Below, piece after piece: positions 1-64,000 of a DNA stretch of 64,000 bases. The stretch is from Pseudomonas sp. KBW05 (GTDB taxonomy: Bacteria > Pseudomonadota > Gammaproteobacteria > Pseudomonadales > Pseudomonadaceae). The translations under genes were made by a program, and so were the position numbers. A model generated the notes under the pieces. That model ran no database searches. It was not told the DNA's origin and saw only the letters and a program-made list of their open reading frames with translations. The stretch is taken from assembly GCF_003852405.1 (NCBI RefSeq), contig NZ_QAJM01000008.1, positions 102,567 through 166,566 on the forward strand. The letters run 5' to 3'. The stretch's first letter is position 1. Each line of letters begins with the position of its first letter.

Positions 1-98
1 TCGGTGAGGACGGGGCGAATCTTAATGGCGCTTTGGAAGTGTGTCAAATTTATTTTCAACATTTTCCAAAGTTTTTTGCCGGGATAACAATCACTTAC

Positions 99-130
99 CG
101 GCGAAACCCCGGAAAACCGGGGTTTCGCCG
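99..130 (-). terminator. Hairpin terminator downstream of gltX
   Basis: A perfect 14-bp stem (CGGCGAAACCCCGG and its complement) closes an AAAA loop just past the gltX stop codon. The T-tract on the minus strand is weak, so it may stop transcription only partly. Bases 1-98 left of it contain nothing I can identify. Confidence 0.75.
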
Positions 131-144
131 TTGCAGCAGGCTTA

Positions 145-1626
145 TTAGGCGATAGCGCCCAACAGCTTTTCCCACTCTTTGTTTTCTTTCTTCGAGACAC
201 CACCAAGCAAATCAAGGGCTTGGCGCAGACGGAAACGGGTGAGGTCCGGGCCGAGAATTTCCATCGCATCGAGCACCGACACCGAACTGGCCTGCCCGGT
301 GATCGCGGCAAACATCAGCGGCATGGCATCGCGCAGCTTCAACTCCAGGGATTCCACCACCGCCTGGATCGTCGCGGTGATCGCATCCTTCTCCCACTGG
401 CGCAGGCTTTCCAGCTTCCACAGGATCAACTGCATCAACTGGCGCACCTGGTCGCCCGAGAGTTTCTTGGATTCGAACAGCTTGGCATCCGGGTTCACCC
501 CCCCGGCAAAGAAGAAGCTGGCCAACGGCGCGACCTGGCTGAACGTCTCCACCCTGCCCTGCACCAGCGGCGCGATCTTCATCATGTACTCAGGGTTCAG
601 CGCCCACTGCTGCACACGGCTGGCGAACTCTTCCACCGGCAGGTCACGCAGCCACTGGCCGTTGAGCCACGACAGTTTCTCGATGTCGAAGATCGGCCCA
701 CCCAGGGAAACGCGAGACAGGTCGAAGTTGTCGACCATTTCCTGCAACGAGAACTTCTCGCGCTCGTCCGGCATCGACCAACCCATGCGGCCCAGGTAGT
801 TGAGCATCGCTTCCGGCATAAAGCCCATGCGCTCGTAGAACGTCACCGAGGTCGGGTTCTTGCGCTTGGACAGCTTGCTCTTGTCCGGATTACGCAACAG
901 CGGCATGTAGCACAGCTGCGGTTGTTCCCAGCCGAAGTATTCGTAGAGCAGGATCAGCTTCGGCGCCGATGGCAGCCATTCTTCGCCGCGCAGCACGTGG
1001 GTGATGCCCATCAGGTGATCGTCGACCACGTTGGCCAGGAAGTACGTCGGCAGGCCGTCGGTCTTCATCAGCACTTGCATGTCCATACGATCCCACGGGA
1101 TCTCGACGTCACCGCGCAGCATGTCCGGCACCACGCACACGCCTTCGCTCGGCACTTTCATGCGGATCACGTGGGGCTCGCCGGCCGCCAGGCGCTGCGC
1201 CACTTCTTCCTTGGACAGCAGCAGCGCGCGGCCATCGTAACGCGGGGTTTCGCCGCGGGCCTGTTGCTCGGCGCGCATCTGGTCCAGTTCTTCAGCAGTG
1301 CAGAAGCACGGGAACGCATGGCCCATGTCGACCAGTTGCTGGGTGTACTGCTTGTAGATGTCGCTGCGCTCGCTCTGGCGATACGGGCCGTGTGGGCCGC
1401 CGACGTCCGGGCCTTCGGCCCAGGTAATGCCCAACCAGCGCAGGGCATCGAAAATCTGCTGCTCCGACTCGCGGGTCGAGCGCACCTGGTCGGTGTCTTC
1501 GATCCGCAAGATGAATTCACCACCGTGCTGCTTGGCAAAGCAGTAGTTGAACAAGGCGATGTAGGCAGTGCCGACGTGGGGATCCCCAGTAGGCGATGGC
1601 GCGATGCGCGTGCGGACGGTGGTCAT
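145..1626 (-). CDS. gltX: Glutamyl-tRNA synthetase
   Basis: Charges tRNA-Glu with glutamate in the cytoplasm (class I aminoacyl-tRNA synthetase). The 493-residue product starts [20 protein letters not shown], which holds the HIGH-like motif (PHVGT), and carries the KMSKS-like motif KLSKRK near residue 250. The length is normal for bacterial GluRS. The reading frame stays open for 34 codons upstream, but the ATG at 1626 gives the family N-terminus. The gene ends at a strong hairpin and is transcribed away from the efflux genes to its right. Confidence 0.96.
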
Positions 1627-1822
1627 GGCGGGTCTCGAATGGGCGATAAAACTAGAATTGAAACAAGGGGCGAATGGTAACAGCCCTCGGCACTTGGGCT
1701 CCAGCACCCACCTTATCGAGCATGGCATTTAGGCCAAGCTTCGGTCTCAACGTCAGTCATGGCTATTGGACAGATGCTTGGGTGGCTATATTCCATTACC
1801 TCTTGTTACAGACACTGCCCCC

Positions 1823-2869
1823 ATGCCAGCCCCACTCAAGCGCCGCCTGTTTATCTTCGTGTTTATCGTGATCCTGATCGGCCTGGGTTTCTTCGCCCAC
1901 TGGTTCTTCAAGGGCCGCTTTTATGAAAGCACCGACAATGCCTACGTGCAGGGCGAAATCACCCGCGTCTCCAGCCAGCTCGGCGCACGCATCGTCGACG
2001 TGAAGGTGGGCGACAACGAACACGTACAAAAAGGCCAGCTCCTGGTGCAGCTCGAAGGCGACGACTTCCACCTCGCCGTCGACCGCGCCAACGCCGCCCT
2101 GGCCATGCGCGAAGCCGAACGCACCCAGGCCCAGAGCAAGCTCACCCAACAAGCCAGCCTGATCGCCGCCGGCGCGGCCAAAGTGGCGTCGAGCCAGGCC
2201 AGCCTGGGCCGCTCGCAGATCGACTTGTCCCGCGCACAAACCCTGCGCAAACCGGGCTATGTCTCGGAAGAACGCGTGACCACCCTGTCCGCCGACAACC
2301 ACATCGCCCGCTCCCAGGTGACCATGGCCGAGGCCGATTTGCAGGGCCAGCGCCAGCAGGTCAACGCCCTCAACGCCGAAATCAAGCGCCTCGACGCGCT
2401 GATTTCCAACGCCAGGACCGACCTGGCCCAGGCCGAACTCAACCTCACCCGCAGCGAAATCCACGCACCCATCAGCGGCCTCGTCGGCCAGCGCGCCGCG
2501 CGCAACGGCCAGTACGTGCAGGCCGGCGCCTACCTTCTGTCCATCGTTCCCGACCAGGACATCTGGATCCAGGCCAACTTCAAGGAGACCCAGATCGGCC
2601 ACATGCAGCCCGGGCAAAAAGCCCAACTGACCTTCGACGCCTACGCCGACACGCCCATCGACGCGCGGGTAGACAGCCTTTTCGCCGCTTCCGGCGCACA
2701 GTTCAGCCTGCTGCCACCAGACAATGCCACGGGCAACTTCACCAAAGTCGTACAACGGATTCCGGTAAAACTCACTTTCGCGGCGGATAACCCCCTTCAC
2801 GGCAAGATCCGTCCCGGCATGTCCGTGACCGTCAAAGTGAACATCCAAGACCAGCCTGATGGCCGGTGA
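1823..2869 (+). CDS. HlyD/EmrA-family membrane fusion protein
   Basis: Periplasmic adaptor subunit of a tripartite efflux pump, 348 residues. One N-terminal membrane anchor (about residues 8-28) is followed by the motif STDNAYVQGEI, typical of EmrA/HlyD proteins. A long alpha-helical hairpin (about 90-210) follows, then a lipoyl/beta-barrel part containing APISGLVGQR. I chose the ATG at 1823 because the anchor starts immediately after it; the open frame extends upstream without family likeness. It overlaps the next gene by 11 bp, so the two are almost certainly co-translated and co-functional. No outer-membrane factor gene is adjacent, so it probably uses a TolC-like protein encoded elsewhere. 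Confidence 0.9.
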   Translation: MPAPLKRRLFIFVFIVILIGLGFFAHWFFKGRFYESTDNAYVQGEITRVSSQLGARIVDVKVGDNEHVQKGQLLVQLEGDDFHLAVDRANAALAMREAERTQAQSKLTQQASLIAAGAAKVASSQASLGRSQIDLSRAQTLRKPGYVSEERVTTLSADNHIARSQVTMAEADLQGQRQQVNALNAEIKRLDALISNARTDLAQAELNLTRSEIHAPISGLVGQRAARNGQYVQAGAYLLSIVPDQDIWIQANFKETQIGHMQPGQKAQLTFDAYADTPIDARVDSLFAASGAQFSLLPPDNATGNFTKVVQRIPVKLTFAADNPLHGKIRPGMSVTVKVNIQDQPDGR

Positions 2870-4409
2870 TCAACTGCTGCGCCCGGTCGGCGAACCGACC
2901 CGGCGCGACTGGATCGCGGTGATGAGCGTGATGCTCGGCGCGTTCATGGCGGTGCTCGACATCCAGATCACCAACTCGTCGCTCAAGGACATCCAGGGCG
3001 CGCTGTCAGCCACCCTGGAAGAAGGCTCGTGGATTTCCACCTCCTACCTTGTCGCCGAAATCATCATGATCCCCCTCACCGCCTGGCTGGTGCAGCTGCT
3101 CTCGGCGCGGCGGCTGGCGGTGTGGGTGTCGGTGGGGTTCCTGATCGCCTCGCTGATGTGCTCCATGGCCTGGAGCCTGGAAAGCATGATCGTGTTCCGC
3201 GCCCTGCAAGGCTTCACCGGCGGCGCGCTGATCCCGCTGGCGTTCACCCTCACCCTGATCAAGCTGCCCGAACACCACCGTGCCAAAGGCATGGCTATGT
3301 TCGCCATGACCGCCACCTTCGCCCCGTCCATCGGCCCGACCATCGGCGGTTGGCTCACCGAGAACTGGGGCTGGGAGTACATCTTCTACATCAACGTGCC
3401 ACCGGGCCTCCTGATGATCGCCGGGCTGCTTTACGGCCTGGAGAAAAAGGCGTCGAACTGGGACCTGCTGAAAAGCACCGACTACCTGGGCATCGTCACC
3501 CTCGCGGTGGGCCTTGGCTGCTTGCAGGTGTTTCTCGAAGAAGGCCACCGCAAGGACTGGCTCGAATCCAGCCTGATCGTCAGCCTCGGCAGCATCGCCC
3601 TGCTCAGCCTGATCACCTTTGTCATCGTGCAGCTCTCCAAGCCCAACCCGCTGATCAACCTGGGCATCCTGGCCAACCGCAATTTCGGCCTGTCGAGCAT
3701 CGCCAGCCTGGGCATGGGCGTGGGCCTGTACGGCTCGATCTACCTGTTGCCGCTGTACCTGGCGCAGATCCAGAACTACAACGCGCTGCAGATCGGCGAA
3801 GTGATCATGTGGATGGGCGTGCCCCAGCTGTTTCTGATCCCGCTGGTGCCGAAGCTGATGAAGTACGTGTCGCCGAAATGGCTATGCACCGTGGGATTCG
3901 GCCTGTTCGGCCTGGCGAGTTTTTCCTCGGGGGTGCTCAACCCGGACTTCGCCGGCAGCCAGTTCAACCAGATCCAGATCATCCGCGCCCTTGGCCAGCC
4001 GCTGATCATGGTCACCATCTCGTTGATCGCCACCGCGTACATCCTGCCCCAGGACGCGGGTTCGGCGTCGAGCCTGTTCAACATCCTGCGCAACCTCGGC
4101 GGCGCCATCGGCATTGCGCTGCTGGCGACCTTGCTGGATGCGCGCACCAAGACCTACTTCGATTATTTACGCGAGGCGCTGGTACCGACCAACCCGCAGG
4201 TGGCGGAACGCTTGGCGACGCTGGCGCAGACGTTCGGCAGCGACACGGCGGCGCTGGGCAAGCTCAGTGAGATCACGCACCAGCAGGCGCAGATCATGGC
4301 CTACAACGATGCGTTTCACTTTGTCGGGTTGGCGCTGGGGATCAGTATGGTTGCGGTGTTGCTGACCAAGGCCTTGCCGGCGGGATTGAAGGCTGGGGAG
4401 AGTCATTGA
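2859..4409 (+). CDS. DHA2-family (EmrB/QacA) drug efflux transporter
   Basis: Inner-membrane proton-driven exporter of 516 residues with about 14 predicted membrane segments. It starts with an ordinary cytoplasmic N-terminus, and segment 1 contains AVLDIQITNSSLKDIQGAL, the DHA2 motif D1. The motif GPTIGGWLTENWGWEYIF lies near residue 155. It overlaps the upstream adaptor gene, which with this family implies an EmrAB-like pump. Substrates cannot be read from the sequence; lipophilic drugs, uncouplers or self-made metabolites are usual. A REP pair follows the stop codon. Confidence 0.92.
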   Translation: MAGDQLLRPVGEPTRRDWIAVMSVMLGAFMAVLDIQITNSSLKDIQGALSATLEEGSWISTSYLVAEIIMIPLTAWLVQLLSARRLAVWVSVGFLIASLMCSMAWSLESMIVFRALQGFTGGALIPLAFTLTLIKLPEHHRAKGMAMFAMTATFAPSIGPTIGGWLTENWGWEYIFYINVPPGLLMIAGLLYGLEKKASNWDLLKSTDYLGIVTLAVGLGCLQVFLEEGHRKDWLESSLIVSLGSIALLSLITFVIVQLSKPNPLINLGILANRNFGLSSIASLGMGVGLYGSIYLLPLYLAQIQNYNALQIGEVIMWMGVPQLFLIPLVPKLMKYVSPKWLCTVGFGLFGLASFSSGVLNPDFAGSQFNQIQIIRALGQPLIMVTISLIATAYILPQDAGSASSLFNILRNLGGAIGIALLATLLDARTKTYFDYLREALVPTNPQVAERLATLAQTFGSDTAALGKLSEITHQQAQIMAYNDAFHFVGLALGISMVAVLLTKALPAGLKAGESH

Positions 4410-4422
4410 GACCGTGGAGCCC

Positions 4423-4506
4423 CATTCGCGAGCAAGCCCGCTCCCACATTTGACTGCATTTCAAAGTTGGAACACGGTCAAGAGTGGGAGCGGGCTTGCT
4501 CGCGAA
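4423..4506. repeat. REP pair, GCGGGCTTGCTCGC family
   Basis: Two inverted copies of GTGGGAGCGGGCTTGCTCGC (4423-4447 and 4484-4506) lie between the convergent efflux and uvrB genes. The order of the half-sites is reversed compared with the other pairs of this family in the window: here the GTGGGAG ends face inwards. Confidence 0.9.
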
Positions 4507-4529
4507 GAGGCCCGCCCAGTCACTACAAA

Positions 4530-6545
4530 TCAAACAGCCAGCAATCGCTCGCGCAACTTGCCAATCTCATCCCGCGTCTGCGCCGCCGCCTCAAACTCCA
4601 GATCCCGCGCCAACTGGTACATCTTCTCTTCCAACTGACGAATCCGCTTGGTGATCTCACTCGGCGAGCGCAGTTCGTTCTCGTACTTGGCGCTTTCCTC
4701 GGCGGCCTTGGCCATGCCTTTGCGCTTCTTGCTACGCGAGCCCGGCACGACGGCGCCTTCCATGATGTCAGCGACATCCTTGAACACGCCCTTGGGCGTA
4801 ATGCCGTTGGCCAGGTTAAAGGCAATCTGCTTGTCGCGACGACGCTCAGTCTCGCCAATCGCGCGCTCCATGGAGCCGGTGATGCGGTCGGCGTAGAGAA
4901 TCGCCCGGCCATTGAGGTTACGCGCGGCGCGGCCGATGGTCTGGATCAGCGAGCGCTCGGAGCGCAAGAAGCCCTCCTTGTCGGCATCGAGGATCGCCAC
5001 CAGCGACACTTCCGGCATGTCCAGGCCTTCACGCAGCAGGTTGATCCCCACCAGCACATCAAAGGTGCCCAGGCGCAGGTCGCGGATGATTTCCACACGC
5101 TCCACGGTGTCGATGTCCGAGTGCAGGTAGCGCACGCGCACGCCGTGGTCGGCCAGGTAGTCGGTCAAGTCTTCGGACATGCGCTTGGTCAGCGTGGTGA
5201 CCAGCACCCGCTCTTCCAGGGCCACGCGCTTGTTGATTTCGGAGAGCAAATCGTCGACTTGGGTCAGCGCCGGGCGGATTTCGATCTGCGGGTCCACCAG
5301 ACCGGTCGGGCGCACCAGCTGCTCGATCACCCGGCCGGCATGCTCGGCCTCGTAGTTGCCCGGCGTGGCGGACACGAAGATGGTCTGCGGGCTGATGCTT
5401 TCCCATTCGTCAAAACGCATCGGCCGGTTATCCAGCGCCGAGGGCAGGCGGAAACCGTATTCCACCAGCGTCTCTTTACGCGAACGGTCGCCCTTATACA
5501 TCGCGCCGACCTGCGGCACGCTGACGTGGGATTCGTCGATCACCAGCAACGCGTCGGCGGGCAGGTAGTCATACAAGGTCGGCGGCGGCGCGCCGGATTC
5601 GCGGCCCGAGAGGTAGCGCGAGTAGTTTTCGATGCCGTTGCAGTAACCCAGCTCCAGGATCATCTCCAGGTCGAAACGGGTGCGCTGCTCCAGGCGCTGG
5701 GCTTCCACCAGCTTATTGTTGGCGCGCAGGTATTCGAGACGCTCGGCCAGTTCGACCTTGATGTGCTCGATGGCATCCAACAGGGTTTCACGCGGGGTGA
5801 CGTAGTGGCTTTTCGGATAGAACGTGAAGCGCGGCAACTTGCGGATCACCTCGCCGGTCAACGGGTCGAAGGCCGACAGGCTCTCGACTTCATCGTCGAA
5901 CAGTTCGATGCGGATCGCTTCCAGGTCGGATTCGGCCGGGTACACATCGATCACATCGCCGCGCACGCGGAAGGTGGCGCGGGCAAAGTCCATGTCATTG
6001 CGGGTGTATTGCAAATCCGCCAGGCGGCGCAGCACTTCACGCTGGTCGAGTTTGTCGCCGCGATCAACGTGCAGCACCATCTTCAGATAGCTTTCCGGGC
6101 TGCCCAGGCCGTAGATGCACGACACCGTGGTGACGATGATCGCGTCCTTGCGCTCCAGCAGCGCCTTGGTCGCCGACAGCCGCATCTGCTCGATGTGGTC
6201 GTTGATCGACGCATCCTTCTCGATAAAGGTATCGGAGGACGGCACATAGGCTTCGGGCTGGTAGTAGTCGTAGTAGGAAACGAAGTACTCGACGGCGTTG
6301 TTCGGGAAGAACGACTTGAACTCGCCGTACAACTGCGCGGCCAGGGTCTTGTTCGGCGCCAACACCAGGGTGGGCCGGTTGACCTGGGCGATCACGTTGG
6401 CAATGCTGAAGGTCTTGCCCGAACCGGTCACCCCGAGCAGCGTCTGGTGGGCCAGGCCGGCCTCGATGCCTTCGACCATCAGGCGAATCGCCTCGGGTTG
6501 GTCGCCGGCGGGTTCAAAGCGGGTGACGAGTTGGAAATCCGACAT
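4530..6545 (-). CDS. uvrB: UvrABC excinuclease subunit B
   Basis: DNA-damage-recognition helicase of nucleotide excision repair; it receives damaged DNA from UvrA and presents it to UvrC. The 671-residue product begins [20 protein letters not shown]. It has Walker [10 protein letters not shown] near residue 40, the beta-hairpin region rich in Tyr ([11 protein letters not shown]) near 95, helicase motifs including DESH, and a C-terminal UVR coiled-coil motif. Start 6545 was chosen over an upstream in-frame ATG because it matches the family N-terminus. I did not see a clear LexA box (CTG-N10-CAG) in the first ~100 bases upstream. Confidence 0.97.
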
Positions 6546-6888
6546 AACGTACCTCTTGAAGTCACCCCAGACTGTAAACCCGTCGGGAACGAAAAAGACC
6601 GCCACCCACGAAAAATCAGAGCGGGCAGCAGGAAAAAACCATGATAGCCGTAGAAGTGGTGGCGAATGTGACGGGTTTCAAGGCAATCGTCTTACACGCC
6701 TTGCCCGGCCAATGTTGCAATAAGACTAACGGTCAGCAAATAAACCGAAAAACTTGGCCGAAAAGCCGTTTCGGTTGTCGCCTCAGGCGGTGATGGCCTC
6801 TATACTAGCTCCCCGTTTGTGCACCGCTCTAGTGCATTCGGCTGGAGCGCGACACGTCCCTCCATTCCCCCATAGAGCTGCCGCAAAA
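6546..6888. other. Divergent intergenic region uvrB / aminotransferase
   Basis: 343 bp without a convincing gene. It must hold the promoters of uvrB (leftward) and the aminotransferase (rightward). A TATACT hexamer at 6801-6806, about 83 bp before the aminotransferase ATG, is a plausible -10 box; no good -35 at standard spacing is visible. Confidence 0.4.
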
Positions 6889-8085
6889 ATGAGCCTGTTC
6901 TCCGCTGTCGAAATGGCACCACGCGATCCTATCCTGGGCCTCAACGAAGCATTCAACGCCGATACACGAACCACCAAGGTCAACCTTGGCGTAGGCGTTT
7001 ACTGCAACGAGGAGGGGAAGATTCCACTCTTGCGTGCCGTTGCCGAAGCGGAAGCCATTCGCGTGGCGCAACATGCCGCCCGTGGCTACTTGCCAATCGA
7101 CGGCATCGCGGCCTACGACAAGGCCGTACAAACCCTGCTGTTTGGCGCTGAATCGCCGCTGCTGGCCGCTGGCCGCGTCACCACCGTGCAAGCGGTTGGC
7201 GGCACCGGCGCGCTGAAAATCGGCGCTGACTTCCTCAAGCAACTGCTGCCAGACGCCGTCGTCGCCATCAGCGACCCAAGCTGGGAAAACCACCGCGCGC
7301 TGTTCGAAACCGCCGGTTTCCCGGTGCAGAACTACCGCTACTACGACGCCGCCACCCACGACGTCAACCGTGCCGGCCTGCTCGAAGACCTCAACGCCCT
7401 GCCGCCACAGTCCATCGTGGTGCTGCACGCTTGCTGCCACAACCCGACCGGCGTCGACCTGAGCCCGGCCGACTGGCAGAACGTGCTGGACGTGGTCAAG
7501 GCCAAGAACCTCGTGCCGTTCCTCGACATGGCCTACCAGGGCTTTGGCGACGGCATCGACGAAGACGCCGCCGCTGTGCGCCTGTTCGCTGAGTCGGGCC
7601 TGACCTTCTTTGTGTCCAGCTCGTTCTCCAAGTCGTTCTCGCTGTACGGCGAACGCGTCGGCGCACTGTCCATCGTCGGCGAGTCCAAGGAAGAAAGCGC
7701 GCGCATCCTGTCCCAGGTCAAACGCGTGATCCGCACCAACTACTCCAACCCACCGACCCATGGCGCGGCGATTGTAGCCGCTGTGCTGAACAGCCCTGAG
7801 CTGCGCGCCCAGTGGGAAGCCGAACTGGCAGAAATGCGCCTGCGCATTCGTGGCATGCGTGAGCAAATGGTGTCGGAATTGGCCAAGGCCGCTCCGGGCC
7901 ACGACTTCAGCTTCGTCGGGCGCCAGCGTGGGATGTTCTCCTACTCCGGCCTGAGCGTTGAGCAAGTCACCCGCCTGCGCACCGAGTTCGGCATCTACGC
8001 CCTCGACACTGGCCGTATCTGTGTGGCGGCGTTGAACCAGTCGAACATCAACGCGGTCACAAAGGCAATCGTTCAGGTGCTGTAA
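6889..8085 (+). CDS. Aromatic/aspartate amino acid aminotransferase (TyrB/PhhC type)
   Basis: PLP-dependent class I aminotransferase of 398 residues, transferring amino groups between aromatic amino acids or aspartate and 2-oxoglutarate. Visible signatures are HACCHNPTGVDLS (PLP-binding Asn/Pro region), FLDMAYQGFGDG, and the lysine-bearing SSSFSKSFSLYGERVG near residue 245 that forms the internal aldimine. RTNYSNPPTHG follows. The ATG at 6889 was chosen because MSLFSAVEMAPRDPILGLNE is the family start; the 45 codons upstream do not resemble it. The gene stands alone with its own terminator. TyrB, AspC and PhhC cannot be told apart by sequence alone. Confidence 0.9.
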   Translation: MSLFSAVEMAPRDPILGLNEAFNADTRTTKVNLGVGVYCNEEGKIPLLRAVAEAEAIRVAQHAARGYLPIDGIAAYDKAVQTLLFGAESPLLAAGRVTTVQAVGGTGALKIGADFLKQLLPDAVVAISDPSWENHRALFETAGFPVQNYRYYDAATHDVNRAGLLEDLNALPPQSIVVLHACCHNPTGVDLSPADWQNVLDVVKAKNLVPFLDMAYQGFGDGIDEDAAAVRLFAESGLTFFVSSSFSKSFSLYGERVGALSIVGESKEESARILSQVKRVIRTNYSNPPTHGAAIVAAVLNSPELRAQWEAELAEMRLRIRGMREQMVSELAKAAPGHDFSFVGRQRGMFSYSGLSVEQVTRLRTEFGIYALDTGRICVAALNQSNINAVTKAIVQVL

Positions 8086-8106
8086 GCCTGTAGCTGTTGC
8101 ACAGGA

Positions 8107-8133
8107 GGGGAAGCCAATGGCTTCCCCTTTTTT
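8107..8133 (+). terminator. Rho-independent terminator of the aminotransferase gene
   Basis: GGGGAAGCCA/TGGCTTCCCC inverted repeat followed by a run of seven T residues, 20 bp after the stop codon. Confidence 0.88.
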
Positions 8134-8184
8134 GTCGCCAGCCCCTAGACTGAACCTTGCCCGCCCCTTTGCTGTGAGATCCTT

Positions 8185-8394
8185 ATGAGAAACGACGACC
8201 TGGACCTGCGTGCCGACCGTGACGAGCTGGATGATTACGCGCCGCGTGCGCCGCAGGTCAAGCGGCAGAAAAGCCTGGTGTTGCAGGTGGCGCTGGGTGT
8301 GTTCCTCGGTGGACTGGCGTTGTGGCTGGTGCAACTGGGTGCGACGGCGCTGATGACCAAACTTGCGATGGGCACCCTGCAGTTCGGCGGCTGA
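8185..8394 (+). CDS. Small single-pass membrane protein, unknown function
   Basis: 69 residues. The acidic N-terminal third (DDLDLRADRDELDDY) and a basic patch (KRQK) precede one hydrophobic segment (about residues 30-56, SLVLQVALGVFLGGLALWLV). The basic residues before the segment suggest the N-terminus stays in the cytoplasm. It has its own upstream gap after a terminator and is followed by a REP pair. I do not recognise a named family; its composition and codon use are like its neighbours, so it is probably a real conserved Pseudomonas gene. Confidence 0.75.
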   Translation: MRNDDLDLRADRDELDDYAPRAPQVKRQKSLVLQVALGVFLGGLALWLVQLGATALMTKLAMGTLQFGG

Positions 8395-8408
8395 TGAAGA
8401 TCAAAAAT

Positions 8409-8495
8409 GTGGGAGCGGGCTTGCTCGCGAATGCAGTGTGTCAGACGATACATGTGTAACTGAAACACCGCATTCGCGAGCAAGCCCGCTCCCAC
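8409..8495. repeat. REP pair (REPIN), GCGGGCTTGCTCGC family
   Basis: GTGGGAGCGGGCTTGCTCGCG at the left end and its reverse complement at the right end, separated by about 40 bp, in the gap between convergent genes. Confidence 0.9.
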
Positions 8496-8502
8496 ATTGG
8501 AT

Positions 8503-9387
8503 CTAGGTCGCTACTAGATTGCGTTCCTCCAGCAGCTTTACGAAGCTATTCAAACTCTGCGACACCGTGCCCCGCCGCCAGATCAGCCACGTGTGCAACA
8601 CCCGAAAGCTGTCCATCAGCGGCCACACGCTCACCGCCGCAAACCCCGGCATGCTTTCCAGCATGCTGCGCGGCATCAGGGCCAGGCCCGCGCCGGCGCT
8701 GACGCAGGCGAGCATGCCGTGGTACGACTCGATCTCGAAAATCTTGCCCGGCACCGCGCCGTCCTGGGAGAACCAGCGTTCAAAGTGGTGCCGGTAGGAG
8801 CAGTTCGAGCGAAAGGTGTAGATGTTCTCGCCGTTAACATCCTGCCCCCGGGTGATCGGCGCGTGATGCAACGGCGCGATCACCACCATCTCTTCTTCAA
8901 ACACCGCCACGCCTTCCAGCGTGGCGTGCAACACCGGCCCATCGACAAACGCCGCCGCCAGGCGCCCCGACAGTACGCCTTCGATCATCGTGCCCGACGG
9001 CCCGGTGCTCAGGTCCAGTTCGACTTTGGTGTGTTTCTGGTTATACGCCGCCAGCAGCGCCGGGATGCGCACCGCCGCCGTGCTTTCCAGTGACCCGAGG
9101 GCAAACGCGCCCTGGGGCTCCTCCCCCGCCACCGTCGCGCGGGCTTCCTGCACCAGGTCGAGGATGCGCCGCGCATAGCCGAGGAAGTTCCAGCCCGCCG
9201 GCGACAGGCGCAGGCGGCTCTTCTCGCGGATAAACAATTCCACGCCCAGGTCCTGCTCCAGTTGCTTGATGCGGGTGGTCAAGTTCGACGGCACCCGATG
9301 AATCAACTGCGCGGCGGCGCTGATGCTGCCTTGTTCGGCAACGGCCTTGAAAATTTCCAGCTGCACCAAGTCCAAGTCATTCTCCAA
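8503..9387 (-). CDS. LysR-family transcriptional regulator
   Basis: 294 residues. The N-terminal winged HTH (about residues 5-65, with [20 protein letters not shown]) is followed by a LysR substrate-binding domain (about 92-290). It is divergent from the aldehyde dehydrogenase gene across a 91-bp gap, so that gene is its most likely target. The AT-rich stretch around 9395-9415 could hold the operator. The effector is unknown. Confidence 0.9.
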
Positions 9388-9478
9388 TCGTGAATGTATT
9401 GCTTAATATTATTCAGTTTCCAGAAAACAACCAGCCCCGTAACCTGAACTCAACTTACCCATTCAGCAGGACGGTGCC

Positions 9479-10861
9479 ATGAACGCGACCACTCACGCCC
9501 TCTCGATCAACCCGGCCAACGGCGAAACAGTCGGCAGCTACCCGTACGAATCCGAAGCGCAGCTGGACGCCGCCCTCGACCGCGCCACCGCCGCCTTCGG
9601 CACCTGGCGCCGCCAGCCGGTCAGCCAGCGCGCCGAGCTGTTGCTGGCCCTGGCCGCCGCCCTGCGTGAGCAAGCCGAAGACATGGCACAGATGATCACC
9701 CGGGAAATGGGCAAACCCATCGCCCAGGCCCGTGCCGAAATCGAAAAATGCGCCCTGCTCAGCGAATGGTATGCGGCCCAAGGCCCGGCCATGCTTGCAC
9801 CGGAACCGACCCTGGTGGACAACGGCAGCGCCCGTATCGAATACCGCCCACTGGGCCCGATCCTCGCCGTGATGCCGTGGAACTTCCCGGTCTGGCAAGT
9901 GCTGCGCGGCGCCGTGCCGACTATGCTCGCCGGCAACACCTACGTGCTCAAACACGCACCGAACGTGATGGGCAGCGCCTACCTGATCCAGCAAGCGTTC
10001 AAAAAGGCCGGCTTCGCTGACGGCCTGTTCGAAGTGCTCAACGTGACCCCGGACGGCGTGTCCAAAGCCATCGCCGACCCACGTATCGCCGCCGTCACCC
10101 TCACCGGCAGCGTACGCGCCGGTATCGCCATCGGCTCCCAGGCCGGGGCCGCGCTGAAAAAATGCGTGCTGGAACTGGGCGGCTCCGACCCGTTCATCGT
10201 GCTCAACGACGCCGACCTCGACGCCGCTGTGCAAGCTGCGTTGATCGGTCGCTTCCAGAACAGCGGCCAAGTCTGCGCCGCCGCCAAGCGCCTGATCATC
10301 GAAGCCGGCGTGGTAGAGGCGTTTACCGCCAAGTTCCTCGAGGCCAGCCGTGCCTTGGTGATGGGCGACCCGACTTCGACCGCTACCTACATCGGCCCGA
10401 TGGCCCGCTTCGACCTGCGCGACGAGCTGCACGGCCAAGTCCAGGCCACCCTGGAAGAAGGCGCGACCCTGCTGTTGGGCGGCCATAAAGTCGCAGGCAC
10501 AGGCAACTACTATGAGCCGACCGTACTGGCCAACGTTACCGACCAGATGACCTCGTTCAAACAGGAACTGTTCGGCCCTGTCGCCTCGATCATTACCGCC
10601 CGTGACGCCGACCACGCCGTGGCACTGGCGAATGATAGCGAGTTCGGCCTCACGGCCAGCATCTTCACCACCGATGCGGCGAAAGCGCGCGATATCGCCA
10701 ACAGGCTGGAAACTGGTGGGATCTTCGTCAACTCGTTCAGTGTTTCCGACCCTCGGGTGGCGTTTGGCGGGATCAAGAAGAGTGGCTTTGGCCGTGAGCT
10801 GTCGCACTTTGGCGTGCGGGAATTCTGCAATGCGCAGACCGTGTGGCTGGATCGCAAATAA
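9479..10861 (+). CDS. NAD(P)-dependent aldehyde dehydrogenase, succinate-semialdehyde (Sad/YneI) type
   Basis: 460-residue ALDH-superfamily enzyme oxidising an aldehyde, probably succinate semialdehyde, to the acid. Key motifs: MPWNFPVWQV (cofactor loop), LTGSVRAG (Rossmann region), LELGGSDPF with the general-base Glu, and NSGQVCAAAKR with the catalytic Cys. It is shorter than GabD (about 480) and resembles the E. coli Sad subgroup in its start SINPANGE and its end FGIKKSGFGRELSHFGVREF-type region. It is likely controlled by the divergent LysR regulator. Substrate assignment is by family and not certain. Confidence 0.88.
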   Translation: MNATTHALSINPANGETVGSYPYESEAQLDAALDRATAAFGTWRRQPVSQRAELLLALAAALREQAEDMAQMITREMGKPIAQARAEIEKCALLSEWYAAQGPAMLAPEPTLVDNGSARIEYRPLGPILAVMPWNFPVWQVLRGAVPTMLAGNTYVLKHAPNVMGSAYLIQQAFKKAGFADGLFEVLNVTPDGVSKAIADPRIAAVTLTGSVRAGIAIGSQAGAALKKCVLELGGSDPFIVLNDADLDAAVQAALIGRFQNSGQVCAAAKRLIIEAGVVEAFTAKFLEASRALVMGDPTSTATYIGPMARFDLRDELHGQVQATLEEGATLLLGGHKVAGTGNYYEPTVLANVTDQMTSFKQELFGPVASIITARDADHAVALANDSEFGLTASIFTTDAAKARDIANRLETGGIFVNSFSVSDPRVAFGGIKKSGFGRELSHFGVREFCNAQTVWLDRK

Positions 10862-10888
10862 CCCACTGACAGGACGAACGCTGTACCG

Positions 10889-10986
10889 GTGGCGAGGGAG
10901 CTTGCTCCCGTTGGACTGCGCAGCAGTCCCAGCCCTTAAAAGCTGGGGCCGCTTCGCGGCCCAACGGGAGCAAGCTCCCTCGCCAC
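10889..10986. repeat. REP pair (REPIN), GGCGAGGGAGCTTGCTCCC family
   Basis: GTGGCGAGGGAGCTTGCTCCC on the left and its reverse complement on the right enclose further small palindromes (CTGGGGCCGC.., GCTTCGCGGC). This is a second REP family, distinct from the GCGGGCTTGCTCGC type. Confidence 0.9.
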
Positions 10987-11073
10987 AGGTTGCTTTTTAC
11001 GCTTGCCAATTCCTGGCTGACTAGCCCCCTTGCACAGTTGATTTCCGGTGTTTTCACGGGCCCGATCGACTAC

Positions 11074-11246
11074 CATGGCGCGCCGGTTCCCGAAGGGGAC
11101 TAACAGGGAATCCGAAGCGCGGCCCGTCGCGCCAATCGGAACTGCCCCCGCAACTGTAGGTGCCGAGCCTGCTCCCCACTGCCACTGGACACTGTCCGGG
11201 AAGGCCGGAGCGAGGCGATGACGCACGAGTCAGGAGACCTGCCGGC
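11074..11246 (+). promoter_or_regulatory. Cobalamin (AdoCbl) riboswitch
   Basis: The element contains the conserved pieces in order: GCCGGTTCCCGAAGGGGACT, AACAGGGAATCCG, the hallmark ACTGCCCCCGCAACTGTA, CACTG...CCGGGAAGGC, and the B12 box GACGCACGAGTCAGGAGACC near its end (11220-11239). About 130 bp separate it from the first gene; that stretch includes GC-rich inverted repeats that can act as the expression platform. Binding of adenosylcobalamin would be expected to switch off the downstream uptake operon when the cofactor is plentiful. Confidence 0.95.
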
Positions 11247-11377
11247 CCAGCGTTATCACCAACCGGCGGGGTGTCCGGGAAGGACATCCTTGCGCGGCCC
11301 CGGCGGCCGTATCCGTGGGTGTATTTCCACTACCGTACCTCCCCAGTCCACTGTACGGTCCAAACGGAGATTGCCCC

Positions 11378-12388
11378 ATGCTGCCACGCGTTACCGCCCT
11401 GCTCACCGGCCTGGGTTTCTGTGCCCTGGCCCACGCCGCGCCGACCCACTACCCGCTGACGCTGGAAAACTGCGGCAGCACCCTCACCTTCCAACAAGCC
11501 CCGGCGCGCAGCGTGACCATCGGCCAGGCCGCCACCGAGATGCTCTACGCCTTGGGCGTGGGCGATAAAGTGGTCGGCACGTCGCTGTGGTTCAACAACG
11601 TATTGCCGCAGTTCAAGACATTGAACGACGGCATCGAGCGCCTGGCCAATAACGAGCCGAGCTTCGAAGCAGTGATCGCCAAGCGCCCGCAACTGGTGGC
11701 CGCCGAACTGGAATGGGTGGTCGGTGCGCAAGGCGTGGTGGGCACCCGCGAGCAGTTTCACGAGCTGAAAATCCCCACCTACCTGCTGCCCTCCGACTGC
11801 GAAGGCAAAGACAACCTGGTGGGCGCCGACGGCACGCGGCTGGAGCCGTTCCGCATCGACACCATCTATAAAAGCATCAGCCAGTTGGCGGCGATTTTCG
11901 ACGTACAGGATCGAGGCCAACAGCTGAACGACGAGCTCAAGGCACGCCTGGCCAAGTCCGTCGCCACCGTGCAGAGCAAAGGCCTCAAGCAGGCCAGCGC
12001 GCTGGTGTGGTTCTCCAGCGCCGAGATGGCCAGCGATCCGTACGTGGCCGGGCACAAGGGTATCCCCGAATTCATGCTGCAAACCCTCGGCTTGCACAAC
12101 GTGGTGCAGTCCGATGAAGAATGGCCCGCCGTTGGCTGGGAAACCATCGCCAAGGCCAACCCGACCTTCCTCGTCATCGCCCGCATGGACCGCCGCCGCT
12201 ACCCCGCCGACGACCATGAAAAGAAACTCGCCTTCCTGCGCAGCGACCCGGTCACGCGCAATATGGACGCGGTGAAAAACAACCGCATCATCATCCTCGA
12301 TGCCCTGGCGTTGCAGGCCAGCATCCGCATGTTCGATGGCCTTGAACAACTGGCGACGGCCATCGACGGCTACGATCTGCCGCGATGA
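11378..12388 (+). CDS. Periplasmic binding protein of a riboswitch-controlled ABC importer (BtuF/FecB type)
   Basis: 336-residue class III (helical-backbone) substrate-binding protein with a Sec signal peptide (MLPRVTALLTGLGFCALAHA, cleavage after AHA). The central part has the family features (VTIGQAATEMLYALGVGDKV, KRPQLVAAELEW). The ATG at 11378 is preceded by GGAGA; an in-frame ATG 21 codons upstream would spoil the signal peptide. The upstream cobalamin riboswitch makes a corrinoid the likely ligand. The sequence itself is also compatible with siderophore-type ligands or a cobalt complex. It overlaps the permease by 4 bp. Confidence 0.88.
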   Translation: MLPRVTALLTGLGFCALAHAAPTHYPLTLENCGSTLTFQQAPARSVTIGQAATEMLYALGVGDKVVGTSLWFNNVLPQFKTLNDGIERLANNEPSFEAVIAKRPQLVAAELEWVVGAQGVVGTREQFHELKIPTYLLPSDCEGKDNLVGADGTRLEPFRIDTIYKSISQLAAIFDVQDRGQQLNDELKARLAKSVATVQSKGLKQASALVWFSSAEMASDPYVAGHKGIPEFMLQTLGLHNVVQSDEEWPAVGWETIAKANPTFLVIARMDRRRYPADDHEKKLAFLRSDPVTRNMDAVKNNRIIILDALALQASIRMFDGLEQLATAIDGYDLPR

Positions 12389-13389
12389 TGCGTGCCCTCC
12401 TCGCCCTGGCCCTGCTCCTGGCCGCCGTGCTCGCCGGCGTGGCCATCGGTGAAACCGCCATCTCGCCGCAGGTCGTGCTTCAGGTGCTGGCCAATAAACT
12501 GTGGGGCGCCGGCTACGTGCTGGACCCCATCGACGAAGGCGTGGTGTGGAACTACCGCCTGACCCGCGCCCTGGTCGCCGCCGCGTGCGGTGCCGGGCTG
12601 GCGACCTGTGGGGTGATCTTGCAGTCGCTGCTGCGCAACCCATTGGCCGACCCGTACCTGCTGGGCATCAGCGCCGGTGCCTCGACCGGTGCGGTGTTGG
12701 TGGCGTTGATCGGCGTGGGTGGTGGTTTGATTTCGTTGTCGGCAGGCGCATTTGTCGGCGCCATGGCCGCGTTCGCCCTGGTGATTTTGCTCGCGCGGGC
12801 CAGCGGTTCGTCCAGCGGCACCGGGCAGATCATCCTCGCCGGCATTGCCGGTTCACAGCTATTCAATGCGCTGACCGCGTTCCTCATCACCAAATCCGCC
12901 AGCTCCGAACAGGCGCGCGGCATCATGTTCTGGCTGCTGGGTAACCTAAGCGGCGTGCGCTGGCCGTCGGTATGGCTGGCCGTGCCGGTGGCGCTCGTGG
13001 GCTTGGCGGTGTGCCTGTGGCACCGTCGCGCGCTGGATGCGTTCACCTTTGGCAGCGACTCGGCGGCGTCCCTCGGCATCCCGGTGCGGCGCGTGCAGTT
13101 TGTGCTGGTAGGCTGCGCGGCGCTGGTGACGGCGGTGATGGTGTCGATTGTCGGCTCCATCGGCTTTGTCGGGCTGGTGATTCCCCACGCGGTGCGCCTG
13201 TTGCTGGGCACTGGGCATTCGCGCTTGCTGCCAGCCAGTGCGCTGGGCGGTGCGCTGTTTTTGATTGCGGCGGATGTGCTGTCGCGCAGCTTGATCAAGG
13301 GCCAGGTGATTCCGGTCGGTGTTGTCACCGCATTGGTCGGCGCGCCGGTGTTTGCGCTGATTCTGATCGGGCGGAGGAACGCACGATGA
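12385..13389 (+). CDS. FecCD/BtuC-family ABC permease
   Basis: 334-residue inner-membrane permease with about ten membrane helices. Family motifs include NYRLTRALVAAACGAGLATCGV, LLRNPLADPYLLGISAGAS and GSIGFVGLVIPHAVRLLLG, where the GFVGLVIPH stretch contacts the ATPase. It starts inside the last codon of the binding-protein gene and ends overlapping the ATPase start (both ATGA-type 4-bp overlaps), so the three subunits are translationally coupled. It forms the channel of the presumed corrinoid importer. Confidence 0.92.
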   Translation: MMRALLALALLLAAVLAGVAIGETAISPQVVLQVLANKLWGAGYVLDPIDEGVVWNYRLTRALVAAACGAGLATCGVILQSLLRNPLADPYLLGISAGASTGAVLVALIGVGGGLISLSAGAFVGAMAAFALVILLARASGSSSGTGQIILAGIAGSQLFNALTAFLITKSASSEQARGIMFWLLGNLSGVRWPSVWLAVPVALVGLAVCLWHRRALDAFTFGSDSAASLGIPVRRVQFVLVGCAALVTAVMVSIVGSIGFVGLVIPHAVRLLLGTGHSRLLPASALGGALFLIAADVLSRSLIKGQVIPVGVVTALVGAPVFALILIGRRNAR

Positions 13390-14150
13390 GCATGCTCAGT
13401 TGCCGCGGCCTGGGCTTCAAGGTGCGTGACGCCGAGTTGCTGCGCGATATTCATCTGGACGTCGCGCAGGGAGAAACCCTCGGCATTGTCGGGCCGAACG
13501 GCTCCGGCAAATCCACCTTGCTCAAGTTGCTGGCCGGGTTGCGCACACCTGCGACTGGTGAGGTGTGGCTGGGCGGCCAACGCCTGGGGCAGTTATCTCG
13601 CCGCGTGATTGCGCAGCAACTGGCGGTGGTGGAGCAACAAGCCGACACCGACGACGCCATCCGCGTGTTCGACGCCGTGGCCTTGGGCCGCACGCCGTGG
13701 CTGTCGGCGCTGAGCCCGTGGTCCGTCGACGACGACAGCATCGTGCGCCAGGCCTTGCATGACGTGGACGCCACCCACCTGAGCCAACGCGCGTGGCGCA
13801 GCCTCTCCGGCGGCGAGCGCCAACGCGTACACATCGCCCGCGCCTTGGCGCAGCGGCCGCAGATCTTGTTGCTGGATGAACCGACCAACCACCTGGATAT
13901 CCAGCATCAGCTTGGCATTTTGAAGGGCGTGCAAGCGCTGCCGGTGACGACGTTGATTGCGCTGCATGACCTGAACCAGGCGCTGACCTGTGACCGCTTG
14001 GCCGTGCTGGATCGCGGGCGGTTGGTGGCGCTGGGCAAGCCGTTGGACGTGCTGACGCCGCAGCGGTTGCAGGAGACGTTCGGGGTGCAGGCGCATTACC
14101 TGACGGACCCGTTTGATGGGGCGCAGATCTTGCGACTGCGCTCGAACTAG
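13386..14150 (+). CDS. ABC transporter ATP-binding protein (BtuD/FecE type)
   Basis: 254 residues. Walker A GPNGSGKST at about residues 36-44, signature LSGGERQRVHIARAL, Walker B QILLLDEPTNHLD and the switch His (ALHDL) are all present, so it should hydrolyse ATP to drive the upstream permease. Start 13386 overlaps the permease stop by 4 bp. The length is normal for iron-siderophore/B12 importer ATPases. It is the last gene of the riboswitch-controlled operon; a REP pair follows. Confidence 0.93.
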   Translation: MSMLSCRGLGFKVRDAELLRDIHLDVAQGETLGIVGPNGSGKSTLLKLLAGLRTPATGEVWLGGQRLGQLSRRVIAQQLAVVEQQADTDDAIRVFDAVALGRTPWLSALSPWSVDDDSIVRQALHDVDATHLSQRAWRSLSGGERQRVHIARALAQRPQILLLDEPTNHLDIQHQLGILKGVQALPVTTLIALHDLNQALTCDRLAVLDRGRLVALGKPLDVLTPQRLQETFGVQAHYLTDPFDGAQILRLRSN

Positions 14151-14188
14151 AGGCTTAAGCGCGGACGCCCAAACAACACAATTCAACT

Positions 14189-14275
14189 GTGGGAGCTGGC
14201 TTGCCTGCGATAGCGGTCTGTCAGTTGAAGAGATGCAAGCTGACCCGCCGCCATCGCAGGCAAGCCAGCTCCCAC
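14189..14275. repeat. REP pair (REPIN), GCTGGCTTGCCTGCGAT family
   Basis: GTGGGAGCTGGCTTGCCTGCG and its reverse complement at the ends of an 87-bp element, between convergent genes. This is a third REP family that shares the GTGGGAGC head with the first. Confidence 0.9.
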
Positions 14276-14290
14276 ATGATCATTTCCACA

Positions 14291-15706
14291 TTAGATCTGC
14301 GGTGTTCGCTGCATATGCGTTGTCTGCCACACCGGGTCCGCCTCGACATCAATCACTTCAAACCCCTGCCGAAGCCAAAAATCAATCGCCCCCGGCAAAA
14401 ACGGATGGGTATGCAGGTACATCACCTCCACCCCATCCGCCTGCGCCGTTGCCTCCAGCGCGCGATACAACGCCCCCGCCAAACCAAAGCGCCGAAACGC
14501 CGGCAGCACAAACAAGCGCACCACTTCCACCGTCTTGCGGCCCTGATAACTCAGCTGGGGGAACCGGTTGTCATACGGCAGGTAGCCAATGGCAGCGACG
14601 ATTTGACCGGCATTGCAGGCGATCAGAAAGCGCCCGTCACCTTGAAGGTAGGTCGCCTCAAATTGCGCCAGATCATTCGGCACACCGGCATCGCTGAGCT
14701 TGGGAAACATCTCGGCGCGGGCCTGTTGTACAAAGGCCAGCACCTGTGAAATATCATCCGCAGCAACCAGGCGGATACTGAAAGGGTCTTCAAGGGCCGT
14801 CTTGCCCACTATCCACTGGCGGCCATAGGCCAACACCTTACCCGCCATCCCCACCGAAAAATGAATAAACCCATGGGCCGCCCCCGGCACCAAATGCACC
14901 TGCGCATCCGGCCATCGCTCTGCGATCAACAGCGTGTCGTCCTTGAGCGGGTCCAGTTCCCCTACAAACATCAACGCCGGCGGCAAGCCGGTGAAGTCGC
15001 CATACAGCGGTGACAACGGCGGCTGCCGGCGCTCGTCGTCACTCAGCCCCGGCGTGAGCATTTGTAGCGCTTCAACCATGCCGGGCCCGTCCAGCAGCAA
15101 CGTGCCTGGGCCTGCGGCGCGTACGCTAGGAGTGCCCGTAAGGTCGTAGACGCCGTAATACAGCAGCGCGCCGCTGACCCGCTTGAGCAGTTCCGGCCAT
15201 TGCTTCAACGCCAGCAACGTCGCCGCCGCCAAGTGCCCGCCGGCCGATTCGCCAACGATGATCACCGGCAGGCCCGCAAACTCATCGGCGGTCAGCAACC
15301 AACGCGCAGCCGTGAGGCAATCGTCCATCAGGCCTTGCACCGGCGTATCGACCGCCAGCCGATAATCCACCGACACCACCGCCACATCGCAGGCATTGAC
15401 CATGCCCAGGTTGAGGTCGTCATCCATCTGCGCATTACCGATCACCCAGCCGCCGCCGTGGATATCCAGCACCACGCCCTTGGGTTTGCCGCTGGGACGC
15501 AGGATGCGCACGGGCACCGAACCGGCGTACCGGGTTTCAGCCGCAGGGGCGCGTTTCAACCGTTGACCGGCACGCAGCAACGCCTGGATCACACGCGGCG
15601 TGACGCGATTGCGGATCTTGAAGCGCGGCAACCAGGCGAGCTTCTTGTTGAAGCGGCGCATTTCGGCCAGTTCGGTGTCGCTGGCGGGCCAGAGGTGGTG
15701 TGTCAT
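14291..15706 (-). CDS. Alpha/beta hydrolase (HSL-like esterase) fused to a GNAT acetyltransferase
   Basis: 471 residues, about 150 longer than a simple esterase of this type. Residues 60-295 form an HSL/acetyl-esterase domain: oxyanion-hole HGGG (83-86), nucleophile Ser154 in GESAGG, Asp252 in ELDPLKDD and His278 in GAAHGF. From about 311 a GNAT domain begins (FSIRLVAADD) with the acetyl-CoA region VVRLFVLPAFRRFGLAGALY and the C-terminal FWLRQGFEVID motif. Both catalytic sets look intact. The frame is continuous, so the fusion is real in this sequence. It overlaps the downstream-to-upstream neighbour tspO by 4 bp, suggesting an operon. Substrates are unknown. Confidence 0.88.
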   Translation of the reverse strand: MTHHLWPASDTELAEMRRFNKKLAWLPRFKIRNRVTPRVIQALLRAGQRLKRAPAAETRYAGSVPVRILRPSGKPKGVVLDIHGGGWVIGNAQMDDDLNLGMVNACDVAVVSVDYRLAVDTPVQGLMDDCLTAARWLLTADEFAGLPVIIVGESAGGHLAAATLLALKQWPELLKRVSGALLYYGVYDLTGTPSVRAAGPGTLLLDGPGMVEALQMLTPGLSDDERRQPPLSPLYGDFTGLPPALMFVGELDPLKDDTLLIAERWPDAQVHLVPGAAHGFIHFSVGMAGKVLAYGRQWIVGKTALEDPFSIRLVAADDISQVLAFVQQARAEMFPKLSDAGVPNDLAQFEATYLQGDGRFLIACNAGQIVAAIGYLPYDNRFPQLSYQGRKTVEVVRLFVLPAFRRFGLAGALYRALEATAQADGVEVMYLHTHPFLPGAIDFWLRQGFEVIDVEADPVWQTTHMQRTPQI

Positions 15707-16146
15707 GCGCGGTTATTGCGCAAAATGGAAAAATTCAACGCCGCAGCCACACACAGCCACGCCAGGTACGGGAACAGGATCAACCCGGTGATCAAGTCCA
15801 GGCGCACCGCCAACACCACCATCGTCGCCACGGTCAGCCACAGCACCGCCAGAATCACCATCCCCGCGAGGATGCGGTGCGCGCCGAAAAACACCGGCGT
15901 CCATAACGTGTTCAAGGCAATCTGCGCCGCCCACAGCGCCAGCACCACTTGGCTGCCCGGGATCAGGCTGAGGCGGTAACCGGCCCAGGCCAGCAGCAGG
16001 TAGATCAGCGTCCACGCCACCGGGAACAACCAGTTGGGCGGGGTGAAGCTTGGCTTGACGAGGGATTCATACCAGGCGCCGGGTTTGAAGAGCATACCGG
16101 TGCTGGCGGCGGCGGCGCAGGCGAGCAGGAAGATGAAGAAGGTCAT
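15703..16146 (-). CDS. tspO: TspO/MBR-family membrane protein
   Basis: 147 residues, five membrane helices. Family hallmarks are PGAWYESLVKPSFTPPNWLFPVAWTLIYLL and the tryptophan-rich WAAQIALNTLWTPVFFG. TspO proteins bind tetrapyrroles and cholesterol-like ligands and affect porphyrin handling and stress responses; the role here is inferred from family only. It is the first gene of a two-gene operon with the esterase-GNAT fusion (4-bp overlap). Confidence 0.92.
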   Translation of the reverse strand: MTFFIFLLACAAAASTGMLFKPGAWYESLVKPSFTPPNWLFPVAWTLIYLLLAWAGYRLSLIPGSQVVLALWAAQIALNTLWTPVFFGAHRILAGMVILAVLWLTVATMVVLAVRLDLITGLILFPYLAWLCVAAALNFSILRNNRA

Positions 16147-16251
16147 GGTCGGTCCTTGGCTGGGCGTTTCAACTTGGACGGGGGGTGGGCGGGTAAAAGT
16201 TCACTGCCGATTGGGTCTGGGGCGGGTTGTGATGTTGCCTGGGCTGGCGTC

Positions 16252-16335
16252 ATCGCAGGCAAGCCAGCTCCCACATTTAATGGTGTTCACAAATCAACAT
16301 GTGGGAGTTGTCGAGCTTTAGCGAGGCTACGAAGG
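16252..16335. repeat. Mixed REP half-sites
   Basis: A single reverse half-site of the GCTGGCTTGCCTGCGAT family (16252-16274) faces a different sequence, GTGGGAGTTGTCGAGCTTTA (16301-16320, continuing to about 16335), which looks like a fourth REP-like variant with the same GTGGGAG head. The rest of the 239-bp gap (16147-16385) holds nothing else I can name. Confidence 0.65.
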
Positions 16336-16385
16336 GATCGCCGCGCACTGCCTGCCGCCCCGCCCCATCCGCATCGCCCTCGGTG

Positions 16386-16949
16386 CTAAGTGGCCCCCAC
16401 AATCCTGAGCCAAGGCCACCGCTCCTGATAACTCCTGGCCTTGCGCGCAAACAATTCCGGCTCCGGGTGCAGCGGGTTGATGCGCAGCACACCCTGCTCC
16501 ACATCCGCCAAACCATACGGCGCATACACCTCGCCCGTCGCCACTTCCAGGCCAATACAGGTGCCCGCCACCAGGTAGCGATCAATCCCCTGCCGAGCCG
16601 TGTGCAATTGCGGATACGGCCGGCCGAACCGCTGGCCATACCAAAGATGCACCCGCGCTTGGTTCTTCACTTCAACGTTGACGCCCAGGTCCTCGAACAA
16701 TCCCTCAGCCGCGCGAATCACGGCGTCCTCGGCTTCGTAGGACAGGTCTGTGTCGAAGTAGAAAACGTCGTAGTCCTTTACGCCCTGGGCAGCAGGCAGG
16801 TTCGACTGATGATTCCACACCGCCTGGAACAGGCAGCCTGCGGTGAGAAAACACTGGTCCAGGCCGAGGGCCGGCAGACGCGCAGTGATCTCGGCGTTGA
16901 TCGGGTTGGCCATGGCCAGGTCGAGCAGGGTTTTGACGGTCAATGTCAT
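16386..16949 (-). CDS. Nucleotidyltransferase-fold protein (DUF925 / NTP_transf_6 type)
   Basis: 187 residues. The motif AGCLFQAVWNH followed by VKDYDVFYFDTDLSYEAEDAV matches the small nucleotidyltransferase-like family with a D-x-D type metal site (DYDVFYFD). The C-terminal half contains the conserved stretch IDRYLVAGTCIGLEV. A good AAGGAGT Shine-Dalgarno precedes the ATG at 16949. The family has no established substrate. It stands alone between REP-bearing gaps. Confidence 0.8.
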   Translation of the reverse strand: MTLTVKTLLDLAMANPINAEITARLPALGLDQCFLTAGCLFQAVWNHQSNLPAAQGVKDYDVFYFDTDLSYEAEDAVIRAAEGLFEDLGVNVEVKNQARVHLWYGQRFGRPYPQLHTARQGIDRYLVAGTCIGLEVATGEVYAPYGLADVEQGVLRINPLHPEPELFARKARSYQERWPWLRIVGAT

Positions 16950-17041
16950 GTGTACTCCTTGGACACTTTATGTGTTGGAGCCTGCGACGCTACACCACCG
17001 TGTGGTGGTTTTCGTTACGGTAGAACGCCGCAGCTTCCCCT

Positions 17042-17169
17042 GTGGCGAGGGAGCTTGCTCCCGCTGGGGTGCGAAGCGCCCCCATCGGCCACTGAGTTTT
17101 ACCTGATTCTGCGCGCTGGCAGGTTTTGGGGCTGCTGCGCAGCCCAGCGGGAGCAAGCTCCCTCGCCAC
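17042..17169. repeat. REP pair (REPIN), GGCGAGGGAGCTTGCTCCC family
   Basis: GTGGCGAGGGAGCTTGCTCCC at the left and its complement at the right, with a longer (about 85 bp) spacer that carries additional short palindromes. Confidence 0.88.
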
Positions 17170-17182
17170 AGGTGTTGGTGTA

Positions 17183-17416
17183 TCAGCCCTTCAACTCACT
17201 GGCCCGATGCGCCGCCGCATCGTCATACGCCACATACAACGCCTCTGCGATCTGGCTTTTGATGGCCTTGGTCGATTCCAGGCCGAGCACAAACCCTTCG
17301 GCCTTGCCGCCCGCGCGGTTGAGTTCTTCATGGGTGGAAGCGCCGGTAATGGCGTCCAGCAGCTTGCTGGCGTGCGGGCCAACACCTTTGGGAAGACTGA
17401 TTTGCTCGATGGACAT
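17183..17416 (-). CDS. Small conserved hypothetical protein
   Basis: 77 residues, starting MSIEQISLPKGVGPHASKLL; largely helical and soluble, ending ASELKG. I place the start at 17416 because the preceding 19 in-frame codons look like untranslated upstream sequence. No family with known function is recognised. Codon use is like that of the surrounding chromosome. Confidence 0.7.
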   Translation of the reverse strand: MSIEQISLPKGVGPHASKLLDAITGASTHEELNRAGGKAEGFVLGLESTKAIKSQIAEALYVAYDDAAAHRASELKG

Positions 17417-17491
17417 GGGCAGTACCTGTAAAAGAAGAATCGGTAGCGCGTGGAACCACTGCCGGGGTGGCATGGTAGACCGATATAGGCC

Positions 17492-18397
17492 TCAAGGGGC
17501 TGTTTTCATGAGATCCCGGCCAAACGCGCCTTTCACAAAATCGACAAAACTGCGCACCTTCGGCGTCAGCCGCCGATCCGCCGCATACAGCAGGTTCATC
17601 GGTGAGGCCGGCACGGTGTACTCCGGCAACAACGCCAGCAGCGTGCCTTTGCGCAGCGCGTCATGCACCAGTTCCTGGGGCAACAACACCACACCCAACC
17701 CGGCCACCGCCGCCGACAGCAGCGGGTCACCCTGATTAATCGTCAAACGGCTTGTAATCGGCACCTCCACCCGCCCCTGCGGGCCTTCGAAGTGCAGGTG
17801 CGAGCGCCCGTCCGAATAGGCAAACGCCAGGCATTCATGCTCCTGCAAATCCCAAGGGCTGCTGATCACTGGGCGACGGGCCAGGTAGGCCGGCGCCGCG
17901 CAGAGCACCATCTGATAGGGCTTGAGGGGCAAGGCCTTCAAGCCGCTGTCAGCCAATTCGCCGATGCGGAACACCACGTCATAGCCATCCTCCACCAGGT
18001 CGACCAGCTCATTGGACAAGGTCAGGTCCACCGCCACTTGGGGGAACTTGACCATATACTCCAGCAAACGCGGGGCCAACGAACTCACGCCAAATGTCAC
18101 CGGCGCGTTGATGCGCAAGCGCCCGCTGGGTACGCCACGGGTGACGGCGGCCATTTCTTCGGCGGCGTCCATGTCTGCCAGGATCAGCTTGGCGCGTTGG
18201 TAGAACGTGCGGCCAAAGTCGGTCAGGCTCTGCTTGCGCGTGGTGCGGTGCAGCAGCGACACACCCAAGTGCTGCTCCAGCATCTTCACCTGCTTGCCGA
18301 TCAGTTGCGGCGACAGGTTCAGCTCATCCGCCACCGCACTGAACGAGCCCAGCTCCACGGCTTTGACGAACGTGGCCATCAAGGTAAGACGATCCAT
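17492..18397 (-). CDS. LysR-family regulator (CrgA-like)
   Basis: 301 residues beginning MDRLTLMATFVKAVELGSFS, the standard LysR HTH start, with a substrate-binding domain from about residue 90 (SGRLRINAPVTFGVSSLAPR). Upstream in-frame codons (to 18502) overlap the divergent gene and do not resemble the family, so start 18397 was chosen. It is divergent from the quinone-oxidoreductase gene with about 100 bp between them; by LysR habit that gene is the probable target. Confidence 0.9.
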   Translation of the reverse strand: MDRLTLMATFVKAVELGSFSAVADELNLSPQLIGKQVKMLEQHLGVSLLHRTTRKQSLTDFGRTFYQRAKLILADMDAAEEMAAVTRGVPSGRLRINAPVTFGVSSLAPRLLEYMVKFPQVAVDLTLSNELVDLVEDGYDVVFRIGELADSGLKALPLKPYQMVLCAAPAYLARRPVISSPWDLQEHECLAFAYSDGRSHLHFEGPQGRVEVPITSRLTINQGDPLLSAAVAGLGVVLLPQELVHDALRKGTLLALLPEYTVPASPMNLLYAADRRLTPKVRSFVDFVKGAFGRDLMKTAP

Positions 18398-18500
18398 TGG
18401 AAACCCATTGTTTCTAGTGTTGCGCCATCCTAGGCCTTTATCCCGCGCCGTCCCACGCCTAAATTGAACGCCACATTGATAAACATCGAGGATCAACCCC

Positions 18501-19490
18501 ATGGCCCGTATTGTCAGGATTCACGCCTACGGCGACGCAAGCGTCTTGCAACTGGAAAACATCGACGTCCCGGCACCGGCGGCCGATGAAGTGCAAATCC
18601 AGGTCAAGGCCTTCGGCCTCAACCGCGCCGAAGTGATGTTCCGCAACCACGCCTACCTGCAAGAAGCCGAGTTCCCCAGCCGCCTGGGCTATGAAGCGGC
18701 TGGCGTGGTGAGCGCCGTCGGCGCCGACGTCCGCGACTTCCTGGTGGGCGATGCCGTCAGCGTCATCCCACCGCTCGATATCGCCCGCTGGGGCACCTAC
18801 GGCGAAGTGGCCAACGTGCCCGCCTACCTCACCGTCAAACACCCGCAAAACCTCAGCTTCGTCCAGGCCGCCGCATCGTGGATGCAATACGTCACCGCCT
18901 GGGGCGCCTTGGTGGAACAAGCCAAACTGACCCAAGGCGACTTCGTGTTGGTCACCGCCGCCTCCAGCAGCGTCGGCCTCGCCGCCTTCCAGATCGCCCG
19001 CAGCGTCGGCGCCACCGCCATCGCCGTGACCCGCACCCGCGCGAAAAAACAGGCATTGCTGGAAGCCGGCGCCGCGCACGTGATCGTCAGCGATGAAGAA
19101 GACCTGGTGGAACGCGTGATGGCACTCACCAACGGCCAAGGCGCCCGCGTGGTGTTCGACCCCATTGGCGGGCCGGGCTTTGAGGCACTCACCCAGAGCA
19201 TGGCCCAGGGCGGGATATTGCTGGAGTACGGCGCGTTGAGTTCGGAGCCGACGCCGTTTCCGTTGTTTACGGTGCTAGGCAAATGTTTGACGCTGAAGGG
19301 GTATTTGTACGCGGAGATTGTGGCCGACCCGGCTGCGTTGGTGCGGGCCAAGGCGTTTATCTTGGATGGGCTGGCTTCGGGGGCGTTGGCGCCGGTGATT
19401 GCCAAGACGTTTGGGTTGGATGAGGTGCAGGAGGCGCATCGGTTTTTGGAGGCGAATCAGCAGATCGGCAAGATTGTGGTGACGGTGTGA
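18501..19490 (+). CDS. Zinc-type alcohol dehydrogenase / quinone oxidoreductase family protein
   Basis: 329 residues of the MDR superfamily. The N-terminal GroES-like domain has FGLNRAEVMFRNHAYLQEAE and GYEAAGVVSAVG. The Rossmann domain contains VLVTAASSSVGLAAFQIARS for NADPH binding. The zinc ligands of true alcohol dehydrogenases are missing, which favours a quinone or enone reductase. GAGGA stands 11 bases before the ATG. Probably regulated by the divergent LysR gene. Substrate unknown. Confidence 0.88.
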   Translation: MARIVRIHAYGDASVLQLENIDVPAPAADEVQIQVKAFGLNRAEVMFRNHAYLQEAEFPSRLGYEAAGVVSAVGADVRDFLVGDAVSVIPPLDIARWGTYGEVANVPAYLTVKHPQNLSFVQAAASWMQYVTAWGALVEQAKLTQGDFVLVTAASSSVGLAAFQIARSVGATAIAVTRTRAKKQALLEAGAAHVIVSDEEDLVERVMALTNGQGARVVFDPIGGPGFEALTQSMAQGGILLEYGALSSEPTPFPLFTVLGKCLTLKGYLYAEIVADPAALVRAKAFILDGLASGALAPVIAKTFGLDEVQEAHRFLEANQQIGKIVVTV

Positions 19491-19627
19491 GGGCGATGTC
19501 CTAGGACGATTCCCAAACTTGGGTAGCGGCTTGCCCGATTGCCTACGCATGCTCCAGAATCCGCCGGCTTGTGTGCTTGGGGTGGTGGAATCTAAGGTTG
19601 CGCGGTCGCTGAATTTCTCGGTGATCG

Positions 19628-19822
19628 GGTTTAGTAGCCCACGGTTTAACCTAACAATTGCACGAGCTTCACCTGTCAGACGTTCCCGTTTGAGCTTGAT
19701 GGTGGCTGTGCGCAGGGCGCCCTCGGGCGCGCCGGTTTTGTTAGGTTCCACCGGTCTACTAACCTGCGTACAGCTACCGCCCTTTGGTTTAGTAGCGACG
19801 GGGTGGTGGCATCAGGTAAGGA
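19628..19822 (+). ncRNA. Structured leader RNA upstream of the DUF6124-like gene
   Basis: A strongly base-paired leader. AACCTAACAA (19648-19657) pairs perfectly with TTGTTAGGTT (19738-19747). Inside this stem, GCAC/GTGC, CACC/GGTG and GCGCC-CTCG-GGCGC elements can form side stems. CTACTAACC (19756-19764) can pair, with one bulge, with either of two direct copies of GGTTTAGTAG (19628-19637 and 19786-19795). CCACC (19748-19752) can also pair with GGTGG just before the ribosome site AAGGA (19818-19822). This alternative pairing suggests a switch controlling translation of the gene at 19831. The structures are seen by eye; regulatory function is inference. Confidence 0.5.
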
Positions 19823-19830
19823 ACTTAACG

Positions 19831-20061
19831 ATGGTTAACGATTCAACCACGCTCTTCACCGTCTCTACCGACGCCAGCAACGAAACTCTCATCACCAACA
19901 GCTATGAGACATTCACGTCAGTCAGCACACTGCTGCTTGATCTATCCGAAGATTTGAACGGAAAACATCGCGACATCGCGCTGGCAATTCACCAATTGAG
20001 TGAGTTGGGAGTGCTACTGACAGCCAAGCTCCTAGACCGTGAAGCACCTTGCACTAGCTGA
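19831..20061 (+). CDS. Small DUF6124/DUF3077-like protein
   Basis: 76 residues starting MVNDSTTLFTVSTDASNETL. The pattern LFTV...D...ETLITNSYETFTSVSTLLLDLSEDL then HRDIALAIHQLSELGVLLT resembles the small helical DUF6124/DUF3077 proteins that occur in many copies in Pseudomonas genomes and whose function is unknown. The ATG at 19831 has AAGGA at 8-12 bases before it. The frame continues upstream for 104 codons, but that part is the structured leader and I judge it untranslated. Confidence 0.7.
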   Translation: MVNDSTTLFTVSTDASNETLITNSYETFTSVSTLLLDLSEDLNGKHRDIALAIHQLSELGVLLTAKLLDREAPCTS

Positions 20062-20247
20062 TCACTAGCCAGCCAGAACGCGACCCGGCCTGATCGCTGG
20101 GTCGTAGTATGGGAAAAGAGGACGGACTGATTTTTATAAAATAAATCCGTCACCTTTTTTCCGCCGCACGAGCTATTGCAGCATGGTCGTGTCGCACACG
20201 GTGATAACCTAACAAAATCAGCTAACAATCAAAAATACGGACAATAG

Positions 20248-20862
20248 ATGAACTCAGTTCAGATGTATCACAATCTCATGCAACGGATACGCGCTCGGTT
20301 TGACGTAATAGAGCTACTTCATATCTCGGAAGGCGAGTCTTTCACCCGCGCAGAGTCAGCCGCGTTCCAGGGGCGAAAAATAGTCGAAGGGATAGCGTAT
20401 GCCTGCCTTATCGCAATCGAACATGGCGCTCAGCAGATACCTCGCGATGCAAAAAAGCAGTGGAACGCTGAAAAGATACTCAAGAATCTGAAATCCAAGG
20501 GTTTTGAAACTCTTCCAAGTCCAAGCACTATCCGTTCGGCAACCGAACAAGAGCGGGCAGACGGGTACGCCATTGTCGTCGAAGGCATACCTAAAAACCG
20601 CCTCACTCATGATCAAATTTCTGAAATTTACCAACGGCTACATGCTTGGCTTCATGAGGCGAATCCGTATGTATACGGCAGCTCTGACGCTTTCGGCACT
20701 GATAAGGCCGCAGTATTGTGGAAAGACCTGAGCGATTTAAAAACATTTTTGAAGCAACACTTAATCTCAGTACAAGGCGAAGCCATGTACTGCACATTAT
20801 GGGACGTAAACGATGATCAAACGAAAATACTACCTCTGAGCAAATTTAATCTTGGTCCCTAA
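20248..20862 (+). CDS. Hypothetical protein, accessory gene
   Basis: 204 residues, soluble, no signal or membrane segment. I do not recognise a family. The N-terminal half (about 1-60) looks helical (SFTRAESAAFQGRKIVEGIAYACLIAIEHG); Trp, His and Asp residues cluster in the C-terminal half (HAWLHEANPYVYG). Base and codon use is clearly more AT-rich than the neighbours, and there is no good ribosome site before the ATG (ACAATAG). Both points suggest horizontal acquisition. The 186-bp gap upstream is also AT-rich and holds no visible gene. Confidence 0.65.
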   Translation: MNSVQMYHNLMQRIRARFDVIELLHISEGESFTRAESAAFQGRKIVEGIAYACLIAIEHGAQQIPRDAKKQWNAEKILKNLKSKGFETLPSPSTIRSATEQERADGYAIVVEGIPKNRLTHDQISEIYQRLHAWLHEANPYVYGSSDAFGTDKAAVLWKDLSDLKTFLKQHLISVQGEAMYCTLWDVNDDQTKILPLSKFNLGP

Positions 20863-20940
20863 CTAGGTATCAGCTCTGGCTCGGGAACGGACAATCATCC
20901 ATGACAGCTTGTGCCCCCTTCGTGGCAAACAACTAGCCCC

Positions 20941-22779
20941 CTACCTCCCCAACAACTCCCTAACCCTCCCCCCCAACACCTCCACCGCAAACGGCTTCGT
21001 CAACACCCCCATCCCCGCCCCCAACTGCCCATACCCCATCACCGCATTCTCCGCATACCCCGTAATAAACAACGTCTTCAACCCCGGCCGCAGCGCCATC
21101 CCCGCCTCCGCCATCTGCCGCCCATTCATCCCGCCCGGCAAGCCCACGTCCGTCACCAGCAAATCAATATGCACATCCGAGCGCAGCAGTTTCAGCCCCG
21201 CCGCGCTGTCAGCCGCTTCGATGACGGTGTAGCCCAGTTCCCCGAGCACATCCGCGAGGAGCATGCGCACGGTGGATTCGTCGTCCACCAGCAACACGGT
21301 TTCGCCGTGTTGGGCGACTTCAATCGGGGTCTGCCCTGGCGTCAGTTCATCCCCCGGCGCCGCGCCGTGGTGGCGTGGGAGGTAGAGGGACACGCAGGTG
21401 CCCTCGCCCACGGCGGACTGGATGTGCACCTGCCCGCCCGATTGTTGGGCAAACCCGTAGATCATGGACAGGCCCAAGCCCGTGCCTTGGCCGATGGGTT
21501 TGGTGGTGAAGAAGGGTTCGAACACGTGGGCCATGACGTCTGGCGACATGCCAGTGCCGGTGTCGGTCACGCTCAGGCGCAGGTAGGGGCCTTCGGTGAG
21601 GTCGTGGGCGCGGGCGGTGTTTGGGTCGAGCCAGAGGTTGGCGGTTTCCAGTTGGATGCGGCCGCCTTCGGGCATGGCGTCGCGGGCGTTGATGCACAGG
21701 TTGAGCAGGGCATTTTCCAGTTGGCTGACGTCGACGAAGGCGGTCCAGGCGTCAACGGCGCCCAGGGTTTCGATCTGGATGCCGGGGCCGGCGGTGCGTT
21801 GGATGAGTTCGGCCATGCCGTACATCAGGGTGTTGACGTTGGTGGCGCGCGGTTCCAGGGTTTGCCGGCGGGAGAAGGCCAGCAGGCGTTGGGTGAGGAC
21901 GGCGGCGCGCTTGGCCGAGCCTTGGGCGGCGACCATGTATTTGTCGACGTCGCTGAGGCGGCCCTGGTGAATACGCCGGTTCATCAGTTCGAGGGCGCCG
22001 GAGATGCCGGCGAGCAGGTTGTTGAAGTCGTGGGCCAGGCCGCCGGTGAGTTGGCCGACGGCTTCCATTTTCTGCGATTGGCGCAGTTTTTCTTCGGCCT
22101 GCATCAGCATGGCGGTGCGTTCGGCCACGCGCTGCTCAAGGGTTTCGTTGAGGGCGCGCAGTTGGGCTTCGGCGTCGCGCAGGGCCTCGTCGGCGATGGT
22201 GCGTTCGAGCAGGTCGGCGGCTTGGCGGGCGAGGATGTCGAGCAGGCGCAGGTCGCGTTCGGACGGTTGGTGCGGCGTGCTCCAGTGGGTGGAGATCATG
22301 CCGAGCAGGCGCCCGTCGCGCGAGCGCAAGGGCGTGGTCTGGGCCGAACGGATGCCCGCGCGGCGGAAGGCGATCAGGTCTTCGGTGCCGGCGATGTCGG
22401 CCCATTCTTCGAAGTCGGGGATGATGGCGCGCTGGCCCAACTGCAGGGCCATGGTGCAGCTGCTGTAGGCCATTGGACTCACCCATTGCCAGAATCCTAC
22501 GGCCTCGGGCGGCAAGCCCCGTGAGCACAGCAGTTGCAGTTCGCCGCCATGGCCGGACGGATGGCCTTGAGGGCAGAGCAGCTGCATAGTGCCGAATTGC
22601 GAGCCGGTGATGGACACGGCGGCATCGACGATCTTGCCGTAGAGGGCTTCGAGGTCTTGCTCGCCGATCAGGTCCAGGCTGATGCGGTGCAGGAACTCGA
22701 TGTCCGACAGCGCGGTTTCCGAGTCGCGGGAAGATCCACGGGGGAAGGCGGCCGGGAAGGCGGTGCGTAGGGTTTTCAT
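20941..22779 (-). CDS. GAF-containing hybrid sensor histidine kinase/response regulator
   Basis: 612 residues, cytoplasmic. GAF domain at about 30-190. A coiled coil at about 195-235 leads into a HisKA domain with the phosphoacceptor His250 in GGLAHDFNN. The ATPase domain (about 290-480) shows the N box [11 protein letters not shown] and G boxes DTGTGM and [13 protein letters not shown]-terminal receiver (about 495-612) has the phospho-Asp in [11 protein letters not shown] and the conserved Lys in LTKPF. No DNA-binding output domain is attached, so it may pass phosphate to a separate protein or act by feedback. It stands alone; the partner is unknown. Confidence 0.92.
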
Positions 22780-22886
22780 GGGGGCTCCGGGGAGCTGGCA
22801 TTGAGCTATTAGCAGGTTATCAGCAAAGCTGTGACCACGCGAAACAGGGAGACGTTCGGTGGTGAAAGCTTTCTTTTACCCCCTGC

Positions 22887-23495
22887 TCAACTGTGGATCG
22901 GCAACGCCAACCCGAACACCACAAAAAACCCACCACACACCTTATTGAACCGCCGCCCAGTCCGCGCCAACCACGGCCGCACCCGATGCGCAGCGCTGGC
23001 CACCATGTATTCAACGCAAAACTCCACCACGGCGTAGGTCAGCGCAATCGCCGCCGTCTGCGCGATAAGGTTCCTGTGGGGGTCGAGAAAAGGCGGAATA
23101 AACGCCGTAAACAACAGCAGCGCCTTGGGATTTGAAAGGGCCGACACCAACCCTTGGCGGAACAACGACCAGCGCCGCAGGCTTGGCACCCCGGCCATCT
23201 CCAGGCTAACGGGCGCAGACCGCCACAGCCCGAACCCCAACCACACCAGATACAGCCCGCCCCCAATCTTCAAGGCCGTGAACCAGCCGGCCGAAGCCTG
23301 GATCAGCGCCCCCAACCCCAACGCGCACAGCGACAGCACCAGGGCAAAGCCGAGCACGCCGCCGCTGATGGTGAACAGCGTCCGGCGGCGCCCGTGAATC
23401 GCGCCGTGGGTCAGCGCCAACAAGGCATTGGGCCCCGGCACGACCGCGATGCCGCAGCAGGTAATCAGGTACAGCAACCAGGTTTCGAAGGGCAT
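22887..23495 (-). CDS. LysE/RhtB-family amino acid exporter
   Basis: 202 residues with about six membrane segments, starting MPFETWLLYLITCCGIAVVPGPNALLAL. The VVPGPN stretch is the LysE hallmark. Upstream in-frame codons were rejected because they lie in the divergent regulatory region. It exports amino acids or related metabolites across the inner membrane by family; substrate not predictable. Divergent from a LysR regulator, which probably controls it in the manner of LysG/LysE or ArgP/ArgO pairs. Confidence 0.9.
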   Translation of the reverse strand: MPFETWLLYLITCCGIAVVPGPNALLALTHGAIHGRRRTLFTISGGVLGFALVLSLCALGLGALIQASAGWFTALKIGGGLYLVWLGFGLWRSAPVSLEMAGVPSLRRWSLFRQGLVSALSNPKALLLFTAFIPPFLDPHRNLIAQTAAIALTYAVVEFCVEYMVASAAHRVRPWLARTGRRFNKVCGGFFVVFGLALPIHS

Positions 23496-23579
23496 GTTCA
23501 GGTCCGGCAGAGGTTGATTGATGGCTGCATCTTGCGAGGGAACAACTATCCTGAAAAGCGCATAATTCACAGCATAGTC

Positions 23580-23594
23580 ATTCGATTAACGAAT
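23580..23594. promoter_or_regulatory. Candidate LysR operator
   Basis: A 15-bp palindrome ATTCGATTAACGAAT with T-N11-A geometry lies in the 112-bp gap between the divergent lysE-type and LysR genes, 13 bp before the LysR start codon. Placement fits autoregulation; binding is inferred. Confidence 0.5.
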
Positions 23595-23607
23595 AGAGGT
23601 CAGTGCG

Positions 23608-24471
23608 ATGCCTTCCAGCGATTTGCAGATTGATTGGCTCAAGTGTTTTGTCGCGGTGGTGGACGCCGGTTCGCTGTCGGGCGCGGCTCATGAGGTCAAC
23701 CGATCGCAGTCGGCCGTGAGCATGCAGATGAAAAAACTCGAAACGGCGCTGGGGCGGCCCTTGTTGAACCGTGGCCCACGCCACCTGCAACTGACCGATG
23801 ACGGCCAGACGCTGCTGGGCTACGCACGGCGCATGCTGGCGCTGCACGCCGAGACCCAGGCGGCGTTTCACGGGGAGGCGTTGACGGGACGCATACGCCT
23901 GGGCGTCGCCGAGGACTACGCCGCCAAATACCTCACGCCGCTGCTCAAACGCTTTGCGCCACGCCACGCAGGGGTGGACATCGAACTGACCTGCGAACAA
24001 TCGACCGCACTAATCCCTCGGCTACGCAGCGGTGACCTTGACCTGGCGCTGGTATCCAGGGACTCGCCGCAAAGTGGCACGTTTCTGTTTCATGAGCCGA
24101 TGGTCTGGGTCGGCTCGCCGCAGTTCGAACTGTGGCGGCGCGACCCGCTGCCGATCGCCGTGTACGAAAGCGCCAGCCTGGCGCGGCGTTATGCGGTGAA
24201 CTCACTGGCCCAGCAGGGCCGCCAGTTCAAGGTGGTGTACAACAGCTCCAGCCTGGCGGGCCAAGTGGCGGCCGTTGAAGGCGGACTGGCGATCGCCGCA
24301 ATCACGCAGTGCACGGTGCAGCCATCGCTGCAGGTCTTGGGCAGTGAGCACGGCTTGGGAAATATCGAGCCTATGGAGGTATCGATTCTACGCAGCCGGG
24401 CCTCGCGGGGGTCCAAGGCGGTCAACAGCCTGCACGCGTTTATCATTAGTGCGCTGAGGCATCAGGCGTGA
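23608..24471 (+). CDS. LysR-family regulator of the divergent exporter
   Basis: 287 residues; HTH in residues 8-67 (CFVAVVDAGSLSGAAHEVNR) and ligand-binding domain from about 92. GAGGT lies upstream of the ATG. Its position opposite the LysE-type exporter suggests it senses the exported amino acid or metabolite. Confidence 0.9.
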   Translation: MPSSDLQIDWLKCFVAVVDAGSLSGAAHEVNRSQSAVSMQMKKLETALGRPLLNRGPRHLQLTDDGQTLLGYARRMLALHAETQAAFHGEALTGRIRLGVAEDYAAKYLTPLLKRFAPRHAGVDIELTCEQSTALIPRLRSGDLDLALVSRDSPQSGTFLFHEPMVWVGSPQFELWRRDPLPIAVYESASLARRYAVNSLAQQGRQFKVVYNSSSLAGQVAAVEGGLAIAAITQCTVQPSLQVLGSEHGLGNIEPMEVSILRSRASRGSKAVNSLHAFIISALRHQA

Positions 24472-24597
24472 TGTGCAGGCAAATGCGTCAACTCCCCGAC
24501 GGCTATTCCAAATCCATCTATAGAACTGTCAAACATGACAGTGCCCGCCTTGGCCATTGGCGTTCAGAGTGAATACACGCCAACCGAGGACCTCATC

Positions 24598-25059
24598 ATG
24601 TCCAACTCCCAATCACATACGCTGCTTTGCACAGCCCTCATGACGGTGCTGACCAGCCTGGTAGCCTGCACGCCAAGCGTTATTGCTCCAACTGCCGCCA
24701 ACATGTGCCCAGCCATTGGGAGTATTGAGCAGAGAAAGGAGGCACAAGGTTATAGCTATTTCGCCATTGCACCGGGCAACGGATGGAAAGGTGAAAATCC
24801 ACTGGCAGAGGAACACTACCTCAAGGGGATGAAGTTCGAGTCAGCTGCAATCCGAACAGGTCAGGCAGGCCCGGGTGAGCGCGAGTATTACTTCGTGGCC
24901 TGTGATTATGAGGGGCCGGAGCAATTTGCATTTTTGAGAATGTCTCAGCGGTTTCCTGTGCGCCCTAAAGCACAGGGCTCGAACTGGACCCCGGAAGACT
25001 TCTGCCGGGCAAGCTCGGTGGGCGACTGCCCGTTCACCGTGTTCAGCGCGACGCGGTGA
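24598..25059 (+). CDS. Putative lipoprotein, DUF3757-like
   Basis: 153 residues with a type II signal peptide; the lipobox LVAC places the lipid-bearing Cys near residue 23. The mature part has MCPAIGSIEQR, GYSYFAIAPGNGWKGENPL and two further Cys-containing segments (FVACDYEG, FCRASSVGDC), so disulfides are likely. The CP...Y...W..GENP pattern recalls DUF3757 proteins of Pseudomonas, function unknown. ATG at 24598 follows GAGGA; the 21 in-frame codons upstream would hide the signal peptide. Confidence 0.72.
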   Translation: MSNSQSHTLLCTALMTVLTSLVACTPSVIAPTAANMCPAIGSIEQRKEAQGYSYFAIAPGNGWKGENPLAEEHYLKGMKFESAAIRTGQAGPGEREYYFVACDYEGPEQFAFLRMSQRFPVRPKAQGSNWTPEDFCRASSVGDCPFTVFSATR

Positions 25060-25156
25060 CAATCAGGCCGCAAGCCCCACACTGGATTTTCGCCACGGCT
25101 GAAACTGTGCCCGCACCCTGCTAACCTGCGGCCCTTGCCTTTTACTGGAGCCTCCC

Positions 25157-25519
25157 GTGGCCCTATCAAAACGCGACAGCGCCCGTATCGAACGCGGCTT
25201 GGTCGCCGCGCTCACTGAGGCCTGCGAAACCGCCAAGGCGGAAATCCCGGGCTTCGATTGGCTGACCCACACCGTCAACTACGCCGACTTCCCCCAGAGC
25301 CTTGTCATCACCTGGGTGTTCGACACGCGGGCCAATAAGAATCACGCCCTGGCCACAGGTTTGGACGCACGCATCCACGAACTCACCGCCATCGCCCTGC
25401 ACGCCGCCGATATCCCGCCCGTGCCGTTGAAGCGTTGCGTGCACCTTGACAGTGAAGAAGCGTGCCAAACCCGGCACGGCGGCAACTGGCGCTTGCGCCT
25501 GACCCGCGCAGCCAACTAG
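25157..25519 (+). CDS. Conserved hypothetical protein
   Basis: 120 residues from a GTG start. No membrane segment or signal. Features: GFDWLTHTVNYADFPQSLVITWVFDT, and a C-terminal CVHLDSEEACQTRHGGNW segment with two Cys. I do not recognise a functional family. Codon use matches the core genome, so it is likely a real gene; it may form a unit with the exported protein 70 bp downstream. Confidence 0.68.
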   Translation: MALSKRDSARIERGLVAALTEACETAKAEIPGFDWLTHTVNYADFPQSLVITWVFDTRANKNHALATGLDARIHELTAIALHAADIPPVPLKRCVHLDSEEACQTRHGGNWRLRLTRAAN

Positions 25520-25589
25520 AGCCCGCCGCCCAACTGCTGGATAATGCCCTGCCCTGTCTCTCGCCTTTTTGATACGGAAATCCCGCCCC

Positions 25590-26849
25590 ATGAAGTTGCC
25601 GTTTTCCGCCGCCGCTCTAACCACCGCTCTGCTGCTGCCCACCCTCGCCCACGCCGATGATGCCGCGCTGACCGACACGCTCAAGGCCTTCACCCGCTGC
25701 GATGCGAGTTTCTTCAGCAGCCTGAACACCCACCGTGACGCCTGGCAGGCCTACGCGCCGCTCAAGCAGGAAAAAAACTTCACCTGGATCGCGGTTAAAA
25801 ATCGCATCGACCACAATGCCAACCAGGTACCGGTCAGCGCGCCGCCCATCGCCGGTTTGAAGCTGTTGTCTTACAGCGACGAAGTCACCGACCTCGGGCC
25901 GCTGGGGCTGTTTTATTACTGGGGCTTTATTGTCGACGGCGGCGTGGACGAGGTGGCCAAGCGCCTCGCGCCGCTGCTGGAACAACCGGGGGCGCTGCAA
26001 AAAGGCGACGGCGAATACACCCGCAGCGAGCTCAAGGTGGGCGACGGCTGGCAGTTCATCAAACCGCAACCGGGCAAGGCGCCGGGCATACGCCAGGTGG
26101 AACGTGTGCTGATCGTCGAGCCGGAGGGCAAGCAAGGCACGCAGTCACGGGTGAGTTGTTCGGTACAGGGTGGGGTCAACGCCGGGCTGCTGGCGCGGTT
26201 GCGGCCAGACATCGCGCCGGTGGACTACCCGCGCACGCAGGCCGAAATGAACATCAGCGATGTCGAGGTGCCGGCCAACGTGCTCCAGCAGCTTGGCGCA
26301 CCGCTGTTGCAGCCGAAATTCAAAACGCTGAGCTACACCTACCTGTCGAAGAAAGGCGACGGCAGCAAGGACCTGCCGACGTCGGTCACGTTCAAGGCCG
26401 AGGGTGGTTTGCTGGTGAAGAACGAGGTCTACGGCCAGACCTTCAACGTGGACCGCCTGACTCAAGCGGACCTGATCCAGTTGAAATCGAAAATGAACGG
26501 CGTCGGCGATGGCCGGGTGCTGCAAACCCGTGAAGCCGAACTGAAGGTGCCGGCCAGCTGGGCGCCGGGCCAGACGCTGACCGCTCGACTGCGCATGGTC
26601 AACGTGCCCGCCCGCTCCACCGACAAATCCATCGAGACGTCGTTGACCTGCACCGTCGGCGCGCGCATTCCCGCACGCCAGGTGTTTGCCGCGCTAACGG
26701 GCGACGCGATCAAACTGGCCTGCGACCAGGGTGACTACACGACCTCACGCGTGTTCATCGAAGACCTGGGCGTTGCCCTGACCCTGGAATCGACGTCGAG
26801 CCAGACGCACTATGTGAACGAATACACGGCGTTTGATGTGGTTCGCTGA
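25590..26849 (+). CDS. Exported protein of unknown function
   Basis: 419 residues with a Sec signal peptide (MKLPFSAAALTTALLLPTLAHADD, cleavage after AHA). The mature protein is beta-rich with scattered Cys (CDASFFSSL, VSCSVQGG, TSLTCTVGARIP, LACDQGDY). I see no catalytic motif. Start 25590 gives a clean signal peptide. A hairpin follows the stop. No family recognised with confidence. Confidence 0.7.
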   Translation: MKLPFSAAALTTALLLPTLAHADDAALTDTLKAFTRCDASFFSSLNTHRDAWQAYAPLKQEKNFTWIAVKNRIDHNANQVPVSAPPIAGLKLLSYSDEVTDLGPLGLFYYWGFIVDGGVDEVAKRLAPLLEQPGALQKGDGEYTRSELKVGDGWQFIKPQPGKAPGIRQVERVLIVEPEGKQGTQSRVSCSVQGGVNAGLLARLRPDIAPVDYPRTQAEMNISDVEVPANVLQQLGAPLLQPKFKTLSYTYLSKKGDGSKDLPTSVTFKAEGGLLVKNEVYGQTFNVDRLTQADLIQLKSKMNGVGDGRVLQTREAELKVPASWAPGQTLTARLRMVNVPARSTDKSIETSLTCTVGARIPARQVFAALTGDAIKLACDQGDYTTSRVFIEDLGVALTLESTSSQTHYVNEYTAFDVVR

Positions 26850-26859
26850 CGCGCAGCGA

Positions 26860-26882
26860 ATGGGGGCAAATCCTGCCCCCAT
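26860..26882. terminator. Hairpin between convergent genes
   Basis: ATGGGGGCA and TGCCCCCAT form a 9-bp perfect stem between the exported-protein gene and the convergent GST gene. No long T-run follows on either side, so termination strength is uncertain. Confidence 0.5.
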
Positions 26883-26890
26883 GAGTCGCC

Positions 26891-27517
26891 CTATTTGGCG
26901 AACGCGTACTCGCCGCCCTGCTCCACCGCCTTGCGGTACGCTGGTCGGGCCTGGAACTTCTGCACCCAGGCGGCCAGGTTCGGATAGGCCGGCAACTTGC
27001 CCTGGGCCCCGGCGACTTCGCCGATAAAGCTCATCTGGATATCCGCACCGCTCAACTCATCTCCCACCAGATACGGCGTGCGCCCCAGCACGTCGTTGAG
27101 GTAGCCCAGGTAATTGGCCACTTCCGACTCGATCCGCGGATGCAACGGCGCACCCGCCTCGCCCAGGCGGCCGACGTAGAGGTTGAGCATCAACGGCAGC
27201 ATGGCCGAGCCTTCGGCGAAGTGCAGCCATTGCACGTACTGATCGTACGTGGCAGTGGCCGGATCGGGTTGCAGGCGACCTGCGCCATGGCGGCGGATCA
27301 GGTAGTCGATGATCGCGGCGGACTCGATCAGTACCTGGCCACCGTCTTCAATCACCGGGGACTTGCCCAGCGGGTGGATGGCTTTGAGTTCCGGTGGGGC
27401 GAGGTTGGTTTTCGGGTCGCGTTGGTAGCGCTTGATCTGGTACGGCAGGCCGAGCTCCTCGAGCAGCCAGAGGATGCGTTGCGAGCGGGAGTTGTTGAGA
27501 TGATGGACGGTGATCAT
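26891..27517 (-). CDS. Glutathione S-transferase family protein
   Basis: 208 residues. N-terminal thioredoxin-fold domain begins MITVHHLNNSRSQRILWLLEEL, with a Ser in the SRSQR position used to activate glutathione and the cis-Pro region GKSPVIEDGG plus LIESAAIIDYL. The C-terminal all-helical domain runs from about residue 90. It conjugates or reduces electrophiles with glutathione by family; the substrate is unknown. Confidence 0.9.
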   Translation of the reverse strand: MITVHHLNNSRSQRILWLLEELGLPYQIKRYQRDPKTNLAPPELKAIHPLGKSPVIEDGGQVLIESAAIIDYLIRRHGAGRLQPDPATATYDQYVQWLHFAEGSAMLPLMLNLYVGRLGEAGAPLHPRIESEVANYLGYLNDVLGRTPYLVGDELSGADIQMSFIGEVAGAQGKLPAYPNLAAWVQKFQARPAYRKAVEQGGEYAFAK

Positions 27518-27609
27518 GGCAGGGCTCCGCAGGGCGAGAGAAATGGAGTGCAGCAGGAGACTACGCTATCTACTGGACATTGAAGATCTAAATGTGGGAG
27601 CACGCTTGT

Positions 27610-27697
27610 GTGGGAGCGGGCTTGCTCGCGAAGGCGGTGGTTCAGTCACCCGATGTATTGACTGACACACCGCATTCGCGAGCAAGCCCGCTCCCAC
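27610..27697. repeat. REP pair (REPIN), GCGGGCTTGCTCGC family
   Basis: Complete inverted pair. Directly left of it (27594-27609) is a truncated extra head, GTGGGAGCACGCTTGT, as if one element had inserted into or decayed next to another. Confidence 0.88.
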
Positions 27698-27705
27698 AGG
27701 AGATC

Positions 27706-27771
27706 TCAGCCCAGCCGGAATTTCGCGGTGTGGTCACTCAACGCCCAGCGGCCCTTACTCAAGGTATCCGA
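27706..27771 (-). pseudogene. Remnant 3' end of a second chemoreceptor gene
   Basis: Read on the minus strand this stretch encodes DTLSKGRWALSDHTAKFRLG and a stop, matching the last 20 residues of the intact chemoreceptor next door ([20 protein letters not shown] and stop) at 16 of 20 positions. Similarity ends abruptly at about 27771. It is flanked by a REP pair on each side. The simplest reading is the leftover tail of a tandem chemoreceptor paralogue lost by deletion or recombination. Confidence 0.75.
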
Positions 27772-27787
27772 ACAACGAAGATCAACT

Positions 27788-27875
27788 GTGGGAGCTGGCT
27801 TGCCTGCGATAGCGCCGGGTCAGGCGACATTTTTATCAGCAATGCCGCCGCCATCGCAGGCAAGCCAGCTCCCAC
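27788..27875. repeat. REP pair (REPIN), GCTGGCTTGCCTGCGAT family
   Basis: Inverted GTGGGAGCTGGCTTGCCTGCG pair, ending 7 bp from the stop codon of the intact chemoreceptor and separating it from the remnant tail. Confidence 0.9.
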
Positions 27876-27881
27876 AAGGAA

Positions 27882-29939
27882 TCACACCAGCCGGAATCGT
27901 GCGGTGTTGTCACTCAAGGCCTGGCTGCCCTTGCTCAGGGTATCCGCCGCACGGTTCACCGCCCGTGCACCATCAAGCAAGCGCCCCGCCGCCTGGTCCA
28001 CTTGCTGGATATTGCCGCTCACTTCGTCCGCAGTCGCGGCCTGTTCTTCGACCGCCGTGGCGATCTGCGCCAGGGTGTCGGTGACGTTCTGCACCGCGCC
28101 GGCGATTTCGCCCAGGCGGGTGCCGAGCCCGGTGACCGACGCCGCATCGGTCAACGCTTGCTCACATGCGACGCCCATCAGGTTGACCGCCTGGCTCACC
28201 GTGGCACGCAGGCTGTCCACCGTGCTGGCGATCTGTGCGGTGGAGGCCTGGGTGCGTTGCGACAGGCTGCGCACTTCATCCGCCACCACCGCGAAGCCAC
28301 GCCCCTGCTCGCCGGCGCGGGCGGCTTCGATGGCCGCGTTGAGCGCCAGCAGGTTGGTCTGCTCGGCGATGCCCCGAATGGTGTCCACCACCGATTGAAT
28401 CTGCTGGCCCTGGTGGCTGACTTGCTCCAGGGCGTTGGCGGTGTCCGTCAGGCGCTGGTTGAGTTGCTGGATGCTGGCCGTGGTGCGTTGGCTATCACGG
28501 CTGCTGTCTTCGGCGATGCGCCGGGTCTGCTGGGCGCTGCCCGACGCTTGTTCGCAGCTACGGGCGACGCCCAGGGAGGTCGCGGCCAGTTGGGTGGCAG
28601 CGGCGGCGATCTGGCTGATTTGTTGTTGCTGGTCTTCGACTTCGTTGAGGGTGCTGCCCGATTGCGCATTGAGGGTGACCACCGCCGAGCCCAACTGCTG
28701 CGTCTCGTGGTTGACCCCCAGCAAGCTGGTGCGCAACTGCACCACCGCGACGTTCAGCGCAATGCTGATGGCCGCCAGTTCGTCACGCCCCTGCACCGCC
28801 ACTTCCACGCAGAGGTTGCCGTCACGCAGCGACTCCGCCAGCGTGGTGATGCCACTGGCGCTGCGGCGGATCGAGGCTTGCAGGCACATGAACAGGTACA
28901 GCGCCGCCAACGCCAGCAGGCTGAACGTCGCCGCCACCGGCACGATCTGCTGGAGGGAACGATCGTGGTAGTGGCCGAGGCGCGCGTCCAGGGACGTCAG
29001 CGACTGGTTGCGCAGGGCGCCCAGGCTGCCGAGCATGACATCGACACTGCCTTCGAAGGCGGAGGTGTCGAGTTTGATGGTGCCACCGAACACGCCATCG
29101 TCGAGAATCTTGAGCTGGTTATCGAGGGTTTGCAGGCTGTTGTCATACTGCGCGGTCCACGCCTCCATGCCTGCGTACTGCTTGGCCTTGAGCGACGCGG
29201 CGGCCTTGACCAACTGGTCGCGCGCGTCGCCGATGCGGCCGCGCAGGTCGCGCATCTGCAAGCGGCTTTGCAAGGTGAACTGCCCGGACGCGATAGACGA
29301 TTGCCCCACACTGGCCATGCGCCCGACACGCTCGATCAGGTCAGGGGTGTGCTGGGTGGAAATCTGCATCAGCAGGTAGGTTTCCAGCCAGGGATCGAGG
29401 ATCAGGCCAGTGTCCAGCGTCACCTGCTCGCGCAGGGTTTGCATGGCGGTCAGGGCCGAGGTGAAGCGGTCATAGCCGTCCGGCCACCAACCTACGGTGC
29501 GCAGGGATTGGGAGTCCATGCCTTTGACGGTGGCCTGCAACGCCTCGAAGCGCGCGAGGGTGTCGGCGCTGGCGTGCTGGGCTTTCAGCGACTCGCCCAG
29601 GGTTTGCAGGTTTTGCAACAGCAGCGGGTAATTGGCATCGACCTTGTCCATCGCCGCCTTCGCCGCCGGGGTGGGTGCGTGCAGGATGTCGGCGGCTTTC
29701 CAGCGCGCGGCCAGGTTGCGCTGGGCGGTCAATTGGCCGTCCAGTGCATCCAGGGCCAGCAGTTGGCGAACGCCGGACTGCTCGCTGGAGATCACCGCCA
29801 ATTTGGCGCGATAGTCCTGCCCGATCATCCACAGGCTGCCGGCCAAAGGCAGCATGAACAGGAGGAACAGGATCTGGAACTTGCGTGCAAAACCAAAACG
29901 GCCGAGCAGGCGGATACCGGGTGATAAAAAGCTGTGCAT
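27882..29939 (-). CDS. Methyl-accepting chemotaxis protein
   Basis: 685-residue inner-membrane chemoreceptor feeding CheA/CheW. TM1 at about 22-42, a large periplasmic helical sensing region at about 45-340, TM2 at about 345-365 ([20 protein letters not shown]), then a HAMP-like segment. The cytoplasmic signalling hairpin has the near-invariant tip [20 protein letters not shown] followed by [12 protein letters not shown]. It has no C-terminal CheR-binding pentapeptide. The ligand is unknown. GGAG lies upstream of the ATG. Confidence 0.94.
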
Positions 29940-30254
29940 GTCGGACCACTCCCCAAAAACGACCCATGCGGTGCACCGCTGGGCAAAGCCTTGAAATGAC
30001 TAACGGCAAAACGCCATGTCATTGATTAGCTTGGCTCTAGCAAGATACGGGCCGATGGCAGGACGCTGGAATCAGGCGGGGTGGCACGCTAAAAGTGCAC
30101 GCGTCGTGCGCGAAAATGGGGCAAAAGCACTCAGTATCGAGGGCGCATCTGTAACTAATGGCGCAACGCGTACCTGCAGTGGAATCACTTCCTGCTGATC
30201 ACGCCTTTTGCACCCGCTCAGACTGAAATCTCCTAACACCACTGGAGATTCATC
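29940..30254. other. Intergenic region between divergent chemoreceptor and M35-like peptidase
   Basis: 315 bp with no convincing gene. It carries a near copy of the ACTTCCTA motif (ACTTCCTG, 30187-30194) 61 bp before the peptidase start. I see no clear sigma-70 promoter or FliA promoter for the chemoreceptor. Confidence 0.35.
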
Positions 30255-30785
30255 ATGCCTCGTCAACTGACCAGCTCCGAAGCAAGAACCTATCGTGCAG
30301 CACGCTGGGCTGCACTGCGCTCCCTCAACTACACCATCGGCCAACTGAATGCGGGCAATGCCGCCGTCGCTCAGGTCTGGATGGGTGTCAACCACCCTAT
30401 GGACCTGCGCGAGCTGGCACGGCGCCTAGGCATTATCCATGCGGCGCTGGCCGGTATTCATCAAGCTCAGATCGTTTTTGACGACAGCACAAACTCACAC
30501 ACCAATTGGTACGCCGAGGTCAATGTGAACCTGCGCGGCGCCGCACACTCCATCACACTGGCACAGCCCTTCTTCGACGCTTCAACGTACGGTAATGACT
30601 CGCGCGCCAGCACCTTGATTCATGAAGTCAGTCATTTCCGCGATGTGCTGGACACCGACGACAACGCTGACGGGCGCGCCGCCTGCCTGCGATTGGTGCA
30701 GCAGGCGCAGCAACATGACGGTGATCTCAACAGCGTCATCACCAATGCCGATAGCTGGGCGTACCTAGTAGAAGACAGCTATTGA
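30255..30785 (+). CDS. M35-type (aspzincin) zinc metallopeptidase domain protein
   Basis: 176 residues. The zinc motif HEVSH lies at 123-127 (STLIHEVSHFRD), and a downstream Asp166 in ITNADSWAYLVED sits where aspzincins (lysine-specific metallo-endopeptidases, M35) carry their third zinc ligand. There is no signal peptide or membrane segment, so export would need a type VI or other leaderless route, or the enzyme acts inside the cell. ATG 30255 follows GGAG. A strong hairpin separates it from the next gene. The family call rests on motif spacing and is fairly secure; the role is unknown. Confidence 0.78.
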   Translation: MPRQLTSSEARTYRAARWAALRSLNYTIGQLNAGNAAVAQVWMGVNHPMDLRELARRLGIIHAALAGIHQAQIVFDDSTNSHTNWYAEVNVNLRGAAHSITLAQPFFDASTYGNDSRASTLIHEVSHFRDVLDTDDNADGRAACLRLVQQAQQHDGDLNSVITNADSWAYLVEDSY

Positions 30786-30807
30786 GCTATTACTGATGCT
30801 GCAAGGC

Positions 30808-30835
30808 AAAAAGCCTGTTTTCGAACAGGCTTTTT
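30808..30835 (+). terminator. Terminator after the M35-like peptidase gene
   Basis: A 12-bp perfect stem AAAAAGCCTGTT/AACAGGCTTTTT around a TTCG loop, with the 3' arm ending in T5. It is a strong intrinsic terminator and, being A/T-flanked on both sides, may work in both directions. Confidence 0.92.
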
Positions 30836-30860
30836 CATCACCCAGGAAAAGGAGTTGATC

Positions 30861-31325
30861 ATGGACCGTCGTTTTTTGACCGCCGCTTCACTGGCCGCAC
30901 TTTATTTGTTAGCCACCCCCGCGCACGCATTGAACACTGAAGAAGTTGAACCCCAAACGCTGAAAGACTATGCCATCACATTGAATGCCAGTGCTGGTAA
31001 CTTTCAGTGGCAGCAATTATGGAAAACCACGCGCACGGCTGGATACTTTAGCGAGCAATCGTCCACTCACTTCACCGCGCCGATGAAGCAAGTTCCCGAT
31101 CTCGTATCCACCGTACTTAGCAGCGCAACCAGTGTTAAGCCCTTCGCCTCCACTCGCGCAACCTACCGCTATGACTTCGCGGAAAAAGTGGGCCAGGTCA
31201 ACAAGGTCACCGTCACCGCACTATGCGTCGATGTGGACTGGCGTTCCCTCCCCAACGGAACCGCCGTTGATGATACAGAGAAGATGAAGACGGTCAGTTT
31301 ATTGCTGGCCAAACCCTGCCCATGA
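30861..31325 (+). CDS. Exported protein of unknown function
   Basis: 154 residues with a Sec signal peptide (MDRRFLTAASLAALYLLATPAHA). The mature part of about 130 residues is beta-prone, with Cys at CVDVDW and near the end (KPCP), possibly one disulfide. The ATG at 30861 has AAAAGGAG upstream; a TTG two codons earlier is less likely. I recognise no family. It has its own terminators on both sides, so it is a single-gene unit next to the peptidase and lysozyme genes. Confidence 0.7.
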   Translation: MDRRFLTAASLAALYLLATPAHALNTEEVEPQTLKDYAITLNASAGNFQWQQLWKTTRTAGYFSEQSSTHFTAPMKQVPDLVSTVLSSATSVKPFASTRATYRYDFAEKVGQVNKVTVTALCVDVDWRSLPNGTAVDDTEKMKTVSLLLAKPCP

Positions 31326-31330
31326 TGCAA

Positions 31331-31361
31331 ACAGCCACCCGAGGCAATCTCGGGTGGCTGT
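31331..31361. terminator. Hairpin between convergent exported-protein and lysozyme genes
   Basis: A 13-bp perfect stem ACAGCCACCCGAG/CTCGGGTGGCTGT with a 5-base loop, between the two stop codons. It probably ends both transcripts. Confidence 0.8.
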
Positions 31362-31371
31362 ATCTTTACCG

Positions 31372-31911
31372 TTACAACGCACTCGCCAACAAATCCGCTT
31401 CCTTGCAACGGCGGGTGGAATAGCGGTCACCAAAATTGCGCAAATTACTTTCTGCGGCCTTCCAGTCCCCCGCCACCACTTGCGCCCAGAACTTTGGAGT
31501 GCGAATGGCGAGGTTGCCATATTGGAAGGCAACTGAAGCGATCACCGTCTGCATCGGTGCCGGCAATGCATCAAACGGGCGCCCGGCAGCTTTGCTGTAG
31601 TCGCTGCTCAAGCGTGCGATAAAGGGCGCCTTGTAAGCCTCGTCAATCCTGCATGCATCGTCTGCGCTGACGTTCAGCGGCAGCGTTTGCAAGCGCGCTA
31701 CGGCCTTCGCACCGATCAGGCCAAGGTAAGGTGCAAGTCGCTCAGCAAGGTCTTTGGGCAGCATATCCAGATTTTTCTGCTGCCCCAGATCAAAGCCTGT
31801 GCCTATGGTGACCCCGCTCCTGCTGTGTTCCGGGTCCGGCACATAACCGCGTGTGGCCGGCCCACCTTCGAGCCTGGCAATAAATGCCATATCAATCGAA
31901 TGACTGGACAT
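31372..31911 (-). CDS. Pesticin/T4-lysozyme-like muramidase
   Basis: 179 residues that look like a stand-alone catalytic domain. The start FIARLEGGPATRGYVP followed by SGVTIGTGFDLGQQ matches the pesticin-type lysozyme fold: Glu15 would be the acid, with Thr35 and Asp41 in the positions of the T4 lysozyme Thr/Asp pair. The C-terminal part (VIASVAFQYGNLAIRTPKFW, then NLRNFGDRYSTRRCKEADLL) is typical of phage-type lysozymes. There is no signal peptide, receptor-binding domain or adjacent holin. It is divergent from the Mor-like regulator across a gap with repeated motifs, which probably controls it. It cleaves peptidoglycan by family. Confidence 0.82.
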   Translation of the reverse strand: MSSHSIDMAFIARLEGGPATRGYVPDPEHSRSGVTIGTGFDLGQQKNLDMLPKDLAERLAPYLGLIGAKAVARLQTLPLNVSADDACRIDEAYKAPFIARLSSDYSKAAGRPFDALPAPMQTVIASVAFQYGNLAIRTPKFWAQVVAGDWKAAESNLRNFGDRYSTRRCKEADLLASAL

Positions 31912-31972
31912 GGGTAGTTCCCTCTTGGTTTAGGAAACTCAAGTCCATCACTCAGGCGGGATCATCTTCAGA

Positions 31973-32037
31973 AGGTAAAACTTCCCTACTTTCATAGGTA
32001 AAGTTTCCTACTTATTGTCGGCGTTCATTACTTCCTA
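31973..32037. promoter_or_regulatory. Repeated operator-like motifs between lysozyme and Mor-like genes
   Basis: AGGTAAAACTTCCCTACTTT (from 31973) is repeated as AGGTAAAGTTTCCTACTTAT (from 31996), a direct repeat with a 23-bp period, about two helical turns. A third TTCCTA site follows at 32032 inside ACTTCCTA (32030-32037). An inverted version (TAGGAAAC, 31931-31938) lies on the lysozyme side. The arrangement resembles an operator for a dimeric activator. Confidence 0.55.
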
Positions 32038-32074
32038 AGCTCTGACCAGCTCTCACGCCAAGGAGGTAAGACCG

Positions 32075-32458
32075 ATGGAACCGATCGACCTGGGACACAT
32101 TGATGTCCACCAACTCCCCCACTCCCTTCAGGTGTTGGTTGCCTGTATCGGTTTGGAAGATGCTTTCCGCCTGACGTGCGTGTATGGCGGCCGCCCTAAA
32201 TACATTCCAAAACAGGTTCAACGCACTTCGTTGGCGCTGATCTTGTCAACGGAATCACTACAAGCGCTGATCAATGATTTCGCGGGTATTGCTTTGGAAA
32301 TACCGAAGTCCGACCATTTTTTTCGGCAGATCCGTAATCAACATATTCAAATGGGTATTTCCAACGGTGTATCGCGAAGTGTATTGGCCGAAAAGTATGG
32401 GTTGAGCCTGCGGCAGATCGCCAATATCCGGCGCCAGGAAACTTGTCTTCATCGGTAA
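32075..32458 (+). CDS. Mor-family transcriptional activator
   Basis: 127 residues. The middle part GGRPKYIPKQ resembles the GG..-YIPK turn of phage Mu Mor proteins. The C-terminus SVLAEKYGLSLRQIANIRRQ is a helix-turn-helix like that of Mor/C activators. A very strong Shine-Dalgarno (AAGGAGGT) precedes the ATG. It lies between the divergent lysozyme gene and the DUF2589 pair. No Mu-like transposase, capsid or tail genes are nearby, so it is either a domesticated regulator or part of a small accessory module. Confidence 0.8.
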   Translation: MEPIDLGHIDVHQLPHSLQVLVACIGLEDAFRLTCVYGGRPKYIPKQVQRTSLALILSTESLQALINDFAGIALEIPKSDHFFRQIRNQHIQMGISNGVSRSVLAEKYGLSLRQIANIRRQETCLHR

Positions 32459-32540
32459 TTACTTCCTACTGAATCAGAAAGTTCAGCATGGATAGATTGA
32501 AGTTGCGCACTTTCGCGCACTCACGATAAGGAAATTAGAC

Positions 32541-33191
32541 ATGGCAGATATTGATAAAGGTCTCATTGGAGGCGTGATAGCCGCCCTTCCTCTGGACAAG
32601 ATGATCACTGGCCCGCTGATGGCAATGATTCAGGCACAAGTCGCTGCGAGCAAAGCCTATGCGGACTTCCTCATGGGCGTGTGCATCCAGGACGGCAAGG
32701 CCGTTTCGGTGCAGTTCGACTACGACGAAACCCTGGTTGATGAACAAGGTGTCTACAAGGGCACAGTCAGCAAGTCCATGCGCATTCCGCTGCTGGCCGC
32801 CATCAGCCACCCCAACATCACCATCCAAGAAGGCAGCATCGAGTTCGAGCTGACCATCACCCAGATGGCCGAGGACAAAAGCTCCACTGATGTTTCCGGT
32901 GGCTTTGACGCCAAAATGGGCTGGGGCCCGTTCAGCGTGACCGTGAAAGGCTCCGCCAGCCACAAGTCCAGCCAGACCCGCAAGACCGACACCCGCGCAC
33001 GCTACGAAATCAAGACCAAAATCGTGCGTCAGGACCCACCGGAAGCGCTGATGCGCGTCATCGACTTCCTCACCGATGCAGCGACCAAACCGGTCATGCT
33101 GCCAAACGCCACTGCAACCAGCCCGACGGAACTGCCAAAAGCAGGGGTACTGCCTTTGCCTGACGCCAAGCCTGCGGAAAAAACCAAGTAA
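32541..33191 (+). CDS. DUF2589 domain protein (first of a tandem pair)
   Basis: 216 residues, cytoplasmic by sequence. After a helical start (MADIDKGLIGGVIAALPLDK...MIQAQVAASKAYADFL) comes a beta-rich core (SMRIPLLAAISHPNITIQEG, then IEFELTITQM), then the segment QDPPEALMRVIDFLTDAA and a Pro/Ala-rich, Lys-ended tail. This matches DUF2589, a family without known function. The motif ACTTCCTA stands 73 bp before the ATG. It is 56 bp upstream of a paralogue with the same layout. Role unknown; possible co-assembly with the paralogue is inference. Confidence 0.82.
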   Translation: MADIDKGLIGGVIAALPLDKMITGPLMAMIQAQVAASKAYADFLMGVCIQDGKAVSVQFDYDETLVDEQGVYKGTVSKSMRIPLLAAISHPNITIQEGSIEFELTITQMAEDKSSTDVSGGFDAKMGWGPFSVTVKGSASHKSSQTRKTDTRARYEIKTKIVRQDPPEALMRVIDFLTDAATKPVMLPNATATSPTELPKAGVLPLPDAKPAEKTK

Positions 33192-33199
33192 CGCCAACC

Positions 33200-33219
33200 G
33201 CCCCGCCTCACGGCGGGGC
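33200..33219 (+). other. GC hairpin between the two DUF2589 genes
   Basis: GCCCCGCC/GGCGGGGC, 8-bp stem with a 4-base loop and no T-run. It is more likely an mRNA stability or partial-attenuation element than a full terminator. Confidence 0.5.
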
Positions 33220-33247
33220 AACCCACTCGACCTGAAAGGAATCCACC

Positions 33248-33811
33248 ATGGCATTTTTCTCACGCCCCAAGGAACCCATGTCGGCCAGTGACTTGAGCCA
33301 CATCACCCGCGGGTTGCACCAGGCAGCAGCGGCCACGCACAACCTGATCGCCCAGCAATACATCGCCTTGTTCGACCAATTCTTCGATTACAACGTTGAA
33401 GACCTGGGCACGCCGATGAAGGCCAAGATGGTCGATATCGCCCTGACCGAGGGCCATACCATCACCGTACCGCTGATCGCACTGGTGGCCCCCAAGGGTT
33501 TGGCGCTGCACAAAATGGATGTAGACCTGTCGGTAAAGATGCACAGCACCGAAGTGCAGAAGGCCAGCCACGACTTGGAAAATGGCGACCTGCAGAGTGA
33601 GAAGTTTTTTGTGACCTTCGGCACCACCAAGCGCGAAGGCCAGGAGCGTGATCCCGACGAAGTGCAGATCCGCATCGAATTCAAGGCCTGCGAACCACCG
33701 GAGGCGATCAACCGCATCATCGAGGAATACACCAACCTGATCAGCCCACTGGCTCACGCCCCCGCCAAACCGCCCACTGCCGAACAGGAGCCTTCAGACT
33801 TCGCGCCCTGA
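33248..33811 (+). CDS. DUF2589 domain protein (second of a tandem pair)
   Basis: 187 residues. It shares the layout of the upstream paralogue: helical N-terminus (LHQAAAATHNLIAQQYIALFDQF), a beta region with ITVPLIALVAPKGLALHKMD, and the helix CEPPEAINRIIEEYTNLISP aligned with the PPEALMRVIDFL of its neighbour. AAAGGA precedes the ATG. Sequence identity between the two looks low, which suggests distinct roles in a heteromeric assembly; function unknown. Confidence 0.8.
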   Translation: MAFFSRPKEPMSASDLSHITRGLHQAAAATHNLIAQQYIALFDQFFDYNVEDLGTPMKAKMVDIALTEGHTITVPLIALVAPKGLALHKMDVDLSVKMHSTEVQKASHDLENGDLQSEKFFVTFGTTKREGQERDPDEVQIRIEFKACEPPEAINRIIEEYTNLISPLAHAPAKPPTAEQEPSDFAP

Positions 33812-33827
33812 CGGCAATCCTGAGGGC

Positions 33828-34118
33828 TTATTTGCCCATCTTGTACCGGTCAAAATTGTTGATGTGATCATCCAGATTATCCTCAAGCATCATCCGGTAC
33901 TGATCGCAGAAATACTTCAACATCGCCTCCCGCGCCTCGGCCATTTCCGCGCCGGACTTGAAGTTGCGCGCACTGGCCCAGGCATTGAAGCGGGTGGTGC
34001 CAAACATCATCGAGGCGCTGACCTGGCCGAGGTTTTCCTCAGCCTTGAGCTGCTCGTTGGACAGTTCGATGTGCGCATCTGCGCGGTCGTAAAAAGCTTG
34101 GTCGGTGGCATCTGCCAT
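33828..34118 (-). CDS. DUF3144 domain protein
   Basis: 96 residues, acidic and helical, ending INNFDRYKMGK. The segments FYDRADAHIELSNEQL and SMMFGTTRFNAWASA match DUF3144, a small family common in gammaproteobacteria with no known function. AAGGA lies before the ATG. Convergent with the DUF2589 pair and upstream of trmK on the same strand. Confidence 0.82.
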   Translation of the reverse strand: MADATDQAFYDRADAHIELSNEQLKAEENLGQVSASMMFGTTRFNAWASARNFKSGAEMAEAREAMLKYFCDQYRMMLEDNLDDHINNFDRYKMGK

Positions 34119-34147
34119 TGCGGGAATCCTTATTGAATAACGGTCTG

Positions 34148-34843
34148 TCAGGCCAGCAGCGCGGTGATCCAGCGGGCCTGTTGGGCGATCTCTTGTAGCG
34201 TCGCCTCGGGCACCGCCTGGCGCGCCTGTTCAAGGCTGGCAAGGGTCTTCTGTTTCTGGCGCAGCATGCGTTGCCACTTGGCCAAAAATGCCGGGCTGCG
34301 CGCCTGCATTTGCAGTGGGCCAAAGTACAGTTGCTCGGCACTGTACTGCACCGGCTCGCTGCGCTCAGCGACGATGATTTCGTAGTAGAAACGGTTTTCG
34401 TGCAGCAACTCTTCAGTGAGGATGGCGTAGCCGTTGTCCATCAACCATTGGCGCAACGGTTGCTCGCCGCCGTTGGGTTGCAGGATCAGGCGCTCCTGGC
34501 CACTGAGGTACGCCTTGCCGCTGTCGAGGATATCGCGGATGGTCTCGCCGCCCATGCCGCAGATGCTGATTGCACTGATGCGGTCTTGCGCTTCGATGGC
34601 CGCCAAGCCGTTGGCCAGGCGCACCGTGACGTGCTGCTCCAGGCCGTTGTCACGCACCGTGCGTAGGGCCGCATGAAACGGCGTGGTCGCCACCTCACCG
34701 GCCACCGCCGCGCTGATCGCGCCCCGGCGCAGCAAGGCCACCGGCAAGTAGCCGTGATCGGAGCCAATATCGGCCAGGCGCGCGCCCAGAGGCACGTTTG
34801 CCGCCACGCGCTCCAGGCGCGCGGATAAAGTGTGTTCGTTCAA
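34148..34843 (-). CDS. trmK: tRNA (adenine(22)-N1)-methyltransferase
   Basis: 231 residues of the class I methyltransferase fold, methylating N1 of A22 in tRNAs by family. SAM-binding motif LADIGSDHGYLPVALL is at about 23-38; the catalytic-loop region ICGMGGETIRDIL is at about 93-106, followed by LILQPNGGEQPLRQWL. The start appears to be a TTG at 34843; no ATG or GTG nearby gives the family N-terminus NEHTLSARLERVA. It lies 5 bp from the GntR regulator, so the two are probably co-transcribed. Confidence 0.88.
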   Translation of the reverse strand: MNEHTLSARLERVAANVPLGARLADIGSDHGYLPVALLRRGAISAAVAGEVATTPFHAALRTVRDNGLEQHVTVRLANGLAAIEAQDRISAISICGMGGETIRDILDSGKAYLSGQERLILQPNGGEQPLRQWLMDNGYAILTEELLHENRFYYEIIVAERSEPVQYSAEQLYFGPLQMQARSPAFLAKWQRMLRQKQKTLASLEQARQAVPEATLQEIAQQARWITALLA

Positions 34844-34848
34844 CTGCC

Positions 34849-35559
34849 CTACTCTCCCGAAAAACGATCGCGGCTATTGGTCAAGTGCAGCACCATCGCG
34901 GCGCGTGCAGCGTCCGGGTCCTGGCGCTTGATCGCGTTGAAGATCGCCTCATGCTCCAGGTGCGCCAGTTGCCCCAATTGGGCGAAGTCCGCGCCACCCC
35001 GTTCGGCGGCCTTGACCTGAGTGCGCGGAATCATCGCAGTTCCCAGGTGCAGCATGATTTCGCTGAAGAAAGTATTGCCGGTGGCTTCGGCGATCAATTG
35101 GTGGAAGCGTTTGTCTGCTTCCACGCAACTGTCGTTGTTGGCCAGGGAGGCCTGGTAGTCGCTCAGCACTTCGCGCATTCGCGCCAATTGCGCGTCGCTG
35201 CGGCGTTGGGCGGCCAGCGCCACGGCCTGCACCTCCAGGCCCAGGCGCAACTCCAGCATGCTGCGCACGCTGGCGAGCGTGTCCACATGCAGGCGCAGCC
35301 CGGACTGCGCTTGCGGCGCCAGCACAAAGGTGCCGATGCCGTGGCGCGTCTCCACCAACCCCGACGCCTGCAACTTGGACAGTGCCTCGCGCACCACGGT
35401 GCGGCTGACACCATGCTCGGCCACGATGGTGGATTCGGACGGCAATTTTTCACCGGGCTGCAACTGCCCGAGCAGGATGCGCTGGGTCAGCACTTCAACC
35501 ACACCTTGGGCGAGGTTGCTGGAGCGTTTACGCACAGGAGGCGCGCTTTCAATGGGCAT
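34849..35559 (-). CDS. FadR-subfamily GntR regulator of glucarate use
   Basis: 236 residues. N-terminal winged HTH (about 15-80, with GEKLPSESTIVAEHGVSRTVVREALSKL) and a C-terminal all-helical FCD ligand domain (about 100-230, with His residues in CVEADKRFHQLIAEATGNTFF for metal/ligand binding). ATG 35559 was chosen over an upstream TTG/ATG start as the family-like N-terminus. It is divergent from the glucarate transporter/dehydratase operon and should repress it until the sugar acid binds. Confidence 0.9.
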   Translation of the reverse strand: MPIESAPPVRKRSSNLAQGVVEVLTQRILLGQLQPGEKLPSESTIVAEHGVSRTVVREALSKLQASGLVETRHGIGTFVLAPQAQSGLRLHVDTLASVRSMLELRLGLEVQAVALAAQRRSDAQLARMREVLSDYQASLANNDSCVEADKRFHQLIAEATGNTFFSEIMLHLGTAMIPRTQVKAAERGGADFAQLGQLAHLEHEAIFNAIKRQDPDAARAAMVLHLTNSRDRFSGE

Positions 35560-35642
35560 CGTGACGGGTCCACGGGGTTGGGCTGGGAGGGAGCTTAACA
35601 CCCTGCCCGGAGGTGACGCTGGGTTGATTGAAAAAGCGACCT

Positions 35643-35652
35643 ACTTGTATGA
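35643..35652. promoter_or_regulatory. GntR operator copy 1
   Basis: ACTTGTATGA continuing to CAAC contains the palindrome TTGTATGACAA, the usual dyad of FadR-type GntR regulators. It lies 84 bp before the GntR start codon; autoregulation is likely. Confidence 0.6.
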
Positions 35653-35830
35653 CAACCAACCTTAAAACCTGTCATGCCGATTTTCAGACCCATCACTTAC
35701 TCGCGAATCGCCAACCTGCTGAAAATCAAAAAAACCCAGTAAAAACAACGTAAATAACCAAAACAAGCAATCATCTTCTGGCCTTATAAGAACAAATCGC
35801 CTACCACCGCATTGCAGACCGCAGAAAACC

Positions 35831-35840
35831 ACTTGTATGA
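35831..35840. promoter_or_regulatory. GntR operator copy 2
   Basis: A second ACTTGTATGA, 58 bp before the transporter start, is identical over 10 bp to copy 1 at 35643. Two matching sites in a 338-bp divergent gap support control of the glucarate operon by the adjacent GntR protein. The stretch between them is AT-rich with no gene. Confidence 0.6.
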
Positions 35841-35897
35841 TGTCTATCAACAAGGCACCCAAACCCGCATAAAAATAATCAGGGGGAGTTTTGAATT

Positions 35898-37259
35898 GTG
35901 AACAATTCAAACCATGCATCTGCCGCACCAGACAATGATTCCACCCTCACGCGTGCCGTGAGCAAAGTGAAGAGCCATGTGCTCCCACTGTTCGTGATCA
36001 TGTTCATCCTCAACTACATCGACCGGGTCAATATCGGCTTTGTGCGCACGCACATGGAACACGACCTGGGCATCGGCGCGGCGGCGTACGGTTTCGGCGC
36101 CGGGCTATTCTTCATTGGCTACGCGCTCTTCGAAGTGCCTTCCAATATGCTGCTGCAAAAGGTCGGTGCACGGATCTGGCTGACCCGCATCATGTTCACC
36201 TGGGGCATCGTCGCCACGCTGATGGCGTTCATCCAGAACGAAACCCACTTCTACATCCTGCGCTTCCTGCTGGGCGTGGCCGAGGCGGGTTTCTTCCCCG
36301 GCGTGATCTATTACTTCACCCGCTGGCTGCCCGCTGCCGAGCGCGGCAAGGCCATCGCGATTTTCCTCAGCGGCTCGGCGGTTGCGTCGCTGATTTCCGG
36401 GCCGTTGTCGGGGGCGCTGTTGCAGATCGAGGGCTTCGGCTTTCACGGCTGGCAGTGGATGTTTGCCATCGAAGGTTTGGCCTCTGTGGCGCTGGGGTTC
36501 TTTGTGTGGTTCTGGCTGGACTCCAAGCCCCACGACGCCAAATGGATGACCCGCGAGGAACAGGACGCGCTGGTCAACGCCATCGACCGCGAACAACGCG
36601 AGCGTGAGGCGCTGATCACGGTCAAACCGACCATCGGCAAGCTGCTCAAGGATCGCCAGATCCTGCTGTTCTGCGCCCTGTACTTCTGCATCCAACTGAC
36701 GATCTACGCCGCCACGTTCTGGCTGCCGAGCATCATCAAGAAGATGGGCGACTTGAGTGATGTGCAGGTGGGGTTCTTCAACTCGATCCCGTGGCTGATC
36801 TCGATCATCGCCATGTACGCCTTCGCATCGCTGTCGGGCAAGTTCAAGTTCCAGCAGGCCTGGGTTGCGGCGGCGTTGTTGATTGCGGCGGCAGGCATGT
36901 TCATGTCCACCACTGGCGGGCCGGTGTTTGCCTTTGTGGCGATCTGCTTTGCGGCCATCGGTTTCAAGTCGGCGTCGTCGCTGTTCTGGCCGATCCCCCA
37001 GGGCTACCTGGATGTGCGCATCGCGGCGGCGGTGATCGCGCTGATCAATTCCATCGGCAACCTCGGCGGTTTTGTCGCGCCGACCACCTTTGGTTTCCTG
37101 GAACAAACCACCGGCTCGATCCAGGGCGGCCTCTACGGCCTGGCCGGCACTTCGGTGCTTGCCGCGATCCTGGTGTTTTTTGCCAAGACTTCGCCCTCTG
37201 CCGTGCTGGCGGCGCCAAGCGCCGTGCCCACCGGCGCTGCCATCAGCAAACCTCTCTGA
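35898..37259 (+). CDS. MFS sugar-acid (glucarate/galactarate) transporter
   Basis: 453 residues, anion:cation symporter (ACS/D-galactonate-type) MFS family with about 12 helices. Motifs: NYIDRVNIGFVRTHM in helix 1 and RFLLGVAEAGFFPGVIYYFTRW in helix 4. Start is GTG at 35898 with AGGGGGAG upstream. It lies 19 bp before gudD, so it imports the dehydratase's substrate, most likely D-glucarate (possibly galactarate). Confidence 0.9.
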   Translation: MNNSNHASAAPDNDSTLTRAVSKVKSHVLPLFVIMFILNYIDRVNIGFVRTHMEHDLGIGAAAYGFGAGLFFIGYALFEVPSNMLLQKVGARIWLTRIMFTWGIVATLMAFIQNETHFYILRFLLGVAEAGFFPGVIYYFTRWLPAAERGKAIAIFLSGSAVASLISGPLSGALLQIEGFGFHGWQWMFAIEGLASVALGFFVWFWLDSKPHDAKWMTREEQDALVNAIDREQREREALITVKPTIGKLLKDRQILLFCALYFCIQLTIYAATFWLPSIIKKMGDLSDVQVGFFNSIPWLISIIAMYAFASLSGKFKFQQAWVAAALLIAAAGMFMSTTGGPVFAFVAICFAAIGFKSASSLFWPIPQGYLDVRIAAAVIALINSIGNLGGFVAPTTFGFLEQTTGSIQGGLYGLAGTSVLAAILVFFAKTSPSAVLAAPSAVPTGAAISKPL

Positions 37260-37278
37260 GCCCAATTAGGAACCTGCC

Positions 37279-38604
37279 ATGAACACGCCAGTAGTCACAC
37301 ACTTTCAAGTCATTCCCGTCGCCGGCCACGACAGCATGCTGCTCAATCTCAGCGGCGCCCACGGCCCGTATTTCACGCGCAATATCGTCATTCTCAAGGA
37401 CAGCAGCGGCCACACCGGCGTCGGCGAAGTGCCCGGCGGCGAACGTATCCGCGAAACCCTGGAAGACGCGCGCAGCCTGGTGATCGGCCAACCCATCGGC
37501 CAGTACCAGCGCATCCTCAACCAGATGCGCAGCACCTTTGCCTCGCGGGACTCGGCCGGGCGCGGCCTGCAGACCTTTGACCTGCGCATCACCATTCATG
37601 CCGTCACCGCCATGGAGGCGGCGTTGCTCGACCTGCTGGGGCAGTTCCTCGAAGTGCCCGTGGCCGCTTTGCTCGGCGAAGGGCAGCAGCGCGATGCGGT
37701 CAAAATGCTCGGCTACCTGTTCTACGTCGGCGACCGCAACGCCACCGACCTGGCCTACCGCAACGAAGCGGATGCCGATGACGACTGGTTCCGCCTGCGC
37801 CACGAACAGGCGCTGACCAGCGACGCCGTGGTGCGCCTGGCCGAAGCCGCCAAGGCCAAGTACGGCTTCAACGACTTCAAACTCAAAGGGGGTGTATTGA
37901 GCGGCGACGCCGAAATCGAAGCCGTCACCGCCCTGGCCGAACGCTTCCCCGATGCGCGCATCACCCTCGACCCGAACGGTGCCTGGTCATTGAAAGAAGC
38001 CATCCGCCTGTGCCGCGATCAGCACCATGTACTCGCTTACGCCGAAGACCCATGCGGTGCGGAGAACGGTTATTCCGGCCGCGAAGTCATGGCCGAATTC
38101 CGCCGTGCCACCGGCCTGAAAACCGCCACCAACATGATCGCCACCGACTGGCGCGAGATGGGCCACGCGATCCAACTGCAATCGGTGGACATCCCACTGG
38201 CTGACCCACACTTTTGGACGATGCAGGGCTCGGTACGCGTCGCGCAGATGTGCCATGAGTGGGGCCTGACCTGGGGCTCGCACTCCAACAACCATTTCGA
38301 TATTTCCCTGGCGATGTTCACCCAGGTCGCCGCCGCCGCGCCGGGCGACATCACCGCCATCGACACCCACTGGATCTGGCAGGACGGCCAGCGCCTGACC
38401 CGCGAACCGTTGAAAATCGAAGGGGGTTACGTGCAGATGCCGAGCAAGCCCGGGCTGGGGGTCGACATCGACATGGACGCCGTGGCCAAGGCGCACGAGC
38501 TGTACAAAGGCATGGGCCTCGGTGCGCGAGATGACAGCGTGGCGATGCAGTTTCTGATTCCGGGGTGGACGTTCAACAACAAGCAGCCGTGCCTGGTGCG
38601 ATGA
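37279..38604 (+). CDS. gudD: Glucarate dehydratase
   Basis: 441-residue enolase-superfamily enzyme converting D-glucarate (and L-idarate) to 5-keto-4-deoxyglucarate. Lys201-x-Lys203 (FKLKGG), metal ligands Asp231 (LDPNGAW), Glu256 (YAEDP) and Asn285 (ATNMIATD), and His335 (GSHSNNH) are all present. They sit four residues before the E. coli GudD positions (Lys205/207, Asp235, Glu260, Asn289, His339). Second gene of the operon controlled by the divergent GntR protein. The next steps of the pathway (dehydratase/aldolase) are not in this window. Confidence 0.95.
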
Positions 38605-38627
38605 GCTAGAGAACAGAGATCAAAAAT

Positions 38628-38715
38628 GTGGGAGCGGGCTTGCTCGCGAATGCGGTGGGCCAGTCACCTGATGAGTTGGCTGATCCAGCGCCTTCGCGAG
38701 CAAGCCCGCTCCCAC
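38628..38715. repeat. REP pair (REPIN), GCGGGCTTGCTCGC family
   Basis: Complete inverted pair between gudD and the convergent antitoxin gene. Confidence 0.9.
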
Positions 38716-38738
38716 ATTTCGATCGCGTCGCTCTGAAG

Positions 38739-39107
38739 TCAGGGCTTGCGGGTGACGACGGGCGCTTTCTTGATCGCAATCGGCTGCACGGTAAGCTCAA
38801 CGCCCAACGCCAACATCAGCTTCTGGATCGTCTCATAGCGCGTTTTCGAGCCGCCTTTGAGCGTCTTGTACAGGCTCTCCCGATTAACTCCCGCCGCCTC
38901 GGCCACCTTGTTCACCCCCTGGGCCTTGGCGACTTCGGCGAGTGCCTTCATCAGTATCTGCGGGTCCTGGGACTTCATGCTTTGTGCCAGATAAGCACTG
39001 ATCACTTCCGGGCTGTCCAGGAAGCGCGAGGCTTCGTAGACGCTGGTGCCGGAGGTATCCAGATCGAGGATCGGCATGTCCTCGGGTTTGAATGTCGATT
39101 CGCTCAT
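38739..39107 (-). CDS. Antitoxin, HigA-like addiction-module protein
   Basis: 122 residues. The DNA-binding HTH is at about 60-110 (ALAEVAKAQGVNKVAEAAGVNRESLYKTL), and the N-terminal part (about 1-45) is the likely toxin-binding region. It begins 1 bp after the toxin gene, an order (toxin first) typical of HigBA-type pairs. It should neutralise the toxin and bind the operator upstream. Confidence 0.87.
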   Translation of the reverse strand: MSESTFKPEDMPILDLDTSGTSVYEASRFLDSPEVISAYLAQSMKSQDPQILMKALAEVAKAQGVNKVAEAAGVNRESLYKTLKGGSKTRYETIQKLMLALGVELTVQPIAIKKAPVVTRKP

Positions 39108-39108
39108 T

Positions 39109-39411
39109 TCATTGACCTCTCAGGGCATCGAGGATCTCTTTTGCCCGTTTGATTCCTCGTTTTTGGTCGGTTTTATCGCTGCCCCACACCATCAGGTAGG
39201 CCGTGATTCCCGTGCGCACAAAGTAGATTCTGTAGCCGGGCCCGACAAACACGCGCATCTCACTCAGCCCTTCGCCTGCCGGCTCGCAATCGCCGAAGTT
39301 GTTTTCTTCGGCGCGGTCCAGCCGGGTGAGCACCGCCGTTTTTCCGCAAACATCCCGCATACCGTCGAGCCATGTATCAAACTCCGGCGTCCTGCCGATC
39401 AGGTTAGTCAC
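39109..39411 (-). CDS. RelE/ParE-superfamily (HigB-like) toxin
   Basis: 100 residues. The features RTPEFDTWLDGMRD, GLSEMRVFVGPGYRIYFVRTG and the C-terminal KRGIKRAKEILDAL match the addiction-module killer branch of the RelE/ParE superfamily, usually ribosome-dependent mRNA interferases. The start is GTG (39411) with AGGTG upstream. It is translated first in a two-gene unit with its antitoxin. Confidence 0.88.
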   Translation of the reverse strand: MTNLIGRTPEFDTWLDGMRDVCGKTAVLTRLDRAEENNFGDCEPAGEGLSEMRVFVGPGYRIYFVRTGITAYLMVWGSDKTDQKRGIKRAKEILDALRGQ

Positions 39412-39421
39412 ACAATCACCT

Positions 39422-39437
39422 GTAGCCTACTGGCTAC
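39422..39437. promoter_or_regulatory. Palindromic operator of the toxin-antitoxin pair
   Basis: GTAGCCTACTGGCTAC, two perfect 6-base arms around TACT, 11 bp before the toxin start codon. The position is typical for antitoxin-mediated autorepression. Confidence 0.6.
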
Positions 39438-39656
39438 TCCTTGCCAATGCTAGTGGATTTTTAAGTCTGGTGCGCTCCAGATAAAAAACCCTAGTCCAGC
39501 GCCCGCAGGAGCGGCCTGGCAATTCTATGAGCGCGTGTTTCTCTGGTGAATCAGGTGACATCTCCCACCATTGATCTTCACACCCGCGCGCCCCTCGCTT
39601 TGCGTAGAATGCGACGCCTCGTCATCAGGACCGTCTCAACCCAGGAGGGGTAACGC

Positions 39657-40172
39657 ATGCAACCCGACACCACGATCAAAAAACTCCAGCTCAAGGACCA
39701 ACTGCGCAGCGAGCCTTCCAAGGCCTGGGCGCCGGTAGAACAAGCCCTCGCTTATCTTGCGCTGATGACCCCCATACTGCTGCTTGCCGAGTACTTTGGT
39801 ATCACCGACACGTTCAAGATGAACTTGCTCGTTGGCGGGGCCATAGGTGCAGTCATAGGCTCGACTTTCAACTTCTTCAGCAGCATGGCACTGTCCCAAT
39901 GGACCGTGCCCGGCCAGGTCGATCCAGAGGCCGTACGCAGCGCCATGCTCGCCCTGAAATACGTCGAACCACAGCCCGGCGTGTACCAGCCGAAAAGGCC
40001 GCTGTTCAGCCTGTTTCATCGCTACCAGTCCGAGCGCATCACCCTGCAAGCCATGGGCGGTAATACGCTCATCAGCGGCCCTTACAAACAGCTGAAACTG
40101 CTCTCGGCCTTCATGCTCCCCGACGCGCAATCCCCAGCATCCGATCACACGCCGCCCACAGTGCAAGGCTGA
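39657..40172 (+). CDS. Hypothetical membrane protein
   Basis: 171 residues with two hydrophobic segments (about 31-46, LAYLALMTPILLLAEYFG, and 56-76, LLVGGAIGAVIGSTFNFFSS) and a C-terminal soluble region. A strong AGGAGGGGT precedes the ATG. No recognised family. It converges with the 440-residue unknown gene, with 24 bp between stops. Confidence 0.65.
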   Translation: MQPDTTIKKLQLKDQLRSEPSKAWAPVEQALAYLALMTPILLLAEYFGITDTFKMNLLVGGAIGAVIGSTFNFFSSMALSQWTVPGQVDPEAVRSAMLALKYVEPQPGVYQPKRPLFSLFHRYQSERITLQAMGGNTLISGPYKQLKLLSAFMLPDAQSPASDHTPPTVQG

Positions 40173-40196
40173 TAGGTTGTCGGAGATCAACAGCGC

Positions 40197-41519
40197 TCAG
40201 GACATGAAATTTCGCATCAACTTGAACAAGTTGCCGGGCATGAGCCAGCGCGTGCCTGGCTGGTCAGGGCGGTCCGCGCTGTAGTCCATGACGGTATGAT
40301 TGGGCGACTCGCGACCAAAGGTCGCCGGCGCCTGATCGTCAGGACGAGCGGCTGGCTCGATCAGCCGGCCGGTTGCTTTGTCCAGCACATAGCCCGCGGC
40401 TTTGCCTTCTTCGGTAAGCGTCCAAACGCCATCGACGTTCGTGACATGCGCTTTGAAAGGGGGAAGTTTCACGTTCTTGTGGGTGGTAACCACAACATTG
40501 TCGTTGATGCTGATTGACTTGTAGGACGCGAACTTGCGGTCAAGTGAGGTTTGCGTAGTGCCTTCGGCTGAGAACTTGATCACCATCTGCTCAAGAAAAG
40601 CCAGATCACTGGTGTTTTGCAGCGCACCGTAACCAGGATCGAGAAAGTGGCGTAGAAAGCCCCGGTCGATAAGCGTGCTGTTGATCGCCGTGCCGTTCAA
40701 GATGCGTGAAGCGGTGGCTGCATCCTCTGCCTGGAAGTCTACCGTAACCATGTACCCCTCCAGGTCGTAACCCTTGCCGTTGTTGGCATTCAGGAGCTGG
40801 CGGCCATCGTTGTGATGGCGATAGTCAGCCAGTAAACCGGCCACGTTATCGACATTGCGCAAATCTGCACCTTGCTCCTGCGCATACGCGTACATTTGCG
40901 ACAGTAATTCACGATCATCTCGGGTGAGAAAGTCATAAGCACTTTGACTCATGTTGAGCATGGTCATTGGAGCTTTGGCAACTGGGGGCTCGATGCCGAG
41001 AAACAAGCGGGAGACCATGATCTCCCGCCCACTGGCAGATACATCGGCAGTATTTGCAGTGCCAGACGCGGCGGAAGCCTGCAACTCCTTCCACGCGGCG
41101 CACCGCTCGTTGATGGTAAAGGAGCCCCCCTCATCGTGGGCAATCAGATTCAACTGGTCGCGCGCGAGGCCTTTGAACGGATTGCTATCAGCGCCGTCGA
41201 TGAAGCAGGTAGCTTGCCGAGCCCGAGCTAGAAGCTCCGCCCCCTCGGAATCAGATTGTGCTTTGTTGGCGAGATAGGCTTCTGCGGCAAGTGTGTCGCG
41301 CCCGTCCTTATGAGTGTCGCGGGCTTTAGCCCGTTCTGCCGCCTCGCTAAGTTGGCGGGCCAGCGTTGACAACGTGCTGATCGTACCAGTGTCGCCCTCG
41401 GTGTTTGAGGTATTGCTTTCACCGTCCACAGGCATAACCGATGGCGCGTGGACAGCGCTAGAGGGAACGCTTGCCAAGCGACTGTCCGCTAAAGAAAACC
41501 GCGTCACAATAGTATTCAT
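40197..41519 (-). CDS. Hypothetical 440-residue protein, possible effector
   Basis: The N-terminal ~60 residues are Ser/Thr/Ala-rich and probably disordered (RFSLADSRLASVPSSAVHAP), followed by a helical part (LARQLSEAAERAKARDTHKD) and a mixed soluble region. The C-terminal half carries SISINDNVVVTTHKNVKLPP and VDGVWTLTEEGKAAGYVLD. There is no classical signal peptide or membrane helix. The composition of the first 50 residues resembles secreted effectors, but I see no hrp box and no known catalytic motif. Start 41519 has GGAGG at the right distance; an ATG two codons upstream sits too close to it. It lies 45 bp downstream of an exported-protein gene on the same strand, probably an operon. Confidence 0.65.
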   Translation of the reverse strand: MNTIVTRFSLADSRLASVPSSAVHAPSVMPVDGESNTSNTEGDTGTISTLSTLARQLSEAAERAKARDTHKDGRDTLAAEAYLANKAQSDSEGAELLARARQATCFIDGADSNPFKGLARDQLNLIAHDEGGSFTINERCAAWKELQASAASGTANTADVSASGREIMVSRLFLGIEPPVAKAPMTMLNMSQSAYDFLTRDDRELLSQMYAYAQEQGADLRNVDNVAGLLADYRHHNDGRQLLNANNGKGYDLEGYMVTVDFQAEDAATASRILNGTAINSTLIDRGFLRHFLDPGYGALQNTSDLAFLEQMVIKFSAEGTTQTSLDRKFASYKSISINDNVVVTTHKNVKLPPFKAHVTNVDGVWTLTEEGKAAGYVLDKATGRLIEPAARPDDQAPATFGRESPNHTVMDYSADRPDQPGTRWLMPGNLFKLMRNFMS

Positions 41520-41564
41520 GACCATCCTCCATACCCCACACACACGAGAATTTAAAGCAACTAA

Positions 41565-42047
41565 CTAATAGCTATAGTGATAAGTCACCGAGTCAGTACC
41601 GGCGGGATAAGCAAGTCGTGCACCACCATCTTTTACATGATGTTTTATTGTGACCGATGCGCCCCTGCCGAATGGCAGATCATCAAAATCATGCAACGTA
41701 CCCGACATACTCGGCCAGATTGGCCTGCAATTGTTTTCCAACCCCTGGAAGGGCCGGAAATAGCAAAGTTCTACTTTTTCGTCGAGCGTTTGAGGGTACG
41801 ACGTTGTTCGCCACTCAATACCCCGCAACTTCATCGATCGCCCGACTGTCGCATCCGGAAAATCCGTATTGCTCAGACCAAAAAAAGATAAACCCGTACC
41901 ACCAATTGATATCACGGTAATAACATCCGGCGCATCGGTCTTAGTGATCGTCGCGTCCACCGCGTAAACGGCACCGCTGAAGGATAGCAACGCAGCAACC
42001 AGAAAACCGACCCGATAGTTACATGGAAAAAACATTAGCCTCTTCAT
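41565..42047 (-). CDS. Exported protein of unknown function
   Basis: 160 residues. A signal peptide follows a somewhat long n-region (MKRLMFFPCNYRVGFLVAALLSFSGAVYA, cleavage after VYA). The mature part is beta-prone with two Cys (ELCYFRPF, NNCRPIW), likely disulfide-bonded, and ends in SVTYHYSY. No recognised family. Start 42047 has AGGGTG upstream. The 211-bp region ahead of it is AT-richer than average and carries two ACTTCCTA motifs (42154 and 42212). Confidence 0.65.
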   Translation of the reverse strand: MKRLMFFPCNYRVGFLVAALLSFSGAVYAVDATITKTDAPDVITVISIGGTGLSFFGLSNTDFPDATVGRSMKLRGIEWRTTSYPQTLDEKVELCYFRPFQGLENNCRPIWPSMSGTLHDFDDLPFGRGASVTIKHHVKDGGARLAYPAGTDSVTYHYSY

Positions 42048-42258
42048 AATTATCACCCTAGCGTCAGGAGTTAATACAAAAGAATCAAACCAATCAACCT
42101 GTAAGAACCACGCCACCACTCTTGCACGAATTAACAATCACCAACATCCACCCACTTCCTAAAATAATGAACGACAACTCCGTCATACTTAAAAGTAGGA
42201 TCACGCCAGAAACTTCCTAGTCCCCTGCCCCCTCTACCAAAACCGCCGATTTCCAGTC

Positions 42259-43320
42259 ATGATCCGCGCCTCACTTTCAAGGACGATAACAACAGTGAAA
42301 AACGCCCTCCGCGCCTTGCTCTTGATTGGCCTCACCACACCCGCATTCGCCGACAACGCCCCTATCGGTTTCCAGAACACCACCCTCCCCGACGCGCAGA
42401 ACAACCGCCCGTTGCAGATGGTCGTCTGGTACCCCGCCAACACCAAAGCCAAACCGGAATTGATCCGCGACGATGCCGTGTTCTACGGCGCCCTCGCCGT
42501 ACCCGACGCGCCGCCTGCCAGTGGTAAACATCCGCTGGTGGTGATGTCCCATGGCAACGGCGGCAATTGGGGCAACCAGCTGTGGCTGGCCAGTGCGCTG
42601 GCCCACAAGGGCTACATCGTTGCGGCGGTCAACCACCCCGGCACCACCAGCAAAGACCGCAGCCCGGAAGCCGCCGCGCAATTGTGGCAGCGGCCCAAGG
42701 ACCTGAGCCGGGCCATCGATGCGGTGCTCGCGCAGCCGCAGCAGTTTGGCGCAGTCGCCCCGCAGCGGATTGCCGCCATCGGGCACTCCCTCGGTGGCTG
42801 GACCGTGCTGGAGCTCGCCGGCGCGCGCTTCGACCCCGCGCTGTTCGCCAAGGATTGCGCGGCCCACGTGCAGCTGTCCGGCTGCATCGCCTATCAGAAG
42901 ACGAACCCCGACAGCACCCAGATGGCGGCCGACTTGCGCGACAAGCGCGTCACCGCCGTGGTGTCCCTGGACCTGGGCCTGTCACGCGGCATGACCGACG
43001 CCAGCCTCGCCGCACTGCCGGTGCCGGTATTGGTGCTGGCGGCAGCGGCGAACGGGCCGGATCTGCCCGCTGAATTGGAGTCTACGGACCTGGCCAAGCG
43101 TCTGCCCAAGGCAACGGCACAGTATTTGAAGATCGACGACGCCACCCACTTCAGCTTTATGGCGATCTGCAAACCCACGGGCGAGGCGCTGATCGAAGAA
43201 AGCTCGCCCGGTGACGGGATGATTTGTCACGATGCCAAGGGCGCGCGGCCACGGGAAGTGATCCAGCAGCAGGTGGTAGGATTGATCACCGATTTCCTGG
43301 CGCGGCCTGCAGCCAAGTAG
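42259..43320 (+). CDS. Exported alpha/beta hydrolase (dienelactone-hydrolase/PAF-AH-like)
   Basis: 353 residues (341 if the GTG at 42295 is used). A hydrophobic signal ALRALLLIGLTTPAFA lies just after that GTG, which also has AAGGA upstream, so 42295 is an equally good start. The catalytic Ser is in AIGHSLGGWTV near residue 178; the oxyanion region VVMSHGNGGN and a late His (DDATHFSFM) complete an alpha/beta hydrolase. This layout is that of predicted dienelactone hydrolases. Substrate unknown. Confidence 0.82.
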   Translation: MIRASLSRTITTVKNALRALLLIGLTTPAFADNAPIGFQNTTLPDAQNNRPLQMVVWYPANTKAKPELIRDDAVFYGALAVPDAPPASGKHPLVVMSHGNGGNWGNQLWLASALAHKGYIVAAVNHPGTTSKDRSPEAAAQLWQRPKDLSRAIDAVLAQPQQFGAVAPQRIAAIGHSLGGWTVLELAGARFDPALFAKDCAAHVQLSGCIAYQKTNPDSTQMAADLRDKRVTAVVSLDLGLSRGMTDASLAALPVPVLVLAAAANGPDLPAELESTDLAKRLPKATAQYLKIDDATHFSFMAICKPTGEALIEESSPGDGMICHDAKGARPREVIQQQVVGLITDFLARPAAK

Positions 43321-43351
43321 CAGCGGTTCGGCTTGATCGGCAGGAGGATCC

Positions 43352-44746
43352 ATGGACAAGACCACCACCACGCCCTTCGCCTACCAAGCCGTCTACCGTT
43401 ACCTCGTCGAGTTGATCGAGACCGCCCCGGCGCAAGGCGTGCACAAGCTGCCATCTCTGCGCCAACTGGCCCAGCGCCTGGGGGTGTCGGTCTCGACCAC
43501 CAAGTACGCCTATGCATTGCTCGAAGATGAAGGACGCATCTGCGCCAGACCCAAGCAGGGTTATTTCACTCGGTTGATGCCAGTTGTTGCAGTGAATGAA
43601 CGCTTACCCAACCTGCTTGACCAGGTTTTCGCCAGCGCCCGCCAACCGGGCATGCTGGCCCTGAGCAGCGACGCACCGGCCATGTTGCTGTCGCTGGAAA
43701 ACCCATTGCTGATGATCGAGCGCGAACTGGCTCGCCACTACCCACGCTCGCCCACCCCGCTCTTCCTGCCGTTCGGTGAAGCCGAATTACGCGCGGCACT
43801 GGCCGAACGCTACACCCGTTCCACTGACGACTATTGGCAGGCGGATCAGGTGTACATCGGCGCGGACCTGCACAGTGTACTGGCGTTGTCGTTGCGCGCA
43901 CTGGACCTGGAAGGCAGCGTGGCGCTGGTGGAATCACCCTGTTCGTGGGCGATCCTGCGCCAGTTGCAGGCGGCCCGGATCCGCGTGATCGAAGTGCCGC
44001 TCGACGCCGACGGGCGCTTTGACCTCGGTGCACTGAATGACGTGCTCAACCACGAACCCATCCGCCTGGCCGTACTGTCCTCGACGGTGAACACGCCCCA
44101 CGGCAGCGTGACACCGGCCCAGGACAAGCAACAGATCTGTCAGTGGCTGGCGCAAAGGGCGATCTGGCTGTTCGAAAACGACACGTACGGCGAGCTGTAC
44201 TTCGCCGCGCAACCGGCCCGTTACCGCGACTTTGCCGACCCACAGAAGCTGCTGGTGTTCTCCACCTTCGACAAGGTCATCGGTGCGGAAGCGCCCTACG
44301 GTTACGTGCTGTGTCGCGGCCACGCGGCGCAGTTGCAGCAGCAGTTCCGGGAGCGGGCATTCCGCCTCTCGCCGAGCCGCCAGAAAGCCATCGCCAAACT
44401 GTTCGGCACCCGGCGTTTCGACCTGCATCTACAGGCCCTGCGCGCCCTGCTGATGGAGCACATGACGCGCCTGCGCAGCCTGCTGGATGAACACGGCGCA
44501 GGCCAGTTCCACGTGACCTCCCCGCAAGGTGGTGCGTGCTTCTGGCTGGCGGCCACGCACCCAACCGACATGCGCCAAGTGTTCGAACGCCTGCTGGCCC
44601 AGCGAATCGTCATCGCCCCGGGGGAGCTGTTCAGCCAGCAAGGTGCCTGGAAACATCACCTGCGCCTGAGCTTCACCCTCGACTGGAGCAAGGATATTGC
44701 CCAAGCCGTGCAGCAACTGGCCCAGGCCATCCGTCACAGCCCATAG
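43352..44746 (+). CDS. MocR-type (GntR-aminotransferase) transcriptional regulator
   Basis: 464 residues. N-terminal GntR HTH (about 10-75, [30 protein letters not shown]) fused to a class I aminotransferase-fold domain (about 105-460). The PLP lysine is likely the one in [18 protein letters not shown], and the Asn/Pro PLP site is modified ([12 protein letters not shown]). AGGAGG precedes the ATG. Its 3' end overlaps the convergent panB gene by 13 bp. Such proteins usually sense PLP or amino acids; the target is unknown. Confidence 0.9.
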
Positions 44747-45549
44747 CAATGCCGCGCCTCGGGGAAACGACCGTGGCGCACGTCGTCGGCATACCGCGCG
44801 CAGGCATCGCGGATCACTGCGCCCACGTCGGCGTACTGTTTGACGAAGCGCGGCAAATGCGCACCGCCCAGGCCCAGCACATCTTCAGTGACCAGCACCT
44901 GGCCGTCGCAAGCCGGTGAAGCGCCAATGCCAATGGTGGGCATTTTCGAGTCCAGGGTGATCTGCCGGGCCACGCCTTCGGCAACCCCTTCCAGCAGCAG
45001 GCTGAAGGCCCCGGCTTGCAGATTTGCGCGCGCATCCTCGGCAATCACCGCGCCGGTCTCGGCCGTGAGGCCCTGGGCCTTGAACCCGCCCATCACGTTG
45101 ACGAACTGCGGCATCAACCCCACATGCGCCATCACCGGAATGCCGCGTGCCACCAGAAACTCGACGGTGCCCGCCAACGCCTGGTTGGCTTCCAGCTTGA
45201 CCGCATCGCAACCCGTACGCGCCAGCACCTGGGCGCAATTGCGAAAAGCTTGCTCGTTGGACTCCTGGTAACTGCCAAACGGCATGTCAGCAATGACACA
45301 GGCCAGCCGCGTGCTATCGACCACCGCACGGGTGTGGCCGATGATTTCTTCGAGCTGCATGCTCAGGGTCGATGGCCGGCCGTAACCGACCATGGCCGTG
45401 GAGTCGCCGATCAGGATGAAGTCCACCAGTGGGTCGATCAGCGTGGCAATGGCGCTGGAATAGGCGGTCAGGGAGACGATTTTCTGCTGGCCCTTCATCG
45501 CCACCAGTTGCGGGACGGTCATGCGTTTGGTGCGGGTGTGGATGCTCAT
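44734..45549 (-). CDS. panB: 3-methyl-2-oxobutanoate hydroxymethyltransferase (PanB) paralogue
   Basis: 271 residues. Ketopantoate synthase, first committed step of pantothenate synthesis. Visible motifs: [32 protein letters not shown] (metal-binding Asp), [19 protein letters not shown], and the late [22 protein letters not shown]. Several of these deviate from the usual sequence (commonly GDSLGMV). It is not next to panC or panD, which suggests a second, possibly specialised copy. ATG 45549 was preferred to the TTG one codon upstream. It overlaps the MocR gene tail-to-tail. Confidence 0.88.
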
Positions 45550-45714
45550 CAATGTCTTCCGTTAGCGCTGGATGCTCGGGTATTGCACGGCCCGATTATT
45601 GGCGAAACGCGAGGCGATTCAATGCACAGATCGGCGCTAAAAAGCGACCCAGGGAAACGGTCACGGTTTTTTAAACTGGTATCATTCACCCATTCACCCG
45701 TCGGATAAAAACCC

Positions 45715-45867
45715 ATGAATCGCCAGAAAAAACTGCAGCAACTGTTCAAGGCCAAAGCAAAGAAGGCCAACGCCAAACTGGCGCCCAAACCCAAAGACAA
45801 ATACATCAGCAAAGCCGACCGCCTGAAGCTGGCTGAAGAAGCCGCCCCGGCTGCGGAACAGGAGTGA
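45715..45867 (+). CDS. DUF2986 small basic protein
   Basis: 50 residues, MNRQKKLQQLFKAKAKKANA at the start, then KPKDKYISKADRLKLAEEA. Its strong Lys/Arg content and the KPK.KYISKA pattern match DUF2986, a small conserved family of unknown function. The frame is compact with a clear ATG and TGA, and lies just upstream of the metal-sensor operon. Confidence 0.72.
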   Translation: MNRQKKLQQLFKAKAKKANAKLAPKPKDKYISKADRLKLAEEAAPAAEQE

Positions 45868-45892
45868 CCCAAGCCGCTTGGCACCGCGCCTT

Positions 45893-45948
45893 GTTATAGG
45901 GGGGCGGGGTATGCAATGATCGCCCCCATCATAGGTAGGGGGGGTATA
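45893..45948 (+). promoter_or_regulatory. Two G-tract operators for the RcnR/DmeR sensor
   Basis: TTATAGGGGGGCGGGGTATG (45895-45914 region) and ATAGGTAGGGGGGGTAT (45931-45947) both show an AT-rich flank, a G-tract of about seven and TAT. This is the form of sites bound by RcnR/DmeR/FrmR proteins. They immediately precede the sensor gene, so metal-responsive autoregulation is expected. Confidence 0.65.
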
Positions 45949-45951
45949 TCC

Positions 45952-46227
45952 ATGGGCCACGTATCCGCAAACAAAGACAGCTTGATCAAACGCGTAAAAC
46001 GCATCGCCGGGCAGATCCAGGCCCTTGAGCGCGAGCTGGAAGCGGACGCCGACTGCGCCAAGACCCTGCACCTGGTCGCCGCCACACGCGGCGCGATCAA
46101 CGGCCTGATGGAAGAAATCATCGAAGACCATGCCAGGGCGCACGTGGCCGACCCGACCCTCTCCGAGGAAGCGCGCAGCAGGGGCGTCGAAGAGCTGCTT
46201 GAAGCCATCCGGCGCTACTCCAAATGA
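45952..46227 (+). CDS. RcnR/DmeR-type Ni/Co-sensing repressor
   Basis: 91 residues of the CsoR/RcnR (DUF156) four-helix family. His3, Cys35, His60 and His64, the RcnR cobalt/nickel ligands, are all present at the same positions. It overlaps the dmeF-type gene by 4 bp, so repressor and exporter are co-translated. Start 45952 gives the His3-containing N-terminus needed for metal binding; an ATG 12 codons upstream would lie inside the operator region. Confidence 0.9.
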   Translation: MGHVSANKDSLIKRVKRIAGQIQALERELEADADCAKTLHLVAATRGAINGLMEEIIEDHARAHVADPTLSEEARSRGVEELLEAIRRYSK

Positions 46228-47120
46228 GCCTCGCCAATAGCCATACCCACGAACACGTGTTCCTCGGCTCATCCCACGATGAAAACGCCCGGCGCACCTT
46301 GTGGGTCGTGTTGCTGACGGTGGCGATGATGGTGGTGGAAATCGCCGCCGGCGCAATCACCGGCTCCATGGCCCTGCTCGCTGACGGCTTTCACATGGCC
46401 ACCCATGCGGGTGCGTTGGGTATTGCTGCCGCTGCGTACGCCTATGCCAAACGGCATGCGAACAGTCCGCGCTACAGCTTTGGCACAGGCAAGGTCGGCG
46501 ACCTCGGTGGCTTTGCCTCGGCGTTGATCCTGGCGTTGGTGTCGCTGGGGATTGGCGTGGAGTCGGTGATGCGCCTGCTCGACCCTGCCGAGGTGCAATT
46601 CGGCACCGCCACCTTGATCGCCGTGGTTGGCCTGGTCGTCAATATCGTCAGTGCGCTGCTCTTGGGCCACGGTCATAGCCACGATCACGACCATCACCAC
46701 GGCCATGACAACAACCTGCGCTCTGCCTACGTCCACGTCATCGCCGACGCACTGACCTCCGTGCTCGCCATTGCCGCGTTGCTGGCCGGGCGCTACTTGG
46801 GCTGGGTGTGGCTGGACCCGGTGATGGGCATTGTCGGCGCCATCGTCATTGCGCGCTGGGCCTGGAGCTTGATGGGGGTGACCGCTGGCGTGCTGCTGGA
46901 CCGCACTGACGAGCACGTCGCCGCCGAGATCCGCGAGCGGGTTGAACAACCTGGCGATGCACGGATCACCGACTTGCACGTCTGGCGTGTCGGGCCAGAC
47001 GCCCATGCGGCGATTGTCAGCGTGGTGGGCAGTGCGACGACGGATGCCGAGGGCATTCGCGAGCGCCTCAAGCCGGTTCACGAAGTGAGCCACCTCACCG
47101 TCGAGTTTCGTGCCGTGTAA
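46224..47120 (+). CDS. dmeF: Cation diffusion facilitator, DmeF type (Co/Ni efflux)
   Basis: 298 residues. Six membrane helices with the CDF metal site (ALLADGFHMATHAG and AYVHVIADALTSVLA), a long His-rich loop (GHGHSHDHDHHHGHD), and a C-terminal cytoplasmic domain. HMATH and HVIAD provide the transport-site ligands. The pairing with an RcnR/DmeR sensor points to cobalt and nickel rather than zinc. Confidence 0.9.
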   Translation: MSLANSHTHEHVFLGSSHDENARRTLWVVLLTVAMMVVEIAAGAITGSMALLADGFHMATHAGALGIAAAAYAYAKRHANSPRYSFGTGKVGDLGGFASALILALVSLGIGVESVMRLLDPAEVQFGTATLIAVVGLVVNIVSALLLGHGHSHDHDHHHGHDNNLRSAYVHVIADALTSVLAIAALLAGRYLGWVWLDPVMGIVGAIVIARWAWSLMGVTAGVLLDRTDEHVAAEIRERVEQPGDARITDLHVWRVGPDAHAAIVSVVGSATTDAEGIRERLKPVHEVSHLTVEFRAV

Positions 47121-47153
47121 CCACGGCCACTTCTTCCAACCCCGGGTGAACCC

Positions 47154-47333
47154 TTGGCTAAAGATATCGAGAATCCCTGCATCTCCACCTGTCAGCTCAG
47201 CGGCGATCTTTGCGTCAGCTGCGGGCGCAACAAGGACGACATCCGTAAATGGAAAAAGATGAAACGCCCGGAGAAAATGGCCGCCGTGCAACGGGCGACC
47301 CAGCGTTTGAAGGCGCTGAAAAAGGCCAAGTAG
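47154..47333 (+). CDS. DUF1289 small cysteine-containing protein
   Basis: 59 residues, NPCISTCQLSGDLCVSCGRN near the start, the four-Cys pattern of DUF1289 (probable metal binding; function unknown), and a basic Lys-rich end (LKALKKAK). The start appears to be TTG at 47154 with GGGTGA upstream; no ATG is in frame near it. It is convergent with the exported nuclease gene, 3 bp between stops. Confidence 0.75.
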   Translation: MAKDIENPCISTCQLSGDLCVSCGRNKDDIRKWKKMKRPEKMAAVQRATQRLKALKKAK

Positions 47334-47336
47334 CCG

Positions 47337-48134
47337 TCAGGTACGTCCCACCGAGCCCGACACGGGAAGGTTGCCGAGCAACTTGAGCCCGGTACTTTTC
47401 ACAAAGGTGTCGTAGTCCATCGGCTTCTGGATGCGGGTTTCGGTGTTGGGCAACACGTATGCCCAGGCGCGCTTGGACGAGGCGTCATACACCAACTTGA
47501 ACAGCCGTGTCGGCACCCACACCCGGTTGTCGCCGATGGTGCTGTAGCCGGCGTCGAACAGCGGGCCGGTGAACACATACACATCGCCGCCGGCACGCAC
47601 GGCAAACTTGCGCACATCCGCCTCGACCTTGCTCCAGATCTTGCGGTTGTTGGTAGGGTCTTGCGGCACCATGTTCGACAACGCAAACGACTGGGCCATG
47701 GCATTGGCGTTGGGCGCGTCGGCGGCTGGGGATTGGTGGCCACGGTCCACGGCCGGGTGCTGGCTGCGGTAGTCGCTCAACTCGGCGCGGCCACTTTTAG
47801 GAATGCGCGGGTCGGCGTAGAACTGGTTGGTACGCTCCTCGCCCTTGGCGTCTTTCAATTGCGCGGCATTCAGGCGTTCAACTACCACCAGCGGGGTCTT
47901 GCTGGTTTGCGAATAGAGCACTGCAAAGTGATCGGAGCACAGCGCCAGGGGTTTCATGGCGGCAGGCACCGTGGCGGTGTTGATCGGTTTTGCGGTGGGA
48001 AACAGCTCGGCGCAACTGTCGAATGACAGCTGTTTTTGTTGCTGGGTATAGAGGTCTGACTGACTGCGGGCATTCGCCCCGGCGGAAAGCAAAACAAGGG
48101 CTGACAGCCCAACGGCAATTTTGCGTAGGTACAT
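47337..48134 (-). CDS. Exported DNA/RNA non-specific endonuclease
   Basis: 265 residues with a Sec signal peptide (MYLRKIAVGLSALVLLSAGANA). The NUC family motif DRGH is at 130-133 with catalytic His133, followed by the metal-site Asn region (ALSNMVPQDPTNNRKIW). It cuts DNA and RNA without sequence preference by family, in the periplasm or outside. Nutrient scavenging or biofilm DNA turnover are possible roles. No immunity gene is adjacent, as expected for an exported enzyme. Confidence 0.9.
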   Translation of the reverse strand: MYLRKIAVGLSALVLLSAGANARSQSDLYTQQQKQLSFDSCAELFPTAKPINTATVPAAMKPLALCSDHFAVLYSQTSKTPLVVVERLNAAQLKDAKGEERTNQFYADPRIPKSGRAELSDYRSQHPAVDRGHQSPAADAPNANAMAQSFALSNMVPQDPTNNRKIWSKVEADVRKFAVRAGGDVYVFTGPLFDAGYSTIGDNRVWVPTRLFKLVYDASSKRAWAYVLPNTETRIQKPMDYDTFVKSTGLKLLGNLPVSGSVGRT

Positions 48135-48228
48135 GGGTTAAATCTTCAGAAGAGAGTCAAGCGACAGGCTCCGGCGAGCGGAGCCAAGTGGATGATATTG
48201 CAGGGATTACTGACTACAGGATGTCAGA

Positions 48229-49446
48229 TTAGTGCCCGACGGCTGCAGGTTTTCCCGCACCCCGCGCTCCCGGCTTGAACCCATGGCTGCGAGCGCCCCA
48301 GGCCAGCGCAAATGACAGCGCGATCAGCACCAGCATCGCCCACGGAAACGACGCCGCTCCCCAGGTCTCCAGCAACACCCCGCCGGCCACGCCGCTGGCG
48401 GCAATCGCGCTATTCCACGCCACCACATTCAGCGACAGCGCGACGTCAGCGCCCTCTCCCGCCGCGTCGGCCAGGGCGGTTTGCAACAGTGTCGCGGCGC
48501 CGCCGAAGCTCAGGCCCCACACGGCGACACCGAGGTAAATCACCAGGGGCAAGTTTCCGACAAAACCAAACACCACGCTGACCCCCGCGAACGTCGCGAG
48601 GCTGACTAAAACGGTTTGGCGCAGTAACGGCTCGACCAATCTGGCCGTCAGCCAAATCCCCGCCAACGCGGCCACCCCAAACACCAGCAGCACCCCATCC
48701 ACTCGCGCCGCCAGGCCTGCTTGCGCCACAAACGGGGCGATGTAGGTGTACAGAATGTTGTGCGCCAGCATCCAACTGATCACCACCGCCAGCACCGGCC
48801 GCACGCCCGGCGTGGTCAGCACCTGGCCCAGGGACACACGCTGATGCGCGGCCTGCGGTGGATAGTCCGGGACCTTCACCAACACCCAGACGATCAGCCC
48901 CAACGTCAGCGCCGACATCAGGCCGAACGTGGTGCGCCAACCCATCAACCCGCCCAGCCACGTGCCCAGCGGCACACCCAGCGACAATGCGATCGGCGTG
49001 CCGACCATCGCCAATGCCAGCGCCCTACCCTGCTGGTGCGGCGCGACCATGCGCCGGGCGTAACCGGCCAACAGGCTCCAGGCCAATCCGGCTGCGACAC
49101 CGGCAAAAAAACGCGCGACCAGGGTCACGCCAAAGTGGGACGACAGCGCCGTAATGGAGTTGAACAACAGGAAGCCGACGATGGTGAGCAGCAGCACATT
49201 ACGTCGGCGCCAACCACGGGTCGCAATGGTCATGGGGATCACCGCGAGCACCGAGCCCAGCGCATACGCGGTGACCATCTGCCCAGCCATCGACGGCGAG
49301 ATCGCCAGGCCCTCGCTGATCAATGGCAGCAGGCCCGCAGGCAAGGTTTCGGTGACGATGCAGATAAAACCGGTCATGGCCAGGGCGAGCAAGGCGCCGA
49401 TGGGCAGGCGTTCGGATGACGCGGATAAGCTGAGTGAGGGGGTCAC
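48229..49446 (-). CDS. DHA1-family MFS efflux transporter
   Basis: 405 residues, about 12 helices. Motif A after helix 2 (VLAVIPMTIATRGWRRRNVLLL) and the motif C-like PIALSLGVPLGTWLGGLMGWR fit drug:H+ antiporters of the AraJ/SotB/YdhP sort. Start is GTG with AAGGAG upstream. Divergent from a TetR regulator with a long dyad operator between them, so it is probably repressed until a toxic substrate is sensed. Confidence 0.88.
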   Translation of the reverse strand: MTPSLSLSASSERLPIGALLALAMTGFICIVTETLPAGLLPLISEGLAISPSMAGQMVTAYALGSVLAVIPMTIATRGWRRRNVLLLTIVGFLLFNSITALSSHFGVTLVARFFAGVAAGLAWSLLAGYARRMVAPHQQGRALALAMVGTPIALSLGVPLGTWLGGLMGWRTTFGLMSALTLGLIVWVLVKVPDYPPQAAHQRVSLGQVLTTPGVRPVLAVVISWMLAHNILYTYIAPFVAQAGLAARVDGVLLVFGVAALAGIWLTARLVEPLLRQTVLVSLATFAGVSVVFGFVGNLPLVIYLGVAVWGLSFGGAATLLQTALADAAGEGADVALSLNVVAWNSAIAASGVAGGVLLETWGAASFPWAMLVLIALSFALAWGARSHGFKPGARGAGKPAAVGH

Positions 49447-49468
49447 GGGAAACTCCTTGGAGGCACTT

Positions 49469-49540
49469 AAATACTGATCGATACAAATGTTGCAGGCGCC
49501 GACAGCACGTTGTCAACGACTTATGTATCGACTAGTATTT
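49469..49540. promoter_or_regulatory. Long dyad operator between MFS and TetR genes
   Basis: AAATACTGATCGATACA (49469-49485) and TGTATCGACTAGTATTT (49524-49540) are inverted copies, 15 of 17 bases complementary, 38 bp apart. Both lie in the divergent promoter gap. Two binding sites for the TetR dimer are likely. Confidence 0.65.
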
Positions 49541-49567
49541 ATCTCGCTTCCCCACCGGAGACCACAG

Positions 49568-50206
49568 ATGGCACAAATGGGCCGCCCCCGTAACTTCGAC
49601 CGCGACCACGCCGTGGAACAGGCCATGCACCTGTTCTGGCAACACGGCTACGACGCCACTTCCCTCGCCCAGCTCAAAACCGGCCTGGGTGGCGGCATCT
49701 CCGCGCCGAGTTTTTACGCCGCGTTCGGCTCCAAAGAAGCCTTGTTCAACGAATGCGTGCAGCGCTACCTGGCGACCTACGCCCAAGTCACCGAATGCCT
49801 GTGGGACGAAACCCTGCTGCCGCGCCAAGCCATCGAGACCGCACTGCGCCAGTCGGCGCGCATGCAGTGTGAAGACGGGCATCCCAAGGGCTGCATGGTG
49901 GCGCTTGGTGTCATGAGTGCACCGAGCCCCGAGAATGCGCGGGTGGCGGATGCGCTGACGCAATCCCGGGTGCGCACGCGGGCGGGAATCGTGGCCTGTG
50001 TCGAGCGGGCGATCCGCGCAGGGCAATTGCCCGATATGCCGAGCGGCGCAGCGATGGCCGCGGTGTTCGACAGCTTTTTGCAGGGCGTTTCGATCCTCGC
50101 GCGCGATAACGTGCCCCATGCCGTCATCGACGCGGCGATTACCCAACTGCTGCTGACGTGGGACGTCGCTGCCTCGGTTGTAGCGCCACGTATCAAGCAC
50201 TACTGA
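49568..50206 (+). CDS. TetR-family regulator
   Basis: 212 residues. N-terminal HTH (about 8-55, GRPRNFDRDHAVEQAMHLFWQHGYDATSL) and an all-helical ligand domain with Cys residues (QCEDGHPKGCMVALGVMSAP), as in the AcrR/TetR_C branch. ATG 49568 has GGAG upstream; the longer frame includes the operator and is unlikely. Controls the divergent MFS gene, probably by repression. Confidence 0.9.
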   Translation: MAQMGRPRNFDRDHAVEQAMHLFWQHGYDATSLAQLKTGLGGGISAPSFYAAFGSKEALFNECVQRYLATYAQVTECLWDETLLPRQAIETALRQSARMQCEDGHPKGCMVALGVMSAPSPENARVADALTQSRVRTRAGIVACVERAIRAGQLPDMPSGAAMAAVFDSFLQGVSILARDNVPHAVIDAAITQLLLTWDVAASVVAPRIKHY

Positions 50207-50337
50207 TGGGCTGACAATCCATAAAAAGCCAGCAGGCCCTTTGCCACCTCTATATAGTAACGCTTCGCATTAGCGGATTACCCAAGGAGCGCGCACCCTC
50301 TTGAAGACGGTGCGCGTCATCGTTCAGAAGGATCTTT

Positions 50338-52200
50338 ATGCAAGGCTTTACTCTCCTCCCGGCACGCCTGTTCGGCGTGCTGGCCGTGGTCGTTTGCGGG
50401 CTGTTCACTGCACACGTGCAGGCCGATGACACCGACCACTCACTCACCATTGAAAAAAACACCCAGTCTTATGTGGTCAACGCCGACGGCAGCTTTGTGC
50501 TCGACGTGGAAATGATCGCCAAGGTCAATGAAGAGCGCGCAATCAAATTGCACGCCCAGCGTCCCCTGGCCTTCAACCGCACACTGGAAACCCTGAAGGT
50601 CGTCGAGGCCTACACCCAGAAAGCCAGCGGCCGCAAAATCCGCGTGCAACCCAAGCAGATCAAGGAACAGCAGGAGCAGGCTTCGGCGGATGCGCCGATG
50701 TTCCAGGATTCGCGGGTCAAAGTGGTGATCTTCCCGGATGTGGCCGTGGGCGACCGCCTGGTCCTGCGGTATCAGCGTCAGCGCAACAAGCCGTTGTTTC
50801 CCCAGCAGTTCGAAGACATGAACGCGCCGGACTTCTACCACACCGAGCAGACCAGCTATTCCTACGATATGCCGGCGAACATGCCGCTGTACGCGGACGC
50901 CAAAGGCTACAAGGCGTCCACGCCTGCGGCGGCGCCCGGCCGCAAGATCTATCGCTGGGACCTGCAACCCACCGAGAAATCCCGCATAGAGAACGGCGCT
51001 GTCGCCTACACCGACTACGGGCAATTCATGGCCGTCTCGACGTTCGCCGACTACACGCAATTTGCCCAAGCCTACGCTGCCCGGGCCCAGGTTGAAGTGA
51101 CACCCGCCATCACGCAGCTGGCCAAGGAACTCACCGCCCAGCTCGACACGCCCCACAGCAAAGCCCTGGCGCTAAGTGACTGGGTGCGCAAGAACATTCG
51201 CTACGTCGCCGTGTACGTCGGCGCCGGCGGCGTGGTGCCACACCCGGCACAGGCCGTACTGGACAACCGCTACGGCGACTGCAAAGACCATGTCGCCCTG
51301 CTCGAAGCCCTGCTCAAGGCCGTGGCCATCGAAAGCTCGCCCGCGCTGATCAACTTCGGCAACGCCTACGCCCTGCCAACCGTGCCAACGCTGGGGCTGC
51401 TCAACCATGCCATCACCTACGTGCCAAGCCTGGACCTGTACCTGGACTCCACCGCCACACCGCTTGCGGCCGGCTACCTGCCGATCCCGGAACTGGGCAA
51501 ACCGGTGCTGCTGACCCAGACCGGCGTACTGGAACGCACGCCGATCAGCCAACTGAACAAGGTCGATAACACACTGACATTCAACGTCGCAGACAGCGGT
51601 GCCGCCGACTTCAACAACATCTCCACCGTGGAAGGCTGGAGCGCAGAGTTCAATCGTTTCGTATTCAAATCGCTGCCCCCTGCCGACATGAAACAACTGA
51701 CGCAGAAAATCCTCAGCCTGTACGGCCAGTCCGGTGGTGGCGAGGTCGAAAGCGACTCGCTGGAAGGCAACGCGCCGACCTTCAAGTCTGTGATCAAGGG
51801 CCACACCGACAACCTGGTCAACCTCCCTGGACCCACCGGCGTACCGACCCTCTCCAGCCTCGCCGGCGGCATCTCCCAGAACGTGTTTGCGTTTATGGCC
51901 GAGAAGGAACGCACCCAGAACTTCACCTGCCTCTCTGGCGAAATCTCGGAGCAGGCCCGCTTCGACTTCCCCAAGACGGTAAACATTCTGGCAGTGCCCA
52001 AGGCGGTGTCGCTCAAACAAGGCGGCTTCGATTACCAGGCCACCTACGCCCAGGATGGCAACGGCGTGGTGGTCACCCGCCACTACCAGTTCAACCACAC
52101 CGACGCGCAATGCAGCCCGCAGGATTTCATTGCGATGAAGCCGGCGATTGAAGGGATGGTCAATGATCTGAAAAGTCAGGTGATTGTGCAGACGTTGTAA
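50338..52200 (+). CDS. DUF3857 transglutaminase-like exported protein
   Basis: 620 residues with a signal peptide (about 1-28, LFGVLAVVVCGLFTAHVQA). Residues about 60-210 form the DUF3857 beta domain; the transglutaminase-like core is at about 270-370. Cys315 in NRYGDCKDH and the His in GLLNHAITYVPSLDLYLD form the catalytic pair, with a following Asp. A C-terminal beta-rich domain follows. Such proteins are widespread and their substrate is unknown; a role in the cell envelope is likely from the signal peptide. Confidence 0.88.
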   Translation: MQGFTLLPARLFGVLAVVVCGLFTAHVQADDTDHSLTIEKNTQSYVVNADGSFVLDVEMIAKVNEERAIKLHAQRPLAFNRTLETLKVVEAYTQKASGRKIRVQPKQIKEQQEQASADAPMFQDSRVKVVIFPDVAVGDRLVLRYQRQRNKPLFPQQFEDMNAPDFYHTEQTSYSYDMPANMPLYADAKGYKASTPAAAPGRKIYRWDLQPTEKSRIENGAVAYTDYGQFMAVSTFADYTQFAQAYAARAQVEVTPAITQLAKELTAQLDTPHSKALALSDWVRKNIRYVAVYVGAGGVVPHPAQAVLDNRYGDCKDHVALLEALLKAVAIESSPALINFGNAYALPTVPTLGLLNHAITYVPSLDLYLDSTATPLAAGYLPIPELGKPVLLTQTGVLERTPISQLNKVDNTLTFNVADSGAADFNNISTVEGWSAEFNRFVFKSLPPADMKQLTQKILSLYGQSGGGEVESDSLEGNAPTFKSVIKGHTDNLVNLPGPTGVPTLSSLAGGISQNVFAFMAEKERTQNFTCLSGEISEQARFDFPKTVNILAVPKAVSLKQGGFDYQATYAQDGNGVVVTRHYQFNHTDAQCSPQDFIAMKPAIEGMVNDLKSQVIVQTL

Positions 52201-52208
52201 GGGCAAGG

Positions 52209-52236
52209 TTCACGCGCGATAGACGTCGCGCGTGAA
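52209..52236 (+). terminator. Hairpin after the DUF3857 gene
   Basis: TTCACGCGCGA/TCGCGCGTGAA, an 11-bp perfect stem with a 6-base loop starting 8 bp after the stop codon. No T-run follows, so it may protect the mRNA end rather than terminate alone. Confidence 0.5.
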
Positions 52237-52257
52237 CGGCCGGGCCAAATCCAAGGC

Positions 52258-52289
52258 AAAAAAAAGCCTGCATCTCTGCAGGCTTTTCT
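52258..52289. terminator. Bidirectional terminator between DUF3857 gene and tRNA-Asn
   Basis: AAGCCTGCA/TGCAGGCTT stem-loop (52264-52285) with A-rich sequence on the left and TTTT on the right. It gives a T-tract to both the rightward transcript and the leftward tRNA transcript. Confidence 0.85.
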
Positions 52290-52294
52290 CTATC

Positions 52295-52370
52295 TGGCTC
52301 CACGACCTGGACTCGAACCAGGGACCCAATGATTAACAGTCATTTGCTCTACCAACTGAGCTATCGCGGA
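52295..52370 (-). tRNA. tRNA-Asn (anticodon GTT)
   Basis: 76 nt with encoded CCA end. The minus strand reads acceptor TCCGCGA, D-arm GCTCAGTTGGTAGAGC, anticodon loop CTGTTAA, T-arm CCTGGTTCGAGTCCAGG and acceptor TCGTGGA-GCCA. All four stems pair. No integrase or duplicated attachment site is visible next to it. Confidence 0.98.
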
Positions 52371-52420
52371 ATTCGCCGTATGTTACTGATTAAAAAGAAG
52401 AAGTCAAGCTTCTTAAGCCA

Positions 52421-53317
52421 TTAAAGCGGATGAGCGGTCAGAAGTGCCTGCTCTTTGGCCAGATCCAACCAGGCCCGTGCTGCTGGCGGCAGGTGGGCGC
52501 TGCCGCGCCAGGCCAGGGCGATGTGCCAGTCGGTGTGGGGCTCGTCCAGGGGGATCAGGGCGATGCCGGCGTGTTGGTGCTTGTGCGCCAACATGCGCGG
52601 CAGGAAGGCGACGCCCAGACCTGCAGAGACCAGATCGACGATAAAGTCGATCTGTCCGCTGCGGGCGGCGACGCGTGGGGTCACGCCTTTGCGCTCGCAG
52701 GCGGCGAGGATCTTGGCATTCAGGGCGAAGCCGGCCTCGAACAGGATGAACGGTGAGTCGGCAAGATCAGTGAAATCGATGCGGGTGCGTTGTGCCAACG
52801 GATGGTCCACCGGCAACACGGCCATCAAGGGTTCGTTGCGCACCGGCTGGTAATCAAAGTCTTCATCCACCGGTAACAGCAGGGCTGCCAGGTCCACCTC
52901 CCCCGCTTCCAGGCATTCGCGCAGTTTTTTGCTGCCGTATTCGGTGAGTTCGATTTCGATGTCGGGATAGCGGCGGCGGTAGGTCGCAAACATCGCGGCG
53001 AACAGCACGCCGCACCCTACCGGTGGCAAGCCGATGCGCAGCACGCCGCGCTTGAGGCCGCGCAAGTCGTTGATCTCGGCCACCAGGTCGTTGTGTTCGG
53101 CGAGCAGCACCAGGGCACGCCGGTAGGTCATTTCACCGGCGGCGGTCAGTTCGTTGCGGTGCCCGAGACGATTGAGCAACGGCATGCCCAGCTCGTCCTC
53201 CAGAGTCTTGACCGCCTTACTGACCGTGGATTGGGTCAGGGACACCACCTCAGCCGCCTGGGAGAAACCGCCCTGGCGCACCACTTCGACAAAGGTACGC
53301 AGCGTTCTGAGGTTCAT
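52421..53317 (-). CDS. LysR-family regulator of the divergent lldD
   Basis: 298 residues; HTH at about 4-60 (TFVEVVRQGGFSQAAEVVSL) and ligand domain from 90. It is divergent from lldD across 101 bp, so it likely regulates L-lactate use here. This is notable because many pseudomonads use a GntR-type LldR for this. The inference rests on gene order only. Confidence 0.88.
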   Translation of the reverse strand: MNLRTLRTFVEVVRQGGFSQAAEVVSLTQSTVSKAVKTLEDELGMPLLNRLGHRNELTAAGEMTYRRALVLLAEHNDLVAEINDLRGLKRGVLRIGLPPVGCGVLFAAMFATYRRRYPDIEIELTEYGSKKLRECLEAGEVDLAALLLPVDEDFDYQPVRNEPLMAVLPVDHPLAQRTRIDFTDLADSPFILFEAGFALNAKILAACERKGVTPRVAARSGQIDFIVDLVSAGLGVAFLPRMLAHKHQHAGIALIPLDEPHTDWHIALAWRGSAHLPPAARAWLDLAKEQALLTAHPL

Positions 53318-53418
53318 CGGTATTCCTTTAGCGACTGGGTTCTAGTTGAAAAAGTTGTTTTTATCATGCCAGAGCTTTGCTTATCGTGAACCCCCTTTGA
53401 CCTGTGGAGTTTACGCTG

Positions 53419-54555
53419 ATGATCATTTCGTCCGCTTCCGATTACCGTGAAGCCGCCCGACGCAAGCTGCCGCGCTTTCTGTTCGATTACATCGACGGTG
53501 GTGCCAACGCTGAGCACACGATGCGCGCCAACGGTTCGGACTTGGCGAATATCAGCCTGCGTCAACGCATTCTGCGCAATGTCGACAACCTGAGCCTCAA
53601 GACCACGCTGTTTGGCCAGGAGCTGGCGCTGCCGGTGATCCTCAGCCCTGTCGGCCTGACGGGCATGTATGCGCGTCGCGGTGAGGTGCAAGCGGCCAAG
53701 GCGGCGGCGAACAAGGGCATTCCCTTCTGCCTGTCCACGGTGTCGGTGTGCCCGATTGAAGAGGTCGCGTCACAAAGCCCGCAGGCGATCTGGTTCCAAC
53801 TCTATGTGCTCAAGGACCGCGGCTTCATGCGCAACGCCCTGGAGCGTGCGCAAGCTGCCGGGGTCACCACGCTGGTGTTCACCGTGGACATGCCCACCCC
53901 TGGGTCACGCTACCGGGATGCGCATTCGGGCATGTCCGGCCCCTTCGCCGCGTCGCGGCGCATGCTGCAGGCGGTCACCAAGCCACAGTGGGCCTTGGAT
54001 GTCGGGTTGCTGGGCCGCCCCCATGACTTGGGCAACATCTCCAGGTACCTGGGCAAACCCACCCATCTGGAAGACTACATCGGCTGGCTGGCCAACAACT
54101 TCGACCCGTCGATCAGCTGGAACGACTTGGAGTGGATCCGCGATTTCTGGAAGGGCCCGATGATCATCAAGGGCATCCTCGACCCACAGGACGCCAAGGA
54201 CGCCGTGAGTTTCGGCGCGGATGGCATCGTGGTCTCCAACCATGGCGGCCGGCAACTGGACGGCGTGCTGTCCACCGCCAAGGCGTTGCCGCCGATTGCC
54301 GAGGCCGTCGGTGATGACCTGACGGTATTGGTAGACTCGGGCGTACGCTCCGGGCTCGACGTGGTGCGCATGCTCGCCCTCGGGGCCAAGGCGTGCCTGC
54401 TGGGACGTTCCACCGTCTACGCACTGGCCGCCGACGGCCAGCACGGGGTGGAAAACCTGCTGGATATCTTCGCCAAGGAAATGCGCGTGGCCATGACATT
54501 GACCGGCGTGACCTCAATCGACCAGATCGACCACACGACGTTGGTGGGCCAATAG
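53419..54555 (+). CDS. lldD: FMN-dependent L-lactate dehydrogenase
   Basis: 378-residue FMN enzyme oxidising L-lactate to pyruvate at the membrane. Catalytic His275 in [10 protein letters not shown], the FMN loop [14 protein letters not shown], and [15 protein letters not shown] are present. The length agrees with E. coli LldD. ATG 53419 has GGAG upstream; an ATG five codons earlier is less likely. No lactate permease gene is adjacent. The 290-bp gap to the next gene holds no visible gene. Confidence 0.92.
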
Positions 54556-54845
54556 CCAAATAACCGGCGCCACTCTTTACATTCGCACGGGCGTGCCAAT
54601 TACAGTCGATTGATTTAAAAGAAGTTTTATAAAAACAAACTATTTGGCATGAATCTCGCTCTAACTCTTTTCAAGCAGGTTAGGCGATGACAAGACGTGT
54701 GGCAGTGCCCAGGGGTTATAACCCACTGCAAAGCGGTTTAAACTGTTTCCAATGTTTTACGGAACTGAGGGAACAGTACTACGCATGGCACTCGCCACTC
54801 TTATCGAGCCTGTAAGACAGTTAAGTGCTTAGAGGCTGATAGTTT

Positions 54846-55772
54846 ATGAAAACACCGACCCAGACCCACGCAATCGACTTCGACAGTGCCAAGTTGCAAC
54901 GCCTGGGTTTCGGTCAACCGTCCGTTCTGGCACGCCGCCCCACCACGGTCGCCCAGCTGCGTCAGCAGTTGAGCATGCACTTGCAGACCAGCCTGGAGCC
55001 CGAACGCATCCTCGGCCTGTTCTTCCGCGAGATCCAGCGCCTGGTCCCCCTCGACGCCCTCCAGTACCGCCACGAAGCCAGCGACCTGCGCCTGGAGTTC
55101 GGCCATCGCGGTCATCATTCGGTGAGCTACGCGTTGAGCCATGAAGGTGAGCACCTGGGTGAGCTGGTGTTCCGCCGCAACCAGCGCTTGCAGGAAGAAG
55201 AACTGAGCCAGCTCGAATCCCTGCTGGCCACCCTGCTCTACCCAATGCGCAACGCCCTGCTCTATCGCGCAGCGACCCGCAGCGCCCTGCTCGATCCCCT
55301 GACAGAAACCGGTAACCGCATTGCCATGGACCAGACCCTGCAACGGGAAATCGACATGGCACGCCGGCACCTGACCCCGCTGTCACTGCTGATGCTGGAC
55401 ATCGATCACTTCAAGGTCATCAACGATACCCACGGCCATACCGCCGGCGACAGCGTGCTGCGCGCCGTGGCCCAGGCCATCAAGAACCAGTTGCGCAACG
55501 TCGATATGGTGTTCAGGTTTGGCGGGGAAGAGTTTCTGATCCTGCTGTCCAACACCGGCCGGGATGCGGCGGCGATGGTCGGCGAGCGCCTGCGCCAGGC
55601 GACACAAGCCCAGGATTATTGGGCGGACGGTGAAAGAATCGAATTGACCGTCAGCCTTGGCTGCTCGACCCTGCTGGCCGCAGAATCGGCCGAAAGCCTG
55701 TTGCGCCGGGCCGACAGCGCCTTGTACGTGGCCAAGCGCGAAGGTCGCAACCGCTTGGCAATGGCGGGGTAG
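54846..55772 (+). CDS. Diguanylate cyclase with N-terminal sensory domain
   Basis: 308 residues, no membrane segment. The N-terminal GAF-like region (about 45-140, RILGLFFREIQRLVPLDALQY) precedes a GGDEF domain (about 145-305). The active-site motif is GGEEF at 226-230, and an RxxD inhibitory site (RNVD, 217-220) stands five residues before it. It should therefore make c-di-GMP and be product-inhibited. The signal sensed is unknown. Confidence 0.9.
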   Translation: MKTPTQTHAIDFDSAKLQRLGFGQPSVLARRPTTVAQLRQQLSMHLQTSLEPERILGLFFREIQRLVPLDALQYRHEASDLRLEFGHRGHHSVSYALSHEGEHLGELVFRRNQRLQEEELSQLESLLATLLYPMRNALLYRAATRSALLDPLTETGNRIAMDQTLQREIDMARRHLTPLSLLMLDIDHFKVINDTHGHTAGDSVLRAVAQAIKNQLRNVDMVFRFGGEEFLILLSNTGRDAAAMVGERLRQATQAQDYWADGERIELTVSLGCSTLLAAESAESLLRRADSALYVAKREGRNRLAMAG

Positions 55773-55793
55773 ACCCCGCCATCACGGGTCACA

Positions 55794-56588
55794 TCACGCT
55801 TCGCTGGCGACGCGCACCTGGCGCTCACGCACTGGCGCTTTCTCTTTCTCCAGGCGCATGCAGCTTTCCAGGAACAGGTACATGTAGTCGTAGCTCTTGC
55901 ACACGGCCTGGCGCAGCTCTGCCTGCAAAGCCTTGGTCGGGTTCATGCCGGCCAGGGTGCAGATGATTTCCAGCGCTTCCCACGGGTGGGCGTCATCGTA
56001 CTGGGCATGCATCTTCAGCCACTTCATGGCGCGCTTGCGCTCTTCCTCGGGGAAGGCGGCCGCGTAGACACCGGTAGAACACACCACGGCGGACCACTCC
56101 CCCGTCGCCCCCTCAATGGCGTAGTTGGTCGCGGCCACGGCCACGATCAGCGAGTCGGCTGAGCTGGTGTGCCAGCACCAGTGGCTCAAGGCGTGCAGTT
56201 CCGGCGGGACGTTCTGCGCCTGCAACTCCTCGAGGCTGACGCCATGGGCACGGGCCCAATGCACCCAATAATCGGCGTGGTTCAACTCCACGCGAATATT
56301 GCGCATCAGCCAACGCCGCGCCATATCCTCCCCAGGATGGCGGGCAAACTTGGTCTTGGTGAGGTTCTGTGCCATGTACAAGGCAAACTGTTCAACCACG
56401 GGCCAGCCACCGATCAGGTAGTGACGCAGGGTCTTGGCGCTGAGCGTGTTATCGCGCATGCGCTGGTACAGTTCGTGTTCGACAACGCGACGCTTGCTCT
56501 CGCTACAGTCCTGGATCAATTGCTGCGCCCAGGCGGGGTAACTCGAGGCTTCCATTAGCGGGCCGGTTCTGTTGAATGTGTCGATCAC
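55794..56588 (-). CDS. TenA/PqqC-like (heme-oxygenase fold) protein
   Basis: 264 residues, all-helical, with the pattern HYLIGGWPVVEQFALYMAQN, RNIRVELNHADYWVHWARA and CWHTSSADSLIVAVAATNYAIEGAT resembling TenA/THI-4/PqqC-fold proteins. The His, Glu and Asp residues in these segments could form a metal site, as in iron-dependent members. Start is GTG with GGAG upstream. The role is unclear: oxygenase, redox enzyme or regulator are all possible. Confidence 0.78.
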   Translation of the reverse strand: MIDTFNRTGPLMEASSYPAWAQQLIQDCSESKRRVVEHELYQRMRDNTLSAKTLRHYLIGGWPVVEQFALYMAQNLTKTKFARHPGEDMARRWLMRNIRVELNHADYWVHWARAHGVSLEELQAQNVPPELHALSHWCWHTSSADSLIVAVAATNYAIEGATGEWSAVVCSTGVYAAAFPEEERKRAMKWLKMHAQYDDAHPWEALEIICTLAGMNPTKALQAELRQAVCKSYDYMYLFLESCMRLEKEKAPVRERQVRVASEA

Positions 56589-56633
56589 TATAAGGCTCCT
56601 TTTTAAGTGTGATAGTACAGACCAGCAGAGGTT

Positions 56634-59096
56634 TCAGCGGAATGTGCCGGGCGCCTTGAACAGCAGAGGCTGCGGCCGCACAGGTCGACACTGCAAGCTG
56701 TCAAAGGTAAACAATTGCGGGCGCTCGATCAGATAGCCCTGAGCGTAGTCAACACCTATCTCAAGTAGAGCCTGTTCGATATGGGGTGTTTCAACAAATT
56801 CGGCAATTGTGCGCTTACCCATGACGTGGCCGATGTGGTTGATCACTTCGACCATGGCGCGGTTAATCGGGTCGTCCAGCATATCCTTTACGAAACTTCC
56901 ATCGATCTTCAGGAAGTCTACAGGTAAATGTTTGAGATAAGCGAATGAGGACATTCCGGCACAAAAGTCGTCGAGCGAGAAGTGACAACCTAACGCTTTG
57001 AGTTCATTAATAAAGCGAATAGCGCTGCCCAGATTGGCAATGGCGCTGGTTTCAGTTATTTCAAAACAGATCATCGCTGGCGGAATACTGTAAGCCGCGA
57101 ATTTCTCACGTAAAAAACCAAGAAAGTCGTCATCGCCAATCGTAATACCTGACAGATTGATCGCACACATCGCCATCGGCCGGCCCGGCCGCTCACGCAT
57201 GCAGTTGGCGATGATCTTGAACACGTTCTCCACCACCCAACGGTCCAGCGACGTCATCAGGCCGTAACGCTCAGCGGCCGGAATAAAGCTGTCGGGCAGA
57301 ATAATGCGGCCCGCCTCATCGTGCAGGCGCAGGAGGATTTCAACATGGCCAGTGCCCCCATCGGTATGCCCCAAGGGTGAGATTTCCTGGGCGTACAGGC
57401 AGAAGCGGTTTTCTTCCAGGGCCATGTGCAAGCGTTGCACCCAAGCCATCTCGCCAAAACGCAGGGACAGCTCCGAGTCATCGGCATGGTAGACCTGCAC
57501 CCGGTTGCGCCCCTTCTCCTTGGCCATGTAGCAGGCCATGTCCGCCGCACGCAGCGAGGTTTCGAGGGTGGTCGGCACGTGCGAAATATGCACCAGGCCA
57601 ATGCTCACGGTGGTCATGAACGGCCGGCCCTTCCACACAAAATGCAGGCTTTGCACGGTATGGCGCAGGCTCTCGGCGATTTTTTCCGCCACGGGCGCCG
57701 GGCAGTTTTCCAGCAGGATGCCGAACTCATCGCCCCCCAACCGGGCCAAGGTGTCGCCTTCGCGCAGGTCCGATTGCAACAGCGCACAGATATGGCGCAG
57801 CAACTCATCGCCGGCCGCATGCCCGCAGGTGTCGTTGACCAGCTTGAATTGGTCCAGGTCGAGGAACATCAACGCGTGCCGTGGGTTTTGCTGACGGCCA
57901 ACGTGGTGCAACACCTGCTCCAGGCGGAACTCGAACTCACGGCGGTTGGCCAGGCCAGTCAAGGCGTCGTGGGTGGCCTGCCATGAGAGGTTGGCGATGT
58001 ACTGGCGTTCCTGCGTCATGTCGTGCAGCACCAGCACCGCACCGCTGACCTTGCCGGCGCTGCGGATCGGCGCTCCGACCAGCGTCACCGAGACCGTGCT
58101 GCCATCCAGGCGCTGGATCAGCTTGGAATGCTCGCTGCCGCCACTGAGCTGGCCCTTGATGATGTGTTCGATCAGGGTAAAACCGTCGGGCTCGGCGTTT
58201 TCATCGAGCAGATTGAACAGCGCAGCCAGGGGCAGGCCTTGGGCCTGGGCGGACTTCCAGTGGGTCAACGCCTCGGCGGCCGGGTTCATGTAGGCGATGG
58301 CGCCGTCAACGTCGGTAGTAATGACGCCATCGCCAATCGACTCCAGCGTAATCTGCGCACGCTCCTTTTCCGCCTGCAACGCGTCGGCGAAGGCATGGCG
58401 CTGGGTCAGCAGTTTGCGCGTACGCAACAGGGCCAGCGCGATCAGGCCCAGGGCGGTGGCCAGGTTGGTGGTCAACAGCAGCCGCAGGATCATCCGCGAG
58501 CCTTCGCCCAAGGCATCGCTGAAGGCCTTGGCGGCCGGGGTCACGCCGTCATTGATGGCAATGATGCGCGCCTTCCACTGCCGCACGTCGTTGGCGCTGA
58601 CGTGATCCGAGCGGATAGCGCGGTGCATCTCCTGGGCCAGGTCATCCAATTGCACCAGGTAACCGTCGCCTACCGTCCACAGTTCGATGGCTTTTTCCAG
58701 ATAGCTGAAATGACGGAAGTTGAGGTACAGCCAGATCAGGCTGGAGACATCATCGGGATGGTTGCCGCCCTTGAGGATGCCCTGGCGGGCCGCGGCGATA
58801 TCCGGGGTGGAATGGTCGAGGGCGATGCGCAATTCATGCCCGCCCTGGGGCACGGCGATGGCCTGCTGGTACTTGAGGAACGTGGCTTCGTCGCGGTTAT
58901 CGGCGTAGAGGGTGAGGTAGTAGATGGCGTCCTTCTGGCCCTTGGACCACAAGCTTTCGCCTGCTACGTAGCCGCGCACTGCTGAAAGCACGTAGAGACT
59001 GACACAGCCCAACAATGCCTGGAACAGCACGACGGCGATAAAGGGCCACACAATGCCCAACAGCCGAGGCGTTCCGAGAGTCCGCTTTTGCTTCAT
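56634..59096 (-). CDS. PAS-GGDEF-EAL c-di-GMP signalling protein
   Basis: 820 residues. TM1 at about 15-40, a periplasmic sensing region at about 45-185, TM2 at about 205-225, a PAS domain at about 245-360 (ESIGDGVITTDVDGAIAYMN), GGDEF at about 375-540 with intact LARLGGDEFG, and EAL at about 560-810. The EAL signature reads EILLR (the ExLxR form); DDFCAGMSSFAYLKHL and LKIDGSF are present, so phosphodiesterase activity is plausible. Start 59096 follows AAGGGA. Which activity dominates cannot be told. Confidence 0.92.
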   Translation of the reverse strand: MKQKRTLGTPRLLGIVWPFIAVVLFQALLGCVSLYVLSAVRGYVAGESLWSKGQKDAIYYLTLYADNRDEATFLKYQQAIAVPQGGHELRIALDHSTPDIAAARQGILKGGNHPDDVSSLIWLYLNFRHFSYLEKAIELWTVGDGYLVQLDDLAQEMHRAIRSDHVSANDVRQWKARIIAINDGVTPAAKAFSDALGEGSRMILRLLLTTNLATALGLIALALLRTRKLLTQRHAFADALQAEKERAQITLESIGDGVITTDVDGAIAYMNPAAEALTHWKSAQAQGLPLAALFNLLDENAEPDGFTLIEHIIKGQLSGGSEHSKLIQRLDGSTVSVTLVGAPIRSAGKVSGAVLVLHDMTQERQYIANLSWQATHDALTGLANRREFEFRLEQVLHHVGRQQNPRHALMFLDLDQFKLVNDTCGHAAGDELLRHICALLQSDLREGDTLARLGGDEFGILLENCPAPVAEKIAESLRHTVQSLHFVWKGRPFMTTVSIGLVHISHVPTTLETSLRAADMACYMAKEKGRNRVQVYHADDSELSLRFGEMAWVQRLHMALEENRFCLYAQEISPLGHTDGGTGHVEILLRLHDEAGRIILPDSFIPAAERYGLMTSLDRWVVENVFKIIANCMRERPGRPMAMCAINLSGITIGDDDFLGFLREKFAAYSIPPAMICFEITETSAIANLGSAIRFINELKALGCHFSLDDFCAGMSSFAYLKHLPVDFLKIDGSFVKDMLDDPINRAMVEVINHIGHVMGKRTIAEFVETPHIEQALLEIGVDYAQGYLIERPQLFTFDSLQCRPVRPQPLLFKAPGTFR

Positions 59097-59167
59097 GAAG
59101 TCCCTTGCACATGCACTGCTTGATACGCACGCGAACATCCGCTTCCGTTAGCACAGCCCAGTTCAAA

Positions 59168-60970
59168 TCAACGTACTTGTTGCAAATGCCCATAGAGCTT
59201 GGCGTACAACCCACCCTCGGCAATCAGCTGCTGATGGTCGCCGTCCTCGGCAATGTGACCGCCGTCAAACACTAAAACTCGATCTGCCTGCTTAACCGCC
59301 GACAAGCGGTGGGCGATGATCAGTGTAGTACGCCCACTGAGAAACCGCGCCAGCGCCTGGTGCAGGTTGTACTCAGTGGCCGCATCGAGGGCCGAGGTCG
59401 CCTCATCGAGGATCACCACTTTCGGCTCCGCCAACACCATGCGCGCAATCGCCAGGCGTTGCCGCTGCCCACCGGAAAAACGCACCCCGGAACGCCCCAC
59501 CACACTGTCCAAACCCATCGGCAGAGCCTTGACGGTAGCATCCAGCTGGGCAATTTCCAGTGCCTGCCAGCAGGCTTGATCGCTGCGGGTACGGCCCATC
59601 GTGAGGTTGGCGCGCACGGTGTCGTTGAACAAGGCAGGATGTTGCAGCACCACGGCGACGTTCTCGCGGATGGTCTCCAGGCCGATTTCCTGCTGGGTTG
59701 CACCGCCAAAACGGATGCTGCCGGCCTGCGGCGTGTAAAGCCCGAGCAACAGTTGCACCAGGGTACTTTTGCCGCCGCCGCTGGCACCGACAATCGCGAC
59801 CTTTTCCCCCGGCGCAATGGCCAGGTTCAACTGGTCGAGCACCAGGTCTTCGCCGTAGCCGAAATCAAGGCCGCGCACTTCAATACCGACGGTTTCATGC
59901 CCGACAAATGGGTCTTCGCCACCGGCGTATTGCGGCTCGTCAGCCCGCGCCAGCAGCTCGTTGATCCGCGTCAGCGCACCGCCCGCCGCGTAGTAGGCGT
60001 ATTGCAGGTTGAGCAGCTGCTCCACCGGGCCGATCATGAACCACAGGTAGCTGAACACCGCGAGCATCTGGCCGATGGACAGGTCGGAAAACAACACCGT
60101 GAGCATCGCCGCCGCGCGGAAGATGTCGATGCCGAACTGGAACAGCAAGCCACTGGCACGGCTGGAGGCGTCGGTTTTCCACTGCGAATGGATCGCGTAG
60201 TCACGCACTTCCTGGGCACGCTGGCCCAGGCGCCCAAGGAAAAAGCCCTGGCGGTTGCCGGCGCGCACTTCCTGGATGGCATCGAGGGTTTCGGTCAGCG
60301 CCTGGGTAAACCGCGAGGTGCTGTCGTTTTCCAGTTTTTTCAGGTGTTTGACGCGCTTGCCCAACTGCACCGTGGCGTAGATCACCAACGGGTTGAACAA
60401 CAGGATCAGCAACGCCAGCTGCCAATGCATCCACACCAGGATCGCCGAGGTGCCGACCAGGGTGAGCATGGCCACCAGGAAGCGGCTGAGGGTTTCACCG
60501 ACGAACTTGTCGAGGGTGTCCAGGTCGGTGACCAGGTGCGTGGTGACTGTGCCGCTGCCCAGGCTTTCGTATTCACCGAGGGAAATGCGCTTGAGCCGTT
60601 CGATCAGCCGCACGCGGATGCGATACACGATGTCCTTGGCCAACCGCGCAAACAACCGCGCCTGCACCACGTTGAACACCAGCGCGCCGCAGCGCAACAG
60701 CAGGGTCACCAACAGCATCAGGCCGATGTAACCGGCGGCTTTCTGCCAGCCCAGGGGCAGCGCGTGGTTCATCACCTTGAGCGCGGCATCGCCGTGGCCC
60801 AGGAGGACTTCGTCCACCAGCAAGGGCAATAACAGCGGAATGGGCACGCTGCACAGCGTCGCCAGCACGGCAACGCCATTGGCGATCCACAGGGATTTCT
60901 TGTGACGCAGGGCCAGGCGGCGAATTTCCGCCCAGGTCAGTCGATCAGTGCGTTGAGCGGGTTCATGCAC
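59168..60970 (-). CDS. ABC exporter (fused permease and ATPase, MsbA/MDR-like)
   Basis: 600 residues. Six membrane helices in residues about 25-310, then an ATPase domain with Walker A GASGGGKST, signature FSGGQRQRLAIAR (Phe instead of the usual Leu), Walker B VVILDEATSALDAATEY and the switch His (IIAHRLSAV). It works as a homodimer or heterodimer by family; the substrate (lipid or drug) is unknown. Start is GTG at 60970, overlapping the upstream DsbA-like gene by 8 bp. Confidence 0.9.
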   Translation of the reverse strand: MHEPAQRTDRLTWAEIRRLALRHKKSLWIANGVAVLATLCSVPIPLLLPLLVDEVLLGHGDAALKVMNHALPLGWQKAAGYIGLMLLVTLLLRCGALVFNVVQARLFARLAKDIVYRIRVRLIERLKRISLGEYESLGSGTVTTHLVTDLDTLDKFVGETLSRFLVAMLTLVGTSAILVWMHWQLALLILLFNPLVIYATVQLGKRVKHLKKLENDSTSRFTQALTETLDAIQEVRAGNRQGFFLGRLGQRAQEVRDYAIHSQWKTDASSRASGLLFQFGIDIFRAAAMLTVLFSDLSIGQMLAVFSYLWFMIGPVEQLLNLQYAYYAAGGALTRINELLARADEPQYAGGEDPFVGHETVGIEVRGLDFGYGEDLVLDQLNLAIAPGEKVAIVGASGGGKSTLVQLLLGLYTPQAGSIRFGGATQQEIGLETIRENVAVVLQHPALFNDTVRANLTMGRTRSDQACWQALEIAQLDATVKALPMGLDSVVGRSGVRFSGGQRQRLAIARMVLAEPKVVILDEATSALDAATEYNLHQALARFLSGRTTLIIAHRLSAVKQADRVLVFDGGHIAEDGDHQQLIAEGGLYAKLYGHLQQVR

Positions 60971-61598
60971 AGGCTGCTCGCTCCAGCCATCGACCCAACA
61001 GCGGCGAGAGCTCGGCCAGCGGCTGATAACCGTTGGTCAGCAAGGCCAGTTGACCATTGCGCTCAGCCAGCAGCGTCGGGAAACCGGCGATGCCCAAGTC
61101 CTGCACCCAGGTAAAATCGGCGGCGGTTGCGGCGTGCTGCTCGGCACGGTCGAACGCGCCGGCAAACTCGATACGCGGGATGCCCGCCTGCTCGGCCAGC
61201 TCCACCAGCACGCTGGCGAGGGTCACGTCACGGCCCTCGACATAAAACGCGCGCTGGATCAGCCCCAGCAAGGTCCACGCACAATCCGGCGCCAGGCTGC
61301 GCGCGGTGACGATGGCACGGCACGCAGGCTCGGTGTCGTAGACAAAACCGTCGGGCAATGCACCCTCGCGCTTGAACGGCTGGCCAGTGGCGTCGGTGAC
61401 GGCCTGCCAGTGTTCAAGGATGTAGCGCCGGGTCGTCGGCTCCAGTGCCGCACCGCTGCCGGTGCGCAAGCCGCCCACCACCAGGTGCACTTCCACACCG
61501 GTAGCGCGGGCCTGCTCCACCAGCGCTTCGGCCACCGGGGCAAACCCCCAGCACCAGGAACACATCGGGTCCATTACATAGAGCAGGCGCGCGGACAT
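60963..61598 (-). CDS. DsbA-family thioredoxin-fold protein
   Basis: 211 residues, no signal peptide. The Cys13-Ser-Trp-Cys16 motif sits in VMDPMCSWCWGFAPVAEAL, followed by an inserted helical domain and the cis-Pro region LGIAGFPTLLAERNG. It is of the FrnE/DsbA-like cytoplasmic type. It lies in a unit with trhO (3 bp upstream) and the ABC exporter (8-bp overlap downstream). Confidence 0.86.
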   Translation of the reverse strand: MSARLLYVMDPMCSWCWGFAPVAEALVEQARATGVEVHLVVGGLRTGSGAALEPTTRRYILEHWQAVTDATGQPFKREGALPDGFVYDTEPACRAIVTARSLAPDCAWTLLGLIQRAFYVEGRDVTLASVLVELAEQAGIPRIEFAGAFDRAEQHAATAADFTWVQDLGIAGFPTLLAERNGQLALLTNGYQPLAELSPLLGRWLERAACA

Positions 61599-61601
61599 GG
61601 C

Positions 61602-62543
61602 TCAGGCCTCGGAAGGTGATTGCTTATAGTTGAAGCCAATCGGGTGCGGCATATTGCGGGCCTTGGCCAGTTCAATCTGCTTCTGCCGGTCGATTGCGCT
61701 ACGGCGGGTCTTCTCCGGCAGCTTATCCCAGCAATGTGGACAGCTGATGCCAGCCGCGTAGTGTTCGGATGCGCGGTCTTCGGCGCTGATCGGTGTGCGG
61801 CAGGCATGACATTGATCGTAGTCGCCTTCGCTCAAGTCGTGGCGCACGGTCACGCGATTGTCGAAAACAAAGCAGTCGCCCTGCCACTTGGTTTCTTCCT
61901 GCGGCACCTCTTCGAGGTACTTCAGGATGCCGCCCTTGAGGTGGTAGACCTCGTCGAAGCCTTCGCTGAGCATGTAGCTCGACGCTTTCTCGCAACGAAT
62001 GCCGCCGGTGCAGAACATGGCGACTTTCTTGTGCTTGGCCGGGTCGAAGTTAGCTTTGATATAGTCAGGAAATTCGCGAAAACTGGTGGTTTTCGGGTCG
62101 ATCGCACCTTCAAACGTACCGATCGACACTTCGTAGTCGTTGCGGGTGTCGATCAACAGCACTTCCGGGTCGCTGATCAACGCGTTCCAATCCTGCGGAT
62201 CAACGTAGGTGCCGACTTTTTTGTTCGGATCGACGCCTTCGACGCCCAGGGTCACGATCTCTTTCTTCAGCTTGACCTTGGTGCGGTAGAACGGCTGGTC
62301 GTCGCAGTACGACTCTTTGTGGTCGATATCGACCATGCGTGGGTCGTTTTTCAGCCAGGCCATCAGGCCATCAATGCCTTCGCGGCTGCCGGAAACGGTG
62401 CCATTGATGCCTTCTTCGGCGATCAGCAAGGTGCCTTTGATGCCGTTGTCGACCATCGCCTGCAGCAGGGGCTCGCGCAGGGCGACGTAATCTTCGAGGG
62501 TGACGAACTTATACAGTGCCGCCACGACAATCGGTTGAGTCAT
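61602..62543 (-). CDS. trhO: tRNA U34 hydroxylase TrhO (rhodanese-like)
   Basis: 313 residues. Oxygen-dependent 5-hydroxylation of uridine 34 in tRNA by family (YceA/TrhO). The rhodanese domain is at about 120-220 with Cys178 in [14 protein letters not shown]. The N-terminal domain has [16 protein letters not shown], and the C-terminus has a Cys motif (CHACRTP...GISCPHC). First gene of the unit leading into the DsbA-like gene and ABC exporter. Confidence 0.92.
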
Positions 62544-62590
62544 GGGTGTTCTCTCCAGGTGGCTACCCTCGTAAAGGGTGAACCGGATGC

Positions 62591-62620
62591 AAAAAAAACG
62601 CGCCGGCTAAGCGGCGCGTT
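62591..62620 (-). terminator. Rho-independent terminator of the bolA unit
   Basis: AACGCGCC/GGCGCGTT stem (62597-62604 and 62613-62620) with a run of A's on its left, which reads as a T-run on the minus strand after bolA. Confidence 0.9.
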
Positions 62621-62644
62621 GCGGATTCTATCAGGGATAACCCG

Positions 62645-62938
62645 TCAATGTCCGCCAGCGCAGGTCGGCGAGGCCGGGGCTGCGTCGATTTTCGCCCATT
62701 CTTCAGGCGTGTAGGTATGCAGCGCCAGCGCATGAAACTCGCTCATCAGGTCACCCAGGGTGGCGTAGACCGTCTGGTGGCGCTTGACGCAGTTAAGCCC
62801 TTCGAACTGCGGGCTGACCAGCACGGCCTTGAAGTGGGTCTGCAACCCACGGCTGTGCATGTGGCTTTCGTCCAGCACGCTCAAGTGCTCCGGGCTCAAG
62901 GCGGCGAGCGCCGTTTCGATACGCTGTTGCATGGTCAT
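62645..62938 (-). CDS. BolA-family protein
   Basis: 97 residues. Family features: DESHMHSRGLQTHFKAVLVSPQFEG with the conserved His pair, and CVKRHQTVYATLGDLM, with the helix-turn-helix-like CVKRHQTVY and a Cys that could bind iron-sulfur clusters with a glutaredoxin. Extra C-terminal tail CAGGH. It lies 6 bp after the DUF2059 gene and is probably co-transcribed with it. Which BolA/IbaG subtype is not settled. Confidence 0.9.
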   Translation of the reverse strand: MTMQQRIETALAALSPEHLSVLDESHMHSRGLQTHFKAVLVSPQFEGLNCVKRHQTVYATLGDLMSEFHALALHTYTPEEWAKIDAAPASPTCAGGH

Positions 62939-62944
62939 TCCTGC

Positions 62945-63463
62945 TTACTTCTTCTTGGCCGGTGCGGCGGCTTTGGGTGCCAGCTCGTTGGTCATGTCGT
63001 CCAACAGCTTGTTCACCACCGGCACGGCGCTTTCCAGCTTTTGCTGGGTCATCTGGGCCGATTGCTGGGTCAGTTGCGGCATTTTTTCCAGGACTTTCTT
63101 GCCCAGTGGCGACTGGTAGAAGGCAACCAGGTCCTTGAGTTCGGATTCGCTGAAGTTGGTGGTGTAGAGCTTGACCATGTCCGGCTTCAGCTTCGGCCAG
63201 CCGATCGCCTGGTCCAGGGCAGCGTTGGCCTTGGCCTGGTAGCTGTCCAGTACGGATTGCTTGGCGGCGGGCGCCTTGGTTTGTTCGAAACGCTGGGCGA
63301 ACATTTGCTGCACTTGCATGTACACCGGGGTACCCAGCTTGTCGGCATGGGCCAGGGTAAGGAAGGCTTCGGCACTGGCGTTGTGGCTGGCGGTATCGGC
63401 AAGAACCTGGCCGCTGGCGCAAACCAGAGCAACCGCGGTACAGATGGCACGAAGACGAGTCAT
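62945..63463 (-). CDS. DUF2059 exported protein
   Basis: 172 residues with a signal peptide (MTRLRAICTAVALVCASGQVLA). A helical DUF2059 domain (about 85-145) contains LYTTNFSESELKDLVAFYQSPLGKKVLEK. The end is Ala/Pro/Lys-rich. Function unknown; found in the periplasm of many proteobacteria. Confidence 0.86.
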   Translation of the reverse strand: MTRLRAICTAVALVCASGQVLADTASHNASAEAFLTLAHADKLGTPVYMQVQQMFAQRFEQTKAPAAKQSVLDSYQAKANAALDQAIGWPKLKPDMVKLYTTNFSESELKDLVAFYQSPLGKKVLEKMPQLTQQSAQMTQQKLESAVPVVNKLLDDMTNELAPKAAAPAKKK

Positions 63464-63656
63464 CGAGTTTCCTTTTCTAGCAGGCGAGGTAAGACCCCAA
63501 GGGCGCCCATTCTGCGCCTAAAAAACCTCGCGGCTCAACCCCGAGCCTTGCCGGGCAAGGATTCTCGAGGGATGAACCCGATGAAACGTCTTTTGGGGAA
63601 CCCCACAGGCCAATCACGGCCTAAACTGCGCAAACCGCTATCAAGGAGAGTGCCCG

Positions 63657-64000
63657 ATGAGCCGTATCGAAACCGACAGCCTGGGAGAAGTCCAAGTCCC
63701 GGATGACGCTTACTGGGGCGCGCAGACCCAACGCTCGCTGGTGAATTTCGCCATCGGCGAGCAACGCATGCCCCTGGCGGTATTGCACGCCCTGGCCCTG
63801 ATCAAAAAGGCCGCCGCCCGGGTCAACAGCCGCAACGGCGACTTGCCCGCCGATATCGCCCGCCTGATCGAGCAGGCTGCCAACGAAGTGCTCGCAGGCC
63901 AGCATGACGACCAGTTCCCCCTGGTGGTGTGGCAGACCGGCAGCGGCACCCAGAGCAACATGAACGCCAATGAAGTGATTGCCGGCCGCGCCAACGAACT
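63657..64000 (+). CDS. fumC: Fumarate hydratase class II, 5' part
   Basis: The first 114 codons; the gene runs off the window. [20 protein letters not shown] and the motif [16 protein letters not shown] are those of FumC/fumarase (reversible hydration of fumarate to malate in the citric acid cycle). AAGGAGA precedes the ATG. The catalytic Ser loop (GSSxMPxK) lies beyond the edge and cannot be checked. Confidence 0.92.

What the first reader, a model, noticed from the sequence alone, without database searches (positions are those of the whole stretch)
30255..33811. Candidate undescribed accessory module: Mor-like activator, orphan lysozyme, tandem DUF2589 proteins and an M35-like peptidase
Within 3.6 kb lie a leaderless M35-type zinc peptidase, a small exported protein, a stand-alone pesticin/T4-type lysozyme, a phage-Mu-type Mor activator and two DUF2589 paralogues. 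There are no capsid, tail, holin or transposase genes. The Mor-like gene sits exactly between the divergent lysozyme and the DUF2589 pair. Seen: gene identities and order. Known: Mor proteins switch on Mu middle genes; DUF2589 has no assigned function. Inferred: a domesticated, activator-controlled lytic or antagonistic module.
Basis: partly seen in the sequence, partly recalled or inferred. Interest (0 to 1): 0.75.

Follow-up and report, generated by a model that had tools for sequence, protein, structure and literature searches.

The report
Activator-controlled DUF2589 and lysozyme gene cassette
A small movable set of bacterial genes, apparently switched on by a phage-type activator, pairs two proteins of unknown function with a cell-wall-cutting enzyme, and the same pairing recurs in many unrelated bacteria, which suggests a so far undescribed way of opening the cell from within.

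Summary
The stretch is an accessory island; a relative lacks it between the same flanking genes. Of 31 Mor loci in 120 genus genomes, 17 carry a DUF2589 pair, and 16 of these have the small exported protein, against 1 of the other 14. The core is thus Mor + small protein + DUF2589 pair; lysozyme and peptidase are accessories. A box, TTCCYRCT, lies 66-78 bp before the first gene, mor and DUF2589 in 17 of 18 promoters of six cassettes, and before the small gene in 9 of 12 loci of the other type. This supports common control, presumably by Mor; binding is not shown. In a wider set of 80 loci (10 from Pseudomonas), 57 have a wall-hydrolase-type gene within six genes: 48 of a named hydrolase family, 7 with only a peptidoglycan-binding domain recognised, 2 weaker. 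Of 73 such proteins, 72 lack a hydrophobic N-terminus, as phage endolysins do. Best reading: a regulated lysis or release cassette. No holin was found here and DUF2589 has no known fold, so the exit step is open. One paper in the library searched mentions DUF2589.

The parts
30189..30199 (+). conserved box TTCCTGCTGAT, 66 bp before the peptidase start codon (putative Mor site)
   Evidence: offset -66 and -67 before M35 in G067 and G460, -78 before the M91-like gene in G061
30255..30785 (+). leaderless zinc metallopeptidase of the Aspzincin M35 family, HExxH motif present (by eye); accessory member
   Evidence: Pfam PF14521; M35 at the same place in G067 and G460, an M91-like gene in G061
30808..30835 (+). 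hairpin with T run after the peptidase gene, probable terminator
   Evidence: read by eye; not listed by the scan
30861..31325 (+). small exported protein (154 aa), core member of the module in this genus
   Evidence: no significant Pfam family; in 16 of 17 Mor loci with DUF2589 and 1 of 14 without
31372..31911 (-). stand-alone pesticin/T4-type lysozyme, no export signal; divergent from mor; accessory member
   Evidence: Pfam PF16754 E 1.7e-44; 5 of 120 genus genomes
31982..32039 (+). three TTCC(Y)TA repeats at 31982, 32005 and 32032 in the intergenic region shared by lysozyme and mor; the copy at 32005 (TTCCTACTTAT) is the conserved box at -70 of mor
32075..32458 (+). Mor/C-family transcription activator
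   Evidence: Pfam PF08765, phrog_836; only Mor found in the genome
32463..32473 (+). conserved box TTCCTACTGAA, 78 bp before DUF2589 A
   Evidence: offset -75 to -78 in all six cassettes
32541..33191 (+). DUF2589 protein A
   Evidence: Pfam PF11655 E 2.9e-23; model with mean pLDDT 62.5
33248..33811 (+). DUF2589 protein B, a distant paralogue of A
   Evidence: Pfam PF11655 E 7.2e-16; family-level profile comparison A to B 98.2%; model pLDDT 73.7

Best explanation
It is a movable, activator-controlled lysis or release cassette. A Mor-type activator (inferred) binds a conserved box placed about where a -35 element would be and turns on, together, the small exported protein, the DUF2589 A/B pair, and in this branch a leaderless lysozyme and a leaderless zinc peptidase. 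The DUF2589 pair is taken to act at the cell envelope so that the lysozyme, which has no export signal, can reach the wall; the cell opens and cytoplasmic contents such as the peptidase get out. Shown by sequence: the gene set, its conservation, the box, the joint presence and absence of the small gene and DUF2589, and the wide link of DUF2589 to leaderless wall hydrolases. Inferred: that Mor binds the box, that DUF2589 acts at the membrane, and that the result is lysis.
For: Gene identities. Linkage: of 31 Mor loci among 120 genus genomes, 17 carry the pair (16 adjacent, 1 split by an insertion); small gene in 16 of 17 against 1 of 14, Fisher p 9e-7, relatedness not corrected. Core box TTCCYRCT in 17 of 18 promoters of six cassettes at -66 to -78 (full TTCCYRCTGA in 14 of 18), kept when the first gene changes from M35 to M91-like to small. 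Partly independent check: the core box at -80 to -60 before the small gene in 9 of 12 tam-type loci, shuffles mean 0.01, largest 1. Genome-wide, of 14 exact copies of CTTCCTRCTGAW, 3 are intergenic and the only 2 within 80 bp before a gene are these. DUF2589 elsewhere: wall-hydrolase-type gene within 6 genes in 57 of 80 loci, representatives in unrelated Pfam families; 72 of 73 without a hydrophobic N-terminus, 70 of 73 on the strand of A. Uncultivated phage contigs also carry the A/B pair. In Mu, Mor drives the middle promoter and its relative C drives the lys promoter (PMC4390567 passages; PMC4461284 abstract start in listing).
Against: No holin is recognisable in the window cassette, and I saw no spanin: the highest 19-residue hydropathy of DUF2589 A is 1.5, below a usual membrane-span score. 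Twelve of the 17 Mor-linked pairs, those of the tam type, have no hit to any of my 11 hydrolase profiles in the stretches fetched. In 23 of 80 wider loci no wall hydrolase was found, and in 7 of the 57 positive ones only a peptidoglycan-binding domain is recognised, the rest of that protein matching no family (one member tested). DUF2589-related genes are reported in the archaeon Archaeoglobus (PMC3949148 passage), which has no murein (recalled). The structure models have low to middling confidence and no solved relative. The box was defined after seeing the sequence; at three of the six mor promoters it lacks the GA end.
Confidence: 0.5

Rival explanations
1. The lysozyme and peptidase are weapons against other cells, delivered by some secretion route, and the small exported protein protects the maker.
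For: M35 and M91-like zinc peptidases and pesticin-type lysozymes are known in toxins (recalled). EndoU nuclease genes lie beside other DUF2589 cassettes (L142, L082).
Against: The small protein is present in 12 tam-type loci with DUF2589 that lack the lysozyme and is absent in G106, which has the lysozyme. The lysozyme has no second domain and none of the six genes matches a secretion-system family above cut-off.
Confidence: 0.17
2. DUF2589 proteins build or service an envelope structure, and the wall hydrolases are local cutters that make room for it, without lysis.
For: Core loci beside tamB/tamA (Pfam on one locus) without a lysozyme; two paralogues plus a small exported partner; DUF2589 in an archaeon.
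Against: Wall cutters that serve assembly are normally exported (recalled), whereas 72 of 73 here have no hydrophobic N-terminus. They come from unrelated families, as endolysins do. A holin-family gene (one member matched phrog_2359) is in 9 loci.
Confidence: 0.22
3. It is a decaying prophage remnant with unrelated cargo genes that happen to lie together.
For: Mor family, a phage-type lysozyme, G+C of 50-58% against 61% for the window, and an empty site in a relative.
Against: The block is kept in six genomes at three chromosomal places (four with the tam type), promoter boxes at fixed offsets, and joint presence and absence of the small gene and DUF2589.
Confidence: 0.06

Closest known systems
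Host-encoded phage-type lysis cassettes and type 10 secretion (Yersinia entomophaga, PMC10847048, abstract and outline seen)
   Same: A leaderless wall hydrolase with a regulator in a bacterial genome, and a cytoplasmic protein nearby without an export signal.
   Different: No holin recognised in the window cassette; DUF2589 A/B and a small exported protein instead.
Phage Mu Mor/C regulation (PMC4390567 passages; PMC4461284 abstract start in the search listing)
   Same: Mor-family activator; box about where a -35 element would be; in Mu the relative C drives the lys promoter.
   Different: No Mu-like prophage genes seen here; the box sequence is its own and binding is untested.
Explosive cell lysis of Pseudomonas aeruginosa (PMC4834629, abstract start in the search listing)
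   Same: A chromosomal phage-type endolysin used by a bacterium (recalled).
   Different: That endolysin belongs to a pyocin cluster (recalled); this cassette is separate and has DUF2589.
Pesticin-type bacteriocins
   Same: Same catalytic domain family, PF16754.
   Different: No receptor-binding or translocation part; 179 aa, matched over residues 6-151.

Membership tests
Mor/C transcription activators (PF08765) | profile match above the curated cut-off | tested here: met
   34.1 bits, cut-off 24.9; phrog_836 E 2.2e-24
Mor/C transcription activators (PF08765) | dyad-symmetric site in place of the -35 element | tested here: inconclusive
   Conserved box with TTC/GAA inner arms complete in 10 of 18 sites and a weak TAnnnT about 20 bp downstream; no binding data
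Phage lysis cassette / type 10 secretion | endolysin without its own export signal | tested here: met
   Pesticin-type lysozyme, highest 19-residue hydropathy 0.99
Phage lysis cassette / type 10 secretion | holin in the cassette | tested here: not met
   None of the six window proteins reaches 1.6 in 19-residue hydropathy or matches a holin family; a holin-family gene occurs in 9 other DUF2589 loci
Phage lysis cassette / type 10 secretion | spanin pair | tested here: inconclusive
   No spanin family match among the six proteins; no dedicated spanin search was made, and the small exported protein has no family
Pesticin bacteriocin | receptor-binding and translocation part before the lysozyme domain | tested here: not met
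   Pfam covers residues 6-151 of 179; no room for another domain
Mu-like prophage | transposase, head and tail genes around the Mor gene | tested here: not met
   None among the six genes, the two genes to the right or the receptor gene to the left; further flanks and relatives judged by eye from gene calls only
DUF2589 (PF11655) | profile match above the curated cut-off | tested here: met
   83.4 and 59.3 bits, cut-off 23

The most novel reading that the evidence does not exclude
DUF2589 A/B, often with a third small protein (C), are the core of a widespread and undescribed class of exit device that lets leaderless wall hydrolases, and sometimes leaderless peptidases, out of the cytoplasm, doing the work that a holin does in phages. 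In this genus the device has been wired to a domesticated Mor-type activator through its own box.
Probability: 0.3. Interest if true: 0.86.

Novelty: new variant of a known kind. Interest (0 to 1): 0.7.

Why it matters
It gives a protein family of unknown function a testable role: DUF2589 pairs track leaderless cell-wall enzymes of unrelated families in a wide range of bacteria (record titles include Pseudomonas, Xanthomonas, Luteibacter, Massilia, Azospirillum, Desulfovibrio, Nannocystis and Granulicella), and occur in uncultivated phages. It also supplies a defined promoter box and a minimal cassette in which activator control and lysis can be tested directly.

Tried and rejected
Tried without result: solved-structure sequence search of both DUF2589 profiles (one chance match at E 0.98); Foldseek against PDB (no match at E 0.001 or better); Foldseek of A against viral models (one unnamed protein at 9.4e-8, 32% identical, perhaps of the same family); defence-system profiles of the six proteins (one weak match to the Mor protein at 0.053); Mor in viral contigs (no relative); Rfam on 29000-35000 (none); consensus promoter and terminator scan (no more than shuffles). 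DUF2589 in phage records: one 25% match in a 4-kb fragment.

Rejected: small exported protein as the counterpart of the small secreted protein of the wider cassettes (profile comparison 0.3%); small protein as lysozyme immunity (see rivals); bacteriocin membership of the lysozyme.

Known weaknesses of my counts. The 80 loci are the best 80 of 278 relatives, so nearer relatives of the query are over-represented. The hydrolase profiles were seeded from genes near DUF2589, so the zero of 394 genes at distance 6 or more is favourable to me. Of the 57 positive loci, 48 hold a gene grouped with GH19 (25), GH108 (19), VgrG3-like (2), Muramidase (1) or phage lysozyme (1); 7 hold a protein in which Pfam sees only a peptidoglycan-binding domain (one full-length member tested); 2 are weaker (L150, below both Pfam cut-offs; L206, a glycoside-hydrolase-like domain). 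Outside the 80, the M15-type call of L120 is by eye and had no Pfam match. One of the 73 N-termini (L121) comes from a gene call that starts too late. Some of the 23 negative loci have short flanks. Gene calls are from my own script. Genus labels were typed from the titles. GlnS, PpiB and similar flank names are by eye. The tam-type and the six cassette-type loci are related by descent, so their counts are not independent. The up-small test used 12 of the 13 tam-type loci with the small gene, because my script had not called the gene in L077. In the Fisher test I placed G103 (L084) among the DUF2589-positive loci by hand because its pair lies about 33 kb away on the same contig. Two cassettes have further box copies inside genes (L079 in the small gene, L080 in mor on the other strand).
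Full report
What is there. From left to right: a zinc peptidase of the Aspzincin M35 family without an export signal; a small exported protein without a significant family match; on the other strand a stand-alone pesticin/T4-type lysozyme; a Mor-family activator; and two DUF2589 proteins, here called A and B. The A and B families are distant relatives of each other (profile comparison, probability 98.2%). The Mor-like gene is the only Mor found in its genome, which also holds one phage-type (PF00959) lysozyme elsewhere.

It is an island. In the relative G017 the same flanking genes, a chemotaxis receptor and a DUF3144 gene, are about 355 bp apart. DNA homology to the window stops near 30155 and resumes at 33842. 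The cassette genes have G+C of 50-58% against 61% for the window. Six genomes with the lysozyme have the block in three chromosomal settings: G000, G067 and G460 share one, G061 and G106 share another downstream setting, and G109 has a third (gene calls). The plain version beside tamB is a fourth. I saw no recombinase beside it, so how it moved is unknown.

What is constant and what is not. Among 120 genomes of the genus, own genome included, DUF2589 is in 19, this Mor in 31 and this lysozyme in 5. I fetched 33 regions from these genomes and called genes. Seventeen genomes have the Mor-linked DUF2589 pair: 16 with the pair right after mor, and one (G103) with about 33 kb of other DNA in between. 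In one of the 17 (G080) the DUF2589 genes look broken. Two further genomes (G102, G110) have a different DUF2589 set that is not near Mor. The small exported protein is present in 16 of the 17 and in 1 of the 14 Mor loci without an intact pair (Fisher p 9e-7, not corrected for relatedness). The small gene and DUF2589 are thus mostly present or absent together, and the lysozyme (5 of the 17) and the peptidase are additions. The other 12 of the 17 are of the plain version, which lies beside TamB and TamA genes (Pfam on one locus, L068; the others group with it); I call it the tam type. The first gene of the lysozyme version is M35 in three genomes, an M91-like peptidase in two (tested member E 0.002, below its cut-off; in G106 the HExxH motif is lost, by eye), and the small gene in G109.

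Control. In the window the motif TTCC(C/T)TA, with one optional base, occurs 7 times on the plus strand in 64 kb, and 4 of these lie in the mor promoter and the mor-DUF2589 gap; on the minus strand 2 of 7 lie in the same region. A longer box, TTCCYRCTGA, stands before the first gene, before mor and before DUF2589 A of six cassettes: its core TTCCYRCT in 17 of 18 promoters, the full form in 14 (the mor promoters of G000, G067 and G106 lack the GA end). Offsets are -66, -66, -67, -78 and -66 (first gene), -70 to -74 (mor) and -75 to -78 (DUF2589 A). The one miss is the degenerate M91-like gene of G106. The box stays when the gene behind it changes. A partly independent test used the tam-type loci: before the small gene the core box stands at -80 to -60 in 9 of 12, where 500 shuffles gave a mean of 0.01 and at most 1. 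Upstream of mor in tam-type loci with or without DUF2589, TTCC(Y)TA is present in 15 of 26 within 200 bp against 1.2 expected, but at other offsets. In the whole own genome CTTCCTRCTGAW occurs 14 times; 11 are inside genes and 3 between genes. The only two within 80 bp before a start codon are those of the peptidase and DUF2589. The aligned sites show the box followed about 20 bp later by a weak TAnnnT, so the box sits about where a -35 element would. For Mu, passages of PMC4390567 say that Pm has a -10 but no -35 element and that a Mor dimer binds a 16-bp dyad element. I infer, and have not shown, that Mor binds this box.

DUF2589 elsewhere. In 398 genomes of the phylum 9 have DUF2589, 8 of them with two matches. 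A scan of named species genomes found 278 relatives and returned the best 80, 10 of them Pseudomonas. In these 80, A and B are both called in 74 and a third small protein C in 77. Over the 124 loci with the A/B cluster, C is in 86 and a small secreted protein, unrelated to the one in the window, in 51. Within six genes of the DUF2589 block a wall-hydrolase-type gene is found in 57 of the 80 loci, in 31 of 46 genera or unnamed groups. Of the 57, 48 group with named hydrolase families, 7 with a protein in which only a peptidoglycan-binding domain is recognised, and 2 are weaker. Pfam-checked representatives, some from outside the 80, belong to GH19, GH108, phage lysozyme, Muramidase PF11860 (two loci), VgrG3-like C-terminal with LysM (two loci), Amidase_3 and an Rv2525c-type hydrolase-like domain; the window adds Pesticin. 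By distance, over the loci L114-L217, a hydrolase is 50 of 237 genes at distance 1, 23 of 750 at distances 2 to 5, and 0 of 394 at 6 or more (seeds came from near genes, so this control leans my way). Of 73 hydrolases 72 have no hydrophobic N-terminus and 70 are on the strand of A; of the small secreted proteins, 39 of 51 have one by the same measure. Seven of the 23 loci without a hydrolase carry a gene of a cluster whose tested member is astacin-like (L149). Beside L142 (one of the 23) and L082 lies an EndoU nuclease gene. A gene whose tested member matches a holin family (phrog_2359, E 3.2e-12) is in 9 loci, cassettes with GH108. Regulators beside the sets differ: tested members are AraC-type (L134), LuxR-type response regulator (L207) and OmpR-type (L162).

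Mor beside DUF2589 outside the genus. Two Vibrio plasmids carry Mor-family genes above cut-off: one directly after C, one four genes after C. A more distant genome, G280, has a weak Mor-like match (18.4 bits, below cut-off) just before A, B and a gene that groups with GH19. This suggests, but does not prove, repeated pairing.

Phages. Of 12 viral-contig matches, nine (L125-L133) carry the pair beside genes that group with a phage portal gene; portal and head-protein profile matches were checked for L127 only. There the neighbours are a coiled-coil protein with one C-terminal membrane span (by eye and hydropathy; 9 loci) and, in seven, a small protein that I took by eye for a hydrolase; it matched no Pfam family. 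Three further contigs have two GH24 lysozymes around the pair. The pair is rare in phage records (1 weak match), so a phage origin is possible but not established.

How it may work. Steps shown by sequence: the gene set, its joint inheritance, the shared box, and the leaderless wall hydrolases. Steps inferred: Mor turns on the box promoters; DUF2589 A/B, predicted as a long helix plus beta strands (low to middling confidence), act at the envelope; the lysozyme then reaches the wall; the cell opens and the leaderless peptidase leaves with the contents. The weak points are the absence of a recognisable holin, hydropathy of A at only 1.5, 12 tam-type loci without a hit to any of 11 hydrolase profiles in the fetched stretches, and a report of DUF2589-related genes in an archaeon (PMC3949148 passage).

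Print record. A full-text search for DUF2589 found one paper, with one passing mention. Searches for Mor with lysozyme and DUF2589 and for Mor transcription activator with Pseudomonas listed four entries, three different papers, all on phages or prophages by title. The library lacks most subscription papers and preprints.

Verdict. The lytic reading is the likeliest but unproven. The broader finding, that DUF2589 pairs are companions of leaderless wall hydrolases over a wide range of bacteria, is the part that a specialist would find new.

Noticed in passing
G103 contig C150 68.7-102.1 kb (L231, L232): About 33 kb inserted between mor (with a stop codon inside the matched stretch) and the DUF2589 pair. 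Genes at its right end match TnsA-like (just above cut-off) and TniB/TnsC-type ATPase families; a third has a below-cut-off integrase-core match and a fourth looks by eye like TniQ: probably a Tn7-like element.
   Followed up: partly
L082, L142: DUF2589 sets near a secreted EndoU nuclease gene, in L082 with a small gene after it that could be its antidote (by position only).
   Followed up: partly
L125-L133: Uncultivated phage contigs carry the DUF2589 A/B pair shortly before the portal gene, beside a coiled-coil protein with one membrane span.
   Followed up: partly
L085-L088, L090-L098: Thirteen genomes keep the Mor gene without the small gene or an intact Mor-linked DUF2589, 12 of them beside TamB-type genes; L088 (and L089, which has the small gene) still holds a DUF2589 remnant. 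This suggests repeated loss and perhaps another role for Mor.
   Followed up: partly
L215, L216: Two Vibrio plasmids typed non-mobilizable carry DUF2589 A, B and C with a Mor-family gene nearby.
   Followed up: partly
L227:5881-6033: The empty site in G017 holds a short inverted repeat that looks by eye like a REP element, a possible landing place.
   Followed up: no
L149, L151, L154, L156-L159: Seven cassettes, mostly sphingomonad by title, have an astacin-type zinc peptidase gene where others have the wall hydrolase (one member tested by Pfam).
   Followed up: partly
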